NCBI GenBank assembly: GCA_903834765.1
Contig: CAILKE010000055.1
Coordinates: forward strand, 1-64,000
Source: an uncultured Bacteroidota bacterium
Lineage (GTDB): Bacteria; Bacteroidota; Bacteroidia; B-17B0; Aurantibacillaceae
Length of the DNA stretch: 64,000 nt
Direction: 5' to 3'
Below are positions 1 through 64,000 of the stretch, piece by piece. Both the position numbers and the translations under genes were made by a program. The notes below the pieces were generated by a model, which did not search any database, had not been told where the DNA came from, and was given only the letters and a program-made list of their open reading frames with translations. Position 1 is the stretch's first letter. Each line of letters opens with the position of its first letter.

Positions 1-219
1 ACGCTTAGCACCATTTTTCTTTATTTGTTTTTCGAGTTTTAAAGCATCTGATTTAAGTTCAATATCAAAATAAACAATGATTTTCCAAGGAATTCCTTTT
101 TTAGAAAAATGGTTTTTGCCTTCATTATGAAACAAAAGCCGTTGCTCTAAGTTGCTTGTAAATCCAGTGTAAAACTTCTTCAGAGAATCGCTATATAAAA
201 TATATACTTTAAACATCAT
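1..219 (-). CDS. GIY-YIG (URI-type) endonuclease-like protein, 3' end outside window
   Basis: The reverse strand reads from an ATG at 219 (a second ATG follows at 216) to the window edge without a stop, giving 73 residues. The protein starts MMFKVYILYS and shows the split GIY-YIG signature as VYILYS (about residues 5-10) and FYTGFT (about 18-23), followed by the usual Leu-Glu-Gln-Arg helix. Small single-domain proteins of this type are common in Bacteroidota, are usually 80-100 residues long, and have no established cellular role. Only a few C-terminal residues should be missing. The start lies directly behind the tRNA-Pro terminator, so the gene either has a promoter inside that hairpin or is transcribed by read-through. 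The family call is firm; the function is not. Confidence 0.8.
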   Translation of the reverse strand, partial: MMFKVYILYSDSLKKFYTGFTSNLEQRLLFHNEGKNHFSKKGIPWKIIVYFDIELKSDALKLEKQIKKNGAKR

Positions 220-220
220 A

Positions 221-250
221 AAAAAAAGCCTTTGCAATTGCAAAGGCTTT
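221..250 (-). terminator. rho-independent terminator of tRNA-Pro
   Basis: A perfect inverted repeat spans 226-249 (GCCTTTGCA / TGCAAAGGC core at 228-247). It is followed on the minus strand by a run of seven T (221-227 read as A on the plus strand). It lies two bases beyond the 3' end of the tRNA and touches the start of the GIY-YIG gene. Confidence 0.85.
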
Positions 251-251
251 G

Positions 252-325
252 TCGGGGTGGCCAGATTCGAACTGACGGCCTCCACGTCCCAAACGTGGCG
301 CGATACCGGGCTACGCTACACCCCG
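252..325 (-). tRNA. tRNA-Pro (anticodon TGG)
   Basis: The reverse complement folds as a 74-nt tRNA. The acceptor stem is CGGGGTG (325-319) paired with CACCCCG (259-253), with discriminator A at 252. The anticodon arm is CCACG-TTTGGGA-CGTGG, which places TGG as anticodon. The T-arm contains GTTCGAATC. CCA is not encoded. It is transcribed alone, away from recA, and is followed at once by a strong terminator. Confidence 0.95.
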
Positions 326-565
326 TTTTTTACATTTTTGTTAGGATACTAACTCAGTTTGTAAAAACAGTTTGCAAATATAAACTTTTTTTTAATTCAC
401 ACTTCATTTTACTAAAAAAAATGTTGTTTTTTATTTCGAAAAGAAATTTTTTAATTCAAAAATGACCGTTAATTTGTATAATATTTTATTTATTTTAATT
501 TTTTTCACCTCTTAAACCCCTTTAAATACTGCTATTTTTGCTAATGCTACAATTTATAGCAATCA

Positions 566-591
566 TTTGCTTTAATTTCCATTTAGATTTG
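566..591 (+). promoter_or_regulatory. candidate recA promoter in the 326-675 gap
   Basis: The 350-bp gap between tRNA-Pro and recA is very AT-rich and holds no gene I can support. It contains TAGATTTG at 584-591, which fits the Bacteroidota -7 element TAnnTTTG, about 85 bp before the recA ATG. A TTTG at 566-569 could serve as the -33 element, but the 14-base spacer is shorter than the usual 19-21. I see no clear LexA-type palindrome. Confidence 0.4.
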
Positions 592-675
592 TAAAGAATT
601 TGAGCAGTTAAAGTTTTAAACAGTACTTAAAATTCAAATCTAAAATTTGTAACTTAAAACAATAAAATAAATATC

Positions 676-1728
676 ATGGCAAAGAAAGTATCAGAAGACA
701 CAATTGAAGCGGTAGACAGAAATGCTGCTAGTAGCGAAAAATTAAAAGCGTTACAATTAACCTTAGATAAATTAGAAAAAACCTACGGTAAAGGAACTAT
801 TATGAAATTGGGCGATAGTGTTATCGAACCTATGGATTCTATTTCTACGGGTTCATTAGGATTAAATATTGCTTTAGGTATTGGTGGATTACCTCGTGGT
901 CGTGTTGTTGAAATATACGGTCCTGAATCATCTGGTAAAACAACACTAGCTATACATGCTATTGCAAGCGTTCAACGTGCTGGTGGTATTGCAGCTATTA
1001 TTGATGCCGAACATGCATTTGACAGATCTTATGCGGAAAAATTAGGTGTTGATACAAAGAGTTTATTAATATCTCAACCTGATAATGGTGAACAAGCACT
1101 TGAAATTGCTGATAATTTAATTCGTTCGGGGGCTGTTGATATTGTGGTAATTGACTCCGTTGCTGCATTGACACCAAAAGCTGAAATAGAAGGTGAAATG
1201 GGCGATAGTCGTATGGGCCTTCAAGCTCGATTGATGAGTCAAGCCTTGCGTAAATTAACAGGTACAATTAATAAAACAGGATGCTGTTGTTTATTTATCA
1301 ATCAATTACGCGAAAAAATAGGTGTAATGTTTGGTAATCCTGAAACCACAACTGGTGGAAATGCCCTTAAATTCTATGCGTCTGTGCGTTTAGATATTAG
1401 AAGAATTAGTCAAATTAAAGATGGTGATGTAGTAACTGGTAACAGAACCCGTGTGAAAGTGATTAAGAACAAATTAGCGCCTCCCTTCCGTATGGCAGAA
1501 TTTGATATAGTTTTTGGAGAAGGAATTAGCAAAGTAGGTGAAATTATTGATATCGGTGTTGAGAAAAATGTTATCAAAAAAAGTGGATCATGGTTTAGCT
1601 ACGAAGATACTAAATTAGGCCAAGGACGCGATTCCGTTAAAAATTTATTTGCTGAAAATCCTGATTTAGCTCAAGAAATAGAAGATAAAATTATTGCAAT
1701 ATTGGCTGAAGAAGCTGCAAATGCATAA
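676..1728 (+). CDS. recA: recombinase RecA
   Basis: RecA forms ATP-dependent filaments on single-stranded DNA, carries out strand exchange in recombinational repair, and triggers SOS co-protease activity. The product has 350 residues, the normal length. The Walker A motif GPESSGKTT is at residues 82-90. The Walker B stretch ([11 protein letters not shown]), the loop with [19 protein letters not shown] and the L2-type segment [18 protein letters not shown] are all present. The N-terminal extension before the core is short and charged, and the C-terminus ends in an acidic/alanine tail as in most RecA proteins. The ATG at 676 gives the conserved N-terminus. The gene stands alone, with no recX next to it in this window. 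Confidence 0.98.
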
Positions 1729-2053
1729 TTGATTTTTTTGAGATATTGTTATTAAACATTCGTTTTGAAATTACGACAAACCTTTTTACAAATAAGGTGA
1801 GTTTAATTTTGGAACGAATGTTTGATTTTAACCAAGAATGTAAATGCTTGATTTATTTATATCTTGATTATAGTACCATGGCTAGTTTCATTTATAGAAG
1901 TCAAGAAAATAAAAGACAAACTACTGTTGTCATGAATTATATATCACCTCATATTTGATAATCAATCTTAAGATAAAAGTTACACGAAAGTATAACCCTT
2001 ATTACAATCATTTATCTATGCGACCAATAATAATAGCTGATTTATTGAGTCTT
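1729..2053. other. gene-free spacer between recA and a convergent gene
   Basis: A 325-bp AT-rich stretch lies between two convergent genes. A 70-codon open frame on the plus strand (1746-1958) has no recognisable motif, no start signal and biased composition, so I do not call it. I see no strong hairpin with a T-tract, so the terminators of the two converging genes remain undefined. Confidence 0.6.
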
Positions 2054-5000
2054 TTATTTAAACATACTAATAAACCCTTGTTGTTTATATTCTTTAGAAT
2101 CTAAACCTTTCGCCTCTAAAACATAAAAATAGGTGCCGTCTGAATATCCACCGCCATCCCAATAATCTGTAGGATTTGATATTGTATACAATTTTAAGCC
2201 CCAACGATTATATATATAACATTTTAATTCACTTATACCTTTTGTATGTATACTAAATACGTCATTTAAGCCATCACCATTAGGGGTAAATACATTTGGT
2301 ACTTCTACAAATGAATTTTCAAGCACCTCTATACTTATTGTTGAGGTTGCAGAACATAATCCAGTGGCATCGGTTGTTATTAATGTAACTATATATACAC
2401 CTGTTGTTGTATAAGTATGTGTTGGATCTGCAGATGAAGAGGTATTGTTATTATTATCTCCAAATGCCCATGAATAATTTAAAGTACCATTTGTTTGATT
2501 TGAAAAGTTAACTAATAACGGTGCCGCTCCTGATATAGGATTAGCGGTTAATCCCCCAGTTATAAAAGTTTGAGTAACAGTTGATACCATTGAACTCACA
2601 CATCCATTAATTAAATCTGTAGCAGTTACAGTATAAATTCCTGTTGATCCAACTTGTGCCGTAGCTGTTCCATTTGATAATAGTGTACCATTTGTAGTAG
2701 TCCAACTATAAGATACGTTATTAGTTGATGTTGCAATGACATTAACTGAAGACGAATAACATGGAATAATAGCATTATTTGCAATTAAATTTGGAGCTAT
2801 AGTATTACTTAATAAATTATAGGTTGCAAGAGTTGTACATCCATTTACAGTATTAAGAACAACAACTGAATATGTATTTGCACTTGTTGCATTAATAGAT
2901 GAACCACCTCCTCCTGGCAGCCATGTATATGAGTAAGAAGAACTAGGCGTTACGCTAGCTGTTAATGTTACAGAAGGATTAGAGCATGTAATAATACTAT
3001 TAGAGGATGTTGCACTAATAGAAGCCGATGGAATATTAGAATTTGAAATGATTTGAGTGGTTGCAGTATTTGTACAACCATTACTAGCATCTGTAACTGT
3101 TACTGAATAAATGTTAGCTTGATTAACTACTACAGAATTTGTTCCTTGACCAGAAATTGGAGTAGATGTCCAAGTATATGTTAATCCACTAGTTGGCAAT
3201 GTGGTTAAGGTTATAACTGCTGTTGGATTTGCACAAGTTATTGTTTGAGTTGGAGTAATATTAATTGTTGGCTGTGTATTATTTATAGTAACATTTACTT
3301 GTGTGATTGTTGAGCAATTTGTAATTGCATTAGTTACTGTACAAGTATAAGTACCAATAGTAGTAAATGAAGCCACTGCTCCTCCTAAAGATTGAGATGC
3401 TGGCGCAGCGCTCCAAGAGTAGGTTACGCTAGTGCTTGGAATACTTGTTACTGTTGCAGTTTGAGATGAAGTAACACAATTTAAAACTAATGAATTTGAA
3501 GATACTGCAACTATAGGCCCTGTTGTATTTGAAAATACTTGAACAGTTGATGAATTAACACAGCCATTGATTGGATCTGTTGCTGTTAATGTATATATCC
3601 CTATTGAGCAAGCTTGAGTATTGATGTTATTAGTCGCACCACACAATCCTGGTCCTGTCCAATTTATTGTAGGATTTATTGGTGAAGTTACATTTCCATT
3701 TAATGTTACAGATGGTGAAATACAGGTTATAGTTTGATTAGTTCCAGCACTTAGAACTGGAATAACTGTATTTTGAGTTACAGCTGTTGTAGTGATATAA
3801 CTGCATCCATTTGTAGGATCAATAATTGATAATGTATAATCTCCAACACCATTTGCTGATGTTGTTTGCGAATTAACAGTTGTGATACTTCCTCCAGGAG
3901 GCGCAGACCATGTATAATTCATTCCTGCAAGTGTTGAATTTAATATGACAGAAGAATTATTACAAGTTAACACGCCTGCTGTAGTTGCTGTAGATGTTGG
4001 AACTGCTGTATTATTTGAAACCGAAACTTGAATTGTAGAAACACAATTAGAAACAGTGTTTGTAACCGTACAAATATAATTGCCTGAGTTTGTAAAGCTT
4101 GCAATAGTGTTATTGGCTGATAAACTAGAAGGCGTTAAATTCCAATTATATGTTAAATCAGTAGATGGAATACCAGATACCGTTACTGTTTGAATTGCCG
4201 TATTACAATCTAAAGATAATGAATTAGACGTTACTGCTATAGTTGGAGCACCCACAGCGGGTAGTACCTGAACAGTTGATGAAGTTACGCAACCATTTGC
4301 TGCATTTGTTGCAGATAATGTATAAATAGTACTTACACTTGGACAAACAGTAGGAGTAAGACTAGAGCCACCTGTCATTGAAGTATTTGGCGACCACGTA
4401 TATGAACTCGCTGCTACAGTTCCAGAACTGGTAGTTACATTGGTGAAATTTAACGTCCAGTTTAATAAAGTTCCAACATCACCTCCTGCATCATCGGTTA
4501 CCTGTAATTGCCAAGCTCCGTTTGGAGTGCAACCATTCAAATTTGATAATGGGCCACCCTGAGGAATATAGCCTGTGGCTGAACTAAATGGAGCTGCACC
4601 AGCAGTAATAACTTGAGCAGACGTTAAATTAAAACAAGTATTTGTATAATTATTATTTAGACTTCCGTTATCAGCAGTAAGAAGCAATGAAATTCCTCCT
4701 GGACAAATTAAAGTAATATCTAAATCTGCATCAAAAGTATGATTGATATTTAAGCAAACAGATGTTAGAGAAGCAGATGTTAGACCAGTTGTATTAATAG
4801 ATGATGTTATTGTTGAAACATCGGGAATAGGAGTAGAAGTAGAATTTGTAAAAGATGGAGTAGTGGTAACTGTGATAGATGAACTTTGATACGCTTGCCC
4901 AAATAATTCAGTACAAGTGGCTGGGCAAATAGGTGCAACGCTAGATATATTAACTGTTGGAGTTGGTTGTATTGAAACTACTTGAGTAAGTGTATTTAAA

Positions 5001-6394
5001 CAGGCCCCATTAGATACTTGCAATTGCGCTGTATATGTGCCAAATGCAGGATAATTAAAGGTTGGGTTAGCGGTATTGTCATCTACCACACCATCATTAT
5101 TAAAATCCCAACTATAAGTAACAGGTGGCCCACCATTTAAATTAACAGTAGAGGTAAATGGAACAGAAAGTGTATTTTGACAAGGTAGAGCGTTATAGGT
5201 GAAATTTGAAATTGCTGCTGGAGTAAAATTAAATGAAGAATATAAAACAGGAGACACGCAACTAATGCCAGCCATGGTTAAACTAACCGAGTAAGTACCT
5301 ATTGCATTAGGAGTAATACATTGCCCTGTTTGCCCAGTAACACCAGGCCCACTCCAATCATATGCATCAAAACCAGGAGGAGCGCATAATGTATTAGTTC
5401 CCGTTTGACATAAATTATTATTTACCTGACCAACAGGTATATCAATACCGTTTAAACTCAGTGACATTGGCTTACAAGAGCAATCAACATAAGCCCACCC
5501 CGCATGTCCTTGTGCTACACAATCACTCGCAATAAACTCAATGGTAACACATTGTCCAATGTAGGCAGTTAAATCAAAAGATTTAGTAGTCCAATTTTTC
5601 CAAAAATAATTAAATCCATTTGTTCCAGCTACAGATGAAAATGATGGATCTCCTGATGAACAAGATGTGCTAATTGGCACTACATTATAATCAGAACAAG
5701 GAATGGGATTAGAGGAACAATCTGTAAATGAAACATTAAAATAAGGTTGATCAGTACAAGCATGCTGCGCATCTTCTAAAACAACAGCAAAGCGATAAAT
5801 AAAAACAGAATTGGCAGGGGTAACGGTAAATGTTTGCCTAGTTTTAACTGCATATCCGCCATATGTTGCACCATCCCCAAGTTTTAATGAAAAATTTCCG
5901 CCACCAGCAGGAGGTAATTGAGATAAGGCAGGAATGATTGGATCTGTGCCAGGACCTACAACCGAAAAACGTGTACTTGCAGTTGGGCAACAACCAGCAT
6001 GAGTTGTTGAATTAGTATTTATTCCCTCTGTAATAGTCCAACCAGTTGCATTTCCAGATTCAAAATCCACATTAGAACAAGCTGCTTGAACAGATGGTAA
6101 AGGCGAATAAATCTTATTAGAATTTCCAATGTTATATTTATAGTTTATATATTTTCTTTTAGCAAACGATACCTGCATTTTTTGTTCCCAATCAGGACTA
6201 CCTCCGAAACTTGCTTGCTGTAAAGCGGCTTGTTCGTTAAATCCATAAATGGAATCTGCATCAAATATCAACTGAACTTTTTTCAATTTTTCTTCAATAG
6301 CGGTGTTATAATCACCGGTATGTTTATCTATTTTTTCTTGAGATGATAACGCAAAAAAACTTGCTAAAAATAAAAAAGAGTAAAATAATTTCAT
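2054..6394 (-). CDS. giant secreted PKD/P-domain adhesin with type B T9SS (gliding-type) C-terminal domain
   Basis: The product has 1446 residues from the ATG at 6394 (an in-frame TTG at 6400 is less likely). It starts with a clear signal peptide (MKLFYSFLFLASFFALSS). Residues of about 100-310 form a Cys-rich jelly-roll-like region common at the N-terminus of Bacteroidota surface proteins. A PKD domain with YSWDFNNDG follows at about 400-485, then a proprotein-convertase P-domain (about 510-655, with INHTFDADLDITLICP). About seven Ig/PKD-like modules of some 85 residues come next, some nearly repeated (TVSGIPST..., TVTSIPST...). A second PKD with YSWAFGDN precedes the last 82 residues, VPNVFTPNGDGLNDVF..., which form the CHU_C/gliding-type sorting domain. 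It is probably exported through T9SS and cell-surface attached or released. The ligand is unknown. Confidence 0.92.
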   Translation of the reverse strand: MKLFYSFLFLASFFALSSQEKIDKHTGDYNTAIEEKLKKVQLIFDADSIYGFNEQAALQQASFGGSPDWEQKMQVSFAKRKYINYKYNIGNSNKIYSPLPSVQAACSNVDFESGNATGWTITEGINTNSTTHAGCCPTASTRFSVVGPGTDPIIPALSQLPPAGGGNFSLKLGDGATYGGYAVKTRQTFTVTPANSVFIYRFAVVLEDAQHACTDQPYFNVSFTDCSSNPIPCSDYNVVPISTSCSSGDPSFSSVAGTNGFNYFWKNWTTKSFDLTAYIGQCVTIEFIASDCVAQGHAGWAYVDCSCKPMSLSLNGIDIPVGQVNNNLCQTGTNTLCAPPGFDAYDWSGPGVTGQTGQCITPNAIGTYSVSLTMAGISCVSPVLYSSFNFTPAAISNFTYNALPCQNTLSVPFTSTVNLNGGPPVTYSWDFNNDGVVDDNTANPTFNYPAFGTYTAQLQVSNGACLNTLTQVVSIQPTPTVNISSVAPICPATCTELFGQAYQSSSITVTTTPSFTNSTSTPIPDVSTITSSINTTGLTSASLTSVCLNINHTFDADLDITLICPGGISLLLTADNGSLNNNYTNTCFNLTSAQVITAGAAPFSSATGYIPQGGPLSNLNGCTPNGAWQLQVTDDAGGDVGTLLNWTLNFTNVTTSSGTVAASSYTWSPNTSMTGGSSLTPTVCPSVSTIYTLSATNAANGCVTSSTVQVLPAVGAPTIAVTSNSLSLDCNTAIQTVTVSGIPSTDLTYNWNLTPSSLSANNTIASFTNSGNYICTVTNTVSNCVSTIQVSVSNNTAVPTSTATTAGVLTCNNSSVILNSTLAGMNYTWSAPPGGSITTVNSQTTSANGVGDYTLSIIDPTNGCSYITTTAVTQNTVIPVLSAGTNQTITCISPSVTLNGNVTSPINPTINWTGPGLCGATNNINTQACSIGIYTLTATDPINGCVNSSTVQVFSNTTGPIVAVSSNSLVLNCVTSSQTATVTSIPSTSVTYSWSAAPASQSLGGAVASFTTIGTYTCTVTNAITNCSTITQVNVTINNTQPTINITPTQTITCANPTAVITLTTLPTSGLTYTWTSTPISGQGTNSVVVNQANIYSVTVTDASNGCTNTATTQIISNSNIPSASISATSSNSIITCSNPSVTLTASVTPSSSYSYTWLPGGGGSSINATSANTYSVVVLNTVNGCTTLATYNLLSNTIAPNLIANNAIIPCYSSSVNVIATSTNNVSYSWTTTNGTLLSNGTATAQVGSTGIYTVTATDLINGCVSSMVSTVTQTFITGGLTANPISGAAPLLVNFSNQTNGTLNYSWAFGDNNNNTSSSADPTHTYTTTGVYIVTLITTDATGLCSATSTISIEVLENSFVEVPNVFTPNGDGLNDVFSIHTKGISELKCYIYNRWGLKLYTISNPTDYWDGGGYSDGTYFYVLEAKGLDSKEYKQQGFISMFK

Positions 6395-6775
6395 AAGCAA
6401 TAATTATTAATTAAAAATTAAATGTAAGTTATTTAAAGTTTTCTTTAAAAATGATTGTAAATACTAGTGAAAAACATTTTTTTCGATATCTAAGTATTAT
6501 TCTAAATTTTTTTAAATTAGACTTTATTTAACTTATTGGTTTACATGTGATCAATACATTAAATCTATAATAACTTTCTTTAATTTTTACTTTTAAAACA
6601 ACATTTTCCATATTTTGGAAAAAACTTTGTTTTTTTAGGATTTAAGTAAGTTTTTGAGTAAAGTTTTAATTTAATTGATATTATTAAAAAATCAGATTAA
6701 TAAAATTCCTCAACTTAAAAAATATGAAATAATTAATTATCATGGAACTATAATTTTATTAGGCTATATGCTTCA
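6395..6775. other. gene-free AT-rich region upstream of the adhesin
   Basis: This 381-bp stretch must hold the adhesin promoter and the end of the permease transcript. I find no convincing TAnnTTTG on the minus strand. A 7-bp inverted repeat, TTTTCCA (6604-6610) and TGGAAAA (6616-6622) with a 5-base loop, could be an operator or a weak terminator. Nothing else stands out. Confidence 0.5.
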
Positions 6776-8407
6776 TTATACATTTAATTTACTCTTTCTG
6801 TAGCCATAGATAAAGTATACGACTAAACCAATCACTAACCAAACTGAAAACATCACCCAGTTTGTCCATCCCATGCCTGTTAACAAATAACAGCAAGATA
6901 ATAATCCTAGAACAGGTATTAAGGAATAGTTTTTAATAAAAGAGAGAGCTGCAATCGCAATCCAAACCAAGTAAAAAACAATCATTGGGTAATTAAATGA
7001 ACCATCGTCATTTCTAATAAGACTCACATGATTAAAATAAATAAGCAGTAAGGATGTAAGTGTAATAATTGGCACAATAAATTTGGCATTGATGTAAGGC
7101 ATTTTAAATTTCCCTTTTTCTTTAGCGGCTGTGTTTCTGGGTAAAACTAAAATTCCTCCGCATACTAATACAAAAGCAAATAAGGTTCCTATACTTGTGA
7201 AATCCAACACAAATTTTGGCGTTGTAAAAAATATAGGAATACCAACTACTAAACCCGTGATAAGTGTTGAAAATGCTGGTGTTTGGTACTTCGGATGTAT
7301 TTCCGAAAATTTTTGTGGCAATAAACCATCTCTGCTCATAGCCATCCAAATACGCGGTTGCCCCATTTGAAAAACTAATATTACACTCGTCATAGCAACT
7401 ACCGCTGCAATAGATACAATAAATAACATCCATTTAATACCCTTCAAGGCAAACACTTCTGCTAATGGATCAGATACGTTTAAAGCGGTATAAGAAACCA
7501 TCCCAGTTAAAACTAAAGCGAGAATAATAAAAATGATGGTACAAATAATTAATGAATAAATCATGCCTCTTGGTAAATCTCGTTGAGGATTTTTACTTTC
7601 TTCTGCTAAGGTGGATACTGCATCAAAGCCTATATAAGCGAAGAATACTCCCGAAACACCAGCCATGACGCCACTAAATTGATTTGGCATAAAAGGAGTC
7701 CAATTGTCAATGTCTACATACATCCCGCCAACAATAATGACAAGTAGAATTATGGCCAATTTTATCATTACCATAATGTTACTGGCGTTACGCGATTCTT
7801 TTGTACCAACATACACTAACCAAGTAACTAAAATATTAATCATCAAAGCTGGTAAATCAAAAATGATTTTCAAGCCTAATACATTTGGCGCAGAAACCCA
7901 AGCATTGCTTAGTTTTCCAGCTATGCCATCCAAAAAAGCTTGATGTGAATCCGAATAATTATTTGTTAGCCAAGTTGGAAAATGAATACCTAAGGCTTCT
8001 ATTAAATTGACGAAATAACCACTCCATGAAAAAGCAACATAAATATTACCAATTGAATATTCCATTAATAGTGCCCAGCCAATTATCCAAGCTGATAATT
8101 CACCAAAAGAAACATAAGCATAGGTATAAGCAGAGCCTGAAGCAGGGACACGAGTAGCAAATTCAGCATAACACATTGCTGTAAATCCACAAGCGATTGC
8201 GCAAATAATAAATAAAAAGATAACTGCTGGTCCGCCAGAAAAACAAGCAGAACCAATACTGCTAAAACTACCGGCGCCAATGATTGCAGCTATTCCAAAA
8301 AAAGTTAAATCTCGAACAGTTAATACGCGATGTAAGCCAGTTCCATGGCCTTCATCAGAATGAGTAGCATGAACAGATTTTTTTCGAAATAGATTTGCGA
8401 GCGCCAT
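6776..8407 (-). CDS. APC-superfamily amino-acid permease (cationic amino-acid transporter type)
   Basis: This 543-residue polytopic membrane protein should carry amino acids across the inner membrane by proton symport or exchange. After a cytoplasmic lead of about 30 residues it shows the APC TM1 motif (GIAAIIGAGSFSSIG, about 36-50). The segment with AEFATRVPASGSAYTYAYVSFGELSAWIIGW, the stretch around GFDAVSTLAEESKNPQRDLPRGM in TM6 to loop 6, and 12-14 hydrophobic helices follow. The C-terminal pair of extra helices is typical of the CAT (2.A.3.3) subfamily. The exact substrate cannot be read from the sequence; Lys, Arg or a broad range are possible. It is probably a single-gene unit, 83 bp downstream of the DUF5916 gene on the same strand. 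Confidence 0.88.
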   Translation of the reverse strand: MALANLFRKKSVHATHSDEGHGTGLHRVLTVRDLTFFGIAAIIGAGSFSSIGSACFSGGPAVIFLFIICAIACGFTAMCYAEFATRVPASGSAYTYAYVSFGELSAWIIGWALLMEYSIGNIYVAFSWSGYFVNLIEALGIHFPTWLTNNYSDSHQAFLDGIAGKLSNAWVSAPNVLGLKIIFDLPALMINILVTWLVYVGTKESRNASNIMVMIKLAIILLVIIVGGMYVDIDNWTPFMPNQFSGVMAGVSGVFFAYIGFDAVSTLAEESKNPQRDLPRGMIYSLIICTIIFIILALVLTGMVSYTALNVSDPLAEVFALKGIKWMLFIVSIAAVVAMTSVILVFQMGQPRIWMAMSRDGLLPQKFSEIHPKYQTPAFSTLITGLVVGIPIFFTTPKFVLDFTSIGTLFAFVLVCGGILVLPRNTAAKEKGKFKMPYINAKFIVPIITLTSLLLIYFNHVSLIRNDDGSFNYPMIVFYLVWIAIAALSFIKNYSLIPVLGLLSCCYLLTGMGWTNWVMFSVWLVIGLVVYFIYGYRKSKLNV

Positions 8408-8490
8408 ATGGTATATTTTGAAAATGTAATATTGATTGATAAATATAAAAATAAAAGTTAGAAAAAACCTTTTAATAATTTATCAAAGTT

Positions 8491-10713
8491 TTACAATCCC
8501 AACCAATATACAAACTTTACTACCAAGCCTTTATTTTTTTGAGTAAAATTATCAGACACATAGTTATCTGTATACACAATAAAGATGTCACTCATTGGCT
8601 TAAACCTCCACTGAAAACGCGCATTTATATTGAAGTTATTTATTTGACTGTTGTATTGAAAAAATGCTGTAAAAAATAAACTTCTCGTGAAAGATAAATC
8701 TATACGTGGACCTATTAAATCTAATACTACTTTTTTAGATAGATAAGGCATATTAATTTCGTTATGAGTGTAGCTCAATGCAAAAATACCATAAGGTTGT
8801 TTTCTGAATGCAATATCTGCATTATATGATAATTTGGTGCCAGTAAAATAACTACCGTAACTAATACCAGCTGCTGCATTGAGTGTTTTGCGTTGATTTG
8901 TTTTGAATGAAAAAACAACATCTTGATATCTGTATTTATCACTTAAAAAAATTGGAATTCCTGAAAATGTAACGTCAGTTGGGTAAATTAATTTTGTGTA
9001 AAAGTTTCGATAATCAAAAGATATACTTGCTGAGTTTGTAAAATAAATGTCATATCCTCCTTGAAGTAACAAGTCCGTAGTAGTAAGATTTTTATTTGCA
9101 TAATAATCCATATAAACACTTGGCCCCATTTTATTAATAATTGAATTTTTAGGATAGAAAAAATAGGCAGCACTTGGTTCTAATCGCCAATAAGTGTTTT
9201 TGGTTATTATATTAGTGGAATAATCTGTTTGAAAAACATGAGGAGTAAAACCTGTTTCGGCATTATAATTTTTATCCATGTATTCATGATTCCAATGGAT
9301 ATTTACTTTTTGTGATGCAAAATTTATCCAACTGGCATGAGCAAATGCATTTTGATTATTTGTGTTAGAAAGCGAATGATGAAAAAATAATTTACCATTC
9401 CATTTATTATCAGCGCTTGCTAAATTATAATCCAAACCTAATACTCTATTGTAATTTGTTGCTGAATATTTACTTGTATCAAATTGTTGTCTGTTTACAA
9501 ATATCATTGCCACATTGGAACGCTTAAATACATTACGCTGCACTGCCCCTACAAAATAGTTTTGAGAAAACACATCATTATTATTAATTTTTGCTTTAGC
9601 TGTTTGAATATCCATAACTCCAATTCGCCAGTTTTTACTAGGCTTTCCACTCAAGCGAGCTCCTGCAATAATAGGTATAGCAGAACCATTACTTAATCCG
9701 ATCCGACGGGAAAAAAACGGTCGCATTTGACTGAATCCAAAACTGGCAAACAAATCACTGTTTTCTGTAAAAAACTGTCTTTGTTCAGGGAAAAACAAAC
9801 TGAACCTTGTAAGGTTTGTTATCTGCCTGTCTACTTCTACCTGCGAAAAATCTGGGTTAATGGTTAAGTCTAAATTTAAAGCTGATGATATTGCTATTTT
9901 AGCGTCAGCGCCTATGTTTCCTTCATAAGTTGTTTTCGTTCCTGCCACATAATCTTTACTTATTTTACCTATAGCATATGGAATAATTGACACATTTGGC
10001 CCAGCTTTTTTAGGAGACGTTTCCCAATGTAAATTATTTGTAAATGCTAATGAAGCAATATTATATTGACGAGGAACTTTGCACAACGTTGAGTTTTCAT
10101 TTCTCTTTAAATCATTTCTTGCAAAATTTATTTTCCACTGCGTTAAATCTGCCTTATACCGAAGAGATTTAAATGGAATTTCCATCTCAACTGTCCAATT
10201 TGTTCCATTGCGTTTTACTTCTGAAATCCATTTATTGTCCCAAATGGTTGTAACGCCCTGTAATCCACCTTGAGCAATTAACCCTTCACGCTGAACACCA
10301 TAAGGATTTACACCAAAACTAAAGCCATTTTGACCATCAGAAAATGGATCTAACGTTACCACAAAGGCATCACTCACAGGATAAGAAAAATCTCTTTTTA
10401 ACGATTGTATTACATAATTTCCTGGTAAGGAATCATAACAGATAGCGGCAATAAAAATAGAAGTTTCGTTATATGTAACATAAGCTACGGTTTTTGTTTT
10501 TGCATAGCAAGTATCATAAGGAAAGTTTTGCCAAAAATCACCGGCCGCTTCACAGGTTAGCCAAACAGGCTCATCAAGTAAGCCATCTATTTTGATTTTT
10601 TCAGTTGTTTTACATAAATACAATTTGTTTTTAGATTGACCAAAAACCACATTGATAAGTAAAAGTAAAGATATGGTGTAAATTAATTTCAAAATCGAAC
10701 AAATATAAAGCAT
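8491..10713 (-). CDS. CBM9-like / DUF5916 outer-membrane protein
   Basis: The product has 740 residues from the ATG at 10713 (a TTG lies just before it). A signal peptide (about 1-25, ending VVFGQ) is followed by a carbohydrate-binding family 9-like domain (about 38-230, starting KIDGLLDEPVWL). The rest is a long beta-rich region of alternating aromatic strands, consistent with the DUF5916 barrel of Bacteroidota. The stretch SRRIGLSNGSAIPIIAGARLSGK is characteristic. The C-terminus ends in aromatic residues (VKFVYWLGL), as expected for an outer-membrane barrel. Family members are common and uncharacterised; a role in glycan or metal-related uptake is only a guess. The family call is good, the function unknown. 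Confidence 0.85.
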   Translation of the reverse strand: MLYICSILKLIYTISLLLLINVVFGQSKNKLYLCKTTEKIKIDGLLDEPVWLTCEAAGDFWQNFPYDTCYAKTKTVAYVTYNETSIFIAAICYDSLPGNYVIQSLKRDFSYPVSDAFVVTLDPFSDGQNGFSFGVNPYGVQREGLIAQGGLQGVTTIWDNKWISEVKRNGTNWTVEMEIPFKSLRYKADLTQWKINFARNDLKRNENSTLCKVPRQYNIASLAFTNNLHWETSPKKAGPNVSIIPYAIGKISKDYVAGTKTTYEGNIGADAKIAISSALNLDLTINPDFSQVEVDRQITNLTRFSLFFPEQRQFFTENSDLFASFGFSQMRPFFSRRIGLSNGSAIPIIAGARLSGKPSKNWRIGVMDIQTAKAKINNNDVFSQNYFVGAVQRNVFKRSNVAMIFVNRQQFDTSKYSATNYNRVLGLDYNLASADNKWNGKLFFHHSLSNTNNQNAFAHASWINFASQKVNIHWNHEYMDKNYNAETGFTPHVFQTDYSTNIITKNTYWRLEPSAAYFFYPKNSIINKMGPSVYMDYYANKNLTTTDLLLQGGYDIYFTNSASISFDYRNFYTKLIYPTDVTFSGIPIFLSDKYRYQDVVFSFKTNQRKTLNAAAGISYGSYFTGTKLSYNADIAFRKQPYGIFALSYTHNEINMPYLSKKVVLDLIGPRIDLSFTRSLFFTAFFQYNSQINNFNINARFQWRFKPMSDIFIVYTDNYVSDNFTQKNKGLVVKFVYWLGL

Positions 10714-10961
10714 CAATTATATTTTACAAATTGAATCTCAATAGTTTCAACAACCATATTAATATTTTGTTTTTGAATAGTAAATATATAATTTAAGTAT
10801 CTATAAAGTTACTGTTCATATTATTGAAATCGGGTTTATTTAATGGGTGGTTATATTTACGTTATTCTTAATAATTATTAACCTATTTTTTGAATTTAAT
10901 AGCATTATTTTGCCATTATTTCCAATTCTCATTTAAAATAAACAATTAATTGTTATTAATA

Positions 10962-10993
10962 TTTGGATTTTATTGGATAAGACTCTATATTTG
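10962..10993 (+). promoter_or_regulatory. rpsU promoter (Bacteroidota -33/-7 type)
   Basis: TTTG at 10962-10965 is followed after exactly 20 bases by TATATTTG at 10986-10993. This matches the Bacteroidota housekeeping consensus TTTG-N19-21-TAnnTTTG. Transcription would start a few bases on, about 25 bases before the rpsU ATG. The rest of the 10714-11026 gap holds no gene that I can support. Confidence 0.78.
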
Positions 10994-11026
10994 CAACCCA
11001 AATTAAAAATTAATACAAAAAATATA

Positions 11027-11221
11027 ATGTTAATAGTAGCCGTAAAAGAAGGAGAAAGCATTGAAAAAGCTTTAAAAAAGTTCAAGAAGAAATTTGAAAA
11101 AACAGGTGTTGTTAAGCAATTACGTGTACGTAAAAACTTCGAAAAACCATCAATCACTAACAGACAAACTCGCATTAAAGCTGTTTATAAGCAAAAAATG
11201 CAGTTAGGATTAGCTGAATAA
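11027..11221 (+). CDS. rpsU: 30S ribosomal protein S21
   Basis: This is a 64-residue, strongly basic small-subunit protein that sits near the platform and helps mRNA initiation. The family signature is seen as MLIVAVKEGESIEKALKKF... with the Lys/Arg-rich middle (KKFKKKFEKTGVVKQLRVRK) and a C-terminal basic tail. The open frame continues upstream to 10973, but that extension has no counterpart in S21 and overlaps the promoter, so I use the ATG at 11027. It is the first gene of an rpsU-xerC-hpf group, an order seen in many Bacteroidota. A terminator-like hairpin separates it from xerC, which would let ribosomal-protein levels exceed those of the recombinase. Confidence 0.95.
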   Translation: MLIVAVKEGESIEKALKKFKKKFEKTGVVKQLRVRKNFEKPSITNRQTRIKAVYKQKMQLGLAE

Positions 11222-11249
11222 TTCAGTTTTTTATAAAAATTAACGATTA

Positions 11250-11303
11250 ACCTAAGGGTATTTCGAATTTAACAGCTAAATTCGTAATACACTTAGGTTT
11301 TTT
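11250..11303 (+). terminator. terminator/attenuator between rpsU and xerC
   Basis: The outer stem ACCTAAG (11250-11256) pairs with CTTAGGT (11292-11298) and the inner stem CGAATTTA (11264-11271) with TAAATTCG (11277-11284). A run of T continues to 11303. The xerC ATG begins at 11304, immediately after the T-tract, so any xerC message that starts upstream must pass through this structure. Confidence 0.8.
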
Positions 11304-12197
11304 ATGTTCGATACCCACATACAAGCTTTTCTTGATTATTTAAGTACTGAAAAAAGGTATTCTATTCACACACGTACTTCTTACCAAAACGATTTATCAC
11401 AATTTAGTGCGTTTTTATTCCCTGATAATGAATCTATTCATATTGAAGAAATAAATTATCAGCACATAAGGCGCTGGATTGCATACCTATTGGAGTGTAA
11501 GATTGAACCCCGAAGCGTTACTCGAAAATTATCGACACTTAAATCTTTTTTTAAGTTTTTACAGAAACAACATCTTGTTTTGGTTAATCCCATGTCGAAA
11601 ATTACTGCTCCAAAAACACCTAAGCGATTGCCTGTATTTATTACAGAACATCAACTTGATGATTTATTTACCAATATTGAATTTGAAGAAGGTTTTAATG
11701 GCATCAGAGATAAATTAATCTTGGATCTGTTATATCAAACAGGAATAAGACGTTCAGAATTAACTCATTTAACTGAAATAGACACAGACCTATTCAATTC
11801 GACTATCAAAGTTTTAGGAAAAAGAAACAAAGAAAGAATAATTCCAATTTCTTTAGCTTTAAAACGTAACCTTGAAGGCTATTTACAAGTTAAACATGAA
11901 CTAAACTTATCAAATTCTATGTTGTTGGTTAGCGTGAACGGAAATACACTAAGCGAGCAAGCAGTTTATAAAATTGTCAATAAATACCTCTCTCAGATTA
12001 CTACCATACAAAAGAAAAGTCCACATGTTTTACGTCACAGTTTTGCTACTCATTTATTAAATAATGGAGCAGATATAAATGCAGTGAAAGATTTATTAGG
12101 TCATGCTAATTTAAGTGCTACCCAAGTTTACACACATAATACCATCGATAAATTAAAAAAATCATACCAACAGGCCCATCCAAGGGGTGATTCATAA
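11304..12197 (+). CDS. xerC: tyrosine recombinase XerC/XerD
   Basis: This site-specific recombinase resolves chromosome dimers at dif together with a second Xer protein. It has 297 residues, the standard Xer length. The N-terminal SAM-like core-binding domain (about 3-90) precedes the catalytic domain. The full catalytic set is visible: Arg149 in TGIRRSEL, Lys173 in LGKRNKER, His241 and Arg244 in [12 protein letters not shown], His267 in LLGHANL and nucleophile Tyr276 in VYTHN. The ATG at 11304 follows the T-tract of the upstream hairpin, and I see no Shine-Dalgarno sequence. The gene sits between rpsU and hpf. Whether it is the XerC or XerD orthologue cannot be settled from one window. Confidence 0.92.
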
Positions 12198-12236
12198 TCA
12201 CTAACTAAATTAATTATTAACTAACACAACAAAAAA

Positions 12237-12242
12237 AGGAGG
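12237..12242 (+). promoter_or_regulatory. strong Shine-Dalgarno site of hpf
   Basis: AGGAGG at 12237-12242 lies 7 bases before the hpf ATG (12250). It is a perfect anti-SD complement. I noticed no comparable site before the other starts I inspected in this window, and Bacteroidota generally make little use of Shine-Dalgarno pairing, so this site is unusual. Confidence 0.85.
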
Positions 12243-12249
12243 ATTAATT

Positions 12250-12552
12250 ATGACAACGAACATTCAATCAGTGCACTTTGATGCAGACAAAAAATTACTT
12301 GACTTCGCAACCGAAAAAGTAAACAAGCTTACAACCTATTACGAAGGGATTATTTCTTGCGACATTATTATGCGACTTGATAAATCATCAACGAGTGATA
12401 ATAAATTAGTGGAAATAAAATTATTAGCAAAAGGAAATGAGCTATTCTCTAAGAAACAAGCTGCATCTTTTGAAGAAGCGGTGGATTTAACTTGCGAAGC
12501 TTTAAAAACACAAATTAAAAAACACAAAGATAAAACTTTAGAGAAAATTTAA
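12250..12552 (+). CDS. hpf: ribosome hibernation-promoting factor (HPF/RaiA family, short form)
   Basis: The product is 100 residues, the length of short-form HPF/YfiA. It binds the 30S decoding region of idle ribosomes and blocks translation in stationary phase. The pattern is typical: an N-terminal strand TTNIQSVHFDADKKLLDFATEKVNKL, then a second strand and helix, with the basic C-terminal helix (LKTQIKKHKDKTLEKI). The long-form C-terminal dimerisation domain is absent. It follows xerC by 52 bp and ends in a strong terminator. The consensus Shine-Dalgarno site suggests high or differently controlled translation initiation compared with neighbours. Confidence 0.92.
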   Translation: MTTNIQSVHFDADKKLLDFATEKVNKLTTYYEGIISCDIIMRLDKSSTSDNKLVEIKLLAKGNELFSKKQAASFEEAVDLTCEALKTQIKKHKDKTLEKI

Positions 12553-12576
12553 TTTTCTAAATTAAAATATCAAAAG

Positions 12577-12614
12577 GCTGAAATCTGTTTTAATAAGATT
12601 TCAGCTTTTTTTTT
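12577..12614 (+). terminator. terminator of the rpsU-xerC-hpf unit
   Basis: GCTGAAATC (12577-12585) pairs with GATTTCAGC (12597-12605) around an 11-base loop, followed by nine T. It overlaps the stop region of the convergent amidase gene, but the A-rich side is too weak to call it clearly bidirectional. Confidence 0.9.
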
Positions 12615-13878
12615 ATGGTTTACTGAAATACACTGATAGCGCTTGATAATAACACATTGCTGTTTCGTAAATGCGTTTAGGTACTATTTGATTATATATT
12701 TCATAATCATTTTTGCATAATTGATTGCATTCATTAATATTATCTTGATACAATGCTTCACCATATACTAAGGGCGAATTTATCATTCTACATAAAGCTA
12801 AGTTTCTGCAAAACACGCCTGAACTGGATGTTTTAAGGCAATTATCTCTTAAATAATCAGCGTCATGTTTTTGCGCAATAGGTATGTGTAACTCTTTATT
12901 AAATTGGTTGACAGTTAGAGATGCTAATTTTTCAGATTGATTTAATTGATTGGTTAATAACAATCTCAAGAAATGTATTTTATTAATTGTTTTAGAGAAA
13001 TTATCTGCGGTCATTCCGCCACCAATAAACGTCATTGTGTAATTTTTAGTAGTTGGATTTACCCAATCTGTATTTTTTTCATCCACATTATAATGAATAA
13101 TTACGGTTGCATCTGGCTTAAATTCATTGATTATTCTAGCCCTTTCGCCTAATTCAAAATCTCTAAAGAATTCCCAAAATAACTTTTGTTTCGTTAATTT
13201 CATTAATATAGAATAGCGTTTTGAATCCATATTATTTGATTTTACTAAACTGTCTAATATTATTTTTTTTCGTTTCACAAACCATGTATCATAAGTAATT
13301 TGAAAGGCTGTGAAGTTTTGTTGTGGTCGAGTTACCATAACAATAGCGCCTTGTTCTTCGAGTTTATGTTTTAAGATGGTTGCTGTTTGGTATGTTAATT
13401 TTCCTTCATTGAAACGAACCGTATCTTTTAATAAGTTAGAGGATGACGGCGAGAAATCGATAAATTTTTGTTCAACTCTGGCATCCGTTACATTTCCTGC
13501 AAAATGGCCTGGATCTATAGCAATTCGTTTTCCCACCAATGAAGGCGATGTAAGATAAACGACATGAATAATTGTTTTTGTTAAACTATCTATTTGTTTT
13601 TTTGATAAACGGTTATTTTTTTTCCATTGATAAATGGGTATAAATTCAGATGCTGTTTTGTTTTTTAATAAGGCTGATAAAATTTCTTGTTCGCCTTCGT
13701 ATATAGTAAAATCAGGTTTTCCAGCAATTTTTATCGATACTGATTTGTCTGAAAAAGAAATAGACTGATCTAATGAACTATTAAAATTAAGGTAAGTATT
13801 AAATCTGGTTTTTAATTCAGAAATAGATTGTGAGAAAATGATATTTGAAATAAATAATAAATAAAAGGAAAGTCTCAT
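12613..13878 (-). CDS. exported N-acetylmuramoyl-L-alanine amidase-like protein (Amidase_3 fold)
   Basis: The product has 421 residues with a signal peptide (MRLSFYLLFISNIIFSQ). The C-terminal two thirds look like a zinc amidase of the Amidase_3 family, which cuts the bond between MurNAc and the stem peptide. IAIDPGH supplies His125, RFNEGKLTYQTATILKHKLEEQGA supplies Glu158, and TVIIHYNVD supplies His262, the expected zinc-ligand pattern. The domain is interrupted by long insertions (about 190-250 and 270-330), so it is longer than canonical AmiC-type domains. A Glu in VYGEALYQDN near the C-terminus could be the catalytic acid. It probably acts in the periplasm. It is transcribed towards hpf, 63 bp downstream of the thioredoxin-like gene. 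Confidence 0.75.
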   Translation of the reverse strand: MRLSFYLLFISNIIFSQSISELKTRFNTYLNFNSSLDQSISFSDKSVSIKIAGKPDFTIYEGEQEILSALLKNKTASEFIPIYQWKKNNRLSKKQIDSLTKTIIHVVYLTSPSLVGKRIAIDPGHFAGNVTDARVEQKFIDFSPSSSNLLKDTVRFNEGKLTYQTATILKHKLEEQGAIVMVTRPQQNFTAFQITYDTWFVKRKKIILDSLVKSNNMDSKRYSILMKLTKQKLFWEFFRDFELGERARIINEFKPDATVIIHYNVDEKNTDWVNPTTKNYTMTFIGGGMTADNFSKTINKIHFLRLLLTNQLNQSEKLASLTVNQFNKELHIPIAQKHDADYLRDNCLKTSSSGVFCRNLALCRMINSPLVYGEALYQDNINECNQLCKNDYEIYNQIVPKRIYETAMCYYQALSVYFSKP

Positions 13879-13941
13879 TGTATAAAGTTACTGTTACAAA
13901 TAATTTGAAATTACATGAAGGCAGAAAGTAATAAACAGTAA

Positions 13942-14595
13942 CTACTTAATTGTGCCTTTAAATGTTTTTTGATACTCTTCCCATTTAATTTTTTGAAAAT
14001 CGCCAGAACCATAATAATTCAATATTGGTTCAAATGCTGAAGCATTCATAAAGCCCTTAATAATATCCAAGCGCTGAATCTGATTGTTTAAAAATACTAT
14101 AGAAGGATAGGCTAATTGATTATCTAAAATAGAGGCAGCAAACTGATGTGGGGCTTTTGGATTTGTATTATCTGAACTAACAAAAACATATTTATCAAAT
14201 TTGACAGTGTCTTTACATTCTGCATCAAATTTGACAGCGTAATAATGATCGTTGATGTATTTTGCTATTTGCGGATTGTTGAACGTTTGTGCACTCATTA
14301 ATTTACATGGACCGCACCAAGTTGTATAAATATCAATAATTATGGGGCGAGGATTTTTTTTACATTTTTTATATGCCTCATCAAAAGTGATCCAATTAAT
14401 AGGAGAATTTTCATGAAATTCGGTATAGGTATTTTCTGAAACCAATTCAAAAGATGTTTGATTTGGATTGATGTAGTTGCTTGCTTTGTTTTCGGGAGAG
14501 TAAATGGATGCTTGAAGTGTACTTTTTTTACTTGTATAAAATACAATGGCTAATATGATTATTCCTGCTATTGATAAATCTTTCCAATTAAACAT
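13942..14595 (-). CDS. membrane-anchored thioredoxin-like protein (DsbD-gamma/thioredoxin_7 type)
   Basis: The product has 217 residues from the ATG at 14595; an in-frame TTG at 14613 would add six residues and is less likely. One N-terminal membrane segment (about residues 7-22) anchors a periplasmic thioredoxin fold. The active site WCGPCK (Cys94, Cys97) follows the strand IIIDIYTTW. The helix MSAQTFNNPQIAKYINDHYYAVKFDAE and the cis-Pro region APHQFAA...AYPSIVFL are also typical. It probably reduces or isomerises disulfides in exported proteins or supplies electrons to a periplasmic reductase; the partner is unknown. It may be co-transcribed with the amidase. Confidence 0.85.
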   Translation of the reverse strand: MFNWKDLSIAGIIILAIVFYTSKKSTLQASIYSPENKASNYINPNQTSFELVSENTYTEFHENSPINWITFDEAYKKCKKNPRPIIIDIYTTWCGPCKLMSAQTFNNPQIAKYINDHYYAVKFDAECKDTVKFDKYVFVSSDNTNPKAPHQFAASILDNQLAYPSIVFLNNQIQRLDIIKGFMNASAFEPILNYYGSGDFQKIKWEEYQKTFKGTIK

Positions 14596-14639
14596 AGTCC
14601 TTAATTCATTCAAAATTTATGCTGTAAAATTATTTAATT

Positions 14640-16154
14640 CTATTTTATGCCGCCCATTAGTTTCTTTACTAAAGGAGATATCAAAATTAGTAAAATACCA
14701 GCAAATAAAGCATAAATAGCTAACTGCTTATATCCATCTGCGTAAATGTTTAATTGTTCTAAATTACTTGCGTTTTCAGAAGCTTGTGCGATGTTGGCGC
14801 CTAATAAGCCTGCAAAATATTGTCCGTAAGCACTGGCCAGAAACCACATGCCCATTAATACTGCCTGTGTCTTTTGAGGTGATAGTTTTGTCATAATTGA
14901 CATACCGATGGGGGATAAGCACAACTCGCCAAAGGTGATGATAAACCATCCAAATGTAAAGACGTTTAGTGATGTTACTCCGTTAGCATCTGCGAAAAAT
15001 TTTGTGTAATAAAATATATAAAAACCTCCTGCTAAAAACAAGAAGGCAATTCCAAATTTCACAATTGTATTAGGTTCTATTTTTTTGGAATTCATCCAAA
15101 CCCAAACCAGCCCTAATAATGCTGCGAATATGATAACAAATAAAGAATTAGCTGAATTATTTACACTATTTGGATCTAATGTCAAACCAGCAATAGAATT
15201 ATTTAAATTGTTATCAGCAAATAAACTTAATGACCCACCACTTTGTTCAAAAAATGCCCAGAAAAAAATAGAAAATAAAATAAATATTAAAGCGGCAATG
15301 AGTTTTTTATTTTCTGTTATCGAAAAATTTCTCATTTCATAAAACAAATATAATAAAGAACATGGGCCAACAATAAACATAAAGATATCGGTGTATTGAG
15401 AATTAGAAACCAATAAAATAATGAATGGTATGATTGCCAAAGAACCAATATAGGTAGCATATTCAAATGCTTTTCGTTTTGAGGTAACTAAATGAGGTAA
15501 TGGAGAAGTACCAATACTTCCTAAGCTTTTTTGAGTCCACACAAAAGTTACTAAACTAATAACCATCACGATGGCAGCTAAGCCAAACGCCACATTCCAT
15601 TCCATTCCAAGCGGAATCATACTTTCAAATATGGTTCTTTTGCCAATGCCTATACACAAAAATCCACCGAGTAATGCTCCTAAATTTACCCCCGCATAGA
15701 ATAAAGAAAAGCCTGCATCTGTGCGATGATCGCCTGGTTTATATAAATTACCTACAATGGTTGATATAGTAGGTTTAAAAAAGCCTGTGCCAATTATATT
15801 AAAACCAATCCCTAAAAAGAAAAACTCTTTAGGATTAATAGCTAAGATTACACTACCAACAATCATTAGCAATCCGCCCCAGAATAAAGATTTACGAAGC
15901 CCTAAGATTTTATCTGCAAGTAAGCCGCCAATAAAAGTAAAAGCATATACAAAGGCTTGTGTGGCGCCATATTGTAAATTTGCTTCCACTTTATTTTTGA
16001 GTAATTCCTCAACCATAAAAATAACAAGCATTCCACGCATACCATAGAAACTAAAACGTTCCCACATTTCACTAAAAAATAAGTACCATAATTGTTTGGG
16101 GTATTTTCCTTTAAAGTTTTGTATTTGATCTAAATCTGTTGTCATAGTTGGCAT
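14640..16154 (-). CDS. POT/PTR2-family peptide transporter (copy 1)
   Basis: This 504-residue proton-coupled oligopeptide transporter belongs to the inner membrane MFS fold. The family motif ExxERFxxYG is seen in FFSEMWERFSFYGMRG near residue 30. GFFKPTISTIVGNLY is the second POT signature (about 120-135), and GELCLSPIGMS lies in the later conserved region. About 12-14 hydrophobic helices are visible. It takes up di- and tripeptides. A second POT gene lies directly upstream on the same strand, with a terminator between them. The two proteins share motifs but differ in length, so the duplication is old. Confidence 0.92.
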   Translation of the reverse strand: MPTMTTDLDQIQNFKGKYPKQLWYLFFSEMWERFSFYGMRGMLVIFMVEELLKNKVEANLQYGATQAFVYAFTFIGGLLADKILGLRKSLFWGGLLMIVGSVILAINPKEFFFLGIGFNIIGTGFFKPTISTIVGNLYKPGDHRTDAGFSLFYAGVNLGALLGGFLCIGIGKRTIFESMIPLGMEWNVAFGLAAIVMVISLVTFVWTQKSLGSIGTSPLPHLVTSKRKAFEYATYIGSLAIIPFIILLVSNSQYTDIFMFIVGPCSLLYLFYEMRNFSITENKKLIAALIFILFSIFFWAFFEQSGGSLSLFADNNLNNSIAGLTLDPNSVNNSANSLFVIIFAALLGLVWVWMNSKKIEPNTIVKFGIAFLFLAGGFYIFYYTKFFADANGVTSLNVFTFGWFIITFGELCLSPIGMSIMTKLSPQKTQAVLMGMWFLASAYGQYFAGLLGANIAQASENASNLEQLNIYADGYKQLAIYALFAGILLILISPLVKKLMGGIK

Positions 16155-16167
16155 ATTTCTGTTAATT

Positions 16168-16213
16168 AAAAAACCCTAATAAACCTGATATTTAATTATT
16201 AAGTTTATTAGGG
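16168..16213 (-). terminator. terminator between the two POT genes
   Basis: CCCTAATAAAC (16174-16184) and GTTTATTAGGG (16203-16213) form a perfect 11-bp stem with an 18-base AT-rich loop. On the minus strand it is followed by six T (16168-16173 as A). It ends the transcript of the upstream POT gene, so each transporter is likely expressed separately. Confidence 0.85.
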
Positions 16214-16248
16214 AGAAATTATTATTCTTTTAAGGATTATCTTAATTC

Positions 16249-17943
16249 TTAAACCTGTTCTTCAACATGTTTTTCAGTAATCATTTTTTCTAACCAACCA
16301 CTTATTAAAAATAAAATTCCTGCAGCCGCTGCTGTCATAATAATAAATAGCATAAAAAATTCATATAGATTTGTAATTTGAATGCCTATAAATGAAGGAT
16401 ATACAACAGGCTCAGTACTTCCAGCTTCAACAGTTGGAGGTATTAAAGCACTTAATGTACCAGCAAATTTATTAGCAGCAGCATTGGCTAAAAACCAAGT
16501 CCCCATCATTAAAGAGGATAAACGCAATGGAGCTAATTTTGACACCATAGATAATCCAATTGGAGATAAGCATAATTCTCCCATTGAGTGAATGATATAT
16601 AAAGAAAATAACCAAATCATACTTGTTTTGCCACTTATTCCTAAGCCTTTAACTGCAATAGCAATTACTACATAACCTAATGCAACTAATGCTAAACCTA
16701 TTGCCATTTTTTTGGATGAAGATGGCTCTAGGCTTTTTTTGTATAAATACCCCCATATCATTGAAAAAAGAGGTGCTAAGCATATTACTGCTAAAGGATT
16801 AACTGATTGAAACCAACTAGCAGGAAATTCATTTTTATCTATATTAGGTATGTAACCTAAAACATATAATAATATTAATAATAATGCTACAATTCCAGTT
16901 GCGATATAATCCATGTTTTTTCGCCAATCAAAAAACCATTTTAATCCTTTGGATAAAAAATACATAATGGATATCCCTGTAAGCATTATTAACCAGCCTG
17001 GAACAAATAAACTCATATCTCTATCAACTTGTCTATCAGCAAATAAAGTTAATGATGCTCCTGCTTGCTCGAAAGCTCCCCAAAAGAAGATAACGAAGAA
17101 AGCTAAAATAAATACAACAATTATTCTTTTACGTTCAATTGCCGTTAGGCTTTTATCACTCAAAATAATTATTGGCATAATTAGCATTGCGCCATATATA
17201 AAATAGCTAATAATGTCCAAATCATTTTTAAATATTTGTTTAAAGTTTAACATGAAAAAGATAATTCCAATAGAGCCAGCAATTACCAAGATATTTTTTA
17301 AGTCTAATGGTTTTATTGGTAATCCTAATTCCATACCTTCTTCAGATATTAAATATTTTTTTTGATAAATAATGAAGAAAAATAAACTAGCAATCATACC
17401 TATGCAAGCTGCCATAAATCCCCATTTAAAGTCCATAGAACCACATACTAATGGAGAGAAAAACGCCCCCAAATTTATACCCATATAAAAAATCGTAAAT
17501 GCACTATCAATTCGCCTATCTCCAGCAGGATACAATTGCCCCACCATAGTAGAAATGTTTGGTTTAAAAAAACCGTTACCAATAATGATTGCCGTTAAAC
17601 CAGCCCACATCATTGTTACACCTCCATTTGCGCCAATGCTGGCACTCATAAACATAAAGAATTGCCCTAAAGCCATTAGTAATCCACCAATAATAATACT
17701 TCTTCTGTTTCCTAAAAATTTATCACATAAATATCCACCTAATAGGGGAGTTAAATATACTAAGCCAGTATAACTTCCATAAATTTGTGAGGCATCTCCA
17801 TCTTTCATTAATAGGACTTTAGTCATGAAAAGAATGAAAATGGCTCTCATTCCATAATAACTAAATCGTTCCCACATTTCAGTGAAGAATAAAAAATATA
17901 AACCTTTCGGATGACCTTTTTTTTGTTCGATAGATTTTTCCAT
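16249..17943 (-). CDS. POT/PTR2-family peptide transporter (copy 2)
   Basis: The 564-residue paralogue of the downstream gene has the same signatures: FFTEMWERFSYYGMRA near residue 25, GFFKPNISTMVGQLY, and GELCLSPIGLSMVSKLAP near the C-terminal half. It is about 60 residues longer than copy 1. The extra length lies in the central linker and an extra pair of hydrophobic helices, and a short charged tail (EKMITEKHVEEQV) ends the protein. It is a proton-driven peptide importer. Two adjacent POT genes fit an organism that grows on protein breakdown products and also encodes secreted proteases. Confidence 0.92.
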   Translation of the reverse strand: MEKSIEQKKGHPKGLYFLFFTEMWERFSYYGMRAIFILFMTKVLLMKDGDASQIYGSYTGLVYLTPLLGGYLCDKFLGNRRSIIIGGLLMALGQFFMFMSASIGANGGVTMMWAGLTAIIIGNGFFKPNISTMVGQLYPAGDRRIDSAFTIFYMGINLGAFFSPLVCGSMDFKWGFMAACIGMIASLFFFIIYQKKYLISEEGMELGLPIKPLDLKNILVIAGSIGIIFFMLNFKQIFKNDLDIISYFIYGAMLIMPIIILSDKSLTAIERKRIIVVFILAFFVIFFWGAFEQAGASLTLFADRQVDRDMSLFVPGWLIMLTGISIMYFLSKGLKWFFDWRKNMDYIATGIVALLLILLYVLGYIPNIDKNEFPASWFQSVNPLAVICLAPLFSMIWGYLYKKSLEPSSSKKMAIGLALVALGYVVIAIAVKGLGISGKTSMIWLFSLYIIHSMGELCLSPIGLSMVSKLAPLRLSSLMMGTWFLANAAANKFAGTLSALIPPTVEAGSTEPVVYPSFIGIQITNLYEFFMLFIIMTAAAAGILFLISGWLEKMITEKHVEEQV

Positions 17944-18046
17944 AAATAATAAGTAAGATTTTAGTGTTTTAATTGTTGTCTAAAATACTATTTATTTACT
18001 AATTATTTATATCATGTATTAAAAAACTATGTGGATATAAACCTCT

Positions 18047-19855
18047 CTACTTTTTCTTTTCCTTTTTTTCTCTACGTTTTTTGCTCCAATAATTGAAGCC
18101 AAAAGCAAGTATCACAATAATAGCTACGGGTATTTTCCATGATACAAGGCCATCTTGACCTACATAACACATAAATCTTTCCCAACGGAATTTACCATCG
18201 TGAGAATTTTTGGTTAAGGAACCTAAAATTGATTTGCCGCTAATTGGATTTTTCGCAGGATCTTTCATGCTAAACCAAACAAATACTGGTCGGCCAACAA
18301 TATGATCAAATGGAACAACTCCCCAACTGCGACTATCAGCTGAATTATGACGATTATCTCCCATCATCCAATAATAGCCTTGTTTGAAGGTATATGATGT
18401 AATTGGCATCCCATCATATAATACCTGAGCGCCTGATTTTGTGATGCGATGAATTCCATCATCATAAGTACTTAGCATTTTTTCGTAAAGACATATATTC
18501 CCAGTATCTATTTTTACTGTCATACCCTCGCTTGGTAAGGTAAATGGTCCGAAGTTATCGTTATTCCAAGTATAACTTGGATTGTGAGGAAAAACGGATG
18601 GTTCAATCATTCCTTTTTGCTTAACTTCTTTTTTTACAGAATAAACGTCTGGGAAAGCTTTTATTTTTTCAGCTTTTTCTTGTGTTAAATTTAGATTGTA
18701 TAAAATCGTATCACCTTTTCTTAGTGTATTCTTATATTCATTTACAAAAGCTTCTTCTGGACGCCCATTGTCAGAGCCAATTGCTGAATAATTTAGTACT
18801 GTATCTCCTGTTGAATACCCATATAAACTAACGATGCTCGCTTCATCATAATAAATATCCAAATTATCAAGCATTTCAACTGTAAATAGTGGGCTTTTAC
18901 ATTTTACAAAATAATGATGCTGTGCTTCTTTTGGCATAGGGCTTAATTTATCATCAATAAATAATTCGCCATCTTTTATTTCGAGTTTATTTCCAGGAAT
19001 AGCAACGCAACGTTTCACATAATGTTCACGTTTATCTATAGGACGAGCAACAATTTCGCCAATCATTCTATCTCCATCACCAAATGGTGGTCTGTATTTA
19101 GGATTTTTAATATTTTGATAGCCAATATAGCGCGCTAGTTGGTAGTAGCTCATGTCCTGAAACCCAACAGCAACTGTATCACCATCAGGGTAATTAAATA
19201 CAACGATTTCTCCATTTTTTGGTTTTGAATAACCTGGCAAACGCATATATGGAATTTTAATCCACTCTAAATAAGATTTTTTAGACGTAGAAAACGGAAG
19301 TGTATGATGCGCGAAGGGGAATGCAATAGGGGTTTGGGGTACTTTAGCGCCATAGCATACTTTGTTAACGAATAAAAAATCGCCAACCATTAATGATTTT
19401 TCGAGTGATGAGGTAGGTATAGTAAATGCTTCGAAGAAAAATCCTCTAATGATGGAAGCCGCAACTACAGCGAAAATAATAGGGTCTAACCAATTTTTAA
19501 TAAATGATGATTCGGATTTAATATCTGTTACACCAAAAAATTTAATGTCTTTATTAAAACCTAAATACGCAAAATATAAATATGGCATTAGAGCTGCATA
19601 CACTAAATCATTGGTCGTACGTTTTTTAAAAGCGCGTGCTAAATGAAAACCGTATACACCGAACATGATGAGGTTTACTCCAGGAATGATCATAATTAAC
19701 CCCCACCATTTAGGACGATTGATGAGCCCACCAACTAACCAAAAATTATATACGGGGATCAATGCTTTCCATGCTGGAAGGCCAGCTTTTTCGAATATTT
19801 TATATAAGCCTATAAAGGAAATTAAAACGAGTATTAAAAAAATGATATTGCCCAT
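18047..19855 (-). CDS. lepB: signal peptidase I, large Bacteroidota form
   Basis: This enzyme cleaves signal peptides from exported preproteins at the periplasmic face of the inner membrane. At 602 residues it is about twice the size of E. coli LepB. Residues 1-100 carry three or four hydrophobic segments resembling the DUF5684 module. A further membrane segment at about 124-140 precedes the S26 domain. The catalytic Ser is Ser150 in TIPTSSLEKSLMVGDF and the catalytic Lys is Lys281 in HYVKRCVAIPGN. The box-E stretch GDNRHNSADSRSWGVVP is near 510. Long insertions lie between Ser and Lys and between Lys and box E. The C-terminus has another hydrophobic segment and a Lys/Glu tail. It is the last gene of the MBL-parA-parB-DUF5683-dapB-lepB run. 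Confidence 0.93.
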   Translation of the reverse strand: MGNIIFLILVLISFIGLYKIFEKAGLPAWKALIPVYNFWLVGGLINRPKWWGLIMIIPGVNLIMFGVYGFHLARAFKKRTTNDLVYAALMPYLYFAYLGFNKDIKFFGVTDIKSESSFIKNWLDPIIFAVVAASIIRGFFFEAFTIPTSSLEKSLMVGDFLFVNKVCYGAKVPQTPIAFPFAHHTLPFSTSKKSYLEWIKIPYMRLPGYSKPKNGEIVVFNYPDGDTVAVGFQDMSYYQLARYIGYQNIKNPKYRPPFGDGDRMIGEIVARPIDKREHYVKRCVAIPGNKLEIKDGELFIDDKLSPMPKEAQHHYFVKCKSPLFTVEMLDNLDIYYDEASIVSLYGYSTGDTVLNYSAIGSDNGRPEEAFVNEYKNTLRKGDTILYNLNLTQEKAEKIKAFPDVYSVKKEVKQKGMIEPSVFPHNPSYTWNNDNFGPFTLPSEGMTVKIDTGNICLYEKMLSTYDDGIHRITKSGAQVLYDGMPITSYTFKQGYYWMMGDNRHNSADSRSWGVVPFDHIVGRPVFVWFSMKDPAKNPISGKSILGSLTKNSHDGKFRWERFMCYVGQDGLVSWKIPVAIIVILAFGFNYWSKKRREKKEKKK

Positions 19856-19912
19856 GTTTATTTAGTTATGAATTATGAGTTTTAGTGATAATTTATATTT
19901 AGTTTTTTTATT

Positions 19913-20620
19913 TTATATTAAATCATTCATGGTAAATATACCTTTTTTACCACAAATATATTCAGCTGCTATAACGGCGCCTAAAGCAAAACCTTGGCGG
20001 TTATGTGCTTTGTGCATAATTTCAATATCGTCTACAGCTGAGGTATATTTAATGATGTGCGTTCCTGGTACTTCACCTTCTCTCACATCTTTAATAAATA
20101 ATGTTTCAGGATTAATGTCTGTAATACTCCAATTTTTTTTTCGTTCTATTTTATTGATTACTTGATTAGCTAATGTTATGGCAGTTCCGGAAGGTTTATC
20201 TAATTTATGTATATGATGAATCTCTTCCATACTCACATCGTAATTAGTATATTTATTCATCAGTTCTGCTAAGTAGCTATTTACTTTCATGAAAATATTG
20301 ACTCCTAAACTAAAATTAGTTGAATGAAATATGGTCCCGTTTTTTTGTTGACATTCATTTTCTATGTCTTTAAAAGAATCGTACCAACCTGTAGTGCCAA
20401 CAACAATAGGTAATTGGGCATCCAAACATTTTTTGATATTAGAAATTACCGTGTGCGGGGTGCTAAATTCTATAGCAACATCTGCTTGTTGTAAATTAGC
20501 TGTAGTTAAGGAAGCAGAGTTTGTTTCGTCGACTTTTAATATAATGGTATGATGGCGTTGTAAAGCAATGGCTTCTATTTCCTTGCCCATTTTTCCATAT
20601 CCTAAGAGTGCTATTTTCAT
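19913..20620 (-). CDS. dapB: 4-hydroxy-tetrahydrodipicolinate reductase
   Basis: This enzyme reduces 4-hydroxy-tetrahydrodipicolinate with NAD(P)H in the diaminopimelate and lysine pathway. The product has 235 residues, slightly shorter than the E. coli enzyme, as usual for Bacteroidota. The nucleotide-binding motif GYGKMG is at 7-12. VVGTTGW is at about 73-79. The catalytic stretch EEIHHIHKLDKPSGTA is at about 132-147 with the His pair and Lys142. It lies between lepB and the DUF5683 gene, an arrangement common in this phylum. dapF lies 37 kb away in the same window. Confidence 0.95.
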   Translation of the reverse strand: MKIALLGYGKMGKEIEAIALQRHHTIILKVDETNSASLTTANLQQADVAIEFSTPHTVISNIKKCLDAQLPIVVGTTGWYDSFKDIENECQQKNGTIFHSTNFSLGVNIFMKVNSYLAELMNKYTNYDVSMEEIHHIHKLDKPSGTAITLANQVINKIERKKNWSITDINPETLFIKDVREGEVPGTHIIKYTSAVDDIEIMHKAHNRQGFALGAVIAAEYICGKKGIFTMNDLI

Positions 20621-20706
20621 TTTTATGTTTCCTGCAGATAATGCAAGGTTTTATATAATTATTTTTATTTATTCTACGCAAATCTCTGAAATCTGCGCGG
20701 GATTAT

Positions 20707-21294
20707 TTATTTAAATCTTAGCTTCAATGTTAGTCCGGTTTGCAAATTATTATTGTAATCTAAATTTCCGTATGGTTTTAATTGTAGGCTCAAATCATCG
20801 CTAATATCAAAGGTTTTGAGATGTGCCTCTACATTGGCATCAATAATGTTGATGATATAAACTAAGGCGCCAACCATGATGGCAATGTCTCTGTATTTTT
20901 TGTAATACTTTTTTTCAGTTACCAATTGGTCTGATGAATAACCAGATGTATTGGTCGTATTAGCATCATTGTCATAGATGGCCGTTAAATTATCACTGTA
21001 ATATTTATAACGGACATGGTTGCTAATGCCCCAATAACCTATTCCTCCGAGAGCAGCATAAATAAGAGGGACTTTCCAAAATGCTTTTTTGCCATTGTAA
21101 ATTTGGCCTAAGCCAGGAAGGCAAGCACTCATAATGGTTGCTTTTCTGGCCGAACCATAAATGGCTTTTTTTACTTCTTTCGATTGTTTTACAGGTGTCG
21201 TATCTTGCTGTTGGGCATGAATACAGCCTGTAAAAAGCACTAACAAAAATAAAATATGTGTGATTGATTTTTTCAACAAGCTAAAAATAATCAC
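20707..21294 (-). CDS. DUF5683 domain protein
   Basis: The product has 195 residues and appears to start at GTG (21294), because no in-frame ATG gives the hydrophobic signal segment (about 10-27, ending GCIHAQ). The middle contains the family pattern PGLGQIYNGKKAFWKVPLIYAALGGIGYWG with a short hydrophobic hairpin. A second hydrophobic stretch is at about 138-155. The family is widespread in Bacteroidota next to parB and is probably membrane- or envelope-associated; its function is unknown. The conserved position between parB and dapB suggests co-transcription rather than a shared pathway. Confidence 0.82.
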   Translation of the reverse strand: MIIFSLLKKSITHILFLLVLFTGCIHAQQQDTTPVKQSKEVKKAIYGSARKATIMSACLPGLGQIYNGKKAFWKVPLIYAALGGIGYWGISNHVRYKYYSDNLTAIYDNDANTTNTSGYSSDQLVTEKKYYKKYRDIAIMVGALVYIINIIDANVEAHLKTFDISDDLSLQLKPYGNLDYNNNLQTGLTLKLRFK

Positions 21295-21333
21295 AAAAAA
21301 TGAACTGAATCATCTTCTGTGATTAATGGTAAG

Positions 21334-22233
21334 TTAATTTATGTCAAAAAAGGATAAGATGTGTTGTAATTCTTTATCGTTACTGAAACTTAAAGAGATT
21401 GTACCAGTGCCTTTTGGAGAGCGTTTGAATGTATATGATTTATTAAATAGTTTCTCCAATTTTTTCGTTATTTGTTTGTCTTCAATCGTTAATGGTTTTT
21501 CAACACGGGTTGTTTTTGGTTTGAAATTTAATTTCTCTCCACGGGCCATTTCTTCTAATTGGCGCACTGATAGTTCATTTTCAAGAGCCATCGCGAAAAT
21601 TGCTAATTGCTTGTCTTCATTCTCCACACTTAATAAAGCACGAGCGTGACCCATCGATATATCTTTATCACGAACCGCTTTTTGTATAACAGCAGGTAAT
21701 TTTAATAAGCGTAAAAAATTGGTAACAGTACTACGTTGCTTATTTACTTTTTCACCTAATTGTTCTTGTGTGATGTTGCATTCGTCTATCAAACGTTTGT
21801 AGCTTAATGATATTTCAATTGGGTCTAAATCTTCGCGTTGGATGTTTTCAATTAAGCCCATTTCAAGCATTGCCTGATCGTTCGCTATACGAATATAAGC
21901 TGGTACCTCCTCTAATTGAGCAATTTGAGAAGCTCTAAAACGACGCTCACCTGAAATCAATTGATATTTATCATAACCCAATTTTCTTACAGTTATTGGT
22001 TGAATGATACCATGTTGTGCTATAGAATCGGCAAGTTCTTGTAAAGCAATTTCTTCAAAGTTAGTACGTGGTTGAAACGGATTAGTTTCAATATCTTTTA
22101 TTTTAATAAGAGCTATAGAACCTACAACAGGGCTAGCTTCGCCTATTTGTCTGGTTGTAATATCTGTTTTAGCATTTTCTAATAACGCGCTTAATCCTCT
22201 TCCTAATGCTGGTTTTTTATTGTTGGTGCTCAT
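21334..22233 (-). CDS. parB: chromosome partitioning protein ParB
   Basis: This CTPase clamp loads at parS and spreads on DNA for chromosome segregation. The product has 299 residues. The N-terminal ParA-interaction tail starts KPALGRGLSALL. The ParB/Srx domain (about 45-130) contains NPFQPRTNF and the CTP-binding stretch ISGERRFRAS. The HTH region (about 150-200) has TQEQLGEKVNKQRSTVTNFLRLLKLP, followed by a C-terminal dimerisation segment. I found no clear palindromic parS (CACGTG core) in the nearby 20-24 kb. It follows parA with a gap of 101 bp. Confidence 0.95.
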   Translation of the reverse strand: MSTNNKKPALGRGLSALLENAKTDITTRQIGEASPVVGSIALIKIKDIETNPFQPRTNFEEIALQELADSIAQHGIIQPITVRKLGYDKYQLISGERRFRASQIAQLEEVPAYIRIANDQAMLEMGLIENIQREDLDPIEISLSYKRLIDECNITQEQLGEKVNKQRSTVTNFLRLLKLPAVIQKAVRDKDISMGHARALLSVENEDKQLAIFAMALENELSVRQLEEMARGEKLNFKPKTTRVEKPLTIEDKQITKKLEKLFNKSYTFKRSPKGTGTISLSFSNDKELQHILSFFDIN

Positions 22234-22334
22234 TTTTTTGTAGTTTGAAAGTTAAAAAGTTTGAAGTTATAGAAAGTTGCAATCGCACTTAATCTTTCCA
22301 AACTTTCAATTTTCTAATTTTTTTTATTAAATTA

Positions 22335-23168
22335 TTATCCTTCGTTAAATTCTGATTCTTCTTCTGTATAAGTCATAGTCCTGTCTAAATCACTAATTTT
22401 TGTCAGACCGTTTCTTTGTAATATTTCTCTAGCTAAATTTAAATAGTTCACAGACCCTTTACCAATGGCATCATGCATGATAATGGTTTTACCATGACTT
22501 GGAGCTTCTGCTAATTTTACATTGCGTTGTATGATAGTATTAAATACCATATTTTGAAAATGCATTTTCACTTCTTCTACCACTTGGTTTGCTAATTTTA
22601 AACGAGGATCGTACATCGTTAATAACACACCTTCAATATCTAGCTCAGTATTAATGTGTTCTTGAACTAGTTTAATCGTTTGTAATAATTTACCCATCCC
22701 TTCTAAAGCGAAATACTCGCATTGTACTGGAATAATAACGCTATCAGCCGCTGCCAATGAATTGATAACTGTTAAACCTAAAGATGGACAGCAATCAATG
22801 ATAATGAAATCGTATTGATCTTTAATTTTATCTAACGCCGCTTTCATCATGTAATCGCGACTAGGAAGATTAACAATCTCTAGTTCTATGGCTACTAAAT
22901 CGGTATTAGTTGGTAACAAATATAAATTAGGAGTATCTGTTTCCATAATAACATCTTTAGGATGTTTTGCGTCGATGATACACTCGTATAATCCAGCTTT
23001 TACGTTTTTAGGTTCTATACCAACACCAGAGGTTGAGTTTGCTTGAGGATCAGCATCTACCAATAATGTTTTGTATTCTAGCACCGCTAAAGAGGCTGCT
23101 AAATTAATGGCTGAAGTAGTTTTACCAACTCCACCTTTTTGATTGGCTATTGCTATTATTTTTCCCAT
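22335..23168 (-). CDS. parA: chromosome partitioning ATPase ParA (Soj type)
   Basis: The product is a 277-residue Walker-type ATPase that drives segregation of ParB-parS complexes. The deviant Walker A motif KGGVGKTT is at 11-18 with the signature Lys11. LLVDADPQANST is at about 35-46, and the Walker B-like stretch FIIIDCCPSLG is at about 120-130. The N-terminus MGKIIAIANQ is that of short chromosomal ParA proteins without an HTH extension. The C-terminus carries a short acidic tail (TEEESEFNEG). It is encoded between an MBL-fold hydrolase and parB. Confidence 0.96.
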   Translation of the reverse strand: MGKIIAIANQKGGVGKTTSAINLAASLAVLEYKTLLVDADPQANSTSGVGIEPKNVKAGLYECIIDAKHPKDVIMETDTPNLYLLPTNTDLVAIELEIVNLPSRDYMMKAALDKIKDQYDFIIIDCCPSLGLTVINSLAAADSVIIPVQCEYFALEGMGKLLQTIKLVQEHINTELDIEGVLLTMYDPRLKLANQVVEEVKMHFQNMVFNTIIQRNVKLAEAPSHGKTIIMHDAIGKGSVNYLNLAREILQRNGLTKISDLDRTMTYTEEESEFNEG

Positions 23169-23224
23169 GGTTTCTTTTATGAATTTTTTTGTTTGTTTTT
23201 GAGACTTAGTCTAACCGCATCAAA

Positions 23225-23926
23225 TTAGCTGATTATCAAATTAGCTCCTTTTTCAATTGTTTCTCCGATTTCTAAAAGTGTCAATTTTTTTCCTTGTATT
23301 TTAAATTTATGAATGGCTTCTGACTTATCGATTTTAATAAAACCAAAAGTATCGTAATGCATTCCAATAATATCGTTGCAATTAATAAATTTTGTAGCTA
23401 TGATGGCATTGTCAACGCCCATTGTGAAATTATCGCCAATAGGTAAGAAGGCAAAATCGATGTGACGATATTCGCCAATTAGCTTCATATCATAAGTTAG
23501 AGCCGTATCGCCTGCATAGTAAAAGTTTTTATCAGAACTTTCAATGACAAAACCCATTGGATTTCCTCCATTAGAGCCGTCTGGCATACTACTACTATGT
23601 TCTGCCTTTACACATTTTACAGAACCAAAATCAAACATTTTTTTGCCTCCTGTATTCATAGGATGTATGTTTTCAATCCCTTGCTTTTTTAACCATAGAT
23701 GTATTTCCCAATTGCAAATAACCAATGCTCCTGTTCGTTGGGCTATGGATACAGCATCAGCAATGTGATCTTCGTGCCCGTGAGATATGAGTATATAATC
23801 CGCTTTAATAGTATTTGCGTCAATGTTTTTAGCTAATTCGTTATGAGTAATAAAGGGATCAAACAATAGATACTTGCCATTAATTTCTATTCCAAAACAA
23901 GAATGTCCGTAATATGTAATATTCAT
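23225..23926 (-). CDS. metal-dependent hydrolase, MBL fold (UPF0173 type)
   Basis: The 233-residue metallo-beta-lactamase fold protein has the metal-binding motif HGHEDH at 49-54 (His49, His51, Asp53, His54). Further ligand candidates are His114 (KAEHSSSMPDG) and Asp139 in YYAGDTAL, plus a late His in IIGMHYDTF. This matches the UPF0173/YtkL group, stand-alone hydrolases whose substrate is unknown. It is the first gene of the run into parA, 56 bp upstream, so it probably shares the promoter that lies in 23927-24050. Confidence 0.88.
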   Translation of the reverse strand: MNITYYGHSCFGIEINGKYLLFDPFITHNELAKNIDANTIKADYILISHGHEDHIADAVSIAQRTGALVICNWEIHLWLKKQGIENIHPMNTGGKKMFDFGSVKCVKAEHSSSMPDGSNGGNPMGFVIESSDKNFYYAGDTALTYDMKLIGEYRHIDFAFLPIGDNFTMGVDNAIIATKFINCNDIIGMHYDTFGFIKIDKSEAIHKFKIQGKKLTLLEIGETIEKGANLIIS

Positions 23927-24050
23927 TAGTTTATAAATTCAAAAAAAAGTTCAACTTTGTAATATTGTAAAAATAAACTATTTCGGCGTTTTGACTGTTA
24001 TTAGTTTTAAACACCTAGTCCAATAATAACTCTAAAATGTTAATAATATC

Positions 24051-24578
24051 ATGCAATCCGTCACACTAATATCCGCTACCAATAGGCAAGATAGTAATAC
24101 TGAAAAAGTAGCTAATTATTACTATAATCAATTGAAAGAAAAAGGCATAAATGTCATGTTGTTAAGTCTAAAAAACTTACCTGAATCTTTTTTGACAAGT
24201 GATTTGTATGGAAGTCGTTCCGCTGAATTCCAATCTATCATAGATACATACATTACCGATGAAAAAAAATTTGTATTTATTTCGCCCGAATACAATGGTA
24301 GTTTCGCTGGTGTTTTAAAAGTTTTTTTAGACGCCATTCCTCCAAGATTATGGGCAGATAATAAGGCTTGTTTAGTGGGTGTTTCAACGGGAAGAGCAGG
24401 TAATTTGCGTGGCTTGGAACATTTAACTAATATCTTAAATTATTTGAAGGTAAATGTTTACCATAATAAATTGCCAATTAGTGTCGTGGATAAATTATTA
24501 GACGCCTCTGGAAATATAATTGATCCGGAAACTCAAAAGGTTATTGGTCTTCAATTAGATGGATTTTTGAAGTTTTAG
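24051..24578 (+). CDS. NAD(P)H-dependent FMN reductase family protein
   Basis: The 175-residue flavodoxin-like protein starts with VTLISATNRQDSNTEKVANYY, the phosphate-binding loop region of NADPH-dependent FMN reductases. It continues with the family stretch FISPEYNGSFAGVLKVFLDA (about 84-103), which contacts the isoalloxazine ring. It probably reduces flavins or quinones in the cytoplasm. It is divergent from the MBL-parAB run and convergent with the next gene, whose stop is only one base away. The physiological substrate cannot be read from the sequence. Confidence 0.87.
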   Translation: MQSVTLISATNRQDSNTEKVANYYYNQLKEKGINVMLLSLKNLPESFLTSDLYGSRSAEFQSIIDTYITDEKKFVFISPEYNGSFAGVLKVFLDAIPPRLWADNKACLVGVSTGRAGNLRGLEHLTNILNYLKVNVYHNKLPISVVDKLLDASGNIIDPETQKVIGLQLDGFLKF

Positions 24579-24579
24579 A

Positions 24580-25230
24580 TTATCCTTTTGGAAAATATAC
24601 CGGGTGTTTTTCATTATACATACGGATGTATTTGGTGCCTAATTCTTTTTTGTTTTTTTTGCTTAATGCCATATATTCTTTATAAATAGACTCATCGCGC
24701 TTTAAAAGATCTTCTGTTTTTTCGATACTAAAAGGGGAAACTTCGCCACTGTAAAAATCCAATAAAAACTGACGTATCTCGCGAGTTCTTGTTTGGGTAC
24801 TATTCATTGGAGCATTCATAAAGGGGTCGTAACCCTGAGAAATACTAGCTACTTCAACGGTCCCTAAAAAGTTACTAATAGCACCGAAAATAGGAATACG
24901 AAAAAAGTTTTTATCTAAATTAATAAAAATGATGTTGTTTTGACAATAACCCCAAACTCTATTGGATTGTATTTTAGTAATCGAACCGTCGCGTTCTTTA
25001 TATTCAATAATATCCTGTTGGATTAATTTACTGTAAAAATCTAGCTGGTCTTTATCAATAGTTGTTATGATTTGTTCTTTTGGAATAGGCCAATTAACGC
25101 GAAATTCTTGATAATTGAGATATAGCCCTTCATATAAACGAAAATCTTTTGTAAACGGAATCGAATCTTGCGACATCAGGTTAGTTGGTAATAAGCACAG
25201 TATTATAAAAGCATAAATGATAATTCGCAT
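24580..25230 (-). CDS. exported protein of unknown function
   Basis: The product has 216 residues with a signal peptide (about 1-20, ending NLMSQ). I do not recognise the mature part. It is mixed alpha/beta, with KIQSNRVWGYCQNNIIFINLDKNFFRIP in the middle and a Lys-rich helical C-terminus (YMALSKKNKKELGTKYIRMY). The final segment is short and ends at HPVYFPKG. It lies convergent with the FMN reductase and divergent from the S8 protease with a 49-bp gap, which must contain both promoters. A periplasmic or outer-membrane-associated location is likely. Confidence 0.7.
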   Translation of the reverse strand: MRIIIYAFIILCLLPTNLMSQDSIPFTKDFRLYEGLYLNYQEFRVNWPIPKEQIITTIDKDQLDFYSKLIQQDIIEYKERDGSITKIQSNRVWGYCQNNIIFINLDKNFFRIPIFGAISNFLGTVEVASISQGYDPFMNAPMNSTQTRTREIRQFLLDFYSGEVSPFSIEKTEDLLKRDESIYKEYMALSKKNKKELGTKYIRMYNEKHPVYFPKG

Positions 25231-25279
25231 GTTGTAAATATCTCATTTTTTTGTAATTTAATAGAATAATTCAGGTTGC

Positions 25280-27391
25280 ATGTTAAAGTATTTTACATTT
25301 TTTAGTGTTTTAATAATTTCATTTTCATTGAAAGCTCAAAGTGTTTTTAATGCTGAGCTTATCAAAAAAATAAATTATAGCCCATCCTCAGAAATTATTG
25401 ATGTGTTGGTGCTTTCGAAGGCTCATACTGAACTTAATTTTTCTGCATTTCCTCAAATGAAATTAAAATATCAGGCAGGTAACATTTATTCTATTAGCTC
25501 AACTATACAATCTATTGTAGAATTGGCTAAACAGCCAAATTGTATTCGCATAGAGTTCACCCAACATCATTTAAAATTAATGGATGATACAGCATTAGTG
25601 CGTAATCGAATACAAAACGTTCATTTAGGATTAGCTCCTTTGTCTCAGGCTTATGATGGGACGGGTATTTTAGTTGGTATAATAGATTCTGGTTGCGATT
25701 TCACGCATCCTGATTTGAAAGATGCTAGCGGAAATTCTCGAATCAAATTTTTATGGGATATGACAAAGCCTTTAGCAGCAAATACCCCAACGACATTCGG
25801 TTACGGCCAAGAATGGAACAATGCCGATATTGATTTAGGCTTATGTACGCATAGTGATGCTGCTGATTATGGGCACGGAACAGCATCTGCTGGCATTGCT
25901 GCTGGAAATGGCTTAGCCATTGGAAAACATGAGGGTGGCGCGCCTAAAGCAGATATCATGGTTGTGGCATTAGATTTTAATAAAACTGGATTTGTGATTG
26001 CCGATGCCGTTCAATATTTAATTAATAAGGCGCAATTATTAAACATGCCGCTAGTAATTAACGCTAGTGTTGGTGACTATTACGGGAGCCATGATGGTAC
26101 TGATTTAGAAGCACAATTAATCGATAACTTAACTGCAAATATACCAGGCACAGCTTTAGTGGCATCAGCCGGAAATGCAGGAATGTATAAGTTTCATGTA
26201 GGATATAATACTACGGCATTAGATACTAATTTTACGTGGATAAAAAATGCGAATACTCAAATTGATGTTTCTGAATTTGCAGACACATTACAAATAAAAA
26301 ATGTACGCTATTCGGTAGGAGTTAATAATCCTGGTTTTTCTGACTTAGGCAACATTGGCTTTAAAAATTACAATTACGCACTTAATACATTAAAGAGAGA
26401 TACAATCTATTATAATTCCAATAGAATAGGGGTAATCGAGAGTATTGCTAGTATTAATTCGTTTGGTGTTTATGAACTTTCACTAACTCTTAAACCAGAT
26501 AGCGTTAATTATTTTTGGCGTATTGAGCACAACGGTGTTGGCCGAATCGATTCGTGGAATTTTGATTATGTATATTCAGGTATACCAAGCTCTACTCAAT
26601 ATCCGGCTGTTACAAAATTTAAAATAGCAGATACCTTGCAAACAATTTGTAGTGGTTTTCAATGTAGTGATTATGTGATTACCGTTGGAAATTACGTTAA
26701 CAGAAATCAATACATTGATATGAATAGTGTGTCACATACAACAACCGAAGTAGCTGGTGAAATAGCCCAAAATAGCAGTACAGGACCATCTCGACGCAAC
26801 ACTGTAAAGCCTGATATTGTAGCGTCGGGTAATACTATATTTGCGTGTGGAGAAGCCACTACCTTAGCAAGTTTCGCAACACTATATCCTTATAAAATAG
26901 TATTGGGCGGCTATCATATTGGGGCAGGTGGAACGTCGGCTTCTAGTCCAGTAGTGGCGGGTTGTGCAGCATTATATTTTCAGAAAAATCCAACAGCAAC
27001 GAGTACACAATTAAAACAGGCTATTATTAATTGTTCGTATAGTGATTTATTTACTACAACTATTCTTCCAAATTATAGATGGGGGTATGGTAAATTGGAT
27101 GCCTTTCAAATGATGCATTGTGGCGAAGCTACAGCAAACTTGCCCAATATTTCATTAACAGGTGATGTGAAGATTTTTCCCAATCCATTTAATACTCAAT
27201 CAACACTTTCGTTTTCTAATTCAGAAGAAAAAAATATCAATTTGTATAATGCCACTGGAGAGCTTGTGTTTTCAGATAGTTGCAAGGCTTCTAGATATGT
27301 ATTATCAAAAAATAATTTAGCTGCTGGATTGTATTTTATTGTTTGTACAGAGAAAAATGCGACTCACAGATTAAAAATAATAGTTTTATAA
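25280..27391 (+). CDS. secreted subtilisin-like (S8) serine protease with type A T9SS sorting domain
   Basis: The product has 703 residues. A signal peptide (1-20, ending SLKAQ) is followed by a propeptide-like region (about 21-115). The S8 domain has the triad Asp136 (VGIIDSGCD), His199 (DYGHGTASAG) and Ser553 (GGTSASSPVVAG), with Asn299 in SAGNAG as the oxyanion residue. An unusually long insertion (about 300-460) lies between the Asn and Ser regions, probably a beta-sandwich. The last 75 residues (VKIFPNPFNTQSTLSF... GLYFIV) form the type A C-terminal domain that directs T9SS export and removal at the surface. It is an extracellular endopeptidase, a plausible feeder of the POT transporters. 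Confidence 0.93.
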   Translation: MLKYFTFFSVLIISFSLKAQSVFNAELIKKINYSPSSEIIDVLVLSKAHTELNFSAFPQMKLKYQAGNIYSISSTIQSIVELAKQPNCIRIEFTQHHLKLMDDTALVRNRIQNVHLGLAPLSQAYDGTGILVGIIDSGCDFTHPDLKDASGNSRIKFLWDMTKPLAANTPTTFGYGQEWNNADIDLGLCTHSDAADYGHGTASAGIAAGNGLAIGKHEGGAPKADIMVVALDFNKTGFVIADAVQYLINKAQLLNMPLVINASVGDYYGSHDGTDLEAQLIDNLTANIPGTALVASAGNAGMYKFHVGYNTTALDTNFTWIKNANTQIDVSEFADTLQIKNVRYSVGVNNPGFSDLGNIGFKNYNYALNTLKRDTIYYNSNRIGVIESIASINSFGVYELSLTLKPDSVNYFWRIEHNGVGRIDSWNFDYVYSGIPSSTQYPAVTKFKIADTLQTICSGFQCSDYVITVGNYVNRNQYIDMNSVSHTTTEVAGEIAQNSSTGPSRRNTVKPDIVASGNTIFACGEATTLASFATLYPYKIVLGGYHIGAGGTSASSPVVAGCAALYFQKNPTATSTQLKQAIINCSYSDLFTTTILPNYRWGYGKLDAFQMMHCGEATANLPNISLTGDVKIFPNPFNTQSTLSFSNSEEKNINLYNATGELVFSDSCKASRYVLSKNNLAAGLYFIVCTEKNATHRLKIIVL

Positions 27392-27429
27392 TACACACTA
27401 AAAGCCTATTTTTATCGTTTAATATCCAC

Positions 27430-28239
27430 ATGAAACGTTTTCTTTTTATATCTATTATTCTTGGGCTATGTCAACAGGCGTTATTTTCTCAAACACGTAA
27501 ACGACATTTTAGGCAACATGAAGTTGGTATGTTTCTAGGAGGCTCCTATTATATTGGTGATTTAAACCCAACAGCTCATTTTAAATTAACACAACCTGCT
27601 GCTGGTTTATTTTATCGTTTTACACCAAATTATCGTTATGCGTTTCGAGGAGGCATTAATTTCGGAACAATCATGGGTGATGATTCGCAAAGCGATAATG
27701 CTGATCAATTGCAACGAAATCTTAATTTTAAATCTACAATTACTGAATTTAATGTATTAGCAGAATTTAATTTTTTAGAATACCGCATTAGTAATGATAA
27801 ATTTAAATTTACCACTTATTTATTTTTAGGATTGGATGTGTTTATGTTCAAGCCACAAGCGCAATACTCTAATCAGTGGATTGATTTACAGCCTTTGCAT
27901 ACCGAAGGACAAACAAAAGGGTATAAGTTAACACAAATGGCTATTCCTTTCGGAATAGGTGTAAAAGCGAATGTTTCAAAAAAAATAGGTATAGGTTTAG
28001 AATGGGGCCCTCGTAAAACATTTACCGATTATTTAGATGATGTGAGCGGTACATATTCAAATAATGTATATGATAGCAATACAGCCAGAAAATTAGCAGA
28101 TCGATCTAAAAATGCTGGAAACAATATTGATAAGCAACGTGGAAATCCTCGTACTCAAGATTGGTATTTCTTTTTCGGAATCACGCTCAATTTTAAATTG
28201 AACCCACAAGCCGCGCCGTGCCATGCCTACGACCATTAA
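27430..28239 (+). CDS. DUF6089 outer-membrane beta-barrel protein
   Basis: The open frame begins at 27343 inside the protease gene, but the ATG at 27430 starts a proper signal peptide (MKRFLFISIILGLCQQALFSQ), so I take 269 residues. The mature part opens with HEVGMFLGGSYYIGDLNPT, the hallmark of DUF6089, and alternates amphipathic strands to the end. Barrel proteins of this family are found throughout Bacteroidota; one role suggested for them is envelope biogenesis, but none is proven. It probably lies in the outer membrane. It ends before a bidirectional terminator and is likely co-transcribed with the protease. Confidence 0.83.
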   Translation: MKRFLFISIILGLCQQALFSQTRKRHFRQHEVGMFLGGSYYIGDLNPTAHFKLTQPAAGLFYRFTPNYRYAFRGGINFGTIMGDDSQSDNADQLQRNLNFKSTITEFNVLAEFNFLEYRISNDKFKFTTYLFLGLDVFMFKPQAQYSNQWIDLQPLHTEGQTKGYKLTQMAIPFGIGVKANVSKKIGIGLEWGPRKTFTDYLDDVSGTYSNNVYDSNTARKLADRSKNAGNNIDKQRGNPRTQDWYFFFGITLNFKLNPQAAPCHAYDH

Positions 28240-28410
28240 TTAACTAAGGTTAATTTTATTGTATGATGAAGCCTAAAACAATGACTTACAATTTAATTGT
28301 GGATTGTGTTTTTATTTTATTTACTAATTTATTCAATTGCAATTTCTAAGTTGGTTGCTGAATAAAAATAATTTTGATTCATTGCAGAAAACAAAAAATT
28401 ATATAAGCAA

Positions 28411-28440
28411 AAAAGCCGCAACTAATTAGCTACGGCTTTT
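28411..28440. terminator. bidirectional terminator between DUF6089 and SDR genes
   Basis: AAAAGCCG (28411-28418) and CGGCTTTT (28433-28440) flank a 14-base loop containing the palindrome CTAATTAG. A-rich and T-rich sides serve both convergent genes. Confidence 0.85.
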
Positions 28441-28460
28441 TAATGTTAAATTTTGTATCC

Positions 28461-29246
28461 TTATGGTCTTGGGAACATCTTATCTAGCAAGGTATCGCGG
28501 AACTTACGTGGAAGCAATTTGCTTAATATCACTAAACTATTTACATCACCTGAAGGAACAATTAAATATTTTTTATGCCCTTGTGCTTGGTTTAAAATTT
28601 TAGCTGCTACGTCTTCTGCTTTCATGGTTTTACGAGGCGAGCCTGTTTTCATCCAAGCTGGAGAGTTTTTAACTTCTTCGTGAAACTGCGGTGTATCCAT
28701 ATCGCCAGGTGTTGCAGTATATACATTAATGCCTTTGCTTAATAATTCGCGACGAAGAGATTCGCCAAAATTAATGATGCCGGCTTTAGCAGCGCAGTAC
28801 ATTGAATATCCTGCAGCTCCCATTAATCCAAAGCCAGAAGAAATCATTAATACTTTTGAACCTGATTTCAATAACGGTAAAAATATGTGAGCTGATAAAA
28901 TAGTACCCCACAAATCCACTTCTAAATCCTGTTTCATTTCGGCACCACTGGTGTAATCAGAAACTAATTTAGTCGTTACACTTCCAGCATTTAAAACTAA
29001 GTAATCAATGTTTGTAAACTCTGTTTTTACTTGACTGGCAGCTTCTTTTAAGCCTACTTCATTAGTAATGTCACAAGAAATACCTTTTGCTGTAACACCC
29101 ATTGCTTTTAAAGATTCAACTGCTTTGTTAATTTTTTCTTGATTACGTGCTATAATAACTACGTTGTAACCTTGCTTGCCTAAGTTTTGAGCCAATGCCA
29201 ATCCTAATCCTGAAGAGCCTCCTGTAACTAATGCTGTTTTTTTCAT
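28461..29246 (-). CDS. SDR oxidoreductase, 3-ketodihydrosphingosine reductase-like
   Basis: This 261-residue classical short-chain dehydrogenase has the cofactor motif TGGSSGLG at 8-15, NAG at 86-88, catalytic Ser136/137, and Tyr150 and Lys154 in MYCAAK. The post-catalytic stretch TATPGDMDTPQFHEE resembles the PPDTDTPGF-type segment of 3-ketosphinganine reductases. A positively charged C-terminus (KLLPRKFRDTLLDKMFPRP) also fits. The expected reaction is NADPH reduction of a 3-keto sphingoid base, or of the related capnine precursor. It lies 16 bp downstream of an alpha-oxoamine synthase gene, whose product is exactly the expected substrate; this context is the main reason for the call. Confidence 0.8.
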   Translation of the reverse strand: MKKTALVTGGSSGLGLALAQNLGKQGYNVVIIARNQEKINKAVESLKAMGVTAKGISCDITNEVGLKEAASQVKTEFTNIDYLVLNAGSVTTKLVSDYTSGAEMKQDLEVDLWGTILSAHIFLPLLKSGSKVLMISSGFGLMGAAGYSMYCAAKAGIINFGESLRRELLSKGINVYTATPGDMDTPQFHEEVKNSPAWMKTGSPRKTMKAEDVAAKILNQAQGHKKYLIVPSGDVNSLVILSKLLPRKFRDTLLDKMFPRP

Positions 29247-29262
29247 AAAGTATGATCCTATG

Positions 29263-30567
29263 TTATTTTAATAAAAAATCGAATTTCTCAGCTGCTTTAA
29301 TAATCACGTCAGCTGCTTTTTGTAATTGTTCGTGTGTGTGTTCGGATGTGATGAACATACGGATACGCGCTTCGTTACGAGGAACCGCAGGGAATTGAAT
29401 GATGCTTGTATCTAAACCGGCACGTTGTAAAAAATCGTTTAATCCTAAAGTTTTACTTTCTGCACCAAAATGAACAATAACAACCCATGCATCACCCTCA
29501 CTTAATTTTACTTTACCTTCCAATAAACCTCTGAAAAAAGTAGCATTTGATTTTAAACGTTTTCTTCTTTCGTCGCCTAATGGCCCGTTAGCTAATTCAA
29601 TTACTTTAACCATTCCGCCTGTAACAGCAGGATCTAGAGCGCAAGAGAACATACGGCATCTTGCATACCAGTTCATGTATTTAATAATTTCTTTTTTTGC
29701 ATATACAGCACCACCAACACCTCCAAAGGCTTTACTAAACGTCATCACGTATAAATCAACATCAGCTAACACGCCTTGTTGTTCACATACGCCGCGACCG
29801 TTATCGCCTGCCACTAAAGCCGAGTGAGCTTCATCCACTAAGGTAAATGCTCCGTATTGTTTTGCTAATCTAACTACTTCTTTTAAATTTCCGTAATCGC
29901 CATCACCACTATAAATTCCTTCAACACAAATTAATACACGGGTAAAATCATCGCACTTCTCTTTTAATAATTCTTCTAAATGAGCCATATCATTATGTCT
30001 GAAAAATGACATTTCTCCTCCAGATAATTTAGCACCTTCTACAATTGACATGTGAGAATTAGCATCCATAATGACTTGATGACCAGGTTTAATAAATGCT
30101 GAAATAGCCCCTAAATTAACACTGTATCCAGCTGTAAATAAAGAAACACCTCTATCTGGTAAATCAAAAAACTTCTCTAGAGCTTGCTCTAATTGTTTAT
30201 GAATTGTGTAGGTGCCACTGATAACAGGCGAACTAGAAGCACCCAAACCATATTTTGCAACTGCATCTTGGGCTGCTTTAATAACATCAGGATGATAACT
30301 GAATCCTAAATAATTATAACTTGATAAATTTACGACATGAACAATTTCTCCATTTTCGCGAGCTAAATCTGTTTCAGTAGTTTGTGTGCCTGAACGAGCA
30401 GCTTCAAATGTGTACATTTTTTTTTCATTTAATGTATCTACATATTCAGAAAATAATTCCATTTCTTCTAAATCAGCCGACATGTTCATCATAAACATAT
30501 CATACGTGTAACTAGAATAATTTTCTTTAACATGTTTAACTAAGCTTTCATCAAGAGTATTTGCCAT
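29263..30567 (-). CDS. alpha-oxoamine synthase, serine-palmitoyltransferase-like
   Basis: The 434-residue PLP enzyme of fold type I condenses an amino acid with an acyl thioester and loses CO2. His172 (NSHMS) would stack on PLP, Asp245 and His248 are in VDEAHS, and the internal aldimine Lys279 is in MTFSKAFGGVGG. The N-terminal 60 residues are longer than in KBL or BioF, as in bacterial serine palmitoyltransferases. Serine (giving 3-ketosphinganine) or cysteate (giving the sulfonolipid base) are both possible; the sequence alone does not decide. An acyl carrier protein encoded two genes upstream suggests an acyl-ACP donor, as known for the Caulobacter enzyme. Confidence 0.85.
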   Translation of the reverse strand: MANTLDESLVKHVKENYSSYTYDMFMMNMSADLEEMELFSEYVDTLNEKKMYTFEAARSGTQTTETDLARENGEIVHVVNLSSYNYLGFSYHPDVIKAAQDAVAKYGLGASSSPVISGTYTIHKQLEQALEKFFDLPDRGVSLFTAGYSVNLGAISAFIKPGHQVIMDANSHMSIVEGAKLSGGEMSFFRHNDMAHLEELLKEKCDDFTRVLICVEGIYSGDGDYGNLKEVVRLAKQYGAFTLVDEAHSALVAGDNGRGVCEQQGVLADVDLYVMTFSKAFGGVGGAVYAKKEIIKYMNWYARCRMFSCALDPAVTGGMVKVIELANGPLGDERRKRLKSNATFFRGLLEGKVKLSEGDAWVVIVHFGAESKTLGLNDFLQRAGLDTSIIQFPAVPRNEARIRMFITSEHTHEQLQKAADVIIKAAEKFDFLLK

Positions 30568-30595
30568 AATTAGTTGATTTTTATAGTTAGTATAA

Positions 30596-30630
30596 TTTAA
30601 AAATCCAACTATGTTAGTTGGATTTTTAAA
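30596..30630 (-). terminator. strong intergenic hairpin between SDR and oxoamine synthase genes
   Basis: A 16-bp perfect stem (30596-30611 with 30615-30630; core AAATCCAACTA / TAGTTGGATTT) has a 3-base loop TGT. On the minus strand the stem ends in a T-rich run, so it can act as a terminator or attenuator after the SDR gene. The oxoamine synthase ATG is 29 bp beyond it. Confidence 0.75.
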
Positions 30631-30637
30631 ATTTTTA

Positions 30638-31462
30638 TTATGCTGTTTTTAATTTCTTTTTTTGTGATCTAGTATAGATTTCCATTAAATTATCGAAGAA
30701 GCTGGTTCCTTTATCAACAGTGATAATTTGTCCGCTAATGGTGTCACAGTAACCAGAGCATAATCCAACAATTGCTTCCGCTAATTCTATTGGTTCAATC
30801 CAGTAATTGTCAGGCACATATTTAGCGGCAAATTCAACTAAATCTTTTCCAAAGGTGTTTTCAAATAATTTAGTTTTAATGGCACGCGAACGAACAGCAT
30901 TTATAACCACACCATGCTTTCGTAAACGAAAGTTAATGTATTTTACAAACACTTCCATTACAGTTTTTGAAGCCGCTACATAATCGTAACCTATCGAATA
31001 GTTTACAGGTCCTGTAGAAGAAACACCCATAATGTATTTAGGATATTTACCAAATGTATTAAAGATCTCTTTAGTGTAAGACACCATAGGGAAACTTGAA
31101 TACGAAATGCTTTGTTTCAATCCTTTTAAGGTATAATCTTCAAAAGCATTAATTACCATGGCTCCCGATACATTACTGATAAAAATATCAATACCTGTAA
31201 AGCCTTGTGATTTTAACTCTTGTAATAATGCTTTTGTATCTTCGTTTTTAGAAACGTCGGCATTTAAATAAATAGGTTTCAATGCTTTTTTCTCTGCAAA
31301 TGCAGCATTGATAGCAGCTTCATCATGGTCGCCCCAATTATAAGTTAATACACATTGAGCACCTCTTTTACCAAAAGATAAGCCTGTTTCTAAACCTATA
31401 CCTCTTGTGCCACCAGTAATAAGCACTACTTTGCCTGTAAAATCTAAAAAAGAATCAGTCAT
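30638..31462 (-). CDS. FabL-like SDR (enoyl-ACP-reductase type), copy 1
   Basis: The product is a 274-residue short-chain dehydrogenase. The cofactor motif TGGTRGIG is at 17-24. The catalytic pair is spaced Tyr159-x6-Lys166 (YDYVAASK), the spacing of enoyl-ACP reductases FabI and FabL, not the classical YxxxK. The C-terminal SGQIITVDKG also resembles FabL. ISNVSG replaces the usual NNAG. It is about 40-45 percent alike by eye to the plus-strand gene at 32703 over the central region (SISYSSFPMVSYT against SIEYSCWPMVEYT). It probably reduces an ACP-bound enoyl or keto intermediate. It lies 8 bp downstream of the ACP gene, so they are translated as one unit. Confidence 0.75.
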   Translation of the reverse strand: MTDSFLDFTGKVVLITGGTRGIGLETGLSFGKRGAQCVLTYNWGDHDEAAINAAFAEKKALKPIYLNADVSKNEDTKALLQELKSQGFTGIDIFISNVSGAMVINAFEDYTLKGLKQSISYSSFPMVSYTKEIFNTFGKYPKYIMGVSSTGPVNYSIGYDYVAASKTVMEVFVKYINFRLRKHGVVINAVRSRAIKTKLFENTFGKDLVEFAAKYVPDNYWIEPIELAEAIVGLCSGYCDTISGQIITVDKGTSFFDNLMEIYTRSQKKKLKTA

Positions 31463-31470
31463 CGTATTAA

Positions 31471-31710
31471 TTACTTAGCGTTTGCTACAAATTTATCAAC
31501 TAAACCAGCGATATTTTTGATGTCAGATAATTCAGTACGAGGTATTTTTACTTTTAATTCACGCATAGATCCTGATACGATTTCAACGATATCTAAGCTA
31601 TTAGCGCCATAATCCATAAACGTTTTTTGTTCTTCGATTTTTTCAGTAATACCTGGTACAGATTTAACTAAGTGCTTTTCAATAACGGCTAAAATTTCTT
31701 GTCTTTCCAT
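31471..31710 (-). CDS. stand-alone acyl carrier protein
   Basis: This 79-residue acidic helical protein holds the phosphopantetheine attachment site in DYGANSLDIVEI, with Ser38 as carrier residue. The sequence around it (NSLD rather than DSLD) and the many charged residues in helix 3 (RTELSDIKNIAGLVDKF) are unlike housekeeping AcpP. It is a dedicated carrier in the style of polyketide or sphingolipid ACPs. It is the first gene of the minus-strand half of the divergent cluster. A genome must also contain an AcpP elsewhere; none is in this window. Confidence 0.88.
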   Translation of the reverse strand: MERQEILAVIEKHLVKSVPGITEKIEEQKTFMDYGANSLDIVEIVSGSMRELKVKIPRTELSDIKNIAGLVDKFVANAK

Positions 31711-31951
31711 TTTAAATAATTGTATTGTTTTGGTTAATTTTTATTAAGGGAGCAAATTTAATAAATTTTACATAATAACCTTGATAGATTAATAAAAAAT
31801 ATACCACCTTATTTTTAGTTATAAACAGTTTTTCAGTTTGAATGTTTAATTATATGAGCCTAAATTAGCTAGAATTAATAATTTTATTATTTTTGCTCTC
31901 TTATTTTGCGTCATATAGCCTAATTTTGGTGCCAAATTAACTTTAAAAACG
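31711..31951. promoter_or_regulatory. divergent promoter region of the ACP/ECH cluster
   Basis: The 241-bp AT-rich gap feeds both halves. On the minus strand a TAnnTTTG-type -7 element is present (plus-strand CAAATTTA, 31753-31760), 43 bp from the ACP start. On the plus strand TATTTTTG (31888-31895) and TAATTTTG (31921-31928) are candidates. None has a perfectly spaced -33 partner, so the exact starts are uncertain. Confidence 0.5.
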
Positions 31952-32716
31952 ATGGATTTTTTTAAAAATCATAGCCTTGTAACCTTAACTGCTGATGAAG
32001 CGGGTATTGCTACGATGCAAATGAAGGATGTGAAAGGCAAAAATGGTTTAACTCCCCATTTTATAGAAGAGTTAATTACCTGTATTACAGAGGTAAAAAA
32101 CAATGAAACCTTTAAAGTACTTATTATGACCGGTACTCCTGATGTTTTTAATTCAGGCGCTGATTTAGATACCTTAGTTAAGCTTTGTAAAAAAGAAATT
32201 AAGCCGGTAGATATTATATTATCCAAGATGATGTTGGATATTCCTATCCCTGTTATTGCAGCAATGGAAGGACATGCTATTGGTGGTGGATTGGCTTTAG
32301 GATTATGCGCTGATATTGCGATTTTAGCCGAAGAAAGCCGCTATGGTTGCTCATTTATGAATATGGGTTTTACACCAGGAATGGGAATTACTAAATTAAT
32401 GGAACATTATATGTCGCCAGCTATTGCTCAGGAAATGCAATATACAGGTATGTTTTACCAAGGTCGACACTTAATAGGAAAAACAAACTTCAATTATATA
32501 TTACCTAAAGCCGACGTGTTGGATAAAGCACAGCAATTAGCGGAAGCCATGTCTGATAAGCCACGTAAGGCATTATCGGTATTGAAAAGATACCAAAGCA
32601 TGACGCGTCGTAAAACCTTTGAAGAAACATACAGCATCGAAACCATGATGCATGAATTAACGTTTGATCAAACAGAAATATTAAAAACCATACAAGAAAA
32701 TTATGTCAAATATTAG
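31952..32716 (+). CDS. enoyl-CoA hydratase/isomerase family protein, PksI (ECH2)-like
   Basis: The product is a 254-residue crotonase-fold protein. The oxyanion-loop region IPVIAAMEGHAIGGGLALGL and the following ADIAILAEESRYGCSFMNMGFTPGMG closely follow the pattern of PksI-type ECH2 enzymes. Those decarboxylate 3-methylglutaconyl-ACP in polyketide beta-branching. The later segments MQYTGMFYQG and KPRKALSVLKRY also fit that group rather than fatty-acid-oxidation hydratases. No HMG-CoA-synthase-like enzyme or PKS lies nearby, so the substrate is probably another ACP-bound acyl chain. The next gene begins before the stop of this one, indicating coupled translation. The family call is firm; the reaction is inferred. 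Confidence 0.82.
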   Translation: MDFFKNHSLVTLTADEAGIATMQMKDVKGKNGLTPHFIEELITCITEVKNNETFKVLIMTGTPDVFNSGADLDTLVKLCKKEIKPVDIILSKMMLDIPIPVIAAMEGHAIGGGLALGLCADIAILAEESRYGCSFMNMGFTPGMGITKLMEHYMSPAIAQEMQYTGMFYQGRHLIGKTNFNYILPKADVLDKAQQLAEAMSDKPRKALSVLKRYQSMTRRKTFEETYSIETMMHELTFDQTEILKTIQENYVKY

Positions 32717-33506
32717 CAAACAACGCGTGGTTTTAGTAACCGGCGGAAGTAAAGGAATTGGAAAAGAAATAGCAATGCAATTTGCTAAACACGGCGATCA
32801 GGTAGTTATTACTTACGGTTGGGGAAGTATTGAAGAAGAAGATATCATTGCAGAATTTACCTCTAAAGGCTTACCTGCACCATATATCCGTCAATCGGAC
32901 GTTATTAATAATGATGATACGAAAGAATTATTAGAAGATATTAAAGCGCGTTTTGGTCGTTTAGATGTATTTATTTCTAACGTATCGTTTGCTAACTTGG
33001 TAAAAAGCCTTGATGATTATAATGAAGGTTCTTTATTAAAGAGCATTGAATACAGCTGTTGGCCAATGGTTGAGTATACTCGCCAAATGAAAGCGGTTAT
33101 TGGAGAATATCCAAAATACGTGATTGCTTTATCATCTCACGGACCGGATAGATTCCATAAGAACTATGATTTTGCAGCTGCTACTAAAGCATTAAATGAA
33201 GTATTAGTAAAATACTTAACTTATCATTTTTATGAAGAAGAAGTTATTTTTAATGTATTAAGAACGCGCCCAGTATTAACCGATTCTTTATTATCAACGC
33301 TTGGTGATGAGTGGAAAGAGTTTATTGCAAAATATGATATTCCTGGAACACATATCGAATTAGAAGAGTTTGCTCAATTAGCATACATCATGTGCAGCGG
33401 CCTAATGGATGGTATTAGAGGACAAACCATCATCGCTGATAAAGGTTATGATTTCGCCGAAGGCTTACAACGTTTATACGTTGATCAAGAAGAATTAGGA
33501 TTGTAG
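32703..33506 (+). CDS. FabL-like SDR (enoyl-ACP-reductase type), copy 2
   Basis: The 267-residue short-chain dehydrogenase is paralogous to the gene at 30638. It has TGGSKGIG at 13-20, ISNVSFA in place of NNAG, and catalytic Tyr155-x6-Lys162 (YDFAAATK). The end IRGQTIIADKG is very like FabL. Its start overlaps the ECH stop by 14 bases, so ECH and this reductase are made together, consistent with successive steps on one carrier-bound intermediate (dehydration or isomerisation, then reduction). It is followed by a strong bidirectional terminator. Confidence 0.76.
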   Translation: MSNISKQRVVLVTGGSKGIGKEIAMQFAKHGDQVVITYGWGSIEEEDIIAEFTSKGLPAPYIRQSDVINNDDTKELLEDIKARFGRLDVFISNVSFANLVKSLDDYNEGSLLKSIEYSCWPMVEYTRQMKAVIGEYPKYVIALSSHGPDRFHKNYDFAAATKALNEVLVKYLTYHFYEEEVIFNVLRTRPVLTDSLLSTLGDEWKEFIAKYDIPGTHIELEEFAQLAYIMCSGLMDGIRGQTIIADKGYDFAEGLQRLYVDQEELGL

Positions 33507-33530
33507 TAACTAATAATCTTACAAAAAATA

Positions 33531-33564
33531 AAAAGTCCCTCAATATGTTTGAGGGACTTTTTTA
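33531..33564. terminator. bidirectional terminator between reductase and Fn3 genes
   Basis: AAGTCCCTCAA (33533-33543) pairs with TTGAGGGACTT (33549-33559) around a 5-base loop, with A and T tracts on both sides. An almost identical hairpin is found at 40397-40430. Confidence 0.92.
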
Positions 33565-33582
33565 TGCGCAAAAATTAAACGC

Positions 33583-34179
33583 TTACACGACATGTACTTG
33601 GTGTGGATCGGTGTATGGTTGCTCATCGTCGTGCACAATTGCTTTTACCCTAAACCAATACTTGTTGCCAGCCGTTAAGCCTGTTACCAAATAACTTGTG
33701 TTATTAGTAATTTTAAGTTGGCTCCATGTATTTTGGTTAATTGGATCCGCTACCATTTCCCAAACATAAGCAGCATGGCTTCCCGCATACGGCGATACCA
33801 AATCAACTGTACCACTTAACGAACCCTGAGTTGCATTAAACGTTTTGGGAGTTATAGCGGTAGCTTGTTTTAAACTAAAACCACTACTGGTTGCTACCAT
33901 GTCGTTATTATTACACTCTAATTCCACTGCTCCCTTAATCGCGATAAGCACTTTTATGACGTAATTTTGTGCGTCTTTTATCGCTACTGTATCAGGATGT
34001 GCGGCGTGTATAGCATTATGCAATGCGACTTTACCAGCAGATAGTAAGGGTAAGTATGTTGTAGCCGAATTATTGAGGGCGGCATTTCCCGTTAAGCCAA
34101 TTTCAATTGTGTTGGCTAACACTTCTACCCCGCTGGGGTCTAGTCCGTTAATTCCAAGGACTAATTTAGTTTGTCTCAT
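33583..34179 (-). CDS. fibronectin type III domain protein with helical N-terminal domain
   Basis: The product has 198 residues from the ATG at 34179 (an upstream in-frame ATG at 34263 gives an unlikely basic extension). There is no signal peptide or membrane segment. Residues of about 1-95 are predicted helical (GLDPSGVEVLANTIEIGL..., SAGKVALHNAIHAAHPDTVAIKDAQNYV). Residues of about 105-195 form an Fn3 fold (AYVWEMVADPINQNTWSQLKI, TAGNKYWFRVKAIV). I do not know a function. It is the gene directly downstream of the 20-bp-periodic array on the minus strand, with its leader in 34180-34440. Whether this domain pair travels with the array in other genomes is worth testing. Confidence 0.8.
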   Translation of the reverse strand: MRQTKLVLGINGLDPSGVEVLANTIEIGLTGNAALNNSATTYLPLLSAGKVALHNAIHAAHPDTVAIKDAQNYVIKVLIAIKGAVELECNNNDMVATSSGFSLKQATAITPKTFNATQGSLSGTVDLVSPYAGSHAAYVWEMVADPINQNTWSQLKITNNTSYLVTGLTAGNKYWFRVKAIVHDDEQPYTDPHQVHVV

Positions 34180-34440
34180 TGTATTAGATTTTTTGTCTCC
34201 GCTAAACTTAGCAAAGAGTGTTTTTTTAATTATTAAATTAATGCATCTCTGATGAGTAAACAAGTGAGACGATGCTGAGCGACTTGTAGTAATTTTTTTG
34301 TTTTATAAATTACTAATGTTGTTTCTGACTATTATAACGAGCAACATTTGAAAATGTTACTCCTTTTAACACCCTTTAACAGCAGTACTTTGTAACTGGT
34401 TAGTTTTAGCGTATAAGTGGTAATTTTTTTTGAGATTTAG
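34180..34440. other. leader region between Fn3 gene and the periodic array
   Basis: No gene is supported here. Two hairpins are visible: TAGTAATTT (34287-34295) with AAATTACTA (34307-34315), and GAGCAACATTT (34339-34349) with AAATGTTACTC (34352-34362), which has one mismatch. Both are AT-rich and could be operators or weak terminators of a transcript from the array side. Confidence 0.45.
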
Positions 34441-34840
34441 TTTTATGCACGGAGCGACAACTTTATGAACAACATTTATACTTGATGCATGAAATTGTAA
34501 GTTTATGCACAGAGCTATAATTTTATGTATAGAAATTTTACTACATGCATACATTTAAACCGTTACGCATAAAAACAAACCTTTATGTAAATTGGTGCAG
34601 GTTTATGCATAGAATTACAACTTTATGCACAACGGAGTGCCTTTATGTATAAAAGTTGCCGTTTATACACAGAGTTGAATTTTTATGCATAAAAATTTAT
34701 GTTCATGCACAAATACTTTGTATTGTGTTTTTCTACTCAACTTTATGCATAACGTAATTTTGTAATGCACAGCGGTGGAACTTTATGCATAAAACACTGC
34801 TTATATGCACAAAATCCTCATCTTGTGCATAAGATGAGGA
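34441..34840. repeat. phased array of 20 units, exact 20-bp period, core TTTATGCAYA
   Basis: Read in 20-bp steps from 34441, every step opens with a version of the same core and continues with unrelated bases, without any insertion or deletion across 400 bp. Counting the 20 units by position: T at 2 in 16, T at 3 in 18, T at 4 in 16, A at 5 in 18, T at 6 in 19, G at 7 in 19, C at 8 in 15, A at 9 in 19, C or T at 10 in 19, A at 11 in 17, purine at 12 in 17. Positions 13-19 show no agreement. Three units (34681, 34741, 34781) contain the perfect palindrome TTATGCATAA. Only unit 15 (34721) is badly degenerate. Twenty bases is not a multiple of three and both strands are rich in stops, so it is non-coding. 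No cas genes are near. Confidence 0.95.
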
Positions 34841-34843
34841 TTT
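34812..34843. terminator. hairpin built around the last array unit
   Basis: AAATCCTCATCTT (34812-34824) and AAGATGAGGATTT (34831-34843) form a perfect 13-bp stem whose 6-base loop GTGCAT is the core of unit 20. It may end the minus-strand transcript of the lipoprotein gene (stop at 34892), because T-rich bases follow on that strand, or it may mark the array end. Confidence 0.7.
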
Positions 34844-34891
34844 AAATAAAACAGTTACTAGAGTTAGTAAAAGCTATAATTGTAAGTAAGC

Positions 34892-35635
34892 CTACTTAAA
34901 TTTTATATTAGTTTTTACAACTTCATAGCCCGTGCGAAAATTATAATTTTTTCCATTAATCACTTGCACATTGTTTTTATAAAAATTAATAATCAGCGCT
35001 ACTGTATTACCTGCGCCAATCGTTGACAAATCAGAGGCTGTGAAACTTAATGTAGTAGGATTATTGGTTAATTTTTGAATGGTTGTTGTAATTGAAGTAC
35101 CTGTCATAGTACCAAAATATACCTCTACCATATCAGCACCGCTGTAATTAGTTAAGGGAATAGAAATACCACTTGCTATCACAAAAGAATCGGCAATAGC
35201 CGAATAGCCAGTGTAAATAGGATAAGGAGTTGTATTAGAAAAACTAAAACTTGGTACGGCGGTAGAACCTGAAATTATCCAATTATGTGGCGTATTATAG
35301 GTACTTGTTGTTGAATCGCCATAATAATATTGCACTCCATAAGCATTTTTCTGAAAGGTTGTTCCGTTTAAACTTACCGCTCCCATATCTAACAAAGAGC
35401 CTACTAATGGATCATCGTTAATTAATGGAGTATTGGACACATAGGCATTACTAAAATTAGACTGATTACTAACTAAGGTATTAGTAATGATAACTCCTTT
35501 ACGACTTGAAAATACAGCATAATTACCTGTAGGTGTGCCACCACCACCTCCCGTATTTGTAGGCGCAGGTGTTTCAGTTTTTTTGCAAGCAATCAGGCTT
35601 AATAAGCCTATACATAAGATGGAAATTTTTTTCAT
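34892..35635 (-). CDS. lipoprotein of unknown function, paralogue of the next gene
   Basis: The product has 247 residues with a lipoprotein signal (MKKISILCIGLLSLIAC, Cys17) and a Gly-rich linker (about 29-38). The mature part is beta-rich with many Ser, Thr and Asn. The second half matches the neighbouring gene at 35647: NWIISGSTAVPSFSF against HWKVTGYSAIPSMNF, and NGKNYNFRTGYEVVKTNI against AGKKYLFRNMFSFVKTGI. I do not recognise the family. Membrane attachment through the lipid is likely, with display in the periplasm or at the surface. It is the last gene of a short minus-strand run and faces the 20-bp array. Confidence 0.75.
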   Translation of the reverse strand: MKKISILCIGLLSLIACKKTETPAPTNTGGGGGTPTGNYAVFSSRKGVIITNTLVSNQSNFSNAYVSNTPLINDDPLVGSLLDMGAVSLNGTTFQKNAYGVQYYYGDSTTSTYNTPHNWIISGSTAVPSFSFSNTTPYPIYTGYSAIADSFVIASGISIPLTNYSGADMVEVYFGTMTGTSITTTIQKLTNNPTTLSFTASDLSTIGAGNTVALIINFYKNNVQVINGKNYNFRTGYEVVKTNIKFK

Positions 35636-35646
35636 TGTTGTTGAAT

Positions 35647-36381
35647 TTAATTAATAATTGTTATCCCAGTCTTAACAAAGCTAAACATATTTCGGAATAA
35701 ATATTTTTTGCCTGCAACCGTTTGATAATTGTAATTAATTGCTTCTATTTTAACCACAGCGTTAGTGCCTATCAGTAAAGGATTAAACATAGATGGTGTT
35801 AAATAATAGGTGTTAGCATAATTGGGTGCTTGTAAAGCAATATAATGTGGTGAAGATGCATTGTTGTTGTCATTAACGGTTATTCTAATGCTATCCGCAT
35901 GTTGTATATTATTAATAGCTACAAAAAGTGTGTCTGATTTTTTTAAAGTGCTGCCTACCATACTTTGATTGATCGTAAAACTAGGAAAAACTCCACCGAA
36001 TATAAAATTCATAGAAGGGATTGCGCTATAACCAGTCACTTTCCAGTGTTGTTGGGTAAAGTTCACATTTTCATCATCGTCATCTTCTTCCTCTTGTGAA
36101 AATGAGTAAAATTTTTTGGTGCTATTATATTCTAAGTCTTCATCATTAAATTTTACATTACCCACTTTGCTAAAAGCGGTTGTTGGTATAGTTAAACTGG
36201 GTGTATAGGTAAAATATGCCGCCGTGCCATAGTTTGCAATTAACACAGTACTATTATTTTTATAATGATTTGTTTTATCAATAATAAATACACCATTTAT
36301 TAAATTGGGAGAAGCAGTTTGAGCCACTAATCGTATAGCAACTATCGTTGCTATACCGATAATTATTAATTTCTTTCTCAT
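35647..36381 (-). CDS. exported protein of unknown function with acidic run
   Basis: The product has 244 residues with a cleavable signal peptide (about 1-20, ending RLVAQ) instead of a lipobox. It is a distant paralogue of the lipoprotein downstream. It has an insertion EEEDDDDEN (about 96-104) that the paralogue lacks. Its ATG overlaps the stop of the preceding gene as TAATG, indicating translational coupling with the T9SS protein. The pair may form a complex with that protein or be its partners at the surface; this is inference from gene order only. Confidence 0.75.
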   Translation of the reverse strand: MRKKLIIIGIATIVAIRLVAQTASPNLINGVFIIDKTNHYKNNSTVLIANYGTAAYFTYTPSLTIPTTAFSKVGNVKFNDEDLEYNSTKKFYSFSQEEEDDDDENVNFTQQHWKVTGYSAIPSMNFIFGGVFPSFTINQSMVGSTLKKSDTLFVAINNIQHADSIRITVNDNNNASSPHYIALQAPNYANTYYLTPSMFNPLLIGTNAVVKIEAINYNYQTVAGKKYLFRNMFSFVKTGITIIN

Positions 36382-38765
36382 TATTCTTTAATTATTTTCT
36401 GAGTTTTATTAGTGCCATTGGTTGTAGTAAATTTTAAAATATACGTACCAGCGGCATACGAACTTAAATCAATACTAACACCCGAATCCATTTGTTTTAA
36501 TGTATTATTGTTATATATTACTTTACCACCCAAATCCATTACGGTGATAAATCCTATTTCGTTATCAGCTAATAAAAAGTAAGCGCTTACTTCGTCTTTA
36601 GTAACTGTAGGTTTTACAAAAAGTTCTCTGCTATAATCTGGGTTAGCCGCCTTTAGCATAGCTTCTATCGGACTTTCTTCTGTAGGTAATTCTGTAATTA
36701 AATTTTGATCATGCTCGGTTACAGGTTCTGTATTTAAAACAGCCATTTGCTCAGGGTAATTTACAGTGTGGAATCTTACTCCATTAGCGTAACTATCGTT
36801 TGATAGAGAGTTTGGCTCTGTCCCTGTACTATCAGCACCATTAGCCATTCTAAACACACCAACATCAGCAGCACAATCAAATTTTTGAATGTAGGCATGA
36901 AAGTTAGGACCCGAAGTTGTACTGCCATTCCCCGTTATGCTAACGCCTGAACCAAAATAAATAGTTTTACCTGCACGCCATACGGTTGGGCTAGTACAAG
37001 TAACATTTGTATTATTAGTAGTAATGGTTTCGTAAGCATTTACATTAGAGCATCCTAAACCAACAGGATTATTAATTATTATGTCACTTAAATCAGTCAT
37101 TGAGTTTGCTAACAAACTATTATTAAACCCTTGTAGATAATATAAATTATGATACAGCATAAAATCAATTCCATTATATTCACCAGATGGAAAAGCTAAT
37201 GGAGCTACCCCACGTCTATTAGGGTGATCGCATCTATTATCTGAGCTCCATTGATAAGTAGATTGATTGTTTGTGCCGAAATTATAAATACCATCACAAG
37301 GTGCGCCATCTAATAACGATAAGAATGTATATTGAGGATTCGGCTCATAAGAAGGTTTATCATGTAAAAGAGCGTGTGCTATGGGGCCATGATCCAATGG
37401 CGAACCTATAGGATAAGCGTTAGTGGTAATTGAAGTAGCAGTAATATTTTGATAAAACCCTGGTGTAAACAAGTGAGATGTTATTGATACTAAATGCCAT
37501 AACCAAGATACAATAAGCCCAAAAAAGTTTGTTACAGGATCGCCTTGAAGTTGTACAATAGCTTGGTCAACCCATTTATCTAATACTGTCCCATAAACAC
37601 AATCACATATTGCAGATAGGTTAGTATTAAACACCCTAGTGTCTATACCAACTGAAGGGTCATATGGATTAACAACTGGGATACTTGCCGCCGTATTCCA
37701 AAGACCAAAGCCAATTGTTAATGAATAATTATTATGATTTCCACTACCTCCTGTTGGCGTTCCCAATAAACTGGTACTTGGTATAGTATAATTATCACTT
37801 GTTATAAAACTCTCACTTTCAGCTAAGGGATATCCATAAGTAGTTGCATTGTCACCAGTAGATACATTTACGCAATTTACGGGATTTTTAATATGCCAAC
37901 CAGTAGCTAAAGAGCCATTACAACTACTACCATCTGAAATTCTTTTAGCATCCCTAATATGGTTTATGATTCTTGTTGCTTGGTTACGAGCTTCATCTCT
38001 AATATCTGAAATATTTGTATAAGAAAAAACATTGGAGCCATCAGTTACACCAGAACCTACAAATTTATTAACAAAAGCTAAGCCTAATAATAAATCATAG
38101 GCTTGATCTTGACTTTCAGCAAAAAGTCCGTTAGGATTATTGTCGTTTACAAAACTACTCCAACTGCTACTTGTTTTAAACATCCCTGCTTGACAATTAG
38201 AATGAAAACCCTTATCTCCTGTATCAAATGTACTTGGGTCGCCACCAGGTATATTGTATTTTGTACTTGAATGATCCCATGTATTATAATAGTTGAAATG
38301 ATCATAATTATCTCTTGTGAAATTTTTAGGAACATCATCTCTTACAAAAAATCCATTAAGTGTATTAGTACCATTAACTGTAACCCCTTCCGCTTTATAA
38401 TCTACTCTATCAAAGGCATTCAGTGCACAAAATAATTCGTGCTTTACCTTATCGGTGTTTTGAGAATTTTTGACTAACAAAGCGTATTCTGTTGCTAATT
38501 GTGCAATATATAAACCTAGGGTAGAAGTTCCGTCACCCAATTCCATATTTGACCTCACATCAGGGCTAGTAAAACCGGAACTCGTTGATCCCCGCTGATT
38601 AAAGGGAAAACTCTCACCATCTCCTGTACCCACTTTTACAAAATCGTTATTAAGGCGTGTTTTATACCACCAATATTTTCGATGATTATCCGTTGTATTT
38701 TGAGCAATATTTGCATTACTGATAATAACTAACAGTAATATATTAATTTTCAAATGTAATTTCAT
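36381..38765 (-). CDS. large secreted protein with type A T9SS sorting domain, function unknown
   Basis: I use the ATG at 38765, which gives a signal peptide MKLHLKINILLLVIISNANIAQ and 794 residues; an upstream frame to 38822 would overlap the previous gene by 80 bp. The mature part starts with KYWWYKTRLNNDFVKVGTG. A central region rich in Asn, Asp and aromatic residues (residues of about 150-500) looks like an all-helical or mixed fold, and a Cys-containing segment is near 590-640. The C-terminal stretch (EIGFITVMDLGGKVIY ... AAGTYILKFTT) is a type A sorting domain. I cannot assign the catalytic or binding role. Confidence 0.82.
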   Translation of the reverse strand: MKLHLKINILLLVIISNANIAQNTTDNHRKYWWYKTRLNNDFVKVGTGDGESFPFNQRGSTSSGFTSPDVRSNMELGDGTSTLGLYIAQLATEYALLVKNSQNTDKVKHELFCALNAFDRVDYKAEGVTVNGTNTLNGFFVRDDVPKNFTRDNYDHFNYYNTWDHSSTKYNIPGGDPSTFDTGDKGFHSNCQAGMFKTSSSWSSFVNDNNPNGLFAESQDQAYDLLLGLAFVNKFVGSGVTDGSNVFSYTNISDIRDEARNQATRIINHIRDAKRISDGSSCNGSLATGWHIKNPVNCVNVSTGDNATTYGYPLAESESFITSDNYTIPSTSLLGTPTGGSGNHNNYSLTIGFGLWNTAASIPVVNPYDPSVGIDTRVFNTNLSAICDCVYGTVLDKWVDQAIVQLQGDPVTNFFGLIVSWLWHLVSITSHLFTPGFYQNITATSITTNAYPIGSPLDHGPIAHALLHDKPSYEPNPQYTFLSLLDGAPCDGIYNFGTNNQSTYQWSSDNRCDHPNRRGVAPLAFPSGEYNGIDFMLYHNLYYLQGFNNSLLANSMTDLSDIIINNPVGLGCSNVNAYETITTNNTNVTCTSPTVWRAGKTIYFGSGVSITGNGSTTSGPNFHAYIQKFDCAADVGVFRMANGADSTGTEPNSLSNDSYANGVRFHTVNYPEQMAVLNTEPVTEHDQNLITELPTEESPIEAMLKAANPDYSRELFVKPTVTKDEVSAYFLLADNEIGFITVMDLGGKVIYNNNTLKQMDSGVSIDLSSYAAGTYILKFTTTNGTNKTQKIIKE

Positions 38766-39258
38766 AGACATTGCCATTATACGTTTTTTTAATTTTTGAT
38801 TTTTTTGTGGATAAATAAACAACTTCCCATTCTATTTCCCCAGCACGCCATGGGAATAGATCTTTTAAGTAATAATTTTGTCGAAACAAACCACCAAGGG
38901 TAACAGTCTTTTTACCTTTTTCCCATTTTAAAGTGAAAACGCTATTGGGATCAAATAAATCGGAAGATACAATCCAATATCCATCTTTACTGAATGGAGT
39001 AAACTGTTCTGATTTTACATCCCTATTTGTTTTGTTGTATGGGTATCCACCATTTGGCTGAATAGGAGCATAATATAAATTTAATAAATCTAAACTATCG
39101 ATACCATTTACAAGATAAGATGTAATGTGTCCTTTCATAACAGGTAAATCTGTTGGGTTCTTAAACCACAGCGTATTTTCAGGATATTTTTTACAAGTTG
39201 TAAAAAGACTTATAATAGTTATTACTGCTAGGCTTGTTAATAGGATTTTTGTTTTCAT
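38743..39258 (-). CDS. small lipoprotein of unknown function
   Basis: The product has 171 residues. The lipobox is ISLFTTC with Cys22, followed by KKYPEN. The mature part is beta-rich and contains LFPWRAGEIEWEVVYL near the C-terminus. No known domain is recognised. Its last codons overlap the start of the large T9SS protein gene by 23 bp. A perfect DnaA-box-like sequence (TTATCCACA on the minus strand, 38806-38814) lies inside the coding region and is probably chance. Confidence 0.72.
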   Translation of the reverse strand: MKTKILLTSLAVITIISLFTTCKKYPENTLWFKNPTDLPVMKGHITSYLVNGIDSLDLLNLYYAPIQPNGGYPYNKTNRDVKSEQFTPFSKDGYWIVSSDLFDPNSVFTLKWEKGKKTVTLGGLFRQNYYLKDLFPWRAGEIEWEVVYLSTKKSKIKKTYNGNVYEITFEN

Positions 39259-39294
39259 AGTGTTAGTTTTTGTTTTATATAAATATAAGCAAAA

Positions 39295-40251
39295 CTATTT
39301 TTTAATTTCTTTTTTAAGAGCGTCTATTTCTTTTTGTTGTTGTACAATGTATAAGGTTAGCTCTTCTATTTTTTGTAATAAAATAGCGTCCATTTCGGCA
39401 GTATTAATGCCGTTGGTTTTTACTTCTTGTTCGCTTGGCACAGATGGTAAGTGTTTATTAGTGTTATAAAAATGTTCCACTTCTGCTAATGGCAATAGTT
39501 TGTAATTCTTGTCGAATACAAAATCAGCCCATTTAGTAGGATCAACCACTACTAATTCTTTACAAGCCAGTTTGCCATCAAATTGAAATCCGCTATTAGC
39601 GTGTAGATGGGTAGCTAGTATATGTTTCGTTCCAAAAAATATTTGCCCATTATTTTTAACACTCATGCGTAAAATGCTATTGGTTTTAATATTAAAATCA
39701 AAATTTTCAATAGTTCCTATCCATCGGTTATTACTATTTACATGGTTACCATAAGTGTTCCAAGTAAAAGGAATTACCGGAGGAGTTGGGCAAGGGTTTG
39801 CATCTAAAGCGTTTTCTATATTTAATATTTGTGATGCGTCTAACGCCATTACTGCCACATTGCTGCCAGATGTTGGTTGAGCTAATAATATTTTTAAACA
39901 TGGATCAATAGCCATAGGTGCTGCTGCATTTATTACTAATCCACCACTAACTTTTAGCCCTACTACAGAAGTTGTTCCGGCAACTTTCATATCGCCTCCA
40001 ACAACCGCATTCCCATCAATTAAAATATCTTTTTGGGCACGCATGGTGTCTTTCGCTATGACTTCACCGGTTGCTGTTACATCCCCAACAGCAGACACAC
40101 TTCCTTTGGTAGAAATATTATTTATTACATGTAAGGAATCGCTTACCTTTAAGTTACCAGTAATAGTAGTAGTTGGCACTGTTTGAGCCTGTAAATTAAT
40201 GCTTATGCTTGTAGCTATACAACATATTGCAATGGTAAATAGTTTTTTCAT
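39295..40251 (-). CDS. fibre-like exported protein with tail-fibre/endosialidase-type C-terminus
   Basis: The product has 318 residues with a signal peptide (about 1-22, ending NLQAQ). Residues of about 30-110 contain repeated short beta segments with the pattern of trimeric fibres (GNLKVSDSLHV, GSVSAVGDVTATGEVIAKDT, GGDMKVAGTTSV). The end has VEHFYNTNKHLPSVPSEQEV and a terminal coiled coil (MDAILLQKIEELTLYIVQQQKEIDALKKEIKK). This is the usual C-terminus of Bacteroidota fibre proteins, related to phage tail-fibre chaperone-like regions. It probably forms a surface-exposed trimer. It is the first gene of the minus-strand secreted-protein run. Confidence 0.78.
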   Translation of the reverse strand: MKKLFTIAICCIATSISINLQAQTVPTTTITGNLKVSDSLHVINNISTKGSVSAVGDVTATGEVIAKDTMRAQKDILIDGNAVVGGDMKVAGTTSVVGLKVSGGLVINAAAPMAIDPCLKILLAQPTSGSNVAVMALDASQILNIENALDANPCPTPPVIPFTWNTYGNHVNSNNRWIGTIENFDFNIKTNSILRMSVKNNGQIFFGTKHILATHLHANSGFQFDGKLACKELVVVDPTKWADFVFDKNYKLLPLAEVEHFYNTNKHLPSVPSEQEVKTNGINTAEMDAILLQKIEELTLYIVQQQKEIDALKKEIKK

Positions 40252-40396
40252 AAAATAGTTTTAGTAATTATTATTATGTGACAAACATATTCAAATAAAA
40301 ATAATTCGCACTACCGTTAAAGACGTTTTTGGCACAAAACAAATTTCTTATTGTGTTCTTAACATGGTAAAAACCTAGTAAGTTATTAAAAAAAAT

Positions 40397-40430
40397 AAAA
40401 GTCCCTCAATAAATATTGAGGGACTTTTTT
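40397..40430. terminator. bidirectional terminator, near-copy of the one at 33531
   Basis: GTCCCTCAAT (40401-40410) pairs with ATTGAGGGAC (40415-40424) around a 4-base loop, with A before (40397-40400) and T after (40425-40430). It ends the amidase transcript on the minus strand. Stem and flanks repeat those of the terminator 7 kb away. Confidence 0.92.
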
Positions 40431-40457
40431 ATGGAATGATGTCGCAACTAAGAACGC

Positions 40458-43400
40458 TTAATTCTTAATCATTTTTTTGTACAACACATTATTATTAAGT
40501 TTCACTTTTACAAAATAGCTGCCGCTACTAAGTCCTAAAGAATTAACATCAATAGTTTTGGTAAATGTGCCTTTACTTTCTTTTGTATGAAATTGCATCA
40601 CTTCTTTTCCTAAGGCATCTACTATTGCTAAATCTACATCACTATCCGTCGTTAACGTCACGCTTATTTCAAAACTATGCGTAAAAGGATTAGGATACAC
40701 TGATATTAAATTACTTTCTTGCATATCTTTTACACCTGTTGCAACCGTAACGGTTTGTCCGTTTGTACTAACTACACTGCTAAACAATCCTGCACCATCT
40801 TCTGATTTCACATTGAAGTAATAAACCTGTCCGGCAGTTAATGTTAAGCTTTTTGCTGTCACAAGTGTATCACCTAAGTTACTTGTCCACGTCAATGTAT
40901 TTACGGCGCCAGGTGTTGTTCCTATCGAATACCAGTATCTTGATATACCAGAATTAGGATCTTTTGAAGAAGACCAATTGGCAGATAAAGAATCGCTCGT
41001 AACAACGGTATTAATGTCTGCATTTTTTCCATCATTAATAGCTGTAACAGCAGTTGGAGCTGTCCAATCAACGTTAATGTCATCATAAAAAATAGACGAT
41101 AAGTTACCAGCCACATCGTTTACTATTGATTTCACTTTACAAGCGTTTGTTGTAGGGTTAGGATTCTGATAACGCGCATCATTTGCATTTCCGCTGCCTA
41201 CCGAAACGGTAACAGAAGATACAGGACGCGAACGGTAGACTTTAATTTCATCTAAGCTCCAAATAGCATTTCCACTTCTAAATGAAATGTATTTCCCACT
41301 CGCTAAAGGAGCAGGGTCGGTCCAGGTTGCGATTAAAGAGTTGTCTTTATATACATCCATTTTACCTGTAATTCTATCGTAAATAACTTTAAAATCATAC
41401 CACTGACTAGCAACTAAATTTACGGCAGCTGTGTATGTTGGTGTTCCAAACGTGTTAACACCGCCAGAGTATGATGTTTTGTAAAGTTGTACCGCTTGGT
41501 TGTCTAATCTAAACCAAACGAAGTAGCTGTTTCCTCTATTGACGCTGTCTGGCGCATCGCAAAAAAAGTGAAACCCAGCGCGACGATTGGTACCGGCACC
41601 GCTTATTTTTGCTTTAAAATTATATAAATAACGGTTAGATAAGGTTTGGGTTAGTGCTGCGTAAATATTGGTATTAGAAGCCGGCACACTCACTTCATCC
41701 GATTGTTCTAAAGCATTGGTATTAATGCCCCAAGTTCCTACTTTTTGTGTCCATTCCGGGTGAATGGCTAAGTCAAAATTATCTGAGAAAAAACCATGTG
41801 TATAATTTCCTCTCCATTCTGTTCCATCATAATCAATTACCTGATAAAAACTTTTATCTAATCCTGAACCGCCTGCATTATCAGCATCGGTAAAGGTTTC
41901 GGTAAAGTTAGCTGTTTTCCAAGCACCAACAGATGATGCTAAAGTAGTAGGAGCAATATTATCCGTAACTGTTGTACTAGTTGGCACCGCATTACTTGTA
42001 TAAGTGGCGGCCCAACCGGCAAGGTTAGTAGCACAATCGGAACGAAACTCTATTAATAAACTTGAACCAGTTGAATTGATATTTCCCGGTGAAACATTAT
42101 TTGTGTATTTCCCAATTAACGGAGAACTTGTAGTTGCCCCATCATAGATGAACATATAATCATATCCATTTTCAACAGCAAAAGAGGTAAAATTCATGCT
42201 AATGGAAGTAGCGCCCGATGGCTGGAATAACCATAATTTTCGTTCATCATCACTATAATTAGCACTTGCTCCACCAGTATCATAAAACGTTCCACCCGTT
42301 GCTGTAAGAGTTGTAATGGTGGGTGTGTTATTAATTAATTTATAATAGGTTTCCCAATTCCAATTTGGACCTGGATCATCATGTGTTTGGTTAGGGAACA
42401 TTTGGTGTCCTTTTACTTTAACGCAGGTTCCTTGTAAACATTGAGTTGTAGAGCCACTACAGCTTGGTCCAAAATAAGTGCGTAAAGGATTAATAGCATT
42501 ACTTGAGCAAATATCTTTTACTAAGTTAGCACTACCTTGATACATAGCCATTGTATACCAGCCTGTTTGATTGACATAACCTTCATGCTCAATGCCAACG
42601 GTGTAAGGGTTTTCAGAACCAACGTGCCATGCTTTATTTACTTCTAAAACCATTTGAGTAATTTGTCCATCGGAGCTACGAGCTACATAATGAGCAGATA
42701 CACTAGCGGCACAATTTTGAAACCAAGAGATGCAACCAGCATAAGAGCCTTCTACATCATGTATCGTAACTGCTGAAATTGCAGTGCCGCTTCGTGAGCT
42801 ATAATTACAAGACCCAGCGGCTACCCATAATGCTGGCGGATAATCGGCAGACATCACAGAATTAATAGCACCAGAAGAACGGTAAGTTGCACCGGTACTA
42901 TTGGTAACGGAAGTTGAACTTATGATAATCGAATTGGAGCTAAGTATATCGTAATTATTGCCAAAAATTGTTTGAAGATTAATTCCGTAATCAGGGAAGC
43001 CATAAAAATCTTGAAACTCACCTTGAGTTAGGAACCAATATAATTGGTATAAATGCGAGTTCATCGCAAAATCACTTTGTAAATTAGCTGTTAATGGTAG
43101 TTCACTAAGGGCTACAAAAATAGGTTTATAATCTGCTAAATTATTCCCAGAAATAGATTGTTGGGTTTGTAATATAGAAAATGCTTTTGCATAGGCTAAG
43201 ATGTTTTTTTCAGGATCGGATTTCATATCAGTTACTGTGTAACCTGATAATTGAGAAACGTAGATTAAATTATTTCTGAAATAACCTTTTCCGTTTTCTG
43301 TTAATCCCATTACGCCATAGGCTTTTGGATACCCAATACAACTGGCAGGTTGATTATCATTTAAATGATAAAAACGACTTTGAGAAAATGCAATAGATTC

Positions 43401-43547
43401 TAATATGCCCTTTGGTATAGAAGGATTAAGGCTGTACGCCTTTCTAAAGGAAGCCTCGTAAGCATTAGGCACAATCAAATCGGAAATTGATTTTGCTTGA
43501 GTTTTTAATGTAATAACAGCGGCAATAATTAGTAAAAGTTTTTTCAT
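40458..43547 (-). CDS. T9SS-secreted peptidoglycan amidase with CUB domain
   Basis: The product has 1029 residues. A signal peptide (about 1-18) is followed by a helical region (about 30-200) that resembles a lytic-transglycosylase fold (PKGILESIAFSQSRF, YGVMGLTENG). An Amidase_2 domain (about 235-400) has zinc-ligand candidates His263 (TIHDVEG), His381 and Asp391 (GHQMFPNQTHDDPGP, spaced as in AmpD). A CUB domain is at about 410-520 (YDYMFIYDG), and a laminin-G-like beta-sandwich at about 590-740. The type A T9SS domain (ISVYPNPFTHSFEISV ...) is at the C-terminus. It should cleave the MurNAc-L-Ala bond of foreign or self peptidoglycan outside the cell. The transglycosylase reading is tentative. 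Confidence 0.9.
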   Translation of the reverse strand: MKKLLLIIAAVITLKTQAKSISDLIVPNAYEASFRKAYSLNPSIPKGILESIAFSQSRFYHLNDNQPASCIGYPKAYGVMGLTENGKGYFRNNLIYVSQLSGYTVTDMKSDPEKNILAYAKAFSILQTQQSISGNNLADYKPIFVALSELPLTANLQSDFAMNSHLYQLYWFLTQGEFQDFYGFPDYGINLQTIFGNNYDILSSNSIIISSTSVTNSTGATYRSSGAINSVMSADYPPALWVAAGSCNYSSRSGTAISAVTIHDVEGSYAGCISWFQNCAASVSAHYVARSSDGQITQMVLEVNKAWHVGSENPYTVGIEHEGYVNQTGWYTMAMYQGSANLVKDICSSNAINPLRTYFGPSCSGSTTQCLQGTCVKVKGHQMFPNQTHDDPGPNWNWETYYKLINNTPTITTLTATGGTFYDTGGASANYSDDERKLWLFQPSGATSISMNFTSFAVENGYDYMFIYDGATTSSPLIGKYTNNVSPGNINSTGSSLLIEFRSDCATNLAGWAATYTSNAVPTSTTVTDNIAPTTLASSVGAWKTANFTETFTDADNAGGSGLDKSFYQVIDYDGTEWRGNYTHGFFSDNFDLAIHPEWTQKVGTWGINTNALEQSDEVSVPASNTNIYAALTQTLSNRYLYNFKAKISGAGTNRRAGFHFFCDAPDSVNRGNSYFVWFRLDNQAVQLYKTSYSGGVNTFGTPTYTAAVNLVASQWYDFKVIYDRITGKMDVYKDNSLIATWTDPAPLASGKYISFRSGNAIWSLDEIKVYRSRPVSSVTVSVGSGNANDARYQNPNPTTNACKVKSIVNDVAGNLSSIFYDDINVDWTAPTAVTAINDGKNADINTVVTSDSLSANWSSSKDPNSGISRYWYSIGTTPGAVNTLTWTSNLGDTLVTAKSLTLTAGQVYYFNVKSEDGAGLFSSVVSTNGQTVTVATGVKDMQESNLISVYPNPFTHSFEISVTLTTDSDVDLAIVDALGKEVMQFHTKESKGTFTKTIDVNSLGLSSGSYFVKVKLNNNVLYKKMIKN

Positions 43548-43915
43548 ATTTAGATATTATTTGATTTATAAATTATATTAAAACAGTTGGTTTGACTAGC
43601 ATTCGTGATTTTCGAAATAAGATTATTTAATAGGTCTTGATTATTTCAAATAAAATTAAATAAAAAACGAATACTATAAAATTTAAATATTTGCTAAACT
43701 ATTTTAGTATGATAACTTTTATATATAAATATAATATCTTTTCAAAATTGATTAATAGAGAATTTACTTAGTATTTTTCAAAGTAAACATTTGTCTAATT
43801 AAATTATGAATTTTTTTAGCGAAAAAGTAATAAGTAAGCAGCTATTCATTCAGATTTTGGATGCAATGCCTCATAACAACTGCATGCATACTGTTAATTG
43901 AAATTTCAAATTTTT
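43548..43915. other. gene-free AT-rich spacer
   Basis: This 368-bp stretch between the amidase start and the end of the glycosyltransferase gene must hold the amidase promoter. I see no well-formed TAnnTTTG/-33 pair on the minus strand, no hairpin with a T-tract and no open frame worth calling. Confidence 0.5.
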
Positions 43916-45046
43916 TTATTTAGTTGATTCAATTAAGCGAATCAATGTTTTTGTTTTGGTACTATTAGACATAGATAGCGAGGATTTTTTTCTTTCTTCT
44001 AAATCAGCAATAGAAAATGATTGATTCATCAACTCATTAATTGAAGAAATATAAGTTGCAGGTGTATCGCATACTTGACAAGATTTTGCTAAATCGGTAC
44101 CTGCTAACATGTTTGTATTAGCTAATATATATCTGCCAGAGAATAATACATTGACTAATTTTAATTTCAGTCCGGTAGTTTGGTGCGTGTATAAGCAATG
44201 AATGTGAGCATCTTCAATAATGGTTTGCATTTCTTGTTCCGTACAATTTTGTTTTAATTTAATATGCGGGTATAGCTTTATGTTATCTATAAGATGTTGA
44301 GGCGGATTTAAACCTGCAATAATAAAAGAATAAGAGATTTTTGAAAATACGTTATCAATCAACCAATTTGCCGCTATGTAATTTTCGGAGATAGATAAAT
44401 TTCCATGATATAAAATATACTCACCTTTACCTTGCTTAATAATCACATCATCATAAGGATGAAAGCTGGGTAAATAGATAGTAGGTGTTTGAGGATAGGT
44501 GTTTTTAAAATATTGTAAATCTGTTTCTGAAACGGATAAAATACAACTAGCATTTGTAATCTGTTTCTCAAAACGCTTTAATTTAAAGGCTTCTAGTTTA
44601 AGGTATAGTTTTTTTAGCAAGGACGTTTCTGCTTTTGCCAATTCTAAAAAATAGTTGTGTTCGATGTTGCTATGTCTAAATAGTTTGATTCTGTTTTTAA
44701 AATCCGCATCATTTATCAAATAACAGCTATGTAATACTTCAAATAAAATAGGATAATTGTCTTGTAACAGGTGCTGTTTTAATTCTGAGCTTATACGTGA
44801 TTTTACATTGTATGGCAATACCGATAATTGATTGATGAATGAGGTATTGCGTTTATAATAATAAACTTTCTCGCATAATTTTTCTAGTTCTGGAGATGAT
44901 TTTCTATTACCATATTCAAAGCAATGTAAAATCACTTTTATTCCTTCCTTATTTAAGCATCTTATTTTATGAAATACATCAATGACTCCGCCATAATTAG
45001 CAGGGTAGGGGATATCGAACGAAATAATATGCAGATGGGTATTCAC
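43916..45046 (-). CDS. GT-B fold glycosyltransferase
   Basis: The product has 376 residues with GTG as the likely start (45046). The N-terminal part (FDIPYPANYGGVIDVFHKIRCL, about 10-32) has the glycine-rich acceptor-side loop of family 4-like glycosyltransferases. The C-terminal half has the donor-domain elements: ILYHGNLSISENYIAANWLI, FIIAGLNPP, and TGLKLKLVNVLFSGRYILAN. The last replaces the classical EGFGLPxLEAM region, so the nucleotide-sugar contact is unusual. It probably acts on a surface polysaccharide or lipid in the cytoplasm. It is not in a visible polysaccharide locus, and donor and acceptor cannot be predicted. Confidence 0.75.
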   Translation of the reverse strand: MNTHLHIISFDIPYPANYGGVIDVFHKIRCLNKEGIKVILHCFEYGNRKSSPELEKLCEKVYYYKRNTSFINQLSVLPYNVKSRISSELKQHLLQDNYPILFEVLHSCYLINDADFKNRIKLFRHSNIEHNYFLELAKAETSLLKKLYLKLEAFKLKRFEKQITNASCILSVSETDLQYFKNTYPQTPTIYLPSFHPYDDVIIKQGKGEYILYHGNLSISENYIAANWLIDNVFSKISYSFIIAGLNPPQHLIDNIKLYPHIKLKQNCTEQEMQTIIEDAHIHCLYTHQTTGLKLKLVNVLFSGRYILANTNMLAGTDLAKSCQVCDTPATYISSINELMNQSFSIADLEERKKSSLSMSNSTKTKTLIRLIESTK

Positions 45047-45137
45047 TTAGTAAATATAAATATTTATTAATAAGTGGTGGTTTTCATATTTAAATATTGT
45101 TTTTTGTAGGAACAAGTAAATCAAGTATCTTTATCTG

Positions 45138-46781
45138 ATGCAAGTACTTCTGACGACACTTAACGCCAAATACATTCACACTAATTTAGCTATTAGGTTG
45201 TTATATCAATTGAACAAAAATTTTGAAGGGCTCGCTTGGAAAGAATTTACGATTAAAGAAGATAAAGACGACATTGCATCTCAGTGTGCCAAATACGATG
45301 TCGTTACATTTAGCTGTTATATTTGGAATATTACGGAAACACTTGAAGTGGCTAAAAAAATAAAAGCCTTAAATCCAAACGCCTCTATTTTGTTAGGCGG
45401 ACCAGAAGTAAGTTATGATTGGAGTGAGATTATCGCTTTGCCATATATTGATTTTATTATTGTTGGTGAAGGTGAAACGCCATTTAATGAATTTATACAT
45501 GCTTATCCAAATATAGAACAAGTTCAAAGTTTGGTGCGTAAAGTTGATGGGAAAGTCATCGAAAGCAAATCGGCTCCGATGTTTGATTTGAAAAACTATG
45601 AGCATATTATGCCTTATAGCGATGATGTTGAAGCTGATTTATATAATAAAGTATTATACATCGAAACATCACGTGGATGTCCCTATAAATGCGGATTTTG
45701 TTTAGCGAGTTTAGATAATAAAGTACGCTATTTGCCCGATTCTCATATTAAAGCAACGTTGCTACATATGATGGAACACGGGCGTGTTATCAAGTTTTTG
45801 GATAGAACCTTTAATATCAAAAAAGATTTTACACTTGATATTTTCAAATTTATTTTAGCAAACCATAAACCGCAAAATGTTTTTCAGTTTGAGATTACTG
45901 CAGATATTTTGCATCCTGATATCATTCAGTTTATACACGATAATGTTCCTAACGGCTTATTTCGTTTTGAAATAGGGATACAAACCGTTAATCAAAAAGC
46001 GAATTTAGAAGTACAACGCAAACAAAATTTTGAAAAGACAAAAAGTATCATTCAACAATTAGACTATAAAGTTGAAATGCACTTAGATTTAATCGTAGGT
46101 ATGGCGCTTGATTACTGGGAAGATATTAAATATAGTTTTGAAGAAGTATTTCAACTGTTCGCTCCCGAAATGCAATTAGGTTTCTTGAAATTTTTGAAAG
46201 GTACTCCAGTAAGAGATACTTATAAGGAGCATGAATTTGTATTTGATCCCATGCCTCCTTATCAAATTATTGAAAGTAAGTATTTAACGAAAGTGCAATT
46301 AGAACAGATTGTGAAATTAGAGCATGCGTTGGAAATATACTGGAATAGCCATAAGGCGATGAATACTTTAAAATATGTAACTGCTCATTATAGTATTTTT
46401 GATTTCTTGTTAGGATTAGGAACTTATTTTGGAACACAAAAAGAGTATCATAAATATTCCTTAACAGATGTATTTGATATCATCACTCAATATACAGAAA
46501 TAAATCATCCAACGGATTTGATTTTGAAAGAATTAATAGCAGTGGATTATTATTTACATTTTAAAGTGAAGCCTAAAACCTTGTTTTTGGAGGAAGTTGA
46601 ACACGTTGAAAAAATAGAACTTATCAATACCTTGAAACTAAACCATCATAAGTATCGTTTTATTGCGTTGCCTTTAAACTTTAATTATAAAACATTTTCT
46701 CACTCTAATACTATTGAGAAAGGCGCTCATAACTTGATCATACAGTATAATGGAACAACTAAAGCTGTGGTAGTTGATTAA
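45138..46781 (+). CDS. B12-binding-domain radical SAM protein (DUF4080 type)
   Basis: The product has 547 residues. An N-terminal B12-binding-like Rossmann domain (about 1-130, with LGGPEVSYDW and IIVGEGETPF) precedes a radical SAM domain with the cluster motif CPYKCGFC (Cys181, Cys185, Cys188). A C-terminal DUF4080 region (about 360-547) follows. The typical cobalamin motif DxHxxG is absent, so cobalamin use is uncertain. The reaction is unknown; related proteins include tRNA and natural-product modifying enzymes. It is divergent from the glycosyltransferase and stops only 6 bp from the convergent ABC ATPase. Confidence 0.87.
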   Translation: MQVLLTTLNAKYIHTNLAIRLLYQLNKNFEGLAWKEFTIKEDKDDIASQCAKYDVVTFSCYIWNITETLEVAKKIKALNPNASILLGGPEVSYDWSEIIALPYIDFIIVGEGETPFNEFIHAYPNIEQVQSLVRKVDGKVIESKSAPMFDLKNYEHIMPYSDDVEADLYNKVLYIETSRGCPYKCGFCLASLDNKVRYLPDSHIKATLLHMMEHGRVIKFLDRTFNIKKDFTLDIFKFILANHKPQNVFQFEITADILHPDIIQFIHDNVPNGLFRFEIGIQTVNQKANLEVQRKQNFEKTKSIIQQLDYKVEMHLDLIVGMALDYWEDIKYSFEEVFQLFAPEMQLGFLKFLKGTPVRDTYKEHEFVFDPMPPYQIIESKYLTKVQLEQIVKLEHALEIYWNSHKAMNTLKYVTAHYSIFDFLLGLGTYFGTQKEYHKYSLTDVFDIITQYTEINHPTDLILKELIAVDYYLHFKVKPKTLFLEEVEHVEKIELINTLKLNHHKYRFIALPLNFNYKTFSHSNTIEKGAHNLIIQYNGTTKAVVVD

Positions 46782-46787
46782 TGTTAA

Positions 46788-47513
46788 TTACTGAATTTCT
46801 TCCATTCGCTTTTTATAGGTAGTGATATTAGCGTTTTGTGTATCCGATTCAACTAAACCATCCTTTAAACGAACGATGCGATGCGCATGTAATGCAATGT
46901 CTTCTTCGTGTGTTACTAAAATAATTGTGTTTCCATTTTTATGAATTTCTTCAAACAAACCCATAATTTCAATTGAAGTTTTACTATCTAAATTCCCAGT
47001 TGGTTCATCGGCTAATATAATGGCTGGATTGTTTACTAAAGCACGAGCAATTGCTACACGCTGGCGCTGCCCACCAGATAACTCATTTGGCTTATGGCTC
47101 ATGCGATTACCTAAACCAACTTGTTCCAACACTTTCTTTGCCATTTCTTCACGTTGAGGTTTTGCAATACCTGAATATACTAAGGGCAACATCACATTTT
47201 CTAGAGTAGTAGAGCGAGGTAATAAATTAAATGTTTGAAATACAAAACCAATTTGTTTGTTACGCACTTCTGCTAATTCATTATCACTCATTTTAGCAAC
47301 AGCTAATCCATTCAGCGTATAATCCCCGTCAGTAGGCGAATCAAGGCAACCAAGCATATTCATAAGAGTTGATTTTCCGCTTCCGCTAGGTCCCATCAAG
47401 GCTACGTATTCGTTTTTGAATATGTTTAAACTCACACCGCTTAAGGCATGAATTTCTTCTAACCCAATTTTATATTCTTTTTTTATACCACTTAATTCGA
47501 TTATTGCTTGCAT
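46788..47513 (-). CDS. ABC transporter ATP-binding protein (LolD/MacB type)
   Basis: The product has 241 residues. The Walker A motif GPSGSGKST is at 41-49, the Q-loop VFQTFNLL at 91-98, signature [15 protein letters not shown] at 145-159, and Walker [13 protein letters not shown] at 165-176. The length and the sequence PTGNLD place it in the LolD/MacB/FtsE group, which powers lipoprotein release, drug export or envelope remodelling with an FtsX-like permease. No permease gene is adjacent, so the partner is elsewhere. It is 114 bp downstream of the PrsW gene. Confidence 0.93.
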
Positions 47514-47627
47514 AACATAAAAATAACTCTTTTTTGAATTTATTTACTGGTATTTATTTTATTGGTTTTTATGAAGGATTAACGGAACTATTCGAAGTAT
47601 TGTTTTTTACTAACATATTTGATAAAA

Positions 47628-48986
47628 TTAAGCTTTGATATAAACCTCTTCAATAGGCTTTAATGACCGATATGAAAGTGTTTTATGTGCTTTATGAAAC
47701 GTAGCTGAATTATCGTAATACAGGAGCGTTGCTATTGGGAAATCGTTAGCTATCAAATGAGATGCTGTAGTTTTTGGTTTGAGTAAAAATATTTCTTTAG
47801 CTGTATGAGCATCATTTTGCACCTCCACTAAATATGTCACCACATCATTTTTTAAAAAATATTTTTTTAATACCCTAGCTTTTCTTTCTGTTTTGAGTAA
47901 AGAGATCTTCTTATCTAATGGACAGATATAAACAACTTTACCCATATATTGTATAAATCGAAATTCATATTCGTTCTCCCCTCTGATTTTTAAAGGCAAT
48001 ATTCCAAAGAAATTATAATCTTCATCATCATTTAATGTATAATAAATTGGGAATTGTATCTTGATTGGAAAATATTTTCGTTTATTTATTTTTAACCGAT
48101 TGATTCGCAAAGCCACTATTAGCAGTAAAACTCCTTCATTTAGGGTGTTAAAAAAAACGTCCTTTAAGGCAAATAAAATATCTTTATAATACCATGCATA
48201 TATAAACTCTAAAATTACTAAAGCAACATACCAAAATAATATTGGTTTATATAACCTTGTAGAACCGGCTACTTTTTGATAATTAAAAAATGGTGAAAAA
48301 TTAATAGCATTATTAAAAAATTGTATCCAAAAATTTATGCCTATCAAATATATAATAGATGCTAATAAAGGCGTGAAAATGCCTATAAATTGGTGCGTTA
48401 AAAATAAATCAAATAAGCCATGTGAAACAATAGCCACGCTTAATCCTAGAAAAGCATTTCCATATTTAGTACCAACTTTAAATATATTATAACTGTATAA
48501 GCCGTATACACAAATACTGGTATTAATTACATGTGTTAAACATGATATTAAAGTGCGCCCAGTTAGGACTTGAGATCCATAATTGTTGTAATAAATAAAA
48601 TTTTCTCTAACAGAAAAACCTAATGCTACCACTCCTGCAAATATTAAATAATCGATGGGTTCGCTAATATGTTTTTTTAATACATTAAAAACGATAACAA
48701 CGCCTAATAGTTTCGAAAACTCTTCGGTAACCCCTACGCCAAATATGGCAAATAGCATATCGTTTAAGGCGTTTCCATTAAAATTAAAGCCTAAAACTTC
48801 AAATCCATAATAAACCCATAATGTTATACTTGGGGTTAAATAACCTACAATTAATGCAAAACAAATATCAGCAATTCGCTCATGTTCAAATACATCAATT
48901 TTTTTTAAATAACTTAACCACAACATGGCACCTAAAATGGCACCAATTGTAGGAAAAATTAAATATATCGTGTGTGATGAAAACAT
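47628..48986 (-). CDS. PrsW-family intramembrane metalloprotease-like protein
   Basis: The 452-residue polytopic protein has about eight membrane helices in the first 320 residues. The PrsW motifs are visible: Glu88-Glu89-x-x-Lys92 (TEEFSKLL), GFSVRENF (Glu128, Asn129), His152 and the HGLFD motif (His189 to Asp193). The soluble C-terminal 140 residues (from about 310) are lineage-specific and beta-rich. PrsW of Bacillus cuts anti-sigma factor RsiW; here the substrate is unknown, and no sigma/anti-sigma pair is in the window. The gene follows dnaA, separated by a terminator. Confidence 0.82.
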   Translation of the reverse strand: MFSSHTIYLIFPTIGAILGAMLWLSYLKKIDVFEHERIADICFALIVGYLTPSITLWVYYGFEVLGFNFNGNALNDMLFAIFGVGVTEEFSKLLGVVIVFNVLKKHISEPIDYLIFAGVVALGFSVRENFIYYNNYGSQVLTGRTLISCLTHVINTSICVYGLYSYNIFKVGTKYGNAFLGLSVAIVSHGLFDLFLTHQFIGIFTPLLASIIYLIGINFWIQFFNNAINFSPFFNYQKVAGSTRLYKPILFWYVALVILEFIYAWYYKDILFALKDVFFNTLNEGVLLLIVALRINRLKINKRKYFPIKIQFPIYYTLNDDEDYNFFGILPLKIRGENEYEFRFIQYMGKVVYICPLDKKISLLKTERKARVLKKYFLKNDVVTYLVEVQNDAHTAKEIFLLKPKTTASHLIANDFPIATLLYYDNSATFHKAHKTLSYRSLKPIEEVYIKA

Positions 48987-49002
48987 CCATTTTAAATAAA
49001 AA

Positions 49003-49029
49003 AAAATCCTTTCCGATAATAGAAAGGAT
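49003..49029 (-). terminator. dnaA terminator
   Basis: ATCCTTTC (49006-49013) pairs with GAAAGGAT (49022-49029). On the minus strand the stem is followed by a run of A's complement (T-rich) at 48998-49006. It lies 24 bp beyond the dnaA stop. Confidence 0.85.
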
Positions 49030-49052
49030 TTTTAAGAAAACTATTTTTTTAA

Positions 49053-50483
49053 TTAGTTATTGATACTAATCTTTTTATCTAATTCTTCAATGTATGCTTT
49101 AAAACGTTTATCAGTATCCATTAAATTATTTACTGTACGACAAGCATGCAATACAGTTGCGTGATCTTTACCGCCGCAATGCATCCCAATTGTAGCTAAA
49201 GATGATTTAGTCATGCATTTTGCAAAATACATAGCAATTTGACGGGCTTGAACTACTTCACGCTTGCGTGTTTTTGATTTCATTAAATCAATATTTAAAT
49301 CAAAATAATCGCAAACTACTTTTTGGATATAATCAATAGATACTTCGCGAGCAGTTGATTTAACAAACTTGTCAATCATTTGCTTAGCTAATTCTAAAGT
49401 AATTACTTTTTTGTTTAATGAAGATTGAGCTAATAACGAAATTAAAGCACCTTCTAGTTCACGTACGTTAGACGTAATGCTATACGCTAAGTATTCACAA
49501 ACTTCTTTAGGTAATTGAATACCTTCATTATAAACTTTTTTCTCTAAAATTGCAATACGAGTTTCTAAGCCTGGAGTTTGTAAATCAGCACTTAAGCCCC
49601 ATTTGAAACGTGATAATAATCGTTGTTCAATCCCTTGCATTTCTACAGGAGCTCTATCAGCTGTTAAGATAATTTGTTTACCTAATTGGTGTAAATGATT
49701 GAAGATGTGGAAAAATACATCTTGTGTTTTCTCTTTTCCAGCTAAATATTGAATATCATCAATAATTAACGTATCAATCATTTGGTAAAAATGAACGAAA
49801 TCGTTTTGGTTATTGTTTTTAATTGAATCAATAAATTGAGCAATGAATTTTTCTGACTGAACATATAGAACAGTTTTATTTGGGAAATTCTTTTTAATAT
49901 CAATACCAATAGCTTGAGCTAAGTGAGTTTTACCTAATCCAACACCACCATATAATAATAAGGGGTTAAAAGCAGTCCCTCCTGGTTTTTGAGATACTGC
50001 ATAGCCGGCTGAACGAGCTAAGCGGTTACAATCACCTTCTACAAAATTATCAAAACAATAATTTGGATTTAATTGAGATTCAACAGAAACTTTTTTAAGA
50101 CCTGGTATAATAAATGGATTTCTGATCGAGCCACTATCTATTGGCATCGATACGGGATTATTTCTAAGATTAGTATTAATGTTAGGAACTTTAAGCATTA
50201 CTGCTTTTTCAGATTTACCTGTACCATTATCCATAACGATACTATATTCAATGCGACCTTCTGCTCCAAGCTCTTTACGAATAACTTTTTTAATGATGGT
50301 AATATAGTGTTCTTCTAACCATTCATAAAAAAATTGGGAAGGAACCTGAATGTTTAATACATCGTCTTGAATTTTAATTGCTTTAATTGGTTCAAACCAA
50401 GTTGCAAAGTTTTGAGGGCTTACATTATCTTGAATTATTTTTAGGCAATTCTTCCACACGGTTTCTGCTGTTTTTTCCTTCAT
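49053..50483 (-). CDS. dnaA: chromosomal replication initiator DnaA
   Basis: The product has 476 residues. Domain I (about 1-85) has the helicase-loading pattern ENTVWKNCLK-type N-terminus (AETVWKNCLKIIQDN). The AAA+ domain has Walker A GGVGLGKT at 179-186 and Walker B DTLIIDDIQYL near 242-243. Domain IV has the DNA-binding signature GGKDHATVLHACRTVNNL close to the C-terminus. It recognises TTATNCACA boxes at the origin. It is a single-gene unit with a terminator; the 140-bp upstream region shows no cluster of DnaA boxes. The DnaA-box-like array 14 kb away at 34441 is therefore of interest. Confidence 0.98.
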   Translation of the reverse strand: MKEKTAETVWKNCLKIIQDNVSPQNFATWFEPIKAIKIQDDVLNIQVPSQFFYEWLEEHYITIIKKVIRKELGAEGRIEYSIVMDNGTGKSEKAVMLKVPNINTNLRNNPVSMPIDSGSIRNPFIIPGLKKVSVESQLNPNYCFDNFVEGDCNRLARSAGYAVSQKPGGTAFNPLLLYGGVGLGKTHLAQAIGIDIKKNFPNKTVLYVQSEKFIAQFIDSIKNNNQNDFVHFYQMIDTLIIDDIQYLAGKEKTQDVFFHIFNHLHQLGKQIILTADRAPVEMQGIEQRLLSRFKWGLSADLQTPGLETRIAILEKKVYNEGIQLPKEVCEYLAYSITSNVRELEGALISLLAQSSLNKKVITLELAKQMIDKFVKSTAREVSIDYIQKVVCDYFDLNIDLMKSKTRKREVVQARQIAMYFAKCMTKSSLATIGMHCGGKDHATVLHACRTVNNLMDTDKRFKAYIEELDKKISINN

Positions 50484-50623
50484 AGTAATAAAAAAGTTTT
50501 AAAGTATATAGTGTTAAGTGTTATGAACAAGTTCTAGTTTGTAAATATATACTGATAATTCAATCTCGCAACAAAAAAAAACAAAAAATAATTTCAAAAA
50601 ATTTTCGTTTTGGACTTGTTTTT

Positions 50624-51556
50624 TTAAATTTTTCTGTTATTTGAATTATGTGAGATTTTTTTCTTATTATAAGAAAAATACAGGTCTAATTTACCTAACC
50701 ATATACCAGCCCATCCAACTTGAGTAACATAAATCTCTTTTCCGGCTTTATTAGACAATTTGAGAGGATGTTCTAAAAATGAATGTGTATGTCCACCTAT
50801 GATTAAATCAATGTTTTCAGTTAAGGGCGCCATAGACGAATCACTTATTTTTTTTTCTTCATATTTAAATCCTAAATGTGATAATGCAATAATGTAATCA
50901 CAGCCCAAATCATTTTTTAATAACTTAGCTGTTGAGTTAGTTATTCCCAAAGGATCTTGGTAGACGGTATTTTTATACATTTTTTTATCGACTAAGCCTT
51001 GTAATTCTATGCCATATCCTAAGACGCCAATTTTAATTCCGTTTTTTATAAAAATTTTATAAGGGAGAATTTTATCGTGTAAACAGGTATCCGAAAAATT
51101 ATAATTACAATTAATAAATGAAAAATTGGCATGAGACATTTGTTTCTCAATGTTTTCAATTCCTAAATCAAAATCATGATTACCAAGCGTTGTTGCGTCA
51201 TATTGCATTAAGCTCATTAATTTATATTCTAGTTCGCCATGGTATAAATTAAAGTAAGGTGTGCCTTGAAAAATATCTCCCGCATCTAACAATAAAATAT
51301 TATCATTCTCTTTTTTTATACTATCAATAACTGCTGCTCGTCTTGCAAAACCGCCCATGTTGGCAAATTTTGGGTCATTAGTTGGAAATGGTTCTATGCG
51401 ACTATGCAAATCATTGGTGTATAAAATTGTAAGATGTGATATATCTTTACTTTTTAATACTTCTTTGGATAATGCAGGAAAACCAGTTAATACAGCTGAT
51501 GTACCTACAAAATATTTTAAAAAATCGCGTCTATTTTGATAATTGAATTCTGCCAT
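50624..51556 (-). CDS. metallophosphatase half of a split 5'-nucleotidase, Tat-type signal
   Basis: The product has 310 residues. The N-terminal signal has a twin-arginine pattern (NRRDFLKYFVG, Arg9-Arg10), so export of a folded, metal-loaded enzyme is likely. The calcineurin-like metallophosphatase motifs are complete: LYTNDLHSR (Asp49, His51), LLDAGDIFQG, TLGNHDFD, ALSHLG and GGHTHSF. The substrate-binding C-terminal domain of UshA-type nucleotidases is missing here and is encoded by the overlapping upstream gene. The pair probably hydrolyses nucleotides in the periplasm. The start lies within the end of that gene (26 bp overlap). Confidence 0.9.
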   Translation of the reverse strand: MAEFNYQNRRDFLKYFVGTSAVLTGFPALSKEVLKSKDISHLTILYTNDLHSRIEPFPTNDPKFANMGGFARRAAVIDSIKKENDNILLLDAGDIFQGTPYFNLYHGELEYKLMSLMQYDATTLGNHDFDLGIENIEKQMSHANFSFINCNYNFSDTCLHDKILPYKIFIKNGIKIGVLGYGIELQGLVDKKMYKNTVYQDPLGITNSTAKLLKNDLGCDYIIALSHLGFKYEEKKISDSSMAPLTENIDLIIGGHTHSFLEHPLKLSNKAGKEIYVTQVGWAGIWLGKLDLYFSYNKKKISHNSNNRKI

Positions 51557-52286
51557 CTAAAGTTGGTTTTAAAGTTTTTCCTTGTTGAGTTATGTCTTTG
51601 CAATAATTAATAATCACATCTCTTAATAGAGCATTCATTACTTTTCTTTCTTTTGCATTTTTAAAAAAGGTATAGTTATCTCCTCCATTAGCAAGGTAAT
51701 CAGAAGTAACTATCCAATAGTCTTTTGTTTCGTCAAATGATTTTCCTTTAATAATAACATTGGATGCCATTGTTTTATTAATCACTAAAGTCATCCCTCC
51801 TATTGGAATTCCACCTTTTTCAGCAATTTTATTAAGCATGTCTTTTACTTGACTACCACTTAATTTTAAAATCACTAATTCATTATCAAAAGGCATTAAC
51901 TCAAAAACATTTCCCACGGTTATGTTTCCTTTTGGCAATGCATTTCTTAACCCACCTTTGTTAAATACAGCAATATCAACCAATGCAGAATCTGCGCCTA
52001 ATAGTTTTTTTGTTTCAAATAATACAGCATCACAAAAAAAGTTCCCTAATGTGCTTTCTACATCAGCTTTCAAAAATGCGTCTTCGCTTCGCGCAATTAC
52101 AGTTTTCATTTTTTCATCTTGTAATTTTTTATAAGGCGAAATAGTATTATAAATTGTACTATCCACTTTATTTTCGTTAACAATAATATGAGTTTCAGAA
52201 ATATTTGTAACCAGCGTTTTTTGCTGACATGCATATAAACTAATAAGTGCTGAAAAAAAGAATATTTTTATTTTATAAGTAATCAT
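51531..52286 (-). CDS. 5'-nucleotidase C-terminal (nucleotide-binding) domain, lipoprotein
   Basis: The product has 251 residues. The lipobox is ISLYAC (Cys20). The mature part matches the 5_nucleotid_C domain: ESTLGNFFCDAVLFETK, FNKGGLRNALPKGNITVGNVFELMPFDNELVILKLSG, and VTSDYLANGGDNYTFF with the nucleotide-stacking aromatic region. It has no catalytic metal site. Its 3' end overlaps the metallophosphatase gene, and the order (C-domain first) is reversed relative to the single-chain enzyme. The lipid anchor would hold the substrate domain at a membrane, with the phosphatase half associating with it. Confidence 0.87.
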   Translation of the reverse strand: MITYKIKIFFFSALISLYACQQKTLVTNISETHIIVNENKVDSTIYNTISPYKKLQDEKMKTVIARSEDAFLKADVESTLGNFFCDAVLFETKKLLGADSALVDIAVFNKGGLRNALPKGNITVGNVFELMPFDNELVILKLSGSQVKDMLNKIAEKGGIPIGGMTLVINKTMASNVIIKGKSFDETKDYWIVTSDYLANGGDNYTFFKNAKERKVMNALLRDVIINYCKDITQQGKTLKPTLDGRIQLSK

Positions 52287-52330
52287 ATAGAAAAGTAAAT
52301 TAGATGTCTTAAATATAATATATTATTTGT

Positions 52331-52741
52331 ATGATTAAAACAGAAACAACATTAAGAGTTCGTTACGGAGAAACAGACCAAATGGGCTATGTATATTATG
52401 GGGTATATGCTCAATACTATGAAGTTGGTCGTGTTGAGGCGATGCGCAGTTTAGGTATTAGTTATAGAGATATGGAGGAAAGTGGCACATTAATGCCTGT
52501 TATTAATTTAACTATTAATTATAAAAAACCTGCTTTATATGACGACGAAGTTCGTGTAGTTACAACAGTTAAAGAAATACCAGGCGTACGTATTACGTTT
52601 CATTACGAATGTTTTAATCAAAAAAATGAATTGTTAAATAACGGCTCTGCTACCTTAGTGTTTGTGGATGGAGTTAAAAAGAAGCCAACTCTACCTCCCG
52701 ATTGGTTCATGGATGCGTTTGATAAACATTTTGAGATTTAG
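52331..52741 (+). CDS. acyl-CoA thioesterase (YbgC/FadM hotdog family)
   Basis: The 136-residue hotdog-fold protein has the family pattern RYGETDQMGYVYYGVYAQYYEVGRVEAMR. Asp16 is the catalytic Asp of the 4-hydroxybenzoyl-CoA-thioesterase-like group, and the rest of the fold is complete. It hydrolyses acyl-CoA thioesters; the chain length is not predictable. It is divergent from the split nucleotidase with a gap of 44 bp. Confidence 0.9.
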   Translation: MIKTETTLRVRYGETDQMGYVYYGVYAQYYEVGRVEAMRSLGISYRDMEESGTLMPVINLTINYKKPALYDDEVRVVTTVKEIPGVRITFHYECFNQKNELLNNGSATLVFVDGVKKKPTLPPDWFMDAFDKHFEI

Positions 52742-53173
52742 TTTTTCAACACAAATATTTATAGCAATAAAAGCTGCATGCTATCACGGATTAAAAATCC
52801 GCGACAACTTAAAATCCGCGTTATTTTTTTTTTAAAATAGTCGAAAATTAAAATCATTTTTTAATCATTTTAATCCGTGTTATCTGCGTTCTATTTTTTT
52901 TAATAATCACGCAATATACTTCCACGCCATTTGAATATCCTCTTTCTATTTTTTATTTATAAAAATTAAAATCATTTTGAGCATTTAAATTAATGCTTTT
53001 AAAAACAATTGAAATTAGTATAACATAAAAGCAAAACTTTGGCATCCACCTATATTAACAAACGATTCTGTTTAAATTCTGAATTAAATCTATTTTAATT
53101 AATTGTTATCATATTATTTGATTGCAACCTCGTAATCTTCTATATATTTACCATTTTTACCTGACAAAATTCA
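52742..53173. repeat. gene-free region with imperfect ATCCGCG/ATCTGCG elements
   Basis: The 432-bp region holds a hairpin CGGATT (52787-52792) / AATCCG (52796-52801). A second AATCCGCG (52813-52820) precedes a T run. AATCCGTGTTATCTGCG (52872-52888) precedes another T run. The similarity among the copies suggests a small dispersed element. A related piece, AATCTGCGCGGGATTATT, lies at 20685-20702, upstream of dapB. I see no gene here; the promoter of the barrel protein should lie near 53100. Confidence 0.5.
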
Positions 53174-55705
53174 ATGAGGCGAATTCAATTTTTAATCAAT
53201 AGTCATGCATCAAAGCAATTACTTGTATTATTTTTTTTGCTAAGTAGTTTTATTGTCTTTGCTCAAAAGCCAGAGCGTAGAGATATCAAAGGTGAGGGAG
53301 CAATAACAGGAAAAATTATAGATTCTATTTCAGGAAATGCAATTGAATATGCTACTATTAGTATTGTTAGGAAATCAGATGACAAAGTGATTAATGGCAC
53401 AACTACTAACGAAAAAGGTTTTTTTAAATTGACTGAAATTCCAAATGGAACGTATGATTTATTAATTTATTTTATTGGTTATAAAACAATTAAAAAAGAA
53501 AATATAATTATTTCTCCTTCTAATCCTCAAATTAATTTAGGTTATCTAATTATTACTAATCGACAAACCTCTTTAAAAGAAGTTACCATTGAGGCTGAAC
53601 AAAACTTAATAGAGTATAAAATTGATAAGATGATCTATAATGCCGATAAAGATCTTACTTCACAAGGAGGTGTAGCCCTAGATATTTTAAAAAAAGTTCC
53701 TCAGGTTTCTGTTGATGTAAATGGTAATGTTGAATTACAGGGAAGTTCAGGTATTCGTTTTTTAATTAATGGAAAACCATCTACTATTTTTGGAAATAAC
53801 ATTGCAGATGTCTTACAAATCATACCTGCCAGTCAAATACAAAGTATTGAAGTAGTTACTAGTCCCGGTGCTAAGTATGATGCAGAAGGTACTGCAGGCA
53901 TTATAAATATTATTTTAAAGAAAAATGATGTACAAGGTATTAATGGGAATGTTTCATTAAGTGCAGGAACACGATTAGAAAATGGTTCGTTGAACTTAAA
54001 TGCACGGAAAAATAAATTTGCAGTGAATACATTTGTAAGTGGAAATGCCCAATTACTTTCTACTACTATTAATAGAATGAATCGAACGACACAAAGTTCT
54101 ACGAGTTTACAATCATCACAATTAATTCAAGATGGCAACAGTGATTTTACTAGACAAGGTTATCAAGCAGGTTTAAATTTTGATTGGGATATAAACGATA
54201 AAAATAATATTAATGGCTCGTTCAGCTATAATGATATGAGTACAAATAATAAAGGAATAAATAATAGACAATCTATTTTGAATGATTCAATTGGAAATAC
54301 TTATGCTAATATTCAAAATGTCATTGACGCTACTAATAAAGCTAAATCCGGCTCTTATGATTGGAGCTTGAGTTATAAAAAGAAGTTCAATAAGCAAGAC
54401 CAAGAATTAGAAGTATTGTATTCATCTTCTATAAGTAATAATTATTCGTATTACAGTCAAACTCAAAAATATGTAACACCAGATTCTATTTTTAATGGTT
54501 CGTATGCAAATAATCCTGGCACAAGTAAAGAAACAAACATTGCTATTAATTATGTTCAACCAATAGGAGAAAATGTAGTTTTTGAAACAGGTGCAAAAAT
54601 GGTACTTGATTATATTGACAGTAAATCAGATGTGTATTTATTAAATACAGTTAACGATAATTATAATTTTAATAACAATCAATCATCTGCACTAACTTAT
54701 AAACGCTCAGTATATGCATATTATGCTTCCCTTAAATTTCAGTTGTTTAAATTTTTAGACGTAAAAGTTGGATGCAGAGATGAATATACTGAAGCGCAAG
54801 CAACCTACTTAAATGTAGGAAGCGTTAATATTAATCCTTATAATATTATTGTTCCGTCGGGAGTTATTTCTCATAAATTTAAAAAAAATCAATTACTAAA
54901 ATTAAGTTTTACATATCGTATTTCTCGCCCCGACTTTAAAGACTTAAATCCTTTCATTAATGCTGCCGATCCAAAAAATATTTCAACAGGCAATCCTAAT
55001 TTAAAACCCGAAACGACGCATAATATTGAGTTAGGATATAATAAAACATTTAAAAAAAGCATCAATATTGGCGTGGCATTATTTTATAGAGGAAATGATT
55101 ATGATATACAATCTTACACTCGTTATTATGCGTCATATAAAATTGGTGATTCAATTTATAAAAATGTGGCTGTAAGTACACGCGAAAATATTGGTAAGGA
55201 AGATAATTTTGGGTTAAACCTCAATGCATCTGTTTCTATTAAATCTAAAATCACATTTCGTACTAATTTAGCTGCATTTCAGCGTTATATTTATAATAGC
55301 ATTGATCCGGGAAAAAACATAGAAGGGTTTAATTATCGTATAAACGCAAGTGCTTTATTTCAAATTTCAAAAACATTGTTTGTTGAAATTGCTGGTAACT
55401 TTAATTCTGCTCGTTTAAATGTGCAAGGCAGAATGCCATCTATGACAACCTATAATTTCGCGTTGCGTAAAAGATTCTTTCACGATAAGGCAAGCTTTGC
55501 ATTTACAGCAACAAATCCATTTAATAAATACATTGATCAAAAAACGACTTTGTCGGGTGTTGATTTTACATCAAATAGTTTAAAACAATTGCCTTATCGA
55601 TCGTTTGGAATTAATATAACTTACAAATTTGGTAGACTTGAATTTAAAAAAGAACGTACTCCAGAAGATATTAATTTAAACCCACCAGGCATGGGCGGCA
55701 ATTAA
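53174..55705 (+). CDS. large outer-membrane beta-barrel protein with carboxypeptidase-regulatory-like domain
   Basis: The product has 843 residues. A signal peptide (about 1-30, ending VFAQ) is followed by a CarboxypepD_reg-like domain (about 43-125, ITGKIIDSISGNAIEYATISIV). A plug-like domain (about 130-250, DILKKVPQVSVDVNGNVELQG, IQSIEVVTSPGAKYDAEGTAGIINI) comes next, then a long beta-barrel of TonB-dependent-receptor type (OMP_b-brl_3). FTYRISRPDFKDLNPFINAADPKNISTGNPNLKPETTHN is the typical conserved strand/loop. It probably takes up a large ligand, possibly a peptide or metal complex. Whether TonB is used cannot be seen. It ends at a strong bidirectional terminator. Confidence 0.88.
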   Translation: MRRIQFLINSHASKQLLVLFFLLSSFIVFAQKPERRDIKGEGAITGKIIDSISGNAIEYATISIVRKSDDKVINGTTTNEKGFFKLTEIPNGTYDLLIYFIGYKTIKKENIIISPSNPQINLGYLIITNRQTSLKEVTIEAEQNLIEYKIDKMIYNADKDLTSQGGVALDILKKVPQVSVDVNGNVELQGSSGIRFLINGKPSTIFGNNIADVLQIIPASQIQSIEVVTSPGAKYDAEGTAGIINIILKKNDVQGINGNVSLSAGTRLENGSLNLNARKNKFAVNTFVSGNAQLLSTTINRMNRTTQSSTSLQSSQLIQDGNSDFTRQGYQAGLNFDWDINDKNNINGSFSYNDMSTNNKGINNRQSILNDSIGNTYANIQNVIDATNKAKSGSYDWSLSYKKKFNKQDQELEVLYSSSISNNYSYYSQTQKYVTPDSIFNGSYANNPGTSKETNIAINYVQPIGENVVFETGAKMVLDYIDSKSDVYLLNTVNDNYNFNNNQSSALTYKRSVYAYYASLKFQLFKFLDVKVGCRDEYTEAQATYLNVGSVNINPYNIIVPSGVISHKFKKNQLLKLSFTYRISRPDFKDLNPFINAADPKNISTGNPNLKPETTHNIELGYNKTFKKSINIGVALFYRGNDYDIQSYTRYYASYKIGDSIYKNVAVSTRENIGKEDNFGLNLNASVSIKSKITFRTNLAAFQRYIYNSIDPGKNIEGFNYRINASALFQISKTLFVEIAGNFNSARLNVQGRMPSMTTYNFALRKRFFHDKASFAFTATNPFNKYIDQKTTLSGVDFTSNSLKQLPYRSFGINITYKFGRLEFKKERTPEDINLNPPGMGGN

Positions 55706-55733
55706 TAATTAGTTTTATAAGTTGTTGTAAAAC

Positions 55734-55767
55734 AAAAAAAGCTCTCAGTTTCTTGAGAGCTTTTTTT
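55734..55767. terminator. bidirectional terminator between barrel and PepSY-like genes
   Basis: GCTCTCA (55741-55747) pairs with TGAGAGC (55754-55760) with loop GTTTCT. Seven A precede it (55734-55740) and seven T follow (55761-55767), serving both convergent genes. Confidence 0.93.
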
Positions 55768-55782
55768 ATAAAAATTTAATTA

Positions 55783-56253
55783 TTAATCTTTCTTAGTATC
55801 GTCTTTTGTTTCCACCACTTTTTTTATGAAAGTTCCAGTTGCGTCAAACATTAATTCTATTTCTTCTTTTCCTTTTTTAACTTCTGCTTCGTAAGTAATT
55901 TTACCATTAGAATCCGTAATTTTAGCAGCTTCTTCTATTTTGATACCTGCATAATTTTTAGTTATATAATCTGTTGCAGTTTTAGGTAAAGTTGCAGTTG
56001 CAATTTCTTCTTCTGTTTCCATTAATTTTCCATCAGCAGAAAAATTAGCTGACATTTCTATTTTATTTAATTTGAATTCAGCTTCAAATTCGCCATTTTT
56101 TTCTTTATCCCATGCCTCAACTTTACCGCCTTTAAAATGAGTTTGGAAAGAGGTGATAACAGCTTTAGGCACTTCTGCTTCTTTTACTTTTTGTGCTGAT
56201 GAAGAGTTAATTGATAAGACAATTACTGCTATTGTGTTGATGATTTTTTTCAT
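55783..56253 (-). CDS. PepSY-like exported protein
   Basis: The product has 156 residues with a signal peptide (1-20, ending SSSAQ). The mature part is built of two repeats of a PepSY-like motif: VPKAVITSFQTHFKGGKVEAWDKEKNGEFEAEFK and LPKTATDYITKNYAGIKIEEAAKITDSNGKITYEAEVK. It is strongly charged, with an acidic/basic tail (ETKDDTKKD). Bacteroidota often carry such proteins; they are thought to bind or inhibit proteases or peptides in the periplasm, without direct proof. It lies downstream of the BamA/TamA-like gene and may share its transcript. Confidence 0.85.
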   Translation of the reverse strand: MKKIINTIAVIVLSINSSSAQKVKEAEVPKAVITSFQTHFKGGKVEAWDKEKNGEFEAEFKLNKIEMSANFSADGKLMETEEEIATATLPKTATDYITKNYAGIKIEEAAKITDSNGKITYEAEVKKGKEEIELMFDATGTFIKKVVETKDDTKKD

Positions 56254-56319
56254 GATTTATAGTTTTATGATTTATGATACAATGTTAACAAGTTAATCTA
56301 AAGAAAATCTAAAGCATTT

Positions 56320-57648
56320 TTAAAAAGCATGCGATAAATTAAAAAAGAATTGATTATCTTCTTTCGAAAATGCATAATCAAATCGTAAGATGGTATTTAC
56401 ATTCCACGCAATTCGTAATCCTAATCCTTCTGATATTCTGAAATTATTCAAATGACCTAATCTATCTAAGCCGTCCCAAACCGCGCCAGCATCCATAAAA
56501 GGAACAGCACTAAATGCGAAATGTTGTTTAAGTATTTTACATTGTGCAAAGCGATATCGTAATTCGACATTATTAAAATTCATAGCTCGTCCTAAAAAAC
56601 GACTTTGTTTATAGCCTCTCAAAGTATTTGCACCACCCAATCCTTCAATGCTTCCTTCCGAACTCCATTGATCTTGATATTCAAAGAATGGGCAATCTAG
56701 CGCTGAATAACCAAACGCAATTCTGCCAGCAAAAACTAATTTTTTAATTTGTTTTGGAAATAATTTTTTATAAAAATTAAAATGAACAAAGGTTTTATTA
56801 AAATCATATTTAGAACCTAAAGCTTTTAAGGACAATTCATTTGTAATTTCTGCAAAGACACCATTACTTGGATCAGTTTCTAAGTCGCGTGTATCCCATA
56901 CTAAACCTAGTTGTTCGATGGTTACTATTCCTTTTCCTAAGCCAGTTATTTTATTCGCATTAAAATCTTGTTGTGCTAATGATTTTCCTGCAAACGTTGA
57001 AAAATCAACATAAGCTACTTCATATCCAATTAATGCTCGAAGTTTACCATCCAAGAAAGAACGTTCTCCACTAACATTAATAACACCTTCTTTTTTGAAA
57101 TATGTATTGTAAAATGTATTGCCATTGTTTTCTATAGATTGATTGTAATCATTATACGAGGCATTTGTAATTGGTTTTTTTGTGCTATCATTATTAGTGT
57201 AATATTGCAATCCTTGCAGGGAATTTTCGTCTTGGCCAAAATACAATAAATTTGGATTAGCTTCATAACCTCCTTCTACACGTAACCGCCATTTAGTGTT
57301 GAAAATATAGGGTACATCTAACTTTAACATGAACTCTCGTTGGTTACGTGTCGTATTAAATAAAACCACCCCTATACTTGCTCTGTATGGTGTGTATGCA
57401 AAAAATGGATCTGTTTTTTTACCATTAAAATAAATAGTACCCTCGCCACCATATCCAAAGCCATTAACTGGATCAATGCTTATATCAGGTGCACCGGTTA
57501 CATAAGCCCCTTCTTTTTTATGTTCTAAGTCTTCATCTGAAAGGCGCTTTTCTTTAGCAATAGCAAATGGCAAGCTGATGGAGTCCTTATGTATTTGTGC
57601 GTTACAAATGAAAGGAATGACAATGAAAATAATAAGAAAGTGCCTCAT
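56320..57648 (-). CDS. BamA/TamA-type (surface antigen D15) outer-membrane protein
   Basis: The product has 442 residues from the ATG at 57648 (signal MRHFLIIFIVIPFICNAQ). An upstream ATG at 57669 adds MFSKQFC and is less likely. No POTRA repeats are present. The chain is a 16-stranded type barrel with the conserved C-terminal pattern of the D15 family: GLVWDTRDLETDPSNGVFAEI, GGANTLRGYKQSRFLG (the RGY loop with Arg) and FDYAFSKEDNQFFFNLSHAF at the end. It is shorter than BamA, so it is an accessory family member, perhaps a lipase- or patatin-associated barrel. Function unknown. Confidence 0.87.
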   Translation of the reverse strand: MRHFLIIFIVIPFICNAQIHKDSISLPFAIAKEKRLSDEDLEHKKEGAYVTGAPDISIDPVNGFGYGGEGTIYFNGKKTDPFFAYTPYRASIGVVLFNTTRNQREFMLKLDVPYIFNTKWRLRVEGGYEANPNLLYFGQDENSLQGLQYYTNNDSTKKPITNASYNDYNQSIENNGNTFYNTYFKKEGVINVSGERSFLDGKLRALIGYEVAYVDFSTFAGKSLAQQDFNANKITGLGKGIVTIEQLGLVWDTRDLETDPSNGVFAEITNELSLKALGSKYDFNKTFVHFNFYKKLFPKQIKKLVFAGRIAFGYSALDCPFFEYQDQWSSEGSIEGLGGANTLRGYKQSRFLGRAMNFNNVELRYRFAQCKILKQHFAFSAVPFMDAGAVWDGLDRLGHLNNFRISEGLGLRIAWNVNTILRFDYAFSKEDNQFFFNLSHAF

Positions 57649-57745
57649 GCAAAATTGTTTTGAAAACAAATATAATTTTAAATTCTGAAGCTAATCTTAA
57701 GATGTTATTTAGTTTCAATAAAATGAATTAAGTATTGAGGCGCTA

Positions 57746-58531
57746 TTAATCCTCTATCATTATGGTTGTTTTGAATACAAAAAGTGCAGGTCCTTCTAGC
57801 CAAATATTATAAAAATTATTTTCCAATACTTTTTCAAAAGTTACATTTAAGTTACCACCTAATGTTTTGATGAAGCAATTGTTTTTAGTGGAGCTATTTC
57901 CTGTTAATGCTGCTATTAATGCGGAAGCTGTTACCCCAGTGCCGCATGAAAGAGTTTCGTTTTCTACTCCTCGTTCGTATGTCCGGACCACTAATTCGTG
58001 TTCCTTTTTTTGTATAAAGTTAACGTTAGTGCCAACATCCATAAATCGTTCATTGTATCGGATATTTTTTCCTTCGGTAAATACATCTAATGAATCGATA
58101 TCATCAACAAATTTGACATAATGTGGAGAGCCTGTATTTAAATAATAAAAATTTTTCCCTGTTTCAATATGTTTTACATCATTCATTTTCAGTGAAACAA
58201 ATTCATCTTTTATTTTTGCATCATGTAATCCATCGATTGCCATAAACTTTGCTTCTGTCTCTATAATCCCTAAACGCTTTGCAAAGGCCGTAATACATCG
58301 CCCACCGTTGCCACACATACTGCTTTCGTTGCCATCACTATTGTAATAAACCATTTTAAAATCTAAGCCTTCTTCGAGTTCTAATAAAATTAAGCCATCA
58401 GAACCTATTCCAAATCTTCGGTCGCATAACCATTTAATTTGTTCGGTAGTTAAAACAATTTCTTTATTACGGTTATCGATTAATACAAAGTCATTACCTG
58501 TACCTTGATATTTAAAGCATTCTAAAATCAT
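57746..58531 (-). CDS. dapF: diaminopimelate epimerase
   Basis: This enzyme epimerises LL- to meso-diaminopimelate, a building block of lysine and peptidoglycan. It has 261 residues. The two catalytic cysteines are Cys73 in NESSMCGNGGRC and Cys196 in ETLSCGTGV, and YQGTGNDFVLID near residue 8 is typical. The C-terminal end is short. It is downstream of a gene for an unknown membrane-anchored protein by 25 bp and probably co-transcribed with it. Confidence 0.96.
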   Translation of the reverse strand: MILECFKYQGTGNDFVLIDNRNKEIVLTTEQIKWLCDRRFGIGSDGLILLELEEGLDFKMVYYNSDGNESSMCGNGGRCITAFAKRLGIIETEAKFMAIDGLHDAKIKDEFVSLKMNDVKHIETGKNFYYLNTGSPHYVKFVDDIDSLDVFTEGKNIRYNERFMDVGTNVNFIQKKEHELVVRTYERGVENETLSCGTGVTASALIAALTGNSSTKNNCFIKTLGGNLNVTFEKVLENNFYNIWLEGPALFVFKTTIMIED

Positions 58532-58556
58532 TTTGAGAAAAATTTGAAAAATAAAT

Positions 58557-59195
58557 TTAATTTATCTTAGCTAGTAAATCATTGTCATTAACGAGTTCCA
58601 TTGGCTTAAAGTCTGTGCCAGATGAAATTTTATAGACTACATCATCATTTTTTAAATAATAATTATCATCCACTTTATAAATGGTGATACTACTAAAATC
58701 AGACAAGCCATATAATATAACTCTATTGCGCGTCATGCGATAGCCTTTTGAATTTAAAGGTGTTTTCCAAAACTCTACAAAAAATAAATTTGGATAATCA
58801 CTATTGGTAACACCAGCTAGTTGGCCAGTTAATGTATCTCGTTTAGTTGAAGCATCTAAATTAATAACCTTGATATTTTTAACAGATAATAATTCTTCTT
58901 GAGCTACGGTTACGTCATCTTCTTTTAATAAGGCATCAACTTCACTGTAATTAATATTTGGAGAATGTTTAGTGTTAATAGAAATCTTTTTGTTGGACGT
59001 ATTTTTTTGTTCTTTGTTATCAGAAGAAGTACTGATAATTGTTTGTTCACTTACCTTAATATCATCAATGTTGGGTTTATTAAATCTTTTAACATAGTCG
59101 TCTATTTTAAATATAAAAAAAGCTACACCTACCAATAATCCTATCGATACACCGAAGACAAATGGAGGAATTTTATATTTAAAACGAATGCTCAT
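58557..59195 (-). CDS. membrane-anchored protein of unknown function
   Basis: The product has 212 residues. One N-terminal membrane segment (about 9-30, PPFVFGVSIGLLVGVAFFIF) is followed by a Ser/Asn/Lys-rich linker (about 45-85). A C-terminal beta-rich domain (about 105-212, NLFFVEFWKTPLNSKGYRMTRNRVILYGLSDFSSITIYKVDDNYYLKND) ends the protein. I do not recognise the family. It is divergent from the HtrA gene with a 148-bp gap and upstream of dapF. A periplasmic location of the C-terminal domain is expected. Confidence 0.72.
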   Translation of the reverse strand: MSIRFKYKIPPFVFGVSIGLLVGVAFFIFKIDDYVKRFNKPNIDDIKVSEQTIISTSSDNKEQKNTSNKKISINTKHSPNINYSEVDALLKEDDVTVAQEELLSVKNIKVINLDASTKRDTLTGQLAGVTNSDYPNLFFVEFWKTPLNSKGYRMTRNRVILYGLSDFSSITIYKVDDNYYLKNDDVVYKISSGTDFKPMELVNDNDLLAKIN

Positions 59196-59253
59196 TTTCA
59201 GATATTAAAATTACGTTTTTTTTCGACGCAGTTAAGTTATGTTAAAAACAAAT

Positions 59254-59281
59254 TTTGAACATAACTTTTGAATTAATTTTG
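59254..59281 (+). promoter_or_regulatory. candidate promoter of the HtrA gene
   Basis: TAATTTTG at 59274-59281 fits the -7 element TAnnTTTG and TTTG at 59254-59257 could be the -33 element. The 16-base spacer is shorter than the usual 19-21, so the pair is weaker than those of rpsU and rpoD. It lies 63 bp before the ATG. Confidence 0.45.
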
Positions 59282-59343
59282 CGTTATAAATCTAAATTAC
59301 AATCAATCTAAATTTTCAGTAACCATTTAAATTAATACAAAAA

Positions 59344-60807
59344 ATGAAAAAGATAATCTCAACAGCCTTTGTAGGCGCCATTGGTGGAGCTTGTGTTTTA
59401 ATTGCCAATCATTTTTTATTGACACCTAATACAAGCCAAGCAGTAAATTATAATCCTTATAAAGCGCCTGTTCAATTAACAAGTTATTCGGGCGCATTAT
59501 CAAGTGCTCCTGATTTTATTGCTTCTGCCGAAAAATCAGTTAATTCAGTTGTGCACATTAAAACAATTGTAGAAAGTAATAATAATTTAGCGTATGATCC
59601 ATTTCAAGAATGGTTCTTTGGAGGAAGACAACGTCAACCCAATGTGATGCAAGGTAGTGGAAGTGGCGTTATTATTAGTAACGACGGCTATATTGTCACC
59701 AATAATCATGTAGTGAAAGATGCTTCTAAAATAGAGGTGGTTTTAAATGATAAACGAACCTATCAAGCAGAAGTAATAGGCTTAGATCCTAATACAGATT
59801 TAGCATTGTTAAAAGTGAAAGAAAAAGATCTTCCCTTCGTAGTATATGGTAATTCGGATGATGTAAAAATTGGGGAATGGGTATTAGCGGTAGGTAATCC
59901 TTTTAATTTAAATTCTACTGTAACTGCTGGCATCATAAGCGCTAAAGGGCGAAACATTAATATTTTAGAACATAATAATACTCAAGGAGGTTTAGCTCCC
60001 ATCGAATCATTTTTACAAACGGATGCGGCTGTAAATCCTGGTAATAGCGGAGGTGCACTAGTAAATACTACAGGAGAGTTAGTAGGTATTAATACGGCAA
60101 TTGCTTCTAATAATGGCTCCTACCAAGGTTATTCTTTTGCTATACCAGTGAATATTGTAAAAAAAGTAGTAAGTGATTTAATAGAATATGGAACTGTTCA
60201 GCGTGCTTATATAGGATTAAGTATACAAGATATTGATGCTAAGTTTGCTGAAGAAAAACGTATCAAACAATTGAAAGGCGTTTATATTAATGGTTTAACA
60301 GAAGGTGGTTCTGGCGAGGAAGCAGGAATTAAAATTGGAGATATTATTACGAAGATTGAAAATGTAGAAGTTAAAACAACTTCTGAATTGCTCGAGCAGA
60401 TTGGTAAATTCAGACCAAGTGATAAAATAAATGTTACACTTATTAGAAATGAGAAAGAAATGACAGTATCTGCAGTATTGAAAAATAAAGAAAATAGTTT
60501 AGGAATGATTAAAAAACCTGTAGTATATAGAACAGCTGTAAATTCAGTTGGAGCAGAGTTTGAGGAGCTTAGCTCAGAGGATCTCTCGAAGCTTAAAATT
60601 GCTTTTGGGGTAAAAATAGCTAAGTTAAATGCCGGGAAGCTTGCCAGTGCTGGTATTAAAGATGGGTTTATCATTACCTCCATTGATAAGAAAAAAGTAG
60701 CAACTACAAAAGATGTTCAATCTTTTTTAGAAAATAAAACGGGAGGCGTTTTGATAGAAGGAATCTATCCTAATGGTATGAGAGCTTATTATGGGTTCGG
60801 GCTTTAG
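59344..60807 (+). CDS. degP: Do/HtrA-family periplasmic serine protease
   Basis: The product has 487 residues with an N-terminal signal/anchor segment (about 4-26). The trypsin-like domain has the triad His122 (TNNHVV), Asp152 (NTDLALLKV) and Ser235 (NPGNSGGAL). Two PDZ domains follow: the first with YIGLSIQDID ... GDIITKIENVEVKT (about 280-375), the second with GVKIAKLNAGKLASAGIKDGFIITSIDKKKV (about 420-487). It degrades or refolds misfolded envelope proteins. The symbol is by family, since DegP, DegQ and DegS cannot be separated on sequence alone here. Confidence 0.94.
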   Translation: MKKIISTAFVGAIGGACVLIANHFLLTPNTSQAVNYNPYKAPVQLTSYSGALSSAPDFIASAEKSVNSVVHIKTIVESNNNLAYDPFQEWFFGGRQRQPNVMQGSGSGVIISNDGYIVTNNHVVKDASKIEVVLNDKRTYQAEVIGLDPNTDLALLKVKEKDLPFVVYGNSDDVKIGEWVLAVGNPFNLNSTVTAGIISAKGRNINILEHNNTQGGLAPIESFLQTDAAVNPGNSGGALVNTTGELVGINTAIASNNGSYQGYSFAIPVNIVKKVVSDLIEYGTVQRAYIGLSIQDIDAKFAEEKRIKQLKGVYINGLTEGGSGEEAGIKIGDIITKIENVEVKTTSELLEQIGKFRPSDKINVTLIRNEKEMTVSAVLKNKENSLGMIKKPVVYRTAVNSVGAEFEELSSEDLSKLKIAFGVKIAKLNAGKLASAGIKDGFIITSIDKKKVATTKDVQSFLENKTGGVLIEGIYPNGMRAYYGFGL

Positions 60808-60952
60808 ATATTATTTACTTAAAAGGCATATAGAGGAGATAATTAAAAAATAGAGTATAAAAAGCACTTTATCACTTTTCTTTTTTTGATGAAAAATATC
60901 ATATTATAAAACGTTAAAATTCTAATTACCTAATAATCAAAACGATACAAAC

Positions 60953-60983
60953 TTGGAAAAAGACCTATTTTTTTCTATCTTTG
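60953..60983 (+). promoter_or_regulatory. rpoD promoter (Bacteroidota -33/-7 type)
   Basis: TTG at 60953-60955 and TATCTTTG at 60976-60983 are separated by 20 bases, a good match to the class recognised by the primary sigma factor itself. The gene start follows 28 bp downstream of the -7 element. Confidence 0.75.
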
Positions 60984-61011
60984 TTAGCTTGTAAACCCTA
61001 ATACAAAAAAC

Positions 61012-61875
61012 ATGAGACAGCTAAAAATAACCAAATCCATAACCAATAGAGAGAGTGCATCATTAGATAAATACTTACAAGAAATTGGTAGAGAAGAATT
61101 AATTACAGCAGAAGAAGAAGTTGTTTTAGCTAAAAAAATTAAAGATGGAGACCAAGATGCATTAGAGAAATTAACTCGTGCTAATTTACGTTTCGTTGTT
61201 TCTGTAGCTAAACAATATCAAAATCAAGGATTAAGTTTACCCGATTTAATTAATGAAGGTAATTTAGGTTTAATTAAAGCGGCTCGTCGTTTTGATGAAA
61301 CTCGTGGTTTTAAATTTATTTCTTACGCCGTTTGGTGGATTCGTCAATCAATATTACAAGCATTAGCAGAGCAGTCGCGTATAGTGCGTTTACCGTTAAA
61401 TCAAGTTGGTTCGTTAAATAAAATTAATAAAGCATACTCTAAATTAGAACAAGAATTTGAGCGTGAGCCAAGTGCTGAAGAAATTGCTGAGTTATTAGAT
61501 TTGCCTATAGATAAGGTTTCTGACACCATGAAAGTTTCTGGTCGTCATGTAAGTATGGATGCTCCCTTTGCTAATGGCGAAGAAAGTTCTTTATTAGATG
61601 TATTAGTAAATCATGATTCGTTAAAAGCGGATAATGGTTTAATGATGGAATCTTTATCAAAAGAAATTGATCGTGCTTTATCAACGTTAACTGAAAGAGA
61701 GCGTGACGTGGTTAAATTATTTTTCGGAATTGGTTTAAATCATGGATTAACATTAGAAGAAATTGGTGATAAATTTGATTTAACTCGCGAACGTGTTCGT
61801 CAAATCAAAGAAAAAGCAATTCGTCGTTTACGTCATTCATCTCGTAGTAAATTATTGCAACAATATTTAGGCTAA
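61012..61875 (+). CDS. rpoD: RNA polymerase primary sigma factor (sigma-70, short Bacteroidota form)
   Basis: The product has 287 residues, much shorter than E. coli RpoD because regions 1.1 and the long non-conserved insert are missing. Region 1.2 starts [10 protein letters not shown]. Region 2 has [57 protein letters not shown]. Region 3 and region 4 with the [32 protein letters not shown] complete it. This is the sigma factor that recognises TTTG / TAnnTTTG promoters in this phylum. A terminator follows directly. Confidence 0.97.
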
Positions 61876-61900
61876 TATTTTTTAGTATCATTCATTGAAA

Positions 61901-61929
61901 GCAAATACCTAAATGGTATTTGCTTTTTT
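61901..61929 (+). terminator. rpoD terminator
   Basis: GCAAATACC (61901-61909), loop TAAAT and GGTATTTGC (61915-61923) form a 9-bp stem followed by six T. It lies 25 bp after the rpoD stop. Confidence 0.93.
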
Positions 61930-61970
61930 ATTAAATTTAGTTGTACGTTTTAAATGAAGTGTATCGTTTT

Positions 61971-62738
61971 ATGTTTTTTTTCTTTTCTAAAATAATTGCG
62001 TTTCTATTATCACCTTATACTTGGCTATTTGCTGGTATTATATATTTACTAAAAAAATTATGGCATACTCCTTATAAAAAATGGATGTTAGGCTTTACAA
62101 TTTTTGTCTATATTATTTCAAATTCATTTTTAGTTGACGAAGTGGTAAGAGCATGGGAATATAGCGACGACAATATTTATTTAAAAAATACAAAATATGA
62201 TATAGCTATTGTTTTAGGTGGTATGGGAAGGATCGATGAACGTCAGCAACGGTTTGATTTTACTTATTCAGGTGATAGATTGTTTCAAACTCTTCCATTG
62301 TATTTTCAAAAAAGGGTAGATAAAATATTAATAACAGGCGGTTCTGGCATTATAAATAAGCCAAACCAACGGGAAGCCATTTATATAAAAAAGTATTTGA
62401 AATCTATTTCAATTCCTGATAGCAGTATTATCATTGAAAATAATTCAAAGAATACTTTTGAAAATGCGCTATTTTCCAAACAAATACTAGACAGTTTGAA
62501 ATTTAAAGGTTCTATATTATTGGTTACCTCATCATTTCATATGCGGAGGTCATTAGCAATTTTTAAAAAAGTAGGATATAAAAATGTAACACCATTTGTT
62601 ACCAATAAAATTTCTGGTTTACGAAAGTATGAATTCGATCATTGTTTAATTCCAAATGTTGAAGCTGTTGTTACATTAAATATTATACTTCATGAAATGA
62701 TTGGCTATGTCACTTATAAACTCAAAGGATATTTATAA
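61971..62738 (+). CDS. YdcF-family (DUF218) membrane protein
   Basis: The product has 255 residues from the ATG at 61971; the open frame extends upstream only through a TTG. Two membrane helices (about 1-20 and 28-55) precede a DUF218/YdcF domain. The conserved motifs are IAIVLGGMGRIDERQQRFDFTYSGDRLFQTLPLY, ILITGGSGIINKPNQREA, IENNSKNTFENALFSK and LVTSSFHMRRSLAIFKK. The domain faces the periplasm and is thought to act on envelope precursors (ElyC and SanA are relatives); the reaction is not known. Confidence 0.88.
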   Translation: MFFFFSKIIAFLLSPYTWLFAGIIYLLKKLWHTPYKKWMLGFTIFVYIISNSFLVDEVVRAWEYSDDNIYLKNTKYDIAIVLGGMGRIDERQQRFDFTYSGDRLFQTLPLYFQKRVDKILITGGSGIINKPNQREAIYIKKYLKSISIPDSSIIIENNSKNTFENALFSKQILDSLKFKGSILLVTSSFHMRRSLAIFKKVGYKNVTPFVTNKISGLRKYEFDHCLIPNVEAVVTLNIILHEMIGYVTYKLKGYL

Positions 62739-62836
62739 ACCTTGCAAAAAACAAATATTACTATATCCAATGATGATTAAATTAATGTTAATTTTACATC
62801 AAATTTAGTAGTTTTGATTATATAGATATTAATATT

Positions 62837-63241
62837 ATGGCAATAACAATTAAACAACTTTTAGATAAAAATAAAAAATCATTTGATAATCAGTTCTTTA
62901 TTGAGTCCATTAACCTCTCATATATTCTTACAAATAAAGCTTTAAAACAAATTGTAAAAGATGAGTTAAATCAAGAAGTGATTGAACAAAAAATAAAAAC
63001 AACAAATTTAATTAGTCATATTAAAAAAGAATTTGTTGCTAACCCTGCAATAAAAAGTAAATTATCAAAAAAAGTAGTAAAAGATATCGAGCTCTTCATA
63101 AAACTATACAAAGCGATTGGTAAAGAATTGAAATATCAATATCCTGAAAAGAAGATTGCTGAAACCGCACAACTAGGTATTAATTGTATTATTATATTAA
63201 ATACAAGTTTAATAAAGATTAAGAATAATACAGTTGATTAA
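62837..63241 (+). CDS. small helical protein of unknown function upstream of the phosphatase
   Basis: The product has 134 residues, mostly Lys, Ile, Asn and Leu, and is predicted all-helical. No signal peptide or membrane segment is seen. A -7-like TAGTTTTG at 62809-62816 lies 20 bp upstream. I do not recognise it. It starts MAITIKQLLDKNKKS and ends KIKNNTVD. The position directly before a stand-alone SpoIIE-type phosphatase could suggest a regulatory partner, but the 180-bp gap argues for separate transcription. Confidence 0.6.
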   Translation: MAITIKQLLDKNKKSFDNQFFIESINLSYILTNKALKQIVKDELNQEVIEQKIKTTNLISHIKKEFVANPAIKSKLSKKVVKDIELFIKLYKAIGKELKYQYPEKKIAETAQLGINCIIILNTSLIKIKNNTVD

Positions 63242-63421
63242 CTAACTATGTTATTAATTTGTTTATTCGACCATTAAAGAATAGCTCACTTTGAAATTAA
63301 TTATATAAGAAGATGAATCTTAAATAAATTCTATAATAGATTTGTAGATACTTCTCTTTAATAATAATTAGTTAATATTAGCTTACCGCGGACTTAATTT
63401 TAGGTAATGACCTTTGTCCCC

Positions 63422-64000
63422 ATGAAAATTTCATCTATGTTACAGCCTATTATTACAAAACAAGAAAACAGTTTAATATACGCTCAAACAATTCAAAATG
63501 GTTTATTACCTAAGCCAAGACATTTCGAGAAATTTTTCAATAAGCATTTTGTTGTTTACAAACCTCAAGATAAAATCGGGGGTGATTTTTATTGGTTAAC
63601 AAAAAAAAATGATGTTATTTTTTTTGCTTTAGCAGATTGCACTGGGCATGGTGTATCTGGTGCTATGCTGTCTGTATTAGGTATTAGTTTGTTAAATTAC
63701 GTGATTCAAAAAAACTTTGATAACGTAGGCGATTACTTGACGGAATTAGATAAAAAATGGATAGAAACATTTAATAATGAAATAACGGATTCTTTTTATA
63801 ATAATGATTGGTTAGAAATTACACTTATATCATTTAATACTAAAACGCGTGAATTTCAATATTCATGCGGTGGAGGTGAGTTCGCAATCTATCAAAATAA
63901 CAATATAAAAATTTATAAAGGCAATAGTTATCCCATTGGAGGATGGCAAATCGAAAAGAATAGAAAGTTTGATACTTATAATTTAAGGTTGGAAGAAGAA
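63422..64000 (+). CDS. SpoIIE/PP2C-type serine phosphatase, 3' end outside window
   Basis: The frame is open from the ATG at 63422 to the window edge (193 codons, no stop). After about 15 residues the catalytic domain begins (SLIYAQTIQNGLLP, typical of the PPM/SpoIIE group). Metal-binding motifs follow in DKIGGDFYW (Asp) and LADCTGHGVSGAMLS, then EFQYSCGGGEF. Such phosphatases dephosphorylate anti-anti-sigma or related partner-switch proteins. There is no N-terminal sensor domain, so it probably acts as a stand-alone enzyme. A -7-like TAGATTTG lies at 63337-63344. The C-terminus and any partner are beyond the window. Confidence 0.88.
   Translation, partial: MKISSMLQPIITKQENSLIYAQTIQNGLLPKPRHFEKFFNKHFVVYKPQDKIGGDFYWLTKKNDVIFFALADCTGHGVSGAMLSVLGISLLNYVIQKNFDNVGDYLTELDKKWIETFNNEITDSFYNNDWLEITLISFNTKTREFQYSCGGGEFAIYQNNNIKIYKGNSYPIGGWQIEKNRKFDTYNLRLEEE

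Follow-up and report, generated by a model that had tools for sequence, protein, structure and literature searches.

An array of 20 units repeating at an exact 20-bp period lies upstream of a small protein gene in the window (the whole 64,000-nucleotide stretch of DNA analysed, from an uncultured Bacteroidota bacterium), and its comparison with related arrays points to a bacterial control element of a class so far undescribed. We give a probability of roughly 0.55 to the reading in which this class is defined by geometry and not by sequence: 10-25 units would stand exactly two, three or four helix turns apart, the palindromic units being locus-specific and turning over freely, and the arrays would accompany at least two Bacteroidota families of small, apparently cytosolic helical-bundle/beta-sandwich proteins, controlling them as one in-phase complex. 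Whether the window array itself is the cis-regulatory half of an in-phase, cooperative operator-like array controlling its downstream gene is, in our judgement, an even bet. The features of the locus are as follows.

34441-34840, no strand: array of 20 units of 20 bp, with the plus-strand core TTTATGCAYAAR and a variable spacer; an ortholog is present at locus L217 of a related genome.
34812-34843, no strand: terminator-like inverted repeat with a 13-bp stem, AAATCCTCATCTT/AAGATGAGGATTT, whose arms are 94% complementary; it takes in the last array unit.
34392-34421, minus strand: LytTR-like direct repeat, ACCACTTAT-N12-ACCAGTTAC, 21 bp start to start.
34333-34360, minus strand: ECF-type promoter, GTAACATTT-N12-CGTTATA, its position being conserved in many family leaders.
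33586-34179, minus strand: downstream gene for a 198-aa protein, an N-terminal helical bundle followed by a C-terminal Fn3 domain.
34892-35635, minus strand: upstream gene for a 247-aa lipoprotein-like protein, ending ahead of the hairpin, for which no Pfam family was found.

The initial annotation had described 20 cores at an exact 20-bp period, free of indels and lying in non-coding DNA, and this description proved exact, with zero indels across the 20 units; the related arrays are non-coding too. Unit positions 2-12 read TTTATGCAYA plus A, with T3 and A5 present in 18/20 units, T6, G7 and A9 in 19/20, C or T at position 10 in 19/20, A11 in 17/20 and a purine at position 12 in 17/20. Mean pairwise identity between units reaches 0.70 over columns 2-12 and falls to 0.30 over columns 14-20, close to the background match of 0.285, so that the spacers are truly unrelated or saturated, as had been claimed, and only the cores are alike. 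Set against shuffled DNA, as had been proposed, the 20-bp spacing stands out clearly, the autocorrelation at lag 20 giving a z of 18.8 against a maximum of 4.9 over periods 10-45 in 200 dinucleotide shuffles. The units are also palindromic (dyad p = 0.003). Unit 15 (34721) is highly degenerate, a few further units are weak, and the last one (34821-34840) doubles as the apex of the terminator-like hairpin; altogether it looks like an old array with decayed spacers. Tandem Repeats Finder did not call it, because its units are too diverged, and an Rfam search returned tRNA as the sole match.

Core pairs spaced 20 bp apart are unique to this locus in the 3.6-Mb genome, save for chance-level matches with three mismatches. 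The suggestion that TTTATGCAYA might be a motif spread across Bacteroidota did not survive: only two of 20 genus genomes carry it in tandem, this one (at the window locus alone) and G001, and related arrays use unrelated units. TTTATGCAYA was rejected, on these grounds, as the element itself.

Read along the minus strand, the lipoprotein-like gene ends at 34892 and is followed by the hairpin, the array, the LytTR-like repeat, the ECF-type promoter and the start of the 198-aa gene at 34179. The hairpin probably terminates the upstream gene; in L217 its stem is AACACCTCATTTT/AAAATGAGGTGTT, pairing being retained despite the altered bases. The 198-aa protein model has an AF2 mean pLDDT of 89, and Foldseek matches it to Fn3 domains, Pfam fn3 scoring slightly under its cut-off; no obvious signal peptide was seen by eye. 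The LytTR-like pattern has 10 exact matches genome-wide, while its reversed control gave one match, and still one when a mismatch was allowed; for the ECF-type promoter the genome holds three perfect matches, this one included. The array is absent at seven of the 10 exact LytTR repeats, and other genes of the genome, a GldJ-like one among them, have this promoter with neither LytTR repeat nor array. Neither signal alone thus explains the array, since both occur in this genome without it; in particular, its interpretation as a companion of the ECF promoter class was rejected, as no array accompanies the perfect promoter copies that precede the GldJ-like gene and one other gene. Nor do the array units behave as LytTR sites themselves, a candidate rejected over 87 arrays (mean z -0.07 sense and -0.13 antisense).

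Constraint on the array was evaluated on one ortholog pair, the window locus and L217 (genome G001, a sister species in the same genus), whose contig C217 ends at the leader, ahead of the gene, with the orthologous leader and array both present. The leader is 90% identical between the two species and the array 74%, with 103 substitutions over 400 bp (26% of bases changed). Even so, the 20 units of L217 match those of the window 1:1, with cores starting every 20 bp, the first at 235 and the last at 615; the first 19 units align gap-free and the single gap, of 1 bp, falls in the hairpin unit. The leader, in turn, shows three gap events (including one of 18 bp adjoining the array) per 21 substitutions, a ratio that predicts about 14 indels for the array, and elsewhere the leaders of three paralog pairs, 210-350 bp long, present 9-11 gap openings. 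Spacing therefore appears to be under stronger selection than sequence, 20 units being kept and 19 of them indel-free despite the change of 26% of bases, which bears out the earlier proposal that it is conserved and not the outcome of drift. Between-species identity is 79% in core columns and 69% in spacers (p = 0.03). In this one ortholog pair, constraint is thus strongest on spacing and unit number and weaker on core letters, while spacers drift. That single-base indels were purged throughout 400 bp implies one common register in which the units work. That register must be internal to the array and its phase with the promoter not fixed, given that the array-promoter distance differs by 18 bp between both species, the change lying between array and LytTR site.

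Homologs of the 198-aa gene (family 1) were collected from the genus, the family and beyond, and 62 of the 65 with enough sequence have a non-coding array upstream, mostly 300-1000 bp ahead of the ATG; the count takes in a degenerate copy, L100, whose array is 2.1 kb distant. A second family came to light through a further LytTR locus in this genome (C23:46572); 27 of its 29 members have arrays, the two without them having at most 226 bp of upstream contig. Profile comparison detected no homology between the proteins of the two families, and the models of both place beta strands after helices. From one locus to another the unit letters bear no relation, even inside one genome. Among the loci scanned, fundamental periods were 20 bp (14 loci), 21 (57), 22 (9), 31 (1), 41 (3) and 43 (1), all corresponding to two, three or four helix turns, with none at 23-30 or 32-40. 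Two further loci, probably L081 and L214, scored at 12 and 14 through weak harmonics, other scans giving them periods of 31 and 42. The argument of the initial annotation that neighbouring sites face nearly the same side of the helix is strengthened by these data, about 90 related arrays keeping to whole turns. Outside the locus, 400 kb of this genome yielded no such array; the strong periodic matches there had periods nearly all divisible by three, the pattern expected of coding repeats. For 30 of 62 family loci, a LytTR-type pair located between the array and the ATG outscores 40 shuffled versions; in roughly half of the arrays no pair is detectable.

Two of the loci in this genome depart from the common arrangement. 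L100 (G000:C60:1-4000) is a second, broken family copy in the same genome, with a TAG in its frame (positions 2911-3279); its 21/42-bp array, at about 766-1030, lies ~2.1 kb upstream, past two glycosyltransferase-like genes. At L166 (G000:C21, near 4853), a triple LytTR repeat and a 21-bp array have no helical/Fn3 gene behind them, being followed by a short stretch with a terminator and then by a universal-stress-protein-like gene.

Array letters turn over with protein divergence, sharing of 9-mers being frequent for protein pairs at least 60% identical and at background level below. With its 77%-identical relative L026, the window array has 18 9-mers in common on the opposite strand and four on the same strand; because the core is thus mainly on opposite strands, array orientation relative to the gene is not fixed. 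In genome G031, the 0.8 Mb covered contains further 21-bp arrays outside both families (L241:7453, L243:4543, L248:246 and L253:7896), one of these orphans lying between convergent genes. Two of these arrays, one ahead of a TPR protein gene and the other ahead of a HipA-like kinase gene, have units common to family arrays, and their alignments with same-genome family arrays at different genes are mostly gap-free. As far as these alignments go, such sharing may reflect a sequence-specific reader serving two loci, and recent array copying would fit equally.

These observations are, in our judgement, best accounted for by a mechanism in which 10-25 imperfectly palindromic sites resembling operators, spaced by exactly two helix turns (at some loci three or four), would each be occupied by one dimeric DNA-binding protein, on nearly the same helix face and with neighbours touching. 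The sites together would form one in-phase cooperative filament or wrapped complex, which may switch or silence the promoter downstream, in the window the LytTR repeat and ECF-type promoter. Each locus or lineage would have its own unit sequence and its own reader protein, and the arrays would be born by tandem amplification and then drift, only spacing and core being kept. Amplification does create arrays, since many relatives (e.g., L063, L093 and L109) are near-uniform tandem repeats. Palindromic sites at whole-turn spacing, the arrangement of cooperative operator arrays, are indeed what was observed. Tested against column permutation, dyad symmetry gives a mean z of 1.8 in family 1, with p<0.05 in 45% of arrays (mirror control 0.0 and 10%), and of 2.7 in family 2, with p<0.05 in 68% (mirror control 0.1 and 16%), the excess in consensus units being smaller under a stricter dinucleotide null (mean z 0.7 versus -0.1). 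The weakest point of the mechanism is the number of readers it needs, unit letters being unrelated between loci, and the arrays whose surroundings were inspected had no regulator gene as a regular neighbour. Also against it stand the modest core constraint between species (79% versus 69%), the shift in array-promoter distance, LytTR repeats without array, arrays without LytTR pair, and the orphans of G031.

The main rival, which we regard as rather unlikely, is a structural element independent of sequence, in which whole-turn repeats would add static bends in phase, letters being irrelevant, and offer curved or wrap-prone DNA to an HU-like or histone-like protein. Letters that are free while the period holds at whole helix turns, an array orientation that is not fixed, and periods of 20-22, 31 and 41-43 that fit wrapped DNA at 10.0-11 bp per turn would all agree with it. 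Curvature, however, needs neither core conservation nor palindromy. Moreover, AA/TT power at 10-11 bp does not exceed that of arrays with permuted columns (mean z 0.30 +/- 0.17), nor is A/T content enriched in its second harmonic; A-tract curvature of the arrays was rejected on these grounds. A/T content has a strong third harmonic (7 bp) in family 1 (z 9.4) and none in family 2, and a shared hidden motif, sought by EM alignment of A/T profiles, barely exceeds permuted arrays. Less probable still are non-functional or weakly selected minisatellites, that is, tandem duplications biased to two-turn units that would collect in long intergenic regions. Near-uniform repeats in several arrays, wholesale array replacement between paralogs and the G031 orphans, among them the one between convergent genes, would be natural in such a case; preservation of unit number and register across 26% divergence, cores kept beside saturated spacers, and arrays at 89/94 testable family genes versus none in 400 kb of this genome would not. 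The initial annotation had argued against a duplication-derived minisatellite, which breaks down for the class, where whole-unit similarity is seen in other arrays and many appear duplication-born. The window array itself, with its spacers at background and its 20 units kept, shows neither whole-unit similarity nor, in its ortholog pair, turnover of copy number, and was accordingly set apart from minisatellites and VNTRs.

That the array would instead be transcribed and work at the RNA level, via hairpins or as an untranslated leader, seems very improbable, even though RNA of the arrays folds better than that of arrays with permuted columns (mean z -2.0) and, at L039 (genome G041), in contrast to most loci, the array apparently has an ECF-like promoter on one side and the start codon on the other. 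Folding of the antisense strand is no worse (-2.4), the array is inverted in the 77%-identical relative, and it stands upstream of the promoter in most loci where a promoter is recognisable. No compensatory covariation was found between symmetric positions inside units, which led to rejection of hairpin RNA or cruciform and suits protein half-sites better than hairpins. Palindromy, lack of covariation and similar folding of both strands together point to double-stranded DNA read by a protein dimer. The resemblance of the core to TTATNCACA brings to mind a DnaA-box cluster acting as origin or titration site, a proposal that is barely credible and was rejected: just four TTATNCACA matches occur in the 400-bp array where such a cluster would have many, the commonest core ends in ATA, and sister arrays at homologous genes carry unrelated letters.

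Several known systems resemble the arrays in part. Sites of LytTR regulators (AgrA/ComE type) are 9-bp direct repeats about 21 bp apart, usually in two or three copies; they share with the arrays direct repetition at two turns, and a pair of them is found between the array and the promoter, both here and at roughly half of the family loci, whereas the window array has 20 repeats and array units score as non-LytTR. Plasmid iterons and partition centromeres, such as the 20-bp repeats of pSK41 parC, are tandem units read cooperatively and similarly comprise 20-22 bp units in helical register. The arrays differ from them in lying in promoter regions with a unit that varies by locus, and this assignment was rejected for the window array, which has no adjacent replication or partition gene and is flanked, on a 127-kb contig, by SDR/enoyl-CoA hydratase genes and secreted proteins. 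ARG boxes (ArgR) and met boxes (MetJ) are tandem palindromic operators bound cooperatively, imperfect palindromes at whole-turn spacing as here; they consist of two to few copies of one regulon-wide motif, in contrast with 10-25 copies of a locus-specific one. Iterons, partition sites, ARG boxes and LytTR repeats thus share the geometry yet keep a fixed motif, while minisatellites share the origin and not the constraint. CRISPR arrays have near-identical repeats of about 23-47 bp and unique spacers of similar length; this candidate was rejected given the 20-bp period, the degenerate core of 11-12 bp, the 8-bp spacer and the lack of a cas gene among neighbouring ORFs. Intergenic TAACTGA heptamer direct repeats also occur upstream of genes, some in Bacteroidetes, mostly within several nucleotides of the start codon, and a role in translation has been proposed for them; they differ from the arrays in repeating one fixed heptamer, without a two-turn unit and variable spacer (PMC4679880). 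In agreement with the initial annotation, which knew of no named element of this kind, a literature search of incomplete coverage, and hence mere absence of evidence, found no description of such arrays.

An element of constant geometry would escape motif searches, because these seek shared letters. If real, the class would be a bacterial counterpart of homotypic enhancer clusters, its about 90 natural arrays would constitute an evolutionary test of helical phasing, and it would offer a first entry point to two protein families whose function is unknown, raising the question of which protein reads a site that differs in sequence at every locus.

Two minor observations concern other genes. ECF-type promoters GTAACNTTT-N12-CGTTATA, perfect or with one mismatch, are also found at window positions 59261-59288 and at L122, L123 and L128, where the genes behind them were judged by eye to resemble HtrA protease (window), GldJ (L122) and GldK (L128), with another gene at L123, making an envelope/gliding ECF regulon possible. 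At window positions 28461-31462, an acyl-CoA-dependent aminotransferase-like enzyme of the serine palmitoyltransferase type is clustered with short-chain dehydrogenases, possibly, as judged by eye, for sphingolipid synthesis.
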